From: Sulfurimonas sp.
GTDB lineage: Bacteria; Campylobacterota; Campylobacteria; Campylobacterales; Sulfurimonadaceae
Assembly (NCBI GenBank): GCA_027060825.1
Contig: JALSWC010000221.1
Location: forward strand, 1-34,393
Reading direction: 5' to 3'
Length of the DNA: 34,393 nt
In this document: positions 1 to 34,393 of the stretch, in pieces
Layout of the letters: each line of letters begins with the position of its first letter
How positions within the stretch are numbered: position 1 is the first letter of the stretch
Program-made: the position numbers and the translations under genes
Notes under the pieces: model-generated
The model's database searches: none
Seen by the model: the letters and a program-made list of their open reading frames with translations, nothing else
What the model was told of the DNA's origin: nothing

Positions 1-416
1 TTTTCTGGTGCAATATTTCCTATCGTATTGTTTTGCTTCATCTTATAGTTTGCAATTGTATCGCCTCCTAAGAGTGGTCCATAAAGATTTGAAAAAATAA
101 GTGTATTTTCTTTTAAAAACTTTTGTGTGTCAGCATCAAGCTCTTTGTAGTTTAGATAATTATAAGCTACACCTTGATAGCGCTCAATAGCAGGCATAAG
201 AGGAGAATTGAATATATCGCAGATATAAGGCTCACATTCGCTAAATTTTTTAAAGCCAAAGAGTTTCTTTATTGCCTCTTCATCTTGTGAAAGTACAATG
301 TCATTATAAGTATGGAGTATTTCATCTCTAGCATGAAGTGCTCCAAATATATCTTTTTTAGTAGAATTTCCACCACTATTTTTTCCTTCAGATGGAGAAA
401 AGAGGATTTTTAACAT
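1..416 (-). CDS. yaaA: YaaA/DUF328 family peroxide-stress protein (5' part, runs off the left edge)
   Basis: I translated this gene by hand because the ORF track omits it. It starts at the ATG at 416-414, preceded by AAAGGA at good spacing, and stays open for 138 codons to the window edge. The product begins MLKILFSPSEGKNSGG. Later it has a YQGVAYNYL segment and a LIFSNLYGPLLGG segment, which align in order with the FKGDVYTGL and LSGLYGVLRPL signatures of E. coli YaaA. YaaA limits intracellular iron and DNA damage under peroxide stress. Roughly the N-terminal half is visible; the C-terminal half lies outside. It diverges from the tRNA cluster. Family assignment is from recalled motif similarity, not a search. 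Confidence 0.8.
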   Translation of the reverse strand, partial: MLKILFSPSEGKNSGGNSTKKDIFGALHARDEILHTYNDIVLSQDEEAIKKLFGFKKFSECEPYICDIFNSPLMPAIERYQGVAYNYLNYKELDADTQKFLKENTLIFSNLYGPLLGGDTIANYKMKQNNTIGNIAPE

Positions 417-442
417 ATATATCCTTTATAAAATCTAGGAGA

Positions 443-448
443 ATTATA
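443..448 (-). promoter_or_regulatory. Candidate -10 box for yaaA
   Basis: On the minus strand TATAAT occurs about 27 bases upstream of the yaaA ATG, giving a leader of about 20 nt that contains the ribosome binding site. No clear -35 box is visible. Confidence 0.4.
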
Positions 449-540
449 ACTACTTTATAGATAGAAAAGCCTTGATGCAGGCTTATAAAGCATTGAAAAT
501 GAGAAATTTGAAAGAAATTTCATATTTTTTCTAAAAACCC

Positions 541-569
541 TTGACATTGAATTTGTTTTGCACTATAAT
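541..569 (+). promoter_or_regulatory. Consensus sigma70 promoter of the tRNA-tuf cluster
   Basis: TTGACA (541-546) and TATAAT (564-569) are both exact consensus hexamers separated by exactly 17 bp. Transcription should start near 576, about ten bases before the first tRNA. It is the only promoter in the window with a perfect -35, which fits strong constitutive expression of tRNA and elongation-factor genes. Confidence 0.85.
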
Positions 570-586
570 TCTGGCTCAAATTCGAT

Positions 587-663
587 GCCGACATAGCTCA
601 GTTGGCTAGAGCAGCTGATTTGTAATCAGCAGGCCCGGGGTTCAAATCCTCGTGTCGGCACCA
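587..663 (+). tRNA. tRNA-Thr (anticodon TGT)
   Basis: The acceptor stem GCCGACA pairs with TGTCGGC, followed by discriminator A and an encoded CCA. The anticodon stem GCTGA/TCAGC closes the loop TTTGTAA, giving anticodon TGT, which reads ACA. The T arm contains GGTTCAAATCC. It is first in the Thr-Tyr-Gly-Thr set preceding tuf, the same order as E. coli thrU-tyrU-glyT-thrT-tufB. Confidence 0.97.
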
Positions 664-725
664 TTGAATTTTGAATATTAGAAACAGTGTTAGACCAGAA
701 AAGACATTTTTAAAATGTATCAAGT

Positions 726-810
726 GGTGGGATAGTCAAGTGGCCAACGACGGCAGACTGTAAATCTGCTCCCTATGGGTTCAGAGGTTCGACTCCTCTT
801 CCCACCACCA
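726..810 (+). tRNA. tRNA-Tyr (anticodon GTA)
   Basis: The acceptor stem GGTGGGA pairs with TCCCACC, then A and an encoded CCA. The anticodon loop CTGTAAA between GCAGA and TCTGC gives GTA. The 85-nt length reflects the long variable arm of a class II tRNA, as expected for bacterial tRNA-Tyr. Confidence 0.97.
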
Positions 811-820
811 CCAATGACAC

Positions 821-896
<76 letters not shown>

Positions 897-922
897 TTGA
901 ACAAAACTTCTGGAAGCTGAAG

Positions 923-928
923 TATAAT
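923..928 (+). promoter_or_regulatory. Possible internal -10 box in the tRNA-Gly/tRNA-Thr gap
   Basis: A TATAAT hexamer lies in the 153-bp gap between the third and fourth tRNA genes. This gap is much longer than the others in the cluster. No good -35 is seen. It might give separate transcription of tRNA-Thr(GGT) and tuf, or be chance in AT-rich DNA. Confidence 0.25.
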
Positions 929-1049
929 TTCTACTTACTTCATATAACTATAAGTATATTTTTAAATATTATTTATGGCATCTAATCACACTAATATTAT
1001 TGGTATAAAAAAAGAGTCATGCAATGATTTCTTATATTTGTTTTACTGT

Positions 1050-1124
<75 letters not shown>

Positions 1125-1174
1125 TAATAAACTATAATATAATAAATTTAAGAAATAATTGAATGATTTTTGGG

Positions 1175-1180
1175 TATAAT
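1175..1180 (+). promoter_or_regulatory. Candidate -10 box of tuf
   Basis: TATAAT lies about 36 bases before the tuf ATG and would start transcription near 1187. No convincing -35 is present. It could add to read-through from the upstream tRNA promoter. Confidence 0.5.
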
Positions 1181-1215
1181 TCCATTTCAATTCACAATTA
1201 AAGTCGGAGGACACT

Positions 1216-2415
1216 ATGGCAAAAGAAAAATTTGAACGTAATAAACCGCATGTTAACATTGGTACTATTGGACATGTTGACCACGGTAAAACTACACTAA
1301 CAGCAGCAATTACTGCAGTACTTGCAGTTAAAAATGATGCAAAATTTATGGATTACGATGCAATCGATAATGCTCCTGAAGAGAGAGAGCGTGGTATTAC
1401 TATCGCTACTTCACATGTTGAGTACGAAACTGATAAACGCCACTATGCACATGTTGACTGCCCAGGTCACGCGGATTATGTTAAGAACATGATTACTGGT
1501 GCTGCACAAATGGATGGTGCTATTCTTGTTGTTTCTGCAGCGGATGGCCCGATGCCACAAACTCGTGAGCATATTCTTCTTTCTAAGCAAGTAGGTGTTC
1601 CTTATATCGTTGTTTTCATGAACAAAGAAGATATGGTTGACGATGAAGAACTACTTGAACTAGTAGAGATGGAAATTCGTGAACTTTTAGATATGTATGA
1701 TTTCCCAGGTGATGACACTCCTATTACTGCAGGTTCTGCACTAAAAGCACTTGAAGAAGCTAAAACTGGTACTCTTGGTGAGTGGTCAGATAAAATTGTT
1801 GCACTTATGGATACTGTTGATGAGTGGATTCCTGAACCAGAGCGTGAAACTGATAAAGATTTCTTAATGCCAGTTGAAGATGTATTCTCAATTTCTGGGC
1901 GTGGTACTGTTGTAACAGGTCGTATTGAGCGTGGTACAGTTAAAATTGGTGATACAGTTGAAATCGTAGGTGTTAAAGATACTCAAACAACTACTGTAAC
2001 TGGTGTTGAAATGTTCCGTAAAGAGATGGATGAAGGTGTTGCAGGTGATAACTGTGGTGTTCTTATCCGTGGTATAGGTAAAGATGATGTTGAGCGTGGT
2101 CAAGTACTATGTAAACCAGGTTCAATTACTCCTCATACAACATTTACTGCAGAAATTTATGTTCTAAGTAAAGATGAAGGTGGTCGTCATACTCCATTCT
2201 TTAATGGTTACCGTCCACAATTCTATGTTCGTACAACAGATGTTACAGGTGCAATCACTTTACCAGAAGGTACTGAAATGGTTATGCCAGGTGACAATGT
2301 AAGTATTACTGCTGAATTAATTCATCCAATTGCAATGGAAAAAGGTACTAATTTTGCTATCCGTGAGGGTGGTAGAACTGTTGGTGCTGGTGTTGTTGCA
2401 GAGATCATTAAATAA
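1216..2415 (+). CDS. tuf: Translation elongation factor Tu
   Basis: The 399-residue product has the normal EF-Tu length. EF-Tu is the GTPase that delivers aminoacyl-tRNA to the ribosomal A site. The P-loop GHVDHGKT lies near residues 19-26, the G3 motif DCPGHADY near 81, and the G4 motif NKED near 136, followed by domains 2 and 3 with [12 protein letters not shown] and the C-terminal VAEIIK. The ATG has a strong GGAGG at 6-nt spacing. It follows the Thr-Tyr-Gly-Thr tRNA set, as tufB does in E. coli. No second tuf follows fusA in this window. Confidence 0.98.
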
Positions 2416-2437
2416 GTCGCTTTTGCGATTTATTTAA
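2408..2437 (+). terminator. Stem-loop overlapping the tuf stop codon (attenuator or processing site)
   Basis: TTAAATAAGTCGC pairs with GCGATTTATTTAA around a TTTT loop: 13 pairs including one G-T. The tuf stop codon lies inside the left arm. Only a weak TCTTTTAAAGG follows, so it is more likely a partial terminator, 3'-end stabiliser or cleavage site than a full stop before rpmG-secE-nusG. Confidence 0.55.
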
Positions 2438-2457
2438 TCTTTTAAAGGTTTTAAAAT

Positions 2458-2610
2458 ATGAGAGAAGCAATTCACTTAGGTTGTGAGAAATGTACAAGAC
2501 GAAATTATCACACAACTAAAAATAAAAAGACTCACACTGAGAAGTTTTCAGTACGAAAATACTGTAAATGGTGTAAAGAGCACACAAATCACAAAGAGAT
2601 GAAACTGTAA
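2458..2610 (+). CDS. rpmG: 50S ribosomal protein L33 (50 aa, not in the ORF track)
   Basis: I read this short gene from the ATG at 2458 to TAA at 2608-2610. The 50-residue product begins MREAIHLGCEKC and contains a second CKWC pair, so it is the four-cysteine, zinc-ribbon (C+) form of L33. The C-terminal half, rich in Lys and His, ends KEMKL. L33 is a small 50S protein near the E site. The order tuf-rpmG-tRNA(Trp)-secE-nusG is a common bacterial arrangement. It was missed by the track because of its size. Confidence 0.95.
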   Translation: MREAIHLGCEKCTRRNYHTTKNKKTHTEKFSVRKYCKWCKEHTNHKEMKL

Positions 2611-2629
2611 TAACAGTTTCTCTCCACTT

Positions 2630-2705
2630 AGGCGTATAGCTCCAATGGTAGAGCACCGGATTCCAAATCCGGGTGTTGGGAGTTCGAGTCTCTCTACGCC
2701 TGCCA
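2630..2705 (+). tRNA. tRNA-Trp (anticodon CCA)
   Basis: The acceptor stem AGGCGTA pairs with TACGCCT, then discriminator G and an encoded CCA. The anticodon loop TTCCAAA between CCGGA and TCCGG gives anticodon CCA. It is embedded between two protein genes, so it must be excised from a mixed mRNA/tRNA transcript unless it has its own promoter, which I do not see. Confidence 0.97.
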
Positions 2706-2776
2706 CTCATTTGTTATTAGTGAAGCAATTTTGCTTTATTTATAAGAAATGATATATTAATATATGGAAAAATTAG

Positions 2777-2956
2777 ATGGATTTAAGTAAACATATTCGT
2801 AATGCTAGATTGGAATTAAGCAAGGTAATCTTTCCAACGAAAGGTCAAGTAAAACAAGCTTATATTGCTGTAGTAATTGTTGTTTCTGCAGTAGCTGCAT
2901 TTTTAGCATTAGTTGATTTACTTATGTCGTCAATTATGTCAGTAATTTTAGGTTAA
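2777..2956 (+). CDS. secE: Preprotein translocase subunit SecE (59 aa, not in the ORF track)
   Basis: The ATG at 2777 opens a 59-codon gene ending at TAA 2954-2956. The product has an amphipathic N-terminal part (LSKVIFPTKGQVKQA) followed by one hydrophobic segment of about 25 residues. This is the minimal single-membrane-span SecE, which clamps the two halves of SecY in the inner-membrane translocon. Its position directly before nusG (10-nt gap, the nusG AAGGAG overlapping the secE stop) confirms the call. An earlier ATG at 2764 is out of frame and stops after eight codons. Confidence 0.95.
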   Translation: MDLSKHIRNARLELSKVIFPTKGQVKQAYIAVVIVVSAVAAFLALVDLLMSSIMSVILG

Positions 2957-2966
2957 GGAGTAAATA

Positions 2967-3494
2967 ATGGCACATCAATGGTACTCTATTCAAACCTATG
3001 GAAATGACAGAGTTGTAAGAGATACAATCTTTAATATGATTGAGGAATTTGGACTTCAAGATCATATTACAGATGTAATTGTTCCGACTGAAGATGTTAT
3101 TGAAGTAAAAGATGGGAAGAAAAAAGTAAGTGAGCGTTCTCTCTATTCTGGATATGTATTTGCAAGGATAGACTTAAATACGGAAATTCAACATCTGATT
3201 CAATCAGTTCCTAAAGTTTCTGGTTTTATTGGTGAGGGGAATGTCCCAACACCTTTAAGTGAACATGATATTAATGTAATACTTGATCGTGTAAATAATC
3301 GTGCGGCACCAAAACCAAAAGTATATTTTGATAATGGTGAAACAGTACGCATTATTGATGGACCATTTGCAAACTTTACTGCAACTGTAGATGAGTACGA
3401 TTTAGAACATGGTACTTTAAAACTTAATGTTTCGATTTTTGGAAGAGCAACACCTGTTGATATCTCTTATACCCAAGTCGAAAAAATAATTTAA
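2967..3494 (+). CDS. nusG: Transcription termination/antitermination factor NusG
   Basis: The 175-residue product matches the usual bacterial NusG length. The N-terminal NGN domain begins QWYSIQTYGND and includes LYSGYVFARID, which binds the RNA polymerase clamp. The C-terminal KOW domain (GETVRIIDGPFANFTATVDE) contacts Rho or ribosomal protein S10. NusG increases elongation rate and couples transcription to translation. It sits between secE and rplK, its standard place, with an AAGGAG ribosome binding site. Confidence 0.97.
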   Translation: MAHQWYSIQTYGNDRVVRDTIFNMIEEFGLQDHITDVIVPTEDVIEVKDGKKKVSERSLYSGYVFARIDLNTEIQHLIQSVPKVSGFIGEGNVPTPLSEHDINVILDRVNNRAAPKPKVYFDNGETVRIIDGPFANFTATVDEYDLEHGTLKLNVSIFGRATPVDISYTQVEKII

Positions 3495-3514
3495 ATTCAT
3501 AAAAAGGAAAGATA

Positions 3515-3940
3515 ATGGCAAAAAAAGTCATGGATTATATCAAGCTACAAATTGAAGCTGGTAAAGCAAACCCCGCTCCACCAGTTGGACCAGCACTAGG
3601 ACAACGCGGTGTTAATATCATGGAATTCTGTAAAGCGTTTAATGAAAAAACTAAAGATAAAATGGGATTTAAAGTTCCTGTTGTAATTACTGTTTATAAT
3701 GATAGAAGTTTTTCTTTTATTACGAAACAACCACCTGCATCTGCATTGTTAATGAAAGCGGCTGGACTTAAAAAAGGTACAGATAATCCTCTTAAAAACA
3801 AAGTTGGATCAATCACTCGTGCTCAATTAATGGAAGTTGTTGAAGCTAAAATTGAAGATTTGAATACTGATGATAAAGAGATGGCTGCTAATACTTTAGC
3901 TGGTTCTGCTCGTTCAATGGGTATAGAAATTAAAGAATAA
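3515..3940 (+). CDS. rplK: 50S ribosomal protein L11
   Basis: The 141 residues match L11. The N-terminal domain contains the conserved [23 protein letters not shown] and a PPAS segment. The C-terminal RNA-binding domain ends with [15 protein letters not shown]11 binds the GTPase-associated region of 23S rRNA, where EF-Tu, EF-G and release factors act. It begins 20 nt after nusG with AAGGAAAG as ribosome binding site, so it is cotranscribed with nusG. Confidence 0.98.
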
Positions 3941-4005
3941 TTTTTAAAATCATCGACCACAGTGATTTAAAACTTTGTGGCAGAATTATTAATGGAGAAT
4001 TTGTA

Positions 4006-4698
4006 ATGAGCAAAAGATATAAACAATTATTAGAAAAAATTGATAATACTAAATCTTATGGAGTTGAAGAAGCTTCTGTAACTATAAAAGATTTAAAAAG
4101 TGCAAAATTTGACGAAACTGTTGAAATTGCTATGAATTTAAATGTAGATCCTCGTCACGCAGACCAAATGGTTCGTGGTGCTGTTGTTCTTCCTCATGGA
4201 ACTGGTAAAACAGTTCGTGTTGCCGTGTTTGCAAAAGGAGCTAAAGCTGATGAAGCAAAAGCTGCTGGTGCTGACATTGTTGGTACTGATGATTTAGTTG
4301 CACAAATCAAAGAAGGAATTTTTAACTTTGATGTTGTTGTTGCTGCACCTGATTGTATGGGACTTGTTGGACAAATTGGTCGTATTTTAGGACCAAAAGG
4401 TTTAATGCCTAACCCTAAAACTGGTACAGTTACACCAGATGTTGCTACTGCTGTTAACAATGTTAAAGGTGGTCAAGTTAACTTTAGAGTTGATAAAAAA
4501 GGTAACATTCACGCTGGTATTGGTAAAGTAAGTTTTGATGCAAAACAAATTGAAGAAAATTTAACTACTTTCTTAGTTGCTATTAATAAACAAAAACCAG
4601 CTTCTGCAAAAGGTCGTTACATTCAAAATGCTGCTCTTAGTTTAACTATGAGTCCTGCTGTTAAACTTGATGTAATTGCACTAGCAGACATTAAATAG
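4006..4698 (+). CDS. rplA: 50S ribosomal protein L1
   Basis: The 230-residue product has the L1 two-domain pattern, including [32 protein letters not shown], and the signature [19 protein letters not shown]1 forms the mobile stalk that guides E-site tRNA and in E. coli represses the L11-L1 mRNA. A 65-nt gap separates it from rplK and contains a possible CCACA/TGTGG hairpin. I cannot tell whether this is an L1 binding site. GGAG lies 10 nt before the start. Confidence 0.98.
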
Positions 4699-4805
4699 CC
4701 TTATACCCTTTTTGGGTAGGTTATTTTATATCTAAATCTTTATTTTGAAATAATTTTATTTTAAAGTAAAGATTTTCATACTTCTGGAAATCTGAATTAC
4801 TTGGA

Positions 4806-4868
4806 CTAAAGATAGATGGGGGTTTCTACCGTGTTGGTAGTAAGCTTAATCGGCCTTTCCCGCCCCTC
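4806..4868 (+). promoter_or_regulatory. L10-leader-like RNA element upstream of rplJ
   Basis: The 200-nt rplA-rplJ gap contains a GC-rich island unlike its AT-rich flanks. A CTACC/GGTAG hairpin with loop GTGTT is followed by AAGCTTAAT, and the whole is enclosed by GGGG pairing with CCCC at 4863-4866. A hairpin followed by CUUAAU within a longer stem is the arrangement I recall for L10(L12)4 autoregulatory leaders, where the L10 complex binds the mRNA and represses rplJ-rplL. Position supports the call; no covariance check was possible. Outside this element I see only a short TACCC/GGGTA hairpin just after rplA. Confidence 0.65.
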
Positions 4869-4898
4869 TTGAAGTTATGTCTGAGAAAGGAGAACTAT

Positions 4899-5384
4899 AT
4901 GTTAAAGTCAAAAAAAGCTGAAGTAATCGCTGACTTAACAACTGCATTTGCTGATACTACTGCTGTAGTGATCTGTGACTATAAAGGTCTTACAGTTAGC
5001 AAATTAGAGGTGTTAAGAAAAGCTGCTCGCGCGAAAGACACAAGTGTTCAGGTTGTAAAAAATACTTTAGCAACAATCGCATTAAACAATGCTGGTATGT
5101 CTGGTGTAGAAATCAAAGATACAAACATTTTTGTTTGGTCTGATGATGTCATCAGTGCTGCTAAAATTGCTGCTGATTTTGCTAAAGATAATGAACAATT
5201 TGTTATTAAAGCTGGTTATTTAGATAAAGAACCTGCAGACATAGCTAAAATTGAAGCGTTTGCTAAACTTCCTGGTCGTGAAGAACTTCTTGGTATGCTT
5301 GCTGCTACTTGGATGGCTCCAATCACAAATATGGCTGTTGGAATCGACGCACTTCGTCAAAAGAAAGAAGAAGAGGAAGCATAA
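4899..5384 (+). CDS. rplJ: 50S ribosomal protein L10
   Basis: The ORF track starts at a TTG (4869), but the likely start is the ATG at 4899, which has AAGGAG six nt upstream and gives the usual N-terminus MLKSKKAEVIADL (161 aa). L10 is the base of the ribosomal stalk and anchors L7/L12 dimers through its C-terminal helix. Visible L10 features include DYKGLTVSKLEVLRK and VVKNTLATIAL. It is followed 45 nt later by rplL and preceded by an L10-leader-like RNA. Confidence 0.96.
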   Translation: MLKSKKAEVIADLTTAFADTTAVVICDYKGLTVSKLEVLRKAARAKDTSVQVVKNTLATIALNNAGMSGVEIKDTNIFVWSDDVISAAKIAADFAKDNEQFVIKAGYLDKEPADIAKIEAFAKLPGREELLGMLAATWMAPITNMAVGIDALRQKKEEEEA

Positions 5385-5429
5385 GCTTCTTTAATTAAGA
5401 AAAAATATAAAAAACATAAGGAGTCTTAA

Positions 5430-5798
5430 ATGGCTGTAACTAAAGAAGACGTATTAGAATTTATTTCTGGTTTATCTGTTCTTGAGCTTTCTGAGCTTGT
5501 AAAAGAATTTGAAGAAAAATTTGGTGTATCTGCACAACCTGTTGCTGTAGCTGGTGGAGCTGTAGCTGGTGAAGCTGCTGCTGAGCAAACTGAATTCAAT
5601 GTTGTTTTAACTGATGTTGGTGCGAAAAAAATTGGTGTTATTAAAGCTGTTCGTGCGCTTACTGGTCTTGGACTTAAAGAAGCAAAAGAAGCATGTGAAT
5701 CACTTCCATCTACAATCAAAGAGGGCGTAGATAAAGACAGTGCTGAAGAAGCAAAAACTGCTTTAGAAGAAGCTGGTGCTGTTGTAGAAGTTAAATAA
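5430..5798 (+). CDS. rplL: 50S ribosomal protein L7/L12
   Basis: The 122-residue protein shows the three L7/L12 parts: an N-terminal dimerisation domain ([22 protein letters not shown]), an Ala/Gly/Val-rich hinge at about residues 38-53, and a C-terminal domain containing [23 protein letters not shown]. It recruits translational GTPases to the ribosome. The ribosome binding site is AAGGAG. A hairpin-rich gap separates it from rpoB. Confidence 0.98.
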
Positions 5799-5818
5799 GG
5801 ATTTTTTAAAACCCTTAT

Positions 5819-5842
5819 CATAGGAAAATTTATTTTCCTATG
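5819..5842 (+). terminator. Hairpin 1 between rplL and rpoB
   Basis: CATAGGAAAAT and ATTTTCCTATG form an inverted repeat with about ten stable pairs and a short T-rich loop, 21 nt after the rplL stop. No T tract follows, so a partial attenuator or processing signal is more likely than a full terminator. Confidence 0.5.
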
Positions 5843-5856
5843 TCTGCTTGCAAATT

Positions 5857-5899
5857 GGGCGCTTTAGCGAAGAGATTTATTCTTTTGGCTAAAGTGCCC
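5857..5899 (+). promoter_or_regulatory. Hairpin 2 between rplL and rpoB (attenuator/processing candidate)
   Basis: GGGCGCTTTAGC pairs with GCTAAAGTGCCC over 12 positions, with one G-T pair and a 19-nt loop. In E. coli the same gap holds an attenuator and an RNase III cleavage site that set the ratio of L7/L12 to RNA polymerase. The equivalent role here is inferred from position and structure only. Confidence 0.55.
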
Positions 5900-5955
5900 T
5901 TATGTCGTTTATAAGCACTATAAAAAAATCTCTTGATACACAAGAGTACTCAATC

Positions 5956-5975
5956 TATCTAGAGACGTCTAGATA
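5956..5975 (+). promoter_or_regulatory. Hairpin 3 upstream of rpoB
   Basis: TATCTAGA and TCTAGATA are perfect complements around the tetraloop GACG. A smaller CTCTTG/CAAGAG hairpin lies just upstream (5930-5946) and a CTAAA/TTTAG one just downstream. The elements together make a structured leader about 55 nt before the rpoB start. Confidence 0.45.
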
Positions 5976-6027
5976 CGATCTGCTAAATACTCAAGTTTAG
6001 CCTTAATTAACAAACTTATCGAGGTAG

Positions 6028-14695
<8,668 letters not shown>

Positions 14696-14712
14696 GGTTC
14701 TCTCTTTCTTAA

Positions 14713-14745
14713 AAGTACAGCTATCGTAGCTGTACTTCATTTTCT
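14713..14745 (+). terminator. Hairpin after rpoC (probable terminator)
   Basis: AAGTACAGCT pairs perfectly with AGCTGTACTT (one more A-T pair possible at the loop), followed by CATTTTCT. The stem is strong but the T tract short, so termination may be partial with read-through into rpsL-rpsG-fusA. Confidence 0.6.
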
Positions 14746-14797
14746 ACTCAAAAAATTTTACATTATTAATAAATTCTTAAAATAAGCTAACTTTAAA

Positions 14798-14846
14798 TAC
14801 AATTTCTGTATTATTCCGTGTCTATAACTCTCTTTTGATGAGAGTT
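14798..14846 (+). promoter_or_regulatory. Possible rpsL promoter and leader hairpin
   Basis: Within the 186-nt rpoC-rpsL gap, -10-like hexamers TACAAT (14798) and TATTAT (14809) are followed by a 7-bp hairpin AACTCTC/GAGAGTT (14826-14846) about 35 nt before the rpsL start. A separate promoter for the str-type genes is plausible but no -35 is visible. Confidence 0.3.
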
Positions 14847-14881
14847 AAATTCTACTGGAAAAATTAAGTAAAAGGAATTGT

Positions 14882-15256
14882 ATGCCTACAATCAATCAAT
14901 TGATTCGTAAAGAGCGTAAAAGAGTAGTGAAAAAATCAAAATCTGCTGCTTTAAATGCTTGCCCACAGCGTCGTGGTGTTTGTACTCGTGTTTACACAAC
15001 TACACCAAAAAAACCTAACTCGGCTTTAAGAAAAGTTGCAAAAGTTAGATTAACTTCTGGTTTTGAAGTTATTTCATATATCGGTGGTGAAGGTCATAAC
15101 CTTCAAGAACACTCTATTGTACTTGTTCGTGGGGGTAGAGTAAAAGATTTACCTGGTGTTAAGTACCATATTATCCGTGGTGCACTTGATACTGCTGGTG
15201 TTGCTAATCGTATGGTTGCTCGTTCTAAATATGGAACTAAAAAGCCTAAAAAATAG
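14882..15256 (+). CDS. rpsL: 30S ribosomal protein S12
   Basis: The 124 residues begin [13 protein letters not shown] and contain [29 protein letters not shown] and [13 protein letters not shown]. The two lysines whose mutation gives streptomycin resistance (in PKKPNS and VKDLPG) are wild type. S12 sits at the decoding centre and monitors codon-anticodon pairing. AAAAGGAA lies just upstream. The rpsL-rpsG-fusA order is the conserved str operon. Confidence 0.98.
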
Positions 15257-15257
15257 T

Positions 15258-15320
15258 CCTTTTTAAAAGGTAATTACACACACTTACGCTTTAGCGACGG
15301 TGGTGTCGGCGTTTAACGCC
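15258..15320 (+). promoter_or_regulatory. Palindromic rpsL-rpsG intercistronic region
   Basis: Three short perfect palindromes occur in succession: CCTTTTTAAAAGG (15258-15270, just after the rpsL stop), CGCTTTAGCG (15287-15296) and GGCGTTTAACGCC (15308-15320). The last two flank a GC-rich stretch. In E. coli, S7 binds the S12-S7 intercistronic mRNA and represses the operon. A related role is possible, but I cannot recognise the E. coli site itself. Confidence 0.4.
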
Positions 15321-15400
15321 AGATATTCAATAGCTACACAGGCTGTATAGTCAGTTTGAGTAAATTTGAAGAATACAAATTGAAGAGAAGGAAATTCTAA

Positions 15401-15868
<468 letters not shown>

Positions 15869-15927
15869 TCAAAAAGTAATAAACTTGAGTTATACTAGCC
15901 GTAATTGGCTGGTTCTCAACCAAGAAA

Positions 15928-15970
15928 AACCTCTTTTTTAAGAATATAATATCTTTTTAAAAAAGAGGTT
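15928..15970 (+). terminator. Long AT-rich stem-loop between rpsG and fusA
   Basis: AACCTCTTTTTT pairs with AAAAAAGAGGTT over 12 positions, extendable by two or more pairs, around an AT-rich loop containing ATATAATAT. It could be an attenuator or a protective or processing stem. The embedded TATAAT could alternatively be a -10 box for fusA. Confidence 0.45.
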
Positions 15971-16004
15971 TAACTCTATAACTACATAAAAGGGCATTGA
16001 AAAG

Positions 16005-18095
16005 ATGGCTAGATCACATAAATTAGAAGACGTAAGAAATATTGGTATTGCTGCACATATTGATGCAGGAAAAACTACAACTACAGAGAGAATTTTATTC
16101 TATACTGGTGTTGAACACAAAATTGGTGAGGTTCATGATGGTGCTGCTACTATGGACTGGATGGAACAAGAACAAGAGCGTGGTATTACAATTACTTCTG
16201 CTGCAACAACTTGTGAATGGCAAGGCAAACAGATCAATATTATTGATACTCCGGGCCATGTTGACTTTACTATTGAAGTTGAGCGTTCTATGCGTGTACT
16301 TGATGGTGCTGTTTCAGTATTTTGTGCTGTTGGTGGGGTACAACCACAATCAGAAACAGTTTGGAGACAGAGAAATCGTTATAAAGTTCCATCAATTGTT
16401 TTTGTAAATAAAATGGATAGAACTGGTGCAGATTTTTATGAAGTTGAGCGTCAAATTAGAGATAGACTCAAGGGTAATCCAATGCCTTTTCAACTCCCTA
16501 TTGGTGCTGAAGATAAATTTGAAGGTGTAGTTGACTTAGTACAGATGAAAGAAATTGTATGGGATGAAGATGCTGCGATGGGTTCTAACTATCATATCCA
16601 AGATATTCGTCCTGAACTTCAAGAAATTTCTGATGAGTATAGAGAAAAAATGCTTGAAACACTTTCTGAAGTAGATGGAAATGATGATTTTGCTGAAAAA
16701 TTCTTAGAAGGTGAAGAGATTTCACAAGAAGAGATTAAAGCAGCAATTAAATCTGCAACTATTGGCATGGCAGTTGTTCCAATGACTCCAGGTACTGCAT
16801 TTAAAAACAAAGGTGTTCAAACTTTACTTGATGCTGTTGTTGATTACCTTCCTTCACCAGTTGAAGCACCTGCAATTATGGGTACTTTAATGGATGATGA
16901 AGAAGTTGAAGTAGCTGTTGAATCAAGTGATGATGGTGATTTTGCTGCACTTGCATTTAAAATTATGACTGACCCATTCGTTGGTGTTTTAACTTTTATT
17001 CGTGTTTACCGTGGTTCATTAGAAGCAGGTTCATTCGTTCACAACTCTACAAAAGATAAAAGAGAGAGAGTTGGTCGTATTGTGAAGATGCATGCGATTA
17101 AGCGTGAAGAAGTGAAAGAGATTTATGCTGGGGAAATTGGTGCAGTTGTTGGTTTGAAAGCGACAACTACTGGGGATACTCTATGTAATGGAGAACCTAA
17201 AGTTGTACTTGAAAGAATGGACTTTCCAGAGCCAGTTATCTCTGTTGCAGTTGAGCCAAAAACAAAAGCCGATCAAGAAAAAATGGGTATTGCACTTAAT
17301 AAACTAGCAGCTGAAGATCCTTCATTTAGAGTTCATACTGATGAAGAGACTGGTCAAACTATTATTTCTGGTATGGGTGAGTTACACCTTGAAATTCTTG
17401 TTGATCGTATGAAACGAGAGTTCAAAGTTGAAGCTGAAGTTGGTGCACCACAAGTTTCTTACAGAGAATCAATTAAAGATGCAGTTGATCAAGAGTATAA
17501 ATATGCAAAACAGTCTGGTGGTCGTGGTCAATATGGTCATGTATTTTTAAAAGTAAAACCAGGTGAGCCAGATACTGGATTTGTTTTCCATAATGACATT
17601 AAAGGTGGATCTGTTCCAAGAGAATATATTCCAGCAGTTGAAAAAGGTTGTGAAGAGGCTATGTCAAATGGCGTTCTTGCAGGCTATCCTATGGAAGATG
17701 TTGATATTACACTTTATGATGGTTCTTACCATGATGTGGATTCAAATGAGATGGCATTTAAACTTGCTGCATCAATGGGTTTCAAAGCAGCTTGTAGAAA
17801 AGCATCTCCTGCTATTCTTGAACCAATGATGAAAGTGGAAGTTGAAGTTCCTGAAGACTTTATGGGTGATGTTATTGGTGACCTGAACCGTCGTCGTGGT
17901 CAAGTAAACAATATGGGTGACAGAGCTGGAAACAAAATTGTAGATGCATTTGTTCCATTATCTGAAATGTTTGGTTATTCAACTGACCTTCGTTCTGCTA
18001 CTCAAGGGCGTGCTACATATGCTATGGAATTTGATCATTATGAAGAAGTTCCAAGAAATGTATCTGAAGAAATTCAAAAAAAGCGTAACGGTTAG
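16005..18095 (+). CDS. fusA: Translation elongation factor G
   Basis: The 696-residue product has the P-loop [15 protein letters not shown] near residue 17, switch region [20 protein letters not shown] near 81 and [10 protein letters not shown] near 135. Domains III-V follow with [13 protein letters not shown] and [15 protein letters not shown] is the GTPase that drives tRNA-mRNA translocation and ribosome recycling with RRF. It closes the expression cluster; a hairpin follows and the next gene has its own promoter. Confidence 0.98.
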
Positions 18096-18110
18096 TATTA
18101 ACCTCTTTCT

Positions 18111-18132
18111 GAAGCACTCTTTTGAGTGTTTC
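18111..18132 (+). terminator. Probable terminator of fusA
   Basis: GAAGCACTC pairs with GAGTGTTTC (nine pairs, one G-T) around a TTTT loop, followed by a pyrimidine-rich ATCCCTCTCTCTTC. There is no run of T, so strength is uncertain, but its position between fusA and a new promoter supports the call. Confidence 0.6.
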
Positions 18133-18164
18133 ATCCCTCTCTCTTCATAAAAATCAAAATATTT

Positions 18165-18173
18165 TGTTATAAT
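18165..18173 (+). promoter_or_regulatory. Extended -10 promoter of the orphan exported-protein gene
   Basis: TGTTATAAT is an exact extended -10 element (TGnTATAAT) lying 23 nt before the ATG at 18197. No -35 is seen. The perfect palindrome CAAAATATTTTG (18155-18166) overlaps its upstream edge and could be an operator. Confidence 0.7.
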
Positions 18174-18196
18174 ACTAAAAATTCAATAGGCTTCTA

Positions 18197-18871
18197 ATGT
18201 TTAAATTATTTATTTTACTTTTTACTCTCACAACACTTCTTTTTTCGGCTAATCCTAAGCCTTATGCAACTTTGGGGAATAAAATATATGACAATGCAAA
18301 CAATATTAAAAAATTGACAACTATTGGTGATTATTATCTCTCTGTAGATAATATAAATAGCTATTTATTAAAGGTAAATGCGGCGAAACAATTAGGATTT
18401 GCTTTAGATGCAAATAGTCCAATTAAAGCAAGAAAAAAATATTTGCAGACCCTACGCAAGCTATCGAAAGAGAATGATTACTATGTAAGAATGGCAAGGA
18501 CCTCTTTGGAAAATTCTATACAAAATGGAGATTCTCTTCTCTTTAGCAAAATTATTAATAGTGGATTAATAGATACAAAAGTAAATAAAAAGAGGATTCT
18601 TGATTATTATTTTGCTCATGCAAATGATATAAATACCAGTGGTGTAATTCAATCCTATTTAGATGAAAATGCAGCGATTAAACGCAAACATGATGCCATG
18701 CGACATAAACGCTTATCGAAAAAAATGCGAGAAGAACAAAAAATCAAAAGATTAAGAGCACTTGATAAAGCACATCAAACTGCATTGGAAAATAGACTTG
18801 ATAGAGCAGTACAAAAGAGAAAGAGAGAAATTCGTAAAGAGCAAAAAGAAGAACTCCTTAAATCTCTTTAA
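18197..18871 (+). CDS. Hypothetical exported protein with a basic helical C-terminus
   Basis: I do not recognise the family. The 224-residue product begins MFKLFILLFTLTTLLFSANP, a signal peptide with likely cleavage after FSA, so it should be exported. Residues ~20-160 look mostly alpha-helical, with ARKKYLQTLRKLSKENDYYVRMARTSL and a DYYFAHANDINTSGVIQ segment resembling helical-repeat folds. The last ~60 residues are extremely rich in Lys, Arg and Glu (MREEQKIKRLRALDKAHQ) and probably form a long charged helix or coiled coil. No cysteines or catalytic motif are visible. It has its own extended -10 promoter and is convergent with prfB, 21 bp away. Confidence 0.75.
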   Translation: MFKLFILLFTLTTLLFSANPKPYATLGNKIYDNANNIKKLTTIGDYYLSVDNINSYLLKVNAAKQLGFALDANSPIKARKKYLQTLRKLSKENDYYVRMARTSLENSIQNGDSLLFSKIINSGLIDTKVNKKRILDYYFAHANDINTSGVIQSYLDENAAIKRKHDAMRHKRLSKKMREEQKIKRLRALDKAHQTALENRLDRAVQKRKREIRKEQKEELLKSL

Positions 18872-18892
18872 ATAGAAGCTTTTTTAGTGGAT

Positions 18893-19990
18893 TTATTGTC
18901 TATTTTGGGCAATTAATACACCCTCTATCATGGTGTCAATATCTCCATCTAAAATAGCAGATACATTTGAGTATGCTTCATTAGAACGGGTATCTTTTAC
19001 CTGCTGGTAAGGTTGCATTACATAAGAGCGTATTTGGTGCCCCCAACCTATTTCACTCTTGGCTACTCCATTTTCTTTTGCTTTTTGCTCTTCCATTTCA
19101 AGTTCATAGAGGCGTGATTTTAACATTTTCATGGCCGTTGCTTTGTTCTTATGTTGGCTTCTGTCATTCTGGCATTGTACGACGACGCCTGTTGCTATAT
19201 GCGTAATGCGTATGGCAGATTCTGTTTTGTTTACATGTTGACCACCCGCACCACTAGAGCGATAAGTGTCAATACGAATATCTTTATCTTCTACTTCTAT
19301 ATTTATATCATCATCTATTTCAGGAGAGACCATAACCGATGCAAAAGAGGTGTGTCTTTTTGCATTTGAATCAAAAGGGCTAATGCGTACTAAACGATGG
19401 ATGCCATTTTCAACTTTAAGGTATCCATAGGCATTCTCTCCCTTAATAAGAATAGAGACATCTTTTATGCCAGCTTCATCGCCTACTTGATAATCAAGCA
19501 CTTCTACTTTGTATCCTCGTCTCTCTGCCCAGCGTTTATACATACGAAGGAGCATTTGCGCCCAGTCTTGACTCTCTGTACCACCTGCCCCTGGATGAAT
19601 AGATAAAATAGCATTATTGGCATCAGTCTCACCACTGAGTAATACTTCTATCTCCATATCGCGTATCTGCTGTTCTAATTTTGGTGCATCTTCATAGAGT
19701 GCTTCAAGTGATTCACTATCTTCTTCCTCTTTTGCCATTTCATAAAGTTCTTGAGCATCTTCTACTGCTGAATTTGCTATGGAATATTTTTCTAATTTTC
19801 TTTGTAGTTGTGTTTTCTCTTTTTGAATCTTTGCTGCATTTGAGGCATCATTCCAAAAATCTTGAGTATTTTCCAATGTCTTAATCGCTAAGAGTCTTGC
19901 TTCTATTTTTTCTGGCTCAACGACTCCAGTTATATTATGCATCTTTAATGATACATTTTTTAGAAGCTCAGTATATTCATAATTATCCAT
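18893..19990 (-). CDS. prfB: Peptide chain release factor 2
   Basis: The 365-residue product shows [17 protein letters not shown], whose SPF tripeptide (near residue 205) is the stop-codon recognition motif of RF2 (UGA/UAA), and [14 protein letters not shown] with the catalytic GGQ near residue 250. The N-terminal helical domain ([20 protein letters not shown]) is read in one frame: there is no in-frame UGA and hence no programmed +1 frameshift of the E. coli type. AGGAT lies upstream of the ATG. Divergent from panC, with facing promoters. Confidence 0.97.
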
Positions 19991-20005
19991 AAAATATCCT
20001 ATATT

Positions 20006-20029
20006 TGTTATAATGTTAAACTTATTATA
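20006..20029. promoter_or_regulatory. Face-to-face divergent promoters of panC and prfB
   Basis: On the plus strand TGTTATAAT (20006-20014) is an exact extended -10 for panC. On the minus strand TATAAT (20029-20024) serves prfB, giving a leader of about 27 nt. The predicted transcripts overlap at their 5' ends, so the promoters may interfere with each other. The whole intergenic region is only 56 bp. Confidence 0.65.
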
Positions 20030-20046
20030 TAAAATAGAGGCTTAAA

Positions 20047-20868
20047 ATGAAGATTATTTCTAATCCATTCGACTTAAAAGAGCAATTAAAAGGGCAGAAA
20101 GGAAGTATTGGTTTTGTTCCTACTATGGGTGCATTACATGAAGGACATTTAGAACTTATTAAAAATGCTAAAAAAGAGAATGATTTTTTAGTTGTTTCTA
20201 TCTTTGTTAATCCTACGCAATTTTTAGAGGGAGAAGATTTAGATAAATATCCAAGACGAGATGAAGCAGATAAAATTATTTGTGAATTAGCAGGAGTAGA
20301 TATACTTTTTTTTCCATCAGCTCAAGATATATATGCGACTGATGAAGTAAAAGTAGAAGCTCCAAATGTAAGAGGATATATTTTAGAAGGTTACACAAGA
20401 CCAGGACACTTTAGTGGTGTTTTAACAGTTGTTCTAAAACTACTTAATATTGTCTCACCCACAAAAGCCTATTTTGGAAAAAAAGATGCCCAACAGTTAC
20501 ACCTTATAACGCTAATGGTAAAACAGCTTTTTATGAGTGTAGAGATAGTAGCTATAGATACGGTGCGAGATAAAGATGGATTAGCACAAAGTAGTAGAAA
20601 TATTTATCTTACGCCTGCTCAAAGAGAGGAAGCTCTTAAAATTCCTACAGCACTTTACAGTGGGGCAAAGCTTGTAAGTCAGGGTGTTATAAGCGTAGAA
20701 GAAATTAAGAGTGAAATTTTACAACTCCTTACACCTTTAGAAGTGGGTTATGTGGCAATTGTAAGCCGTGATTTTGAACCTATAAAACAGGTCGAAATTG
20801 GAAACACTATTATTTTAATTGAGGCACTTTCAGGAGAGACAAGATTACTCGATAATATTTGGCTTTAA
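20047..20868 (+). CDS. panC: Pantothenate synthetase (pantoate--beta-alanine ligase)
   Basis: The 273-residue product has the family signatures GFVPTMGALHEGHLELI (ATP-binding HxGH), VSIFVNPTQF, AYFGKKDAQQL, and RDKDGLAQSSRNIYL. PanC joins D-pantoate and beta-alanine using ATP to give pantothenate, the coenzyme A precursor. GAGG lies six nt before the ATG. The 3' end overlaps the convergent ftsI by 24 bp. No panB or panD is in the window. Confidence 0.97.
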   Translation: MKIISNPFDLKEQLKGQKGSIGFVPTMGALHEGHLELIKNAKKENDFLVVSIFVNPTQFLEGEDLDKYPRRDEADKIICELAGVDILFFPSAQDIYATDEVKVEAPNVRGYILEGYTRPGHFSGVLTVVLKLLNIVSPTKAYFGKKDAQQLHLITLMVKQLFMSVEIVAIDTVRDKDGLAQSSRNIYLTPAQREEALKIPTALYSGAKLVSQGVISVEEIKSEILQLLTPLEVGYVAIVSRDFEPIKQVEIGNTIILIEALSGETRLLDNIWL

Positions 20869-22632
20869 GTATCCATTCTCTATCATAATTTCAGCTGCTT
20901 TTCTAAAGACAGGAACGGCAGTTTCTGCAGCATATTGACTTTTTTGTGGCTGAATGACTACAACACCCATTGTGTAGTGGTGCTTTTTGTCATTGACAAA
21001 TCCCATAAATGTAGTGTCATATTTATTGACATATTTTCCTTTTTCAACTATATGTGCAGTTCCTGTCTTGCCACCTATTTGTAAGCCTTTTATAATAGTT
21101 TTTCTTCCTGTTCCCTTGTTTACAGTTTTAATGAGTATCTTTTTCATTCTTTGTGCAACAGCGCTTGGAATAACTTGTACAGTATCGAGTTGTTCGAGTT
21201 TTTTCTCATGCCCTCGATCGTCTATAAAAGCATCGACTATTCGTGGATAAACCATTACTCCATGGTTGTTAAAAACATCATAAGCACGCATAAGTTGCAT
21301 AAGATTTACTCGTATGCCATATCCATATGAACAAGTTGCTTTGTAGATTTCATTGTTAAGGCGTCGTTGTGTAGGGACATATCCTGTATGCTCATAAATT
21401 AAATCTGGAGTAGATTTCTTACCAAATCCAAACTTTTTAAGTCCATTGTGAAATTGGTATCCAGAGAGTCTTTGAGAGAGTTGTGCCATACCAATATTAG
21501 AAGAGTAAACGATGACATTTTCAGCAGAGATCCAATGAAATCTATAATCATCAGTAATGACTCTTCCCTCTATTTTATATCTTCCATTATGTCCATTGAC
21601 CAATTCATAAGGATTGACTAATTTATGCTCTAAAAGAAGCGAAAATGTGATGGGTTTTAAAACACTCCCTGGCTCATAACTATAGTCAATCATATTGCAG
21701 TTAAGTGATGAATAATTACTGCGTTTAATTGCTTTTGGAAAGTATCTATTTGAACTTGCCATGGCTAATACTCTTCCTGTTTTCGAATTCATTACCGCAA
21801 GCATAACCTCTTTCGCACGAAGTTTTATTTTCATTTTACTAAGCATTTTTTCTATTCTTATTTGAAATGCTACAGGAATGGTGAGTTTGATATTAAGCCC
21901 ATTTATTTTTGGTTTTGTAAAACTCTCTTTGTTTAAAATGATGTAGTTATTAACATCTCTTTTACCTCGTATATACCCATTTTGATGTCCCGAGAGTTCA
22001 TTATTCCATCTCCTTTCAAGTCCTTCTACCCCCTTTACGAAGGTAAAGTCATTCTTCTCGACTTTACGCGTATATCCTAAAATTGGAGTGAGAAGGTTTC
22101 CATAAGGGTATTCTCTACTCTCTCCACTTTCGATTATATTAAGACCATGTATAGAAAGTAAACCTGTTGTTTTGCTTTGAAGAGAAAGAAAAACTTTAAA
22201 ACGGCGTAATTCATAAGCAAGTTTTTTCAAGTAATGTGATTGAATTTCTTCGATATTGTAACTTAACACTACTGTACCTCTGCGTGTAGAGAGCCGTTTT
22301 CTTATTTTATTGACGCTTATATTTGAGTAGATATGAAAAAGTTTAATAAAAAGCTCTTTTTTTTGTGGGTCAATGTAACGGGTATCGACAACTGCTTTGT
22401 AAAGCTTTTTAGTCGTTGCAAGATGAAAATTATCTGCACTAATAATTGCACCTCGCGAGGCTTTAGAAGTTTCTATGGCATATAAAGAGGGCATATTCCG
22501 TGATTTTAAAACTGTAAGAAGCATAACACTTAAAAAGATAATAAATGCTAAAAAGATAAGAGCGTATAAAAGAAGTATTTTTTTACTTTTGTTATGATTA
22601 ATCATTATATCAGAAGATGTGTTATTGGGCAT
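20845..22632 (-). CDS. ftsI: Peptidoglycan D,D-transpeptidase FtsI (class B penicillin-binding protein)
   Basis: The 595-residue product has a short cytoplasmic N-terminus and one membrane span (ILLLYALIFLAFIIFLSVMLL), then a dimerisation domain beginning SRGAIISADNFHLAT. The transpeptidase domain has SxxK in PGSVLKP (near residue 322), SSN near 375 and KTGTA near 520. It cross-links septal peptidoglycan. It is the last gene of a flgB-flgC-fliE-ftsI unit, five bp after fliE. No clear ribosome binding site precedes the ATG, suggesting translational coupling to fliE. I recall the same order in H. pylori (HP1559-HP1556). Confidence 0.92.
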   Translation of the reverse strand: MPNNTSSDIMINHNKSKKILLLYALIFLAFIIFLSVMLLTVLKSRNMPSLYAIETSKASRGAIISADNFHLATTKKLYKAVVDTRYIDPQKKELFIKLFHIYSNISVNKIRKRLSTRRGTVVLSYNIEEIQSHYLKKLAYELRRFKVFLSLQSKTTGLLSIHGLNIIESGESREYPYGNLLTPILGYTRKVEKNDFTFVKGVEGLERRWNNELSGHQNGYIRGKRDVNNYIILNKESFTKPKINGLNIKLTIPVAFQIRIEKMLSKMKIKLRAKEVMLAVMNSKTGRVLAMASSNRYFPKAIKRSNYSSLNCNMIDYSYEPGSVLKPITFSLLLEHKLVNPYELVNGHNGRYKIEGRVITDDYRFHWISAENVIVYSSNIGMAQLSQRLSGYQFHNGLKKFGFGKKSTPDLIYEHTGYVPTQRRLNNEIYKATCSYGYGIRVNLMQLMRAYDVFNNHGVMVYPRIVDAFIDDRGHEKKLEQLDTVQVIPSAVAQRMKKILIKTVNKGTGRKTIIKGLQIGGKTGTAHIVEKGKYVNKYDTTFMGFVNDKKHHYTMGVVVIQPQKSQYAAETAVPVFRKAAEIMIENGYLKPNIIE

Positions 22633-22637
22633 AAGGA

Positions 22638-22940
22638 TTAGACTTGCGTTCTGCCAATCTCTTTATATGCATTGAGTGCTTTGTTGCGAATTTCAAGCAT
22701 AAGTTTCATACTTGTTTCTGCTTTATCAATCGCAAGAGCGGCCTGATGCAAGTCTTTGACTTGACCTGTTGCTAAGTCTGCTATTGCATGTTCGCTCTCT
22801 TTTTGCATATCATTGACTTCATTGAGTGCTGATGTAAGATGTTTTGCAAATTGCTCACCACCCGTTGGAGTGGCTATTTTACTTTTTTGTTTTAATAAAT
22901 CGGCTGTGGATGTACCTATTATATTGCCTATATTATTCAT
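22638..22940 (-). CDS. fliE: Flagellar hook-basal body protein FliE
   Basis: The 100-residue product has the FliE C-terminal pattern: QVKDLHQAALAIDKAETSMKLMLEIRNKALNAYKEIGRTQV. FliE links the MS ring to the proximal rod and is needed early in export of rod proteins. Its N-terminus is variable, as usual. It follows flgC by 15 bp and precedes ftsI by five. Confidence 0.96.
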   Translation of the reverse strand: MNNIGNIIGTSTADLLKQKSKIATPTGGEQFAKHLTSALNEVNDMQKESEHAIADLATGQVKDLHQAALAIDKAETSMKLMLEIRNKALNAYKEIGRTQV

Positions 22941-22955
22941 ACTCTACAACTTCCT

Positions 22956-23450
22956 TTATTGCAACAGTGAAATAGCACTGTTTGCCATATTTTTTGCACT
23001 CTCAAACGCAGCTACATTCGCTTGGTAAGAGCGTGTCGCTTCAACCAAATCAGACATCTCTATAACTGGATTAATGTTAGGGTAAGCAACATATCCCTTT
23101 GCATCTGCATCTGGATTATTTGGTTCATATTTCATAAGAGGCTTTGAATCGTCTCTTACAATTTTAGAAACTTCTACACTCATTATAGCAGGATTTACCT
23201 TTTCACCTTCTTGTCCCTCGTTGAGAGGATCTTCATAACTAGCACTTTGTGTACTCTTTCCAAGAGCTTTGTTGTAAGCATCATTAAAGTTTATGGCTTT
23301 AAATATCACTTCTCTACGACGATACGGTCCACCCTCTTCAGTTCGAGTTGTTTGTGCATTTGCAATGTTGCTAGAGATAACATTTACACGAACCCGTTGG
23401 GCAGACATCCCATAACCACTAATGTCAAAACCACTTAAAAAATTACTCAT
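22956..23450 (-). CDS. flgC: Flagellar basal-body rod protein FlgC
   Basis: The 164-residue product starts with GFDISGYGMSAQRVRVNVISSNIANAQTT, the N-terminal rod/hook-family motif. It ends with MSDLVEATRSYQANVAAFESAKNMANSAISL, the matching C-terminal helix. FlgC is a proximal rod component exported by the flagellar type III apparatus. It lies nine bp after flgB. Confidence 0.97.
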   Translation of the reverse strand: MSNFLSGFDISGYGMSAQRVRVNVISSNIANAQTTRTEEGGPYRRREVIFKAINFNDAYNKALGKSTQSASYEDPLNEGQEGEKVNPAIMSVEVSKIVRDDSKPLMKYEPNNPDADAKGYVAYPNINPVIEMSDLVEATRSYQANVAAFESAKNMANSAISLLQ

Positions 23451-23459
23451 TTTTTATCC

Positions 23460-23891
23460 TTAATTTACTTTTGATGAAGCATCTATAACACTGTTAAAAA
23501 TAGCTCTATCTTTTTTGCTTGCCATAACAAGCGCATTAAACATAATGGAGTTTTTACTCATCTCCGTTGTTTCTACATCTATATCCACGCTATTACCATC
23601 ATTTCGTGCCATTTGCCCATCTCTAAAAAAAAGTGTAGGCTTTACACTTTCAGACTCATCTTTTGGTTTCAAATCTCTAGGATTTGTTATAGCCATTTGT
23701 AACTGTTTTGATGGATTTTTATAAAGCTTATTTTCTTGAGCAATGAGTGCATCTTGAAAACTAATATCACGAGGTTTGTAAAAAGGAGTGTCCACATTAG
23801 CAATATTTGATGCAATCATCTTTTGTCTGATGGAACGATAATTCATAGCCTGTGTTAAAAGTGAATATGTCTTTGATATTTCAAAACCCAT
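23460..23891 (-). CDS. flgB: Flagellar basal-body rod protein FlgB
   Basis: The ORF track starts at an ATG at 23903, but the ATG four codons later (23891) has GGAG seven nt upstream while the first has no ribosome binding site, so I choose 143 residues starting MGFEISKTYSLL. The rod-protein motif MIASNIANVDTPFYKPRDISF and the C-terminal NALVMASKKDRAIFNSV region identify FlgB. It is the first gene of the flgB-flgC-fliE-ftsI operon, with a sigma54 promoter immediately upstream. Confidence 0.95.
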   Translation of the reverse strand: MGFEISKTYSLLTQAMNYRSIRQKMIASNIANVDTPFYKPRDISFQDALIAQENKLYKNPSKQLQMAITNPRDLKPKDESESVKPTLFFRDGQMARNDGNSVDIDVETTEMSKNSIMFNALVMASKKDRAIFNSVIDASSKVN

Positions 23892-23925
23892 AAAATACTC
23901 CATAGTTTATTAATTGATTATCTCT

Positions 23926-23943
23926 AAGCAATTTTAGTTCCAA
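23926..23943 (-). promoter_or_regulatory. Sigma54 (RpoN) promoter of flgB-flgC-fliE-ftsI
   Basis: The minus strand reads TTGGAACTAAAATTGCTT, with the GG and GC dinucleotides exactly ten nt apart. This matches the -24/-12 consensus closely and is the form known for RpoN flagellar promoters of Helicobacter and Campylobacter. Predicted start is near 23916, about 24 nt before the chosen flgB start. Confidence 0.88.
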
Positions 23944-23948
23944 GAATA

Positions 23949-23957
23949 ATTATACCA
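23949..23957 (-). promoter_or_regulatory. Possible extended -10 (sigma70) next to the sigma54 promoter
   Basis: The minus strand reads TGGTATAAT, an exact extended -10, whose start site (near 23942) would fall within the sigma54 promoter. It may give basal transcription of the operon, including ftsI. Confidence 0.45.
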
Positions 23958-24045
23958 TTTTTTAAGCAACTTTTAATGACAATAAGTTCATAATAACGCT
24001 TAGGGTTACAGGTGTAATCTAAATATTTCAATTAAGGAGTTCTTT

Positions 24046-24498
24046 ATGAAAAGAGCTGGTTTTACAATGATCGAATTGATCTTCGTTATCGTTATTTTAG
24101 GTATTTTGGCAGCAGTTGCTGTTCCAAAACTTGCGGCTACTCGTACAGATGCACAGATATCTAAAATTGCATCAAACATTAAAACGGCAGAGGGTGAGAT
24201 TGCAGCATATTCTGTTGCTACAGGTAATGTTCCACAAAATGACGCTAATTATACAAAAGCATCGAATGTTATTACCGTTAATAAGGGTACAGGTTATGTA
24301 ACAATTAGTGGTGCAAAAATATCTTTCTTAGATAAAACTGCTGCTGCTGGTGGAAAAGGTTGTGTTACTATGGAAGCGAATGCTACAGATATTCAAATTG
24401 AGGGAAATACATCAAATACTACGCCTATTTGTAAAGGTGTGAGAGGACTAGTAAAAGATTCTAATGTAACAATCGCTGGTCAGGGTGTTAAATATTAA
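24046..24498 (+). CDS. Type IV pilin-like protein 1 (prepilin-type N-terminus)
   Basis: The 150-residue product begins MKRAG|FTMIELIFVIVILGILAAVA: a short basic leader, Gly before the cleavage site, Glu at +5, and a long hydrophobic helix, typical of type IV pilins and type II secretion pseudopilins. The C-terminal half is rich in Thr, Asn and Gly with two cysteines that could form the pilin disulfide (KGCVTM and TPICKG). AAGGAG precedes the ATG by six nt. First of three related genes, divergent from flgB. Whether it is a major pilin, minor pilin or pseudopilin cannot be told. Confidence 0.9.
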   Translation: MKRAGFTMIELIFVIVILGILAAVAVPKLAATRTDAQISKIASNIKTAEGEIAAYSVATGNVPQNDANYTKASNVITVNKGTGYVTISGAKISFLDKTAAAGGKGCVTMEANATDIQIEGNTSNTTPICKGVRGLVKDSNVTIAGQGVKY

Positions 24499-24505
24499 TA
24501 AAAGC

Positions 24506-24556
24506 TTATAAGAGTTTACTCTTTTGGCTTGTTACATCTCATTCGAGATGTAACAA
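24506..24556 (+). terminator. Two hairpins after pilin gene 1
   Basis: An AAGAGT/ACTCTT hairpin is followed by a perfect 12-bp stem TTGTTACATCTC/GAGATGTAACAA with loop ATTC (24529-24556). A T- and C-rich stretch with a run of eight T follows after a short spacer. It likely terminates transcription or stabilises the 3' end of pilin 1 mRNA. Confidence 0.6.
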
Positions 24557-24603
24557 ATATTCTTAATTCTTTCTTCTTTCTTTTTTTTAAATTTTAAACT
24601 AAA

Positions 24604-24609
24604 TATAAT
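24604..24609 (+). promoter_or_regulatory. Candidate -10 box for pilin genes 2 and 3
   Basis: TATAAT occurs about 49 nt before the ATG at 24658, downstream of the pilin 1 hairpin, giving a leader of roughly 40 nt. A weaker TAAGAT lies closer. No -35 is evident. Confidence 0.4.
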
Positions 24610-24657
24610 CTAAACTGTGATAAGATACTTTTTACTTCAAATCCTAAAAGGTTTTTC

Positions 24658-25119
24658 ATGAAGAGTAATCGTTATGCTTTTACAATGATAGAACTTATTT
24701 TTGTTATAGTTATTTTGGGGATTTTAGCTGCTGTTGCTATTCCAAAATTTACTGCAACAAGGGATGATGCTGTGGTTTCTAAAACTGCACAAAACATTAT
24801 GGAAGGTGCTTCTGAAATAGCTTCTTATGCTATAAGCCAAGCTAAAACAGAAGATAATTTATCAAAAATGTCTAATGGTATTGCATCTTTAGTTGCATCT
24901 GGTGATGCAGATTTGAACACGAGCGATAAATCGGCGACTGTCCATTTTGGTGGGATTTCAGATTGTGTAAAGGTTCAAGTCAAAACAGGTTCAGGTGATG
25001 ATAATTTAACAGTTAGTTTTGGTGATGCTGATGGAAATAGCCAATGTTTGCAACTTCAGTCAGCTATTGATGCAGGGAAATACCAAATGAAATTAAGGGG
25101 AACAAATGTTACATACTAA
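24658..25119 (+). CDS. Type IV pilin-like protein 2 (prepilin-type N-terminus)
   Basis: The 153-residue product begins MKSNRYA|FTMIELIFVIVILGILAAVAIPK, nearly identical to pilin 1 through the hydrophobic helix but with Ala instead of Gly before the expected cleavage site. The soluble part differs completely and has two cysteines (SDCVKV and SQCLQL) and Asp/Gly-rich loops (GSGDDN, GDADGNS). AAAGG precedes the ATG. Its end overlaps the start of pilin gene 3 by 14 bp. Likely a minor pilin or pseudopilin; the exact system is unknown. Confidence 0.88.
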   Translation: MKSNRYAFTMIELIFVIVILGILAAVAIPKFTATRDDAVVSKTAQNIMEGASEIASYAISQAKTEDNLSKMSNGIASLVASGDADLNTSDKSATVHFGGISDCVKVQVKTGSGDDNLTVSFGDADGNSQCLQLQSAIDAGKYQMKLRGTNVTY

Positions 25120-25576
25120 AAAAAATGCTTTTACAATGATAGAGTTAGTATTTGTTATTGTTGTGATTGGAATATTGTCAGCTATTGCTATTCCAAAATT
25201 TGCTGCAACACGCACAGATGCACAAATAGCAAAGGGTCGGTCTGAAATTTCATCTATTCGTTCTGCTATTGTGAGTGAAAGACAGGCAAGATTGATAAAA
25301 GGTGATAATAAATTTATTAATAAACTTCATAGTGCCGCAGATAAATATTTCGACAATAATGGAACAGCTGCAAATACTTTGCTTATGTATGCGATAGTAC
25401 CAAAAGATAGTAATGGGCATTGGAAAACAGGGGCAAGCTGTACAGGAGACACTCCTAATGTCTGTACTTATACATTTATGGTAGAAAATAAAGATGTGAA
25501 TTTTACATATAAACAAGCAAATGGTACTTTTGATTGTAATACAACAGAAAATCTTTGTAAACAGCTCACAGAGTAA
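25106..25576 (+). CDS. Type IV pilin-like protein 3 (prepilin-type N-terminus)
   Basis: The 156-residue product begins MLHTKKNA|FTMIELVFVIVVIGILSAIAIPK, again with Ala before the cleavage site. Residues 36 onward include RTDAQIAKGRSEISSIRSAIVSERQARL, and the C-terminal part has four cysteines in two close pairs (SCTGDTPNVC, DCNTTENLC), suggesting two disulfides. The start lies inside the end of pilin gene 2, so translation is probably coupled. It is followed 17 bp later by priA. Confidence 0.88.
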   Translation: MLHTKKNAFTMIELVFVIVVIGILSAIAIPKFAATRTDAQIAKGRSEISSIRSAIVSERQARLIKGDNKFINKLHSAADKYFDNNGTAANTLLMYAIVPKDSNGHWKTGASCTGDTPNVCTYTFMVENKDVNFTYKQANGTFDCNTTENLCKQLTE

Positions 25577-25593
25577 AAATTTCTATTTCACTA

Positions 25594-27444
25594 TTGAATT
25601 ATTATTCCATTGCACTTATAGGCTCTCCTCTTGAGCCTTTTACTTATCACTCTAATACTATTGTAGAAGTTGGACAGAAAGTAGAAGTGACTGTGCGTTC
25701 TCGAAACACTTTTGGTGTTGTAGTTGCACAAACGCAAAAACCTCCCTTTAAAACAAATGAAATCCTTCAAACTACTTCATTGAAATACTCTCAAAAACAG
25801 ATGCAACTTGCAAAGTTTATAGCTTCGTATTATATTTGCTCCTTTGGTGATGCATTGGCTCTGCTTGTGCCTTTTGATGAAACAATAGAAGAAATAAAAA
25901 AGAGTGATAAAGAGGCATATACATCAAAAATAGAACTTTCACAAAAACAAAATGAAGCATTACTCTTTTTACAAAAACATAAAGTCTCTTTACTCTTTGG
26001 CGATACAGGAAGTGGTAAAACTGAGATATATATGAAGTATTTTGAGCAGATGATAGCACTCTCTAAACGAAGCATCTTTTTGATGCCTGAAATTTCACTT
26101 ACACCACAAATGTCTAAAAGGCTTGAAGAACATTTTGGAGAGAGTGTTGTTATGTGGCACTCAAAACTTACACCAAAAAAGAGAAAAGAGGCAATGGCAA
26201 AAATTCAGAGTGGGGAAGCAAAAATCATAGCAGGTCCCCGTTCTGCACTCTTTTTGCCCATAGAAGATTTAGGACTTATTGTGGTTGATGAAGAGCATGA
26301 TGATAGTTATAAATCCTCTTCAAGACCACGGTACAGTGCGCGTGATATAGCTATATATATGGGAAAACTTTATAATGTTAGAGTTGTTTTAGGCTCTGCA
26401 ACTCCATCACTGAACTCTTATGTGAAATTTCCTCATATACGCTTACGAGGGGGACATTTTCTCTCTAAGAAGAGTTTTATATATGAAAAAAATAGAGAGA
26501 GTCTCTCTCCTTTGATTATAAATAATCTACGAGAGACGGTGCAAAGGGGAGAGCAGGCTATTGTTTTTTTACCGACACGGGCAAATTTTAAGTATCTTAT
26601 TTGTCAAGATTGTGGGCATACAATAAAATGTGCATTTTGTAGTGTTGGCATGAGTATTCACCAGCACTCACGAGCATTGAAGTGTCACTATTGTAATTTT
26701 ACTCAGGCTATTCCACAAGTTTGTCCAGAGTGTCATAGTGGGCATTTAACAAGCTCACGGTTAGGCACAGCAGAGGCTGTAGAAAATATACAAGAGCTAC
26801 TTCCAAACGCAGTGATACAACAGTTTGATAGAGATGCCATTACTACAGCCAACAAACTAAAAAAAGCACTTAAAAAGTTTAATGACAAAGAGAGTAATAT
26901 CCTTGTTGGAACACAGATGCTCTCAAAGGGTCATGATTATCATGGAGTAACGCTAGCTGTGGTACTTGGTCTGGACAATATGCTCAATATGAGTGATTAT
27001 CGTGCAAGAGAAAAAGCACTCTCTACGCTTATTCAAGTATCGGGAAGAAGTGGACGAGCAAAAGATGCTAAAGTAATTGTACAGACTTTTAATGAGGATT
27101 TTTTTAAGAGTTATATAGAGAAATATGAGGAGTTTTTAGAGTCTGAAAAAGTTTTTAGAAAAGAGCTTTATCCTCCATACAAAAAGCTTTGTCGCTTGCT
27201 ATTTTCAGATAAAAATGGGGTAAAAGCTCGTGATGCCATGGAGCAGATGCGAGAGCGTCTTAGTGCGTTTAGTAAGAGTGTAGAGATAGTTGGTACAGGA
27301 AAGTGTGCCATAGAGAGAGTGGCAAATAAGTACCGTTTTGAAATACTCCTTCGAGCAGATAAAAGCACAGATCTTATAAAAGCCATAACAGCTACAAAAG
27401 TAAGTATGGCTGAGATAGATATGGATCCGTTGGAATTTGCTTAG
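25594..27444 (+). CDS. priA: Primosomal protein N' (replication restart helicase PriA)
   Basis: The 616-residue product starts at a TTG, the first in-frame standard start after the pilin stop. The N-terminus MNYYSIALIGSPLEPFTYHS matches the usual PriA N-terminal strand, but the ribosome binding site is weak. Walker A GDTGSGKT lies near residue 136 and DEEHDDSYK near 232. A zinc-binding cluster follows with CQDC, CAFC, CHYC and CPEC (about residues 337-385), then helicase motifs including GTQMLSKGHDY and VSGRSGRA. PriA reloads DnaB at stalled forks. Confidence 0.96.
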   Translation: MNYYSIALIGSPLEPFTYHSNTIVEVGQKVEVTVRSRNTFGVVVAQTQKPPFKTNEILQTTSLKYSQKQMQLAKFIASYYICSFGDALALLVPFDETIEEIKKSDKEAYTSKIELSQKQNEALLFLQKHKVSLLFGDTGSGKTEIYMKYFEQMIALSKRSIFLMPEISLTPQMSKRLEEHFGESVVMWHSKLTPKKRKEAMAKIQSGEAKIIAGPRSALFLPIEDLGLIVVDEEHDDSYKSSSRPRYSARDIAIYMGKLYNVRVVLGSATPSLNSYVKFPHIRLRGGHFLSKKSFIYEKNRESLSPLIINNLRETVQRGEQAIVFLPTRANFKYLICQDCGHTIKCAFCSVGMSIHQHSRALKCHYCNFTQAIPQVCPECHSGHLTSSRLGTAEAVENIQELLPNAVIQQFDRDAITTANKLKKALKKFNDKESNILVGTQMLSKGHDYHGVTLAVVLGLDNMLNMSDYRAREKALSTLIQVSGRSGRAKDAKVIVQTFNEDFFKSYIEKYEEFLESEKVFRKELYPPYKKLCRLLFSDKNGVKARDAMEQMRERLSAFSKSVEIVGTGKCAIERVANKYRFEILLRADKSTDLIKAITATKVSMAEIDMDPLEFA

Positions 27445-27456
27445 AAATTAAAAATA

Positions 27457-27465
27457 TGTTATAAT
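27457..27465 (+). promoter_or_regulatory. Extended -10 promoter of the candidate small RNA
   Basis: TGTTATAAT matches the extended -10 exactly, beginning 13 nt after the priA stop. No protein gene follows on this strand, so the promoter points to a non-coding transcript starting near 27472. Confidence 0.65.
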
Positions 27466-27471
27466 TCCTAT

Positions 27472-27566
27472 GTAAAGCATTTCTGACCTTTGTTGGGTTT
27501 GGTCACCTTCCAATGGTTACTGTAAAAGTCCTAGCTCTTTTTTATAAGGGTTAGGACTTTTTTTTT
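27472..27566 (+). ncRNA. Candidate small RNA of about 95 nt
   Basis: A perfect extended -10 element and a strong intrinsic terminator bracket about 95 nt with no open reading frame. The 5' half can form TGACC/GGTCA (27484-27505) with a GU-rich loop TTTGTTGGGTTT. The 3' half is the terminator, whose loop is U-rich. I do not recognise it as SRP RNA, 6S RNA, tmRNA or RNase P RNA. Its last 16 nt are antisense to the 3' end of the convergent M23 peptidase gene. It could instead be just a promoter-driven terminator or a shared bidirectional terminator. Confidence 0.55.
27524..27566 (+). terminator. Strong intrinsic terminator overlapping the end of the M23 gene
   Basis: AAAAGTCCTA pairs perfectly with TAGGACTTTT, and the stem extends with G-T, C-G, T-G, C-G and T-A pairs to about 16 bp. 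It is followed by nine T residues. This is the best canonical Rho-independent terminator in the window. On the minus strand the same stem is followed by TTTTAC, so it may partly serve the M23 gene too. Confidence 0.85.
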
Positions 27567-28762
27567 GCCTTTTTCTCTCCATTCTTATCCTTTAAAATAT
27601 GTACATAAGAGATATTTTGAAAAGGTGGAAGCTTTTTAAATGTTGTTTTGTTCTGAAGTAGAAGTGCTATACTTTTATCATCTCTCTTTTTAAGTTTTAA
27701 AAACGCTCTTTTTTGTTTCCCTTTTAGTTTTTTTGTTGCTATTTGAATAATATGGAGTGGATTTATAGGACGACCATGTATTCTTATTTCAAAATGTAAA
27801 TGAGGTCCAGTTGAACGACCTGTTGTTCCAACATAGGCAATAATTTGTCCTTTTTTTACATGAGAGCCTCTATGAATGCCTCTTCTAAAAGCGTGTAAAT
27901 GGGCATAGCGTGTTTCGTATCCGTCTGCATGACGAATTTTGATAAGATTTCCATAAGTACCTGCTCTTGCACACCAAATGACAATTCCAGCGGCCGATGC
28001 ATGCACAGGTGTTCCTATTCTTGCCGCAAAATCAACACCATTGTGTGCTTTCCATTTATGTAAAATTGGATGCCATCTTCTTTTTGAAAATGGTGAAGAG
28101 ACTCTTGCCCCTGGAATTGGACGACCAAATAAAAATCCTTCAACTTCAGCACCTTTTTCATTGTAGTAACGCCCATTGCTGTTAAGATAAATATAATGTT
28201 TTTTATGGTTTGTCTCTATCATAGCAACTTGAAGTGTAGGCATAGAAAAAGGGTAGCCAAGACGATATTTTTGTGTATATATCATAGCCAGTTCATCGCC
28301 TTTACGGATGTTGTTTTTAAAATTGAGGGAGTGTCTAAAACTTGAGACAAAAATTTGGACAAGTTTATTTGAACCAGTAGCTTTTAAAATATTGTAGTTT
28401 GGAGAGCTTGTAATGGTGGTGTAAAAACCCTCTGTTTTTGTTGTAGAGATGATGGGAATAGCTTCAAAAGAGTAAGAGTTGCCTTTTTTAGCAATATGGA
28501 TTTGTAGCTCATCATTTAATGGAAGTAAAATTTGTTCAATATGACCTTTGGTGTCACGAAGAATTTGGTAGTGAACACCACTACGCATCTCCTTGGTTAA
28601 TTGTTGGTCGTCTTTGTCTAAATTATAGTAGAGTGGTTTTAAGGGAAGATGATTCCTTTGTAAAAAAAGGAGATAACTTTCACCATTTTCCCATCGGTAT
28701 CTATCAACAGTTGAGGCAAAAAGAGAGGTAAAGAGAGATAAAAATATGAAAAATCGTAGCAT
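27551..28762 (-). CDS. csd3: M23 (LytM) peptidoglycan peptidase, Csd3/HdpA-like
   Basis: The 403-residue product has a signal peptide (MLRFFIFLSLFTSLFAS) and an N-terminal region with SGVHYQILRDTKGHIEQILL. The LytM domain carries zinc ligands in HNGVDFAARIGTPVHA (near residue 240) and STGPHLHFEI (near 320). A Lys-rich tail follows. Length, layout and the neighbouring PgbA-like and glcD genes match what I recall of H. pylori HP0506 (Csd3/HdpA), a periplasmic D,D-endopeptidase/carboxypeptidase involved in helical cell shape. Its final codons are antisense to the terminator of the candidate small RNA. The M23 assignment is firm; orthology to Csd3 is inferred. Confidence 0.88.
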   Translation of the reverse strand: MLRFFIFLSLFTSLFASTVDRYRWENGESYLLFLQRNHLPLKPLYYNLDKDDQQLTKEMRSGVHYQILRDTKGHIEQILLPLNDELQIHIAKKGNSYSFEAIPIISTTKTEGFYTTITSSPNYNILKATGSNKLVQIFVSSFRHSLNFKNNIRKGDELAMIYTQKYRLGYPFSMPTLQVAMIETNHKKHYIYLNSNGRYYNEKGAEVEGFLFGRPIPGARVSSPFSKRRWHPILHKWKAHNGVDFAARIGTPVHASAAGIVIWCARAGTYGNLIKIRHADGYETRYAHLHAFRRGIHRGSHVKKGQIIAYVGTTGRSTGPHLHFEIRIHGRPINPLHIIQIATKKLKGKQKRAFLKLKKRDDKSIALLLQNKTTFKKLPPFQNISYVHILKDKNGEKKAKKKS

Positions 28763-28827
28763 AAATATAAACCTAATTTAAAATAAAGTGCAATATTAGC
28801 AAATTTTTGATTAATATGAGGTTTGTT

Positions 28828-28836
28828 TGATATAAT
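28828..28836 (+). promoter_or_regulatory. Extended -10 promoter of the PgbA-like/glcD/YihY operon
   Basis: TGATATAAT is an exact extended -10 element, 27 nt upstream of the ATG at 28864. No -35 is visible. It is the fourth exact TGnTATAAT ahead of a transcription unit on the plus strand of this window. Confidence 0.7.
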
Positions 28837-28863
28837 CGCATATATTATTAAAAAAGAAGTAAG

Positions 28864-29640
28864 ATGAAATATATTGTTTTAGTTTTATTAGCATTGGTCA
28901 ATCTCTATGCTAGTGTTGTAACTGCTCCTATTGTATCTGTAAATAAAAAAAATGACACAATTACAATAAACATAAATAAAATTGATGTAGGTATGAGTGG
29001 CTTTGTTGTACATTATATTACACCCAAGCATAGTGAGGTTATTGATAATGCTGTTGTTCAAAGTTTTGATGCAAATAAAAGTGAAGCAACTCTTAAAATA
29101 AGCTCTTTTCATATGCTAGATAATGACTCTGTTCCTATAGAAGAGTTCAAAGCAGAAGTTGGAGATAGTGTTGAACTTGCATTTGGCTACAATCGTGCCA
29201 TGCTTATTGCTCCAGATGAGGCGATTTACCACCGTATTACAAAAAGTGTGCAAACGCAGTGGATTCATCCTGATTTGTTTGCTACCATTCTTTCTTATAC
29301 TGGGCATCCATCGCCACTTATAAGTGATTTTCATAATATGTCTGAGGCGACAAGTACGGGACTTTTATTTATTTATCTCGATAAAAAAGTCTATACGCTA
29401 GATATGAAAAGTTTTAAAATTTTACATATTAGTGCTGCACCATTAGAGCAAAAAAAAGTTAAACTCCCTTTTTATTCACGAGTACAAAAAATAGAATCTT
29501 CTTGGTGGGATTGGGGAAAAGGAACATCGCAGGTAAAAAACTATACAAAATATTATTATAAACTTTTAATGCAAAAGAATGCAAACAACAAAGAGTTCGT
29601 TTCCTTCTATAAAAAATACGAAAAAAGGGGTGAAAAATGA
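28864..29640 (+). CDS. Exported protein resembling the N-terminal domain of Helicobacter plasminogen-binding PgbA
   Basis: The 258-residue product begins MKYIVLVLLALVNLYASVV, a signal peptide. Residues 20-110 are beta-rich (NDTITININKIDVGMSGFVVHYI). A helical section follows with IAPDEAIYHRITKSVQTQWIHPDLFATIL, and the end is basic (KKYEKRGEK). Motifs and position between an M23 peptidase gene and glcD match my recollection of HP0508 (PgbA) in H. pylori, but the long Lys/Glu-rich tail that binds plasminogen there is absent. The surface-binding role should therefore not be transferred. The stop overlaps the glcD start by ATGA. Confidence 0.7.
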   Translation: MKYIVLVLLALVNLYASVVTAPIVSVNKKNDTITININKIDVGMSGFVVHYITPKHSEVIDNAVVQSFDANKSEATLKISSFHMLDNDSVPIEEFKAEVGDSVELAFGYNRAMLIAPDEAIYHRITKSVQTQWIHPDLFATILSYTGHPSPLISDFHNMSEATSTGLLFIYLDKKVYTLDMKSFKILHISAAPLEQKKVKLPFYSRVQKIESSWWDWGKGTSQVKNYTKYYYKLLMQKNANNKEFVSFYKKYEKRGEK

Positions 29641-31022
29641 TAGATTTAAAACATATTGAACATTTTACAAATATTGTAGGGAGTGAAAATATTTATAGCG
29701 ATAAAGCACATCTTCTTGCATACTCTTATGATGCAACACGAGAACATTTTGAGCCAGATGCTGTAATTTTTCCTCGTCATGAAGAGGATATTAGTGAAAT
29801 TCTGAAGTATTGTAATACACATAAAATTATTATTGTACCTCGTGGTGCTGGCTCTGGTTTTACTGGTGGAGCATTGCCTAGTAGTGGGGGCATAATCCTT
29901 GCTATGGAAAAACACATGAATAATATTCTTGAAATAGATATGAAAAATATGGTAGCTATCGTGCAACCAGGTGTAATAAATATGGACTTACAACGGGCAG
30001 TAGAAAAAGTAGGACTTTTTTATCCACCAGATCCAGCAAGTCAAGATTACTCTACACTTGGTGGTAATGTGAGTGAAAACGCAGGTGGAATGCGTGCTGC
30101 AAAATATGGCATTACAAAAGATTATGTTATGGCTACTCGTGCTGTACTTCCAAATGGTGATGTTATTAAGGCAGGAAAACGCACCATTAAAGATGTGGCA
30201 GGATATAATATTAGTGGTATTTTGATAGCTTCTGAGGGAACACTTGCAGTCCTTACTGAAATTACACTCAAGCTTATTCCAAAGCCTAAAATGACAAAAA
30301 CGGCGATGGGAATTTTTCCTACTGTAAATGATGCAATGGAAGCGGTCTATAAAACCATGGCAAGTGGTATTACTCCAGTTGCCATGGAGTTTTTAGACAA
30401 TTTAACTATCCGTGCAGTTGAACAGACATTTCATAAAGGTTTACCTGTAGATGCAGGTGCGCTTCTTGTAACAGATGTTGATGGAAACTTAGAAGATGAT
30501 TTAGATTTTCAACTAGGACAAATTGAGGAAGTATTTAAAGAGAATGGATGTAGTGAGTTTAGAGTTGCAAAAGATGCAAAAGAGGCAGCAGAGATTTGGT
30601 TTGCACGCCGTAATGCTTCTCCTTCACTCTCTATTTATGGAAGTAAAAAACTTAATGAAGATGTAACCGTTCCTCGTGCTGTTTTACCAGAACTTTTAGA
30701 GAGATTTTCTGCTATTGCCAAAAAATATAGTGTAAACATTCCATGTTTTGGGCATACTGGTGATGGAAATGTCCATACAAATGTAATGGTAGATGGTTCA
30801 AACCCTAGACAGGTGGCGATTGCTTATCAAGCCATAGAAGAGGTTTTTCAAGCGACTGTTGATTTAGGTGGAACACTCTCAGGAGAGCATGGCATAGGAC
30901 TTGCAAAAGCACCATATATGCATATGGCATTTACAGATGAAGAGATGAATCTTTTTAAATCTATCAAAATGGCATTTGATCCTAACAATATTTTAAACCC
31001 TGCAAAAATGGGACTGAGTTAA
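29637..31022 (+). CDS. glcD: FAD-linked oxidase, glycolate/D-lactate dehydrogenase GlcD type
   Basis: The 461-residue product has the PCMH-type FAD-binding domain with PRGAGSGFTGGALPSSGGII (near residue 68) and DPASQDYSTLGGNVSENAGG (near 140). The C-terminal FAD-oxidase domain has CFGHTGDGNVHTN (near 370) and GTLSGEHGIGLAKAPYM (near 416). Such enzymes oxidise 2-hydroxy acids such as glycolate or D-lactate, passing electrons to the respiratory chain. The substrate cannot be fixed from sequence. No glcE or glcF partner is adjacent. The ATG overlaps the stop of the preceding gene by four bases. Confidence 0.93.
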   Translation: MIDLKHIEHFTNIVGSENIYSDKAHLLAYSYDATREHFEPDAVIFPRHEEDISEILKYCNTHKIIIVPRGAGSGFTGGALPSSGGIILAMEKHMNNILEIDMKNMVAIVQPGVINMDLQRAVEKVGLFYPPDPASQDYSTLGGNVSENAGGMRAAKYGITKDYVMATRAVLPNGDVIKAGKRTIKDVAGYNISGILIASEGTLAVLTEITLKLIPKPKMTKTAMGIFPTVNDAMEAVYKTMASGITPVAMEFLDNLTIRAVEQTFHKGLPVDAGALLVTDVDGNLEDDLDFQLGQIEEVFKENGCSEFRVAKDAKEAAEIWFARRNASPSLSIYGSKKLNEDVTVPRAVLPELLERFSAIAKKYSVNIPCFGHTGDGNVHTNVMVDGSNPRQVAIAYQAIEEVFQATVDLGGTLSGEHGIGLAKAPYMHMAFTDEEMNLFKSIKMAFDPNNILNPAKMGLS

Positions 31023-31029
31023 ACATAGT

Positions 31030-31893
31030 ATGCATAAAAAAGTAAAAGTTGTATTTAAAGAGGTAAAACTATTTGTGAGTTCTTTTGTTGATAAAGAGCT
31101 TACTCTTTTTGCTGCAAGTTTGAGTTTTTATACTATTTTTACGCTTATTCCACTTTTGCTTATCGTTATGACAATTTTAACATCTTTGCCATCATTTGCG
31201 AAGCATTATCAGGAAATTCAAACTTTTATTTTCTCAAATCTTATGCCAGTGAACTCCGATACAGTAATGATTCAAATAAATAATTTTTTACAGAACTCTT
31301 CAAAAATAAGTGCTATAGGTATTCTTGCTATGTTAGTCTCTTCTGTACTTTTTTTCAAGAATTTTGAATACATTGCAAACAAAATATTTCATGCTCCAGC
31401 GAAAAATTTATGGGAGAGTATTACAACATATTGGACTCTTTTAACACTGACTCCTCTTGCTTTTAGTATCTCTTTTTATATTACTGGGTACATTGTAAAT
31501 GCAATGGCTTCTGATAATCTGAGGGTAAATTTAAATATTTTACCTTTTGTTCCATATATCATTATCTGGGGACTTCTTTTTGTTATATTTCAGATTGCTG
31601 TAAATACAAAAATAAATCCAAAAGCTTCACTTATTAGTTCTTTTATTATTTCCATTATATTTAGTTTGAGTAAAAATGCTTTTATTTATTATGTCTTTGT
31701 AAATAAAACATATACTACAATGTACGGCTCTTTTGCCATTTTAATGTTTCTATTTTTATGGATATATGTTTCATGGATTATCTTTTTATATGGTCTAAAA
31801 TTATGCTACATTATAAATAAAATATATAAAAATAGAGCCTACATAGATGAGCAACAGCAACAAAGCCTTTCTACTGAAAATACTCAAAAGTGA
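31030..31893 (+). CDS. YihY/BrkB family inner-membrane protein
   Basis: The 287-residue product carries about six hydrophobic segments and the family's N-terminal LTLFAASLSFYTIFTLIPLLL, plus later PFVPYIIIWGLLFVIFQIAVN and the C-terminal TMYGSFAILMFLFLWIYVSWIIFLYGLKL. The family was once called RNase BN but is not a proven RNase; its function is unknown. It starts seven bp after glcD. The hydrophilic C-terminal tail (ending QQQQSLSTENTQK) lies in a 93-bp overlap with the convergent comEC. Confidence 0.9.
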   Translation: MHKKVKVVFKEVKLFVSSFVDKELTLFAASLSFYTIFTLIPLLLIVMTILTSLPSFAKHYQEIQTFIFSNLMPVNSDTVMIQINNFLQNSSKISAIGILAMLVSSVLFFKNFEYIANKIFHAPAKNLWESITTYWTLLTLTPLAFSISFYITGYIVNAMASDNLRVNLNILPFVPYIIIWGLLFVIFQIAVNTKINPKASLISSFIISIIFSLSKNAFIYYVFVNKTYTTMYGSFAILMFLFLWIYVSWIIFLYGLKLCYIINKIYKNRAYIDEQQQQSLSTENTQK

Positions 31894-33084
31894 TAAAATA
31901 ATTTCAACAAATAAATAGCTAATGTTAAGATGCTCTTGGAGTGCGTTTAGCTTGGCATTAAGGAGTAGATTTACAATAGGGTCAAGCAAATTTCCAAAAC
32001 CAAAGAGATGCAAAAAGAGTGCTAGTGGGTAGAAGAGTGTAAAAAGGATTGAGTAGAGAATTGAGAGGGGATGGTAGAGTGAAAAATTTCCAAAAATAGT
32101 AAGTGAATAGGGGAGCATAAAGAGATATTCCCAAAATGGAATAAGTAAAAATTGTTTTGTTTTACTAGAGTCTTTAAAGTAGATAAGAAAGAGAAATATA
32201 TAAAAAACACCACTGACACTCAGCCAAAAACCTAGACTAAAAAGGAGTTTTGGAAAAAGTGCGAGTATGAGTAAAATGGTAATGCTTAGAGTCTGCATTG
32301 AGATGATTTTCATTCCTCTTTCATAGAAAATAAAGCCTAGTATAAGCATAATAAACGAGCGAAGTAAAGAGGGTGGGGTAGAGAGAAAAAGCATATAAGC
32401 CAGTAGTATAAACGCAGTGATTATAAAACTATCCTTTGTATAGCTTCTGTATGGAAAATAGCGATTTTGTAAAAATTTATAGGGATATTTTAACAGTAAA
32501 AAGAGAATAAAACTCAGCACTCCTAAATGAAATCCACTAATGGCAATAAGATGAGAAATACCAAGATTAGCGAACTGTTGTTGTAAATTTCTGGGTAAGG
32601 GTTGGGCTAAAAAGAGTGCCTCATAAACAGCTGTAACATTTTTATCTTTATGTTGGCTGGCTATTGCATTTGAGACTCTGCTCATAAAAGAGTTGTTATC
32701 ATAAATTTTGATAATTTTACTAAAGGTAAAGAAGGTTCGCATATATTCATAAAAACTGATTTTCCCAGCCCATATTTCTACTTTAATAGTTCTGCTTTTT
32801 ATGTTTTTGAGATTTTTACTTGCAATTGTATAAAAGGTAAAGCCATCATTACTTCGTAGTTTTAGCACTTCATAGCGTTTTAATTTCCCTTTTTTTGTCT
32901 GTTTTGTTTTTGTGTATTGTTTTAAGACGACTGCGTTTACTATTTGAGAATCAAATTTTGTAAGTTCATGGTATTTGTAGTATTGATACGATAGAGAGAG
33001 GAAAAAGAGAAAAAGAAGCAGTGCCAAAAGAGTAAAAATATCTCTTTTGGAAGATATTAGCTCAATACTCTCAATCTTTTGCAT
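31801..33084 (-). CDS. comEC: ComEC/Rec2-family DNA uptake channel protein
   Basis: The 427-residue product has one N-terminal membrane span, a soluble domain to about residue 150, then FANLGISHLIAISGFHLGVLSFILF, the ComEC/Rec2 competence-domain signature, followed by many hydrophobic segments. It lacks the C-terminal metallo-beta-lactamase domain of longer ComEC proteins. This short form matches what I recall of epsilonproteobacterial homologues. ComEC carries single-stranded DNA across the inner membrane in natural transformation. It follows dnaB by 15 bp, an order I recall from H. pylori (HP1362-HP1361). Its 3' end overlaps the YihY gene on the opposite strand. Confidence 0.88.
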   Translation of the reverse strand: MQKIESIELISSKRDIFTLLALLLFLFFLSLSYQYYKYHELTKFDSQIVNAVVLKQYTKTKQTKKGKLKRYEVLKLRSNDGFTFYTIASKNLKNIKSRTIKVEIWAGKISFYEYMRTFFTFSKIIKIYDNNSFMSRVSNAIASQHKDKNVTAVYEALFLAQPLPRNLQQQFANLGISHLIAISGFHLGVLSFILFLLLKYPYKFLQNRYFPYRSYTKDSFIITAFILLAYMLFLSTPPSLLRSFIMLILGFIFYERGMKIISMQTLSITILLILALFPKLLFSLGFWLSVSGVFYIFLFLIYFKDSSKTKQFLLIPFWEYLFMLPYSLTIFGNFSLYHPLSILYSILFTLFYPLALFLHLFGFGNLLDPIVNLLLNAKLNALQEHLNISYLFVEIILSLLSIFSRKALLLLLIYVGSIFIYFIYNVA

Positions 33085-33099
33085 TAGTGAAAATTCTCA

Positions 33100-34393
33100 T
33101 TAAATAACTGCCATTTCTACATTTGGTATATCAACTTGTGCTGATGAGGTATCCACATTTTCATAAACAGTCTCCACAGCACTTGCAAAACTAGGTGCAT
33201 CAACAAATCGTGTAAGTTTTTTCTGAAAAATAAGTTTTACATGACCTGTTGGACCATTTCTCTGTTTTCCAATGATGATTTCAGCATCTTCATTGTCTTT
33301 TTCAATATAGGTAGTAGTAAACTCTTTTCCCTCAGCTTTTGCAGCTTTTTCACGCTCTTTTTCCTCTTTGTAGAGGTAAACATCATCACGATAGACAAAT
33401 AAAATAATGTCGGCATCCTGCTCAATAGACCCAGATTCACGAATATCACTGAGCATCGGTCGTTTGTCATTTCTGCTCTCTAGTCCACGATTAAGTTGAG
33501 AGAGGGCAACAACTGGCATTTCAAGTTCACGAGCGAGCATCTTAAGTCCACGAGAGATTTCAGAGACCTGTAAGTGTCTATCTTGATTCCCAATTCCTGA
33601 CATAATTTGTAAGTAGTCAATAACGGCTATTTCAATCTCTGGATGTTGATTTTTTAATTTTCGTAGTTTTGAGCGTAGTTGGTTAATGTTGAGACTTCCT
33701 TGATCATCTACAAAAAGCTTTGCAGAGGTCATTCTATCTATGGCACCATTAAGACTACTCCATTGATCATCATTCATATCTCCTACACGAAGTTTTTGTA
33801 AAGGAATAAATGTCTGGATAGAGAGCAGACGCAACATCAACTGTTCAGCAGGCATCTCAAGAGAGAAAAAAGCGACACCTTTACCTTGCAGTATTAGAGA
33901 GTTTACGGTGTTTAAAATGAAGGAAGTATTGTGTGTAACGGTCATATCTTCAAGTAAAAATAAATGGTTACCATCAATAGTAAATCCATAATAATCATCA
34001 ACTTTGTCATATTCTACTTTGATGCCAGTACGGTGTACATCTCGTTTTGCTCTGAGTGGACGAGCCTGTTTGCGTTTTATTTTTGTTGGAATTGTATCAA
34101 GCGCACCGACAATGCGTAAACGATAGACTTCACACTCATATCCTATGCTTTTAATTCTTGCTGTTTTTGTTTTAAATGAGACTCGAAATCCGAGAGAATC
34201 AGCTAATAGTTTTATCTCTTTTGTGAGTTTTTTATCTTTTTGTACTATTTCAAATACATTGAATTTTGCATCATAGTATCCATCGCTGTCAATAAGCCCT
34301 GCAAGCAGTTGTAATCTATTTTTTCGTGAATTTTGCAAGTAGTGGTGTGGAATGTGTTTATTGTCTAAAACACCAAGACGGCGTAGTCTCGTC
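33100..34393 (-). CDS. dnaB: Replicative DNA helicase DnaB, intein-containing (3' part, runs off the right edge)
   Basis: The ORF track starts at a TTG at 34338, but the frame is open to the window edge and reads LGVLDNKHIPHHYL just before it, so the true start is outside. Visible are the 3' part of an intein (33928-34393) and the C-terminal DnaB ATPase domain (33100-33927). The extein begins TSFILNTVNSLILQGKGVAFFSLEMPAEQL, i.e. the second half of the Walker A region. It continues with IAVIDYLQIMSG (Walker B), ALSQLNRGLESRNDKRPMLSDIRESGSIEQDADII, and IIGKQRNGPTG. DnaB is the hexameric fork helicase. The region encoding the N-terminal domain and the first half of the P-loop is not in the window. 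Confidence 0.96.
   Translation of the reverse strand, partial: TRLRRLGVLDNKHIPHHYLQNSRKNRLQLLAGLIDSDGYYDAKFNVFEIVQKDKKLTKEIKLLADSLGFRVSFKTKTARIKSIGYECEVYRLRIVGALDTIPTKIKRKQARPLRAKRDVHRTGIKVEYDKVDDYYGFTIDGNHLFLLEDMTVTHNTSFILNTVNSLILQGKGVAFFSLEMPAEQLMLRLLSIQTFIPLQKLRVGDMNDDQWSSLNGAIDRMTSAKLFVDDQGSLNINQLRSKLRKLKNQHPEIEIAVIDYLQIMSGIGNQDRHLQVSEISRGLKMLARELEMPVVALSQLNRGLESRNDKRPMLSDIRESGSIEQDADIILFVYRDDVYLYKEEKEREKAAKAEGKEFTTTYIEKDNEDAEIIIGKQRNGPTGHVKLIFQKKLTRFVDAPSFASAVETVYENVDTSSAQVDIPNVEMAVI
33928..34393 (-). mobile_element. Intein in the DnaB P-loop, with LAGLIDADG homing-endonuclease segment (3' part)
   Basis: The visible 155 residues show intein landmarks in order. NKHIPHHYL and RLQLLAGLIDSDGYYD form the second LAGLIDADG region (block E). 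LTKEIKLLADSLGFRV is the following helix. DYYGFTIDGNHLFLLEDMTVTHN is the C-terminal splicing region (blocks F and G), ending in the essential His-Asn. The next residue is Thr, a valid +1 nucleophile and also the Thr of the helicase GKT motif. Insertion is therefore between Lys and Thr of Walker A, the place I recall for one class of DnaB inteins, including mycobacterial DnaBi1. The N-terminal splicing half and the first endonuclease motif are outside the window. Confidence 0.93.

Follow-up and report, generated by a model that had tools for sequence, protein, structure and literature searches.

The occurrence of an intein in the ATP-binding loop of the replicative helicase DnaB raises the question of what keeps such an element in place: it may be a mobile element that continues to home, a remnant that has retained splicing alone, a recent arrival from another phylum or a switch acting on host replication. 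The intein considered here lies at the end of a 34,393-nucleotide stretch of Sulfurimonas sp. DNA (contig JALSWC010000221.1, assembly GCA_027060825.1), referred to below as the window. An earlier note on this DNA, made from its letters, described an endonuclease-bearing intein in the DnaB P-loop that might still home, and suggested recent transfer or a conditional switch on replication. The reading favored here on the basis of sequence comparisons (probability about 0.9) is that of a homing class 1 intein which occupies the Lys-Thr codons of dnaB and would persist by homing, decay and loss.

In bacteria, DnaB has been described as a hot spot for inteins (PMC5784728), and dnaB inteins have been reported for Ca. 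Thiomargarita nelsonii and for BOGUAY (PMC4853749). DnaBi1 of M. smegmatis (PDB 6BS8) belongs to class 3: it has Ala1, Cys118 as the catalytic residue and Ser+1, and lacks an endonuclease; inteins of this class have no nucleophile at position 1 and are recognized by a catalytic Cys in block F (WCT triplet) (PMC6195587). DnaBi1 is inhibited by ROS through a Cys48-Cys118 disulfide trap (PMC6195587) and also by zinc (PMC7360933). The TerL1-a inteins of mycobacteriophages, which reside in the phage terminase, interrupt a P-loop after its invariant Lys and before its Thr, an insertion termed "classic" (PMC5050341).

Insertion Site and Reconstruction of the Gene

The minus-strand frame at positions 33100-34392 of the window is open and free of stop codons, and reads ...LLAGLIDSDG...NHLFLLEDMTVTHN followed by DnaB from TSFILN onwards; its Pfam matches (DnaB_C 1.8e-82, Hom_end 2.4e-11, LAGLIDADG_3 5e-6) are far beyond chance. 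The C-terminal part of the intein (residues 190-344 of 344), delimited by the open frame, by an overlap with contig C243 of the same genome and by alignment with 29 homologues, spans 33928..34393 (minus), and these last 155 residues comprise the second LAGLIDADG half together with splicing blocks F and G. The motif LLAGLIDSDG, which carries the catalytic-type Asp226, is located at 34279..34308 (minus; sequence, alignment, Hom_end and LAGLIDADG_3), and block G, with the penultimate His343 and the terminal Asn344, both invariant in 30 homologues, at 33928..33933 (minus). The last intein base, in TVTHN, is 33928. DnaB continues with Thr+1 (33925..33927, minus). This Thr opens the C-extein, belongs to the GKT of the P-loop and is the same residue in all homologues extracted from DnaB. 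The C-extein, i.e., the remainder of the replicative helicase and the stop codon, occupies 33100..33927 (minus; DnaB_C as above, and NF006306, replicative DNA helicase, partial). The insertion is in frame and separates the Walker A Lys from the Thr that follows it (AARPAMGK^TSF), which bears out both the identification of the element given in the earlier note and the junction described there (an intein ending in THN, the host protein resuming at the GKT Thr). That unspliced DnaB lacks ATPase activity is a fair inference; as full replicative helicase DnaB alone was found in this genome, the next best match being RadA by sequence.

A search of the same genome with DnaB_C located the N-terminal half of the gene on contig C243, the last 127 nt of which are identical to the last 127 nt of the window (reverse strand). 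The gene order on C243 is ispG, an MNT/HEPN pair and the DnaB N-terminal half (...AARPAMGK) leading into CLGRGTK...; intein residues 1-189 are found at L041:2409-2975 and the 127-nt overlap runs on to L041:3101. When both contigs are joined, a single uninterrupted 825-aa dnaB frame is obtained, formed by a 344-aa intein and a 481-aa DnaB, in which DnaB residues 1-206 are followed by the intein (CLGRGTK...TVTHN) and again by DnaB from the Thr. The N-terminal splicing block and first LAGLIDADG motif, expected upstream in the earlier note, are present on C243 (Cys1, NxxH, LGIWLGDG), and neither an upstream stop or frameshift nor a loss of N-terminal splicing residues occurs in the joined frame.

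The gene is nevertheless a join of two contigs from a draft (MAG-like) assembly, and breaks of this kind can hide a mixture of strains. The two halves could come from different strains, so that this exact gene would exist in no single cell; the frame does break at a contig end inside the intein, and the overlap is only an assembler-like 127 nt. Such a chimera appears extremely improbable in view of an overlap that is exact and in frame, and of the match of the DnaB halves, neighbor genes and intein halves throughout to a relative (L005/L132) which shows the same arrangement on a single contig, no join being needed (intein 97% identical; flanks 83-96% identical per 100-nt window except at the far end). 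On these comparisons the join is credible, although not proven.

The neighborhood of dnaB holds two further features. Between ispG and dnaB (L041:1079-1799) two genes resemble the MntA-HepT toxin-antitoxin pair; one encodes a nucleotidyltransferase (PF01909), the other a HepT-like RNase (PF01934, RNVISH motif) whose frame overlaps the beginning of dnaB. This stretch has no alignment in L005, L043 or L006 and looks like a species-specific insertion. Immediately downstream of dnaB (window 31801-33084, minus) lies a gene that is ComEC-like by sequence. ComEC is a DNA-uptake channel, and it may be speculated that uptake through it could aid homing.

Intein Class and Endonuclease Domain

The anatomy of the element was read from the joined gene and from its alignment with about 30 homologues. 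The splicing residues are Cys1, block B N61-E-S-H64, H343-N344 and Thr+1. Class 1 inteins have Cys or Ser at position 1, as seen here in a Cys1 that is invariant in 30 homologues, and a terminal His-Asn with Cys, Ser or Thr as the next residue, as seen in TVTHN^T. The canonical block B of this class is TxxH. The block reads NESH in this intein, with an invariant His64 and with Asn at the Thr position, a substitution that is nearly invariant across the wider family. Block F reads KVDDYYGFTIDGNHLF and contains no Cys, which together with Cys1 sets the element apart from class 3 inteins of the DnaBi1 type. Both LAGLIDADG motifs, YFLGIWLGDG (D128) and LLAGLIDSDG (D226), retain their Asp; in the alignment of about 30 sequences D224 and G227 are invariant and D226 nearly so. 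Pfam matches of the whole intein (Hom_end_hint 5e-24, Hom_end 3.4e-16, LAGLIDADG_3 4.4e-9) reveal, along with the two acidic motifs, the Hom_end fold of PI-SceI-type endonucleases. PI-SceI is the closest solved relative in a comparison of the sequence profile with the PDB (2e-35), and also ranks first in the PDB (E about 5e-26) when the search is made with a structural model of the 97%-identical L132 intein (pLDDT 93, pTM 0.91). Judged from its sequence, the element is a class 1 intein of full length whose PI-SceI-type LAGLIDADG homing endonuclease appears intact. It is probably still homing, as suggested in the earlier note.

PI-SceI (the yeast VMA1 intein), the closest by sequence and fold, has the Hom_end_hint/Hom_end architecture in common with the Sulfurimonas element, but the two share about 23% identity, and PI-SceI resides in a eukaryotic host gene and is longer (454 aa vs 344), about 90 additional residues separating its first LAGLIDADG motif from block B. 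DnaBi1, class 3 and devoid of endonuclease, resembles the class 1, endonuclease-bearing Sulfurimonas intein only in its position in the DnaB P-loop, and 6BS8 was not matched at E 0.01 when the family profile was compared with the PDB. The TerL1-a inteins are likened by site alone, as they share the Lys-Thr position in a phage terminase. A Thiomargarita sp. intein (L191, 64% identity) is alike in its MGK^T site, Cys1 ... HN and LAGLIDADG endonuclease, whereas it differs in phylum and falls on a separate branch of the intein tree, shared with phage DnaB inteins; this site comparison is based on the L191 sequence and not on the dnaB inteins of PMC4853749.

Distribution in Campylobacterota and Other Bacteria

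Among 199 relatives, the P-loop DnaB intein was found in 22 genomes of the same genus, besides the one under study, and in eight from other families of the order. Carriers represent approximately a fifth of the sampled Sulfurimonas genomes, about four fifths having no intein, and 22 of 397 well-assembled Campylobacterota genomes drawn gave a match at E 1e-60. Carriers include Sulfurimonas, Sulfurovum, Sulfurospirillum (in S. cavolei UCH003 the intein is present on a complete chromosome), Hydrogenimonas, Arcobacteraceae, Thiomargarita and Bacteroidota (Emticicia, Runella, Fibrisoma), and the Lys^Thr point is identical in every DnaB homologue extracted. A record labeled Helicobacter cetorum (L185) was set aside as a likely mislabelled cave MAG. 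Matches in two genomes (G022 and G139) were not counted as DnaB carriers, being located in phage terminases.

Phage terminase genes in genomes of the same genus or order also contain related inteins (L036, L037, L038, L040). In L036 (42%) the insertion interrupts the P-loop of the terminase (GHG^TGKS), and L038 has a shortened intein at this site without the second LAGLIDADG motif. DnaB genes with two inteins, one in the P-loop and one at RESG^SIEQDAD, were observed in Sulfurovum-type and Bacteroidota genomes (L159, L161, L162, L197, L198, L199, L206).

Phage DnaBs on viral contigs contain the same intein type at up to 60% identity, and 661 phage records hold relatives; since nearly all of the latter are below 60% identity, a direct phage donor for Sulfurimonas is not indicated. 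A plasmid collection considered as reservoir gave distant matches only, all below 60% identity.

Exchange within the Genus and Stages of a Probable Homing Cycle

On a tree of 112 DnaB genes of the genus, the 22 carriers need 20 changes, compared with an average of 20.4 for shuffled labels; the presence of the intein on the host tree is as scattered as chance. Third-position differences point in the same direction for two pairs. The gene under study and L005 differ at 138/470 positions (29%) in DnaB vs 39/344 (11%) in the intein (p 4e-10), and L018 and L023 at 250/470 (53%) vs 114/343 (33%; p 2e-8); for the latter pair the intein tree also conflicts with the host tree, with mild significance (AU p 0.04 and 0.03). 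The intein is not generally slow, because in L017/L035 the third-position differences are equal for intein and DnaB (p 0.78) and in other pairs the order is reversed. By these values the intein is clearly more recent than its host in both pairs. The endonuclease domain is under purifying selection in these pairs, its dN/dS being about 0.07 (0.01/0.144) between this intein and L005 and 0.04 for L018/L023; the value is about 0.26 for L017/L035, where both catalytic Asp are gone from L035. No long co-conversion tract is visible between this locus and L005, the DNA just outside the intein being 86-87% identical.

Other members of the genus carry alleles in different states. The L034 intein (G103) has lost 33 aa between the LAGLIDADG motifs, and in that of L035 (G020) neither motif has kept its Asp (LGGG, LIDGNG) and 53 aa are missing; the splicing residues are intact in both inteins. 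One bin (G049) contains an empty and a filled dnaB allele (L233, L234; contigs C100, C74) with exactly 127 identical nt, starting 5 nt after the start of the Thr+1 codon; these probably belong to one population, contamination being possible. Filled, empty, decaying and polymorphic alleles are probably stages of a homing cycle that operates within the genus.

The cycle would begin with synthesis of the 825-aa DnaB-intein precursor. Cys1 would attack the N-terminal splice junction and the chain would pass to Thr+1, after which cyclization of Asn344 and joining of the exteins would yield an uninterrupted 481-aa DnaB. Once released, the 344-aa intein is predicted to serve as endonuclease and to cleave, at their P-loop codons, those dnaB alleles that lack it, for which its youth relative to the host and its scattered presence speak indirectly; repair of the cut allele would copy the element in. 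In Sulfurimonas the intein would live as a parasite on a site that is both essential and highly conserved, sustained by repeated homing, endonuclease decay and loss.

Alternative Explanations

The states observed in L034 and L035 show that splicing can outlast the endonuclease in same-genus relatives, and this intein might likewise be a domesticated or dying element with an inactive nuclease. This is unlikely for a copy that has both LAGLIDADG Asp, shows a low endonuclease dN/dS against L005 and is younger than its host. Recent transfer from outside the phylum (from Bacteroidota, Thiotrichales or their phages) could be considered because the same codon is occupied by the same intein, with identities of 58-67%, in DnaBs of Bacteroidota, Thiomargarita and phages. 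However, in the intein tree the Sulfurimonas inteins, one Sulfuricurvum and one other Campylobacterales row form one clade (support 99), with this intein nested deep inside it, and the Bacteroidota form a separate clade (support 95); Sulfurovum-type and Sulfurospirillum-type clades are also found. The intein has the GC content (0.364) of its exteins (0.371, 0.378), and such an origin has hardly any probability. Exchange is mainly within genera, since intein clades follow genera or families, and cross-phylum events are older; of the recent transfer proposed in the earlier note, the within-genus form stands and the cross-phylum form finds no support.

A conditional switch would demand that splicing delayed by oxidative or other stress keep DnaB inactive, that replication pause and that the benefit to the host retain the intein. 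An intein at the ATP-binding Lys-Thr should prevent DnaB from binding ATP before splicing, and DnaBi1, also in the P-loop, responds to ROS and zinc as described above. The DnaBi1 trap, however, belongs to a class 3 intein, and no cysteines corresponding to Cys48 and Cys118 occur in the class 1 Sulfurimonas element; the adjoining N-extein (ARPAMGK) has no Cys. Only Cys1 is invariant among the four cysteines of the intein. Two that are frequent in the genus, C168 and C276, sit in the endonuclease (C168 is gone with the L034 deletion), and the N-terminal splicing region contains, besides Cys1, only C83, present in 2/30 homologues. The two cysteine-trap arrangements checked (adjoining extein and splicing domain) are absent from the sequence, a trap of another kind being possible. 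The lack of such a trap, the endonuclease-bearing class 1 nature of the element and its random presence on the host tree, with most close relatives devoid of it, argue against a conserved regulatory role, and the switch proposed in the earlier note finds no support and is very unlikely. That the intein is kept in Campylobacterota partly as a brake on replication, through slow or conditional splicing with sensing unlike the known cysteine traps, is similarly doubtful, and even less to be expected. The homing class 1 intein with its cycle of decay and loss is the preferred explanation.

Significance and Perspectives

The open literature yielded no paper that links an intein with Sulfurimonas, Sulfurovum or Campylobacterota, and among the open papers listed for Epsilonproteobacteria, Campylobacter and Arcobacter no title or abstract reports an intein in a Campylobacterota chromosome. 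On open papers the DnaB P-loop intein is apparently, and provisionally, undescribed in the phylum. The statement in the earlier note that no such case had been described agrees with these papers but not with the public genomes, many of which (e.g., S. cavolei UCH003) contain the intein unremarked. This kind of intein was already known and its documented range is extended; the new elements are its breadth in Campylobacterota and the picture of a homing cycle in Sulfurimonas.

An intein of the replicative helicase has a wide distribution in a phylum on which that literature offered no intein paper. Sulfurimonas offers a natural experiment in which, within one genus and at one essential codon, filled, empty, decaying and probably population-polymorphic alleles are found together, and both the homing cycle and the old claim of a P-loop stress switch are testable in culturable hosts such as Sulfurimonas indica and Sulfurospirillum cavolei.
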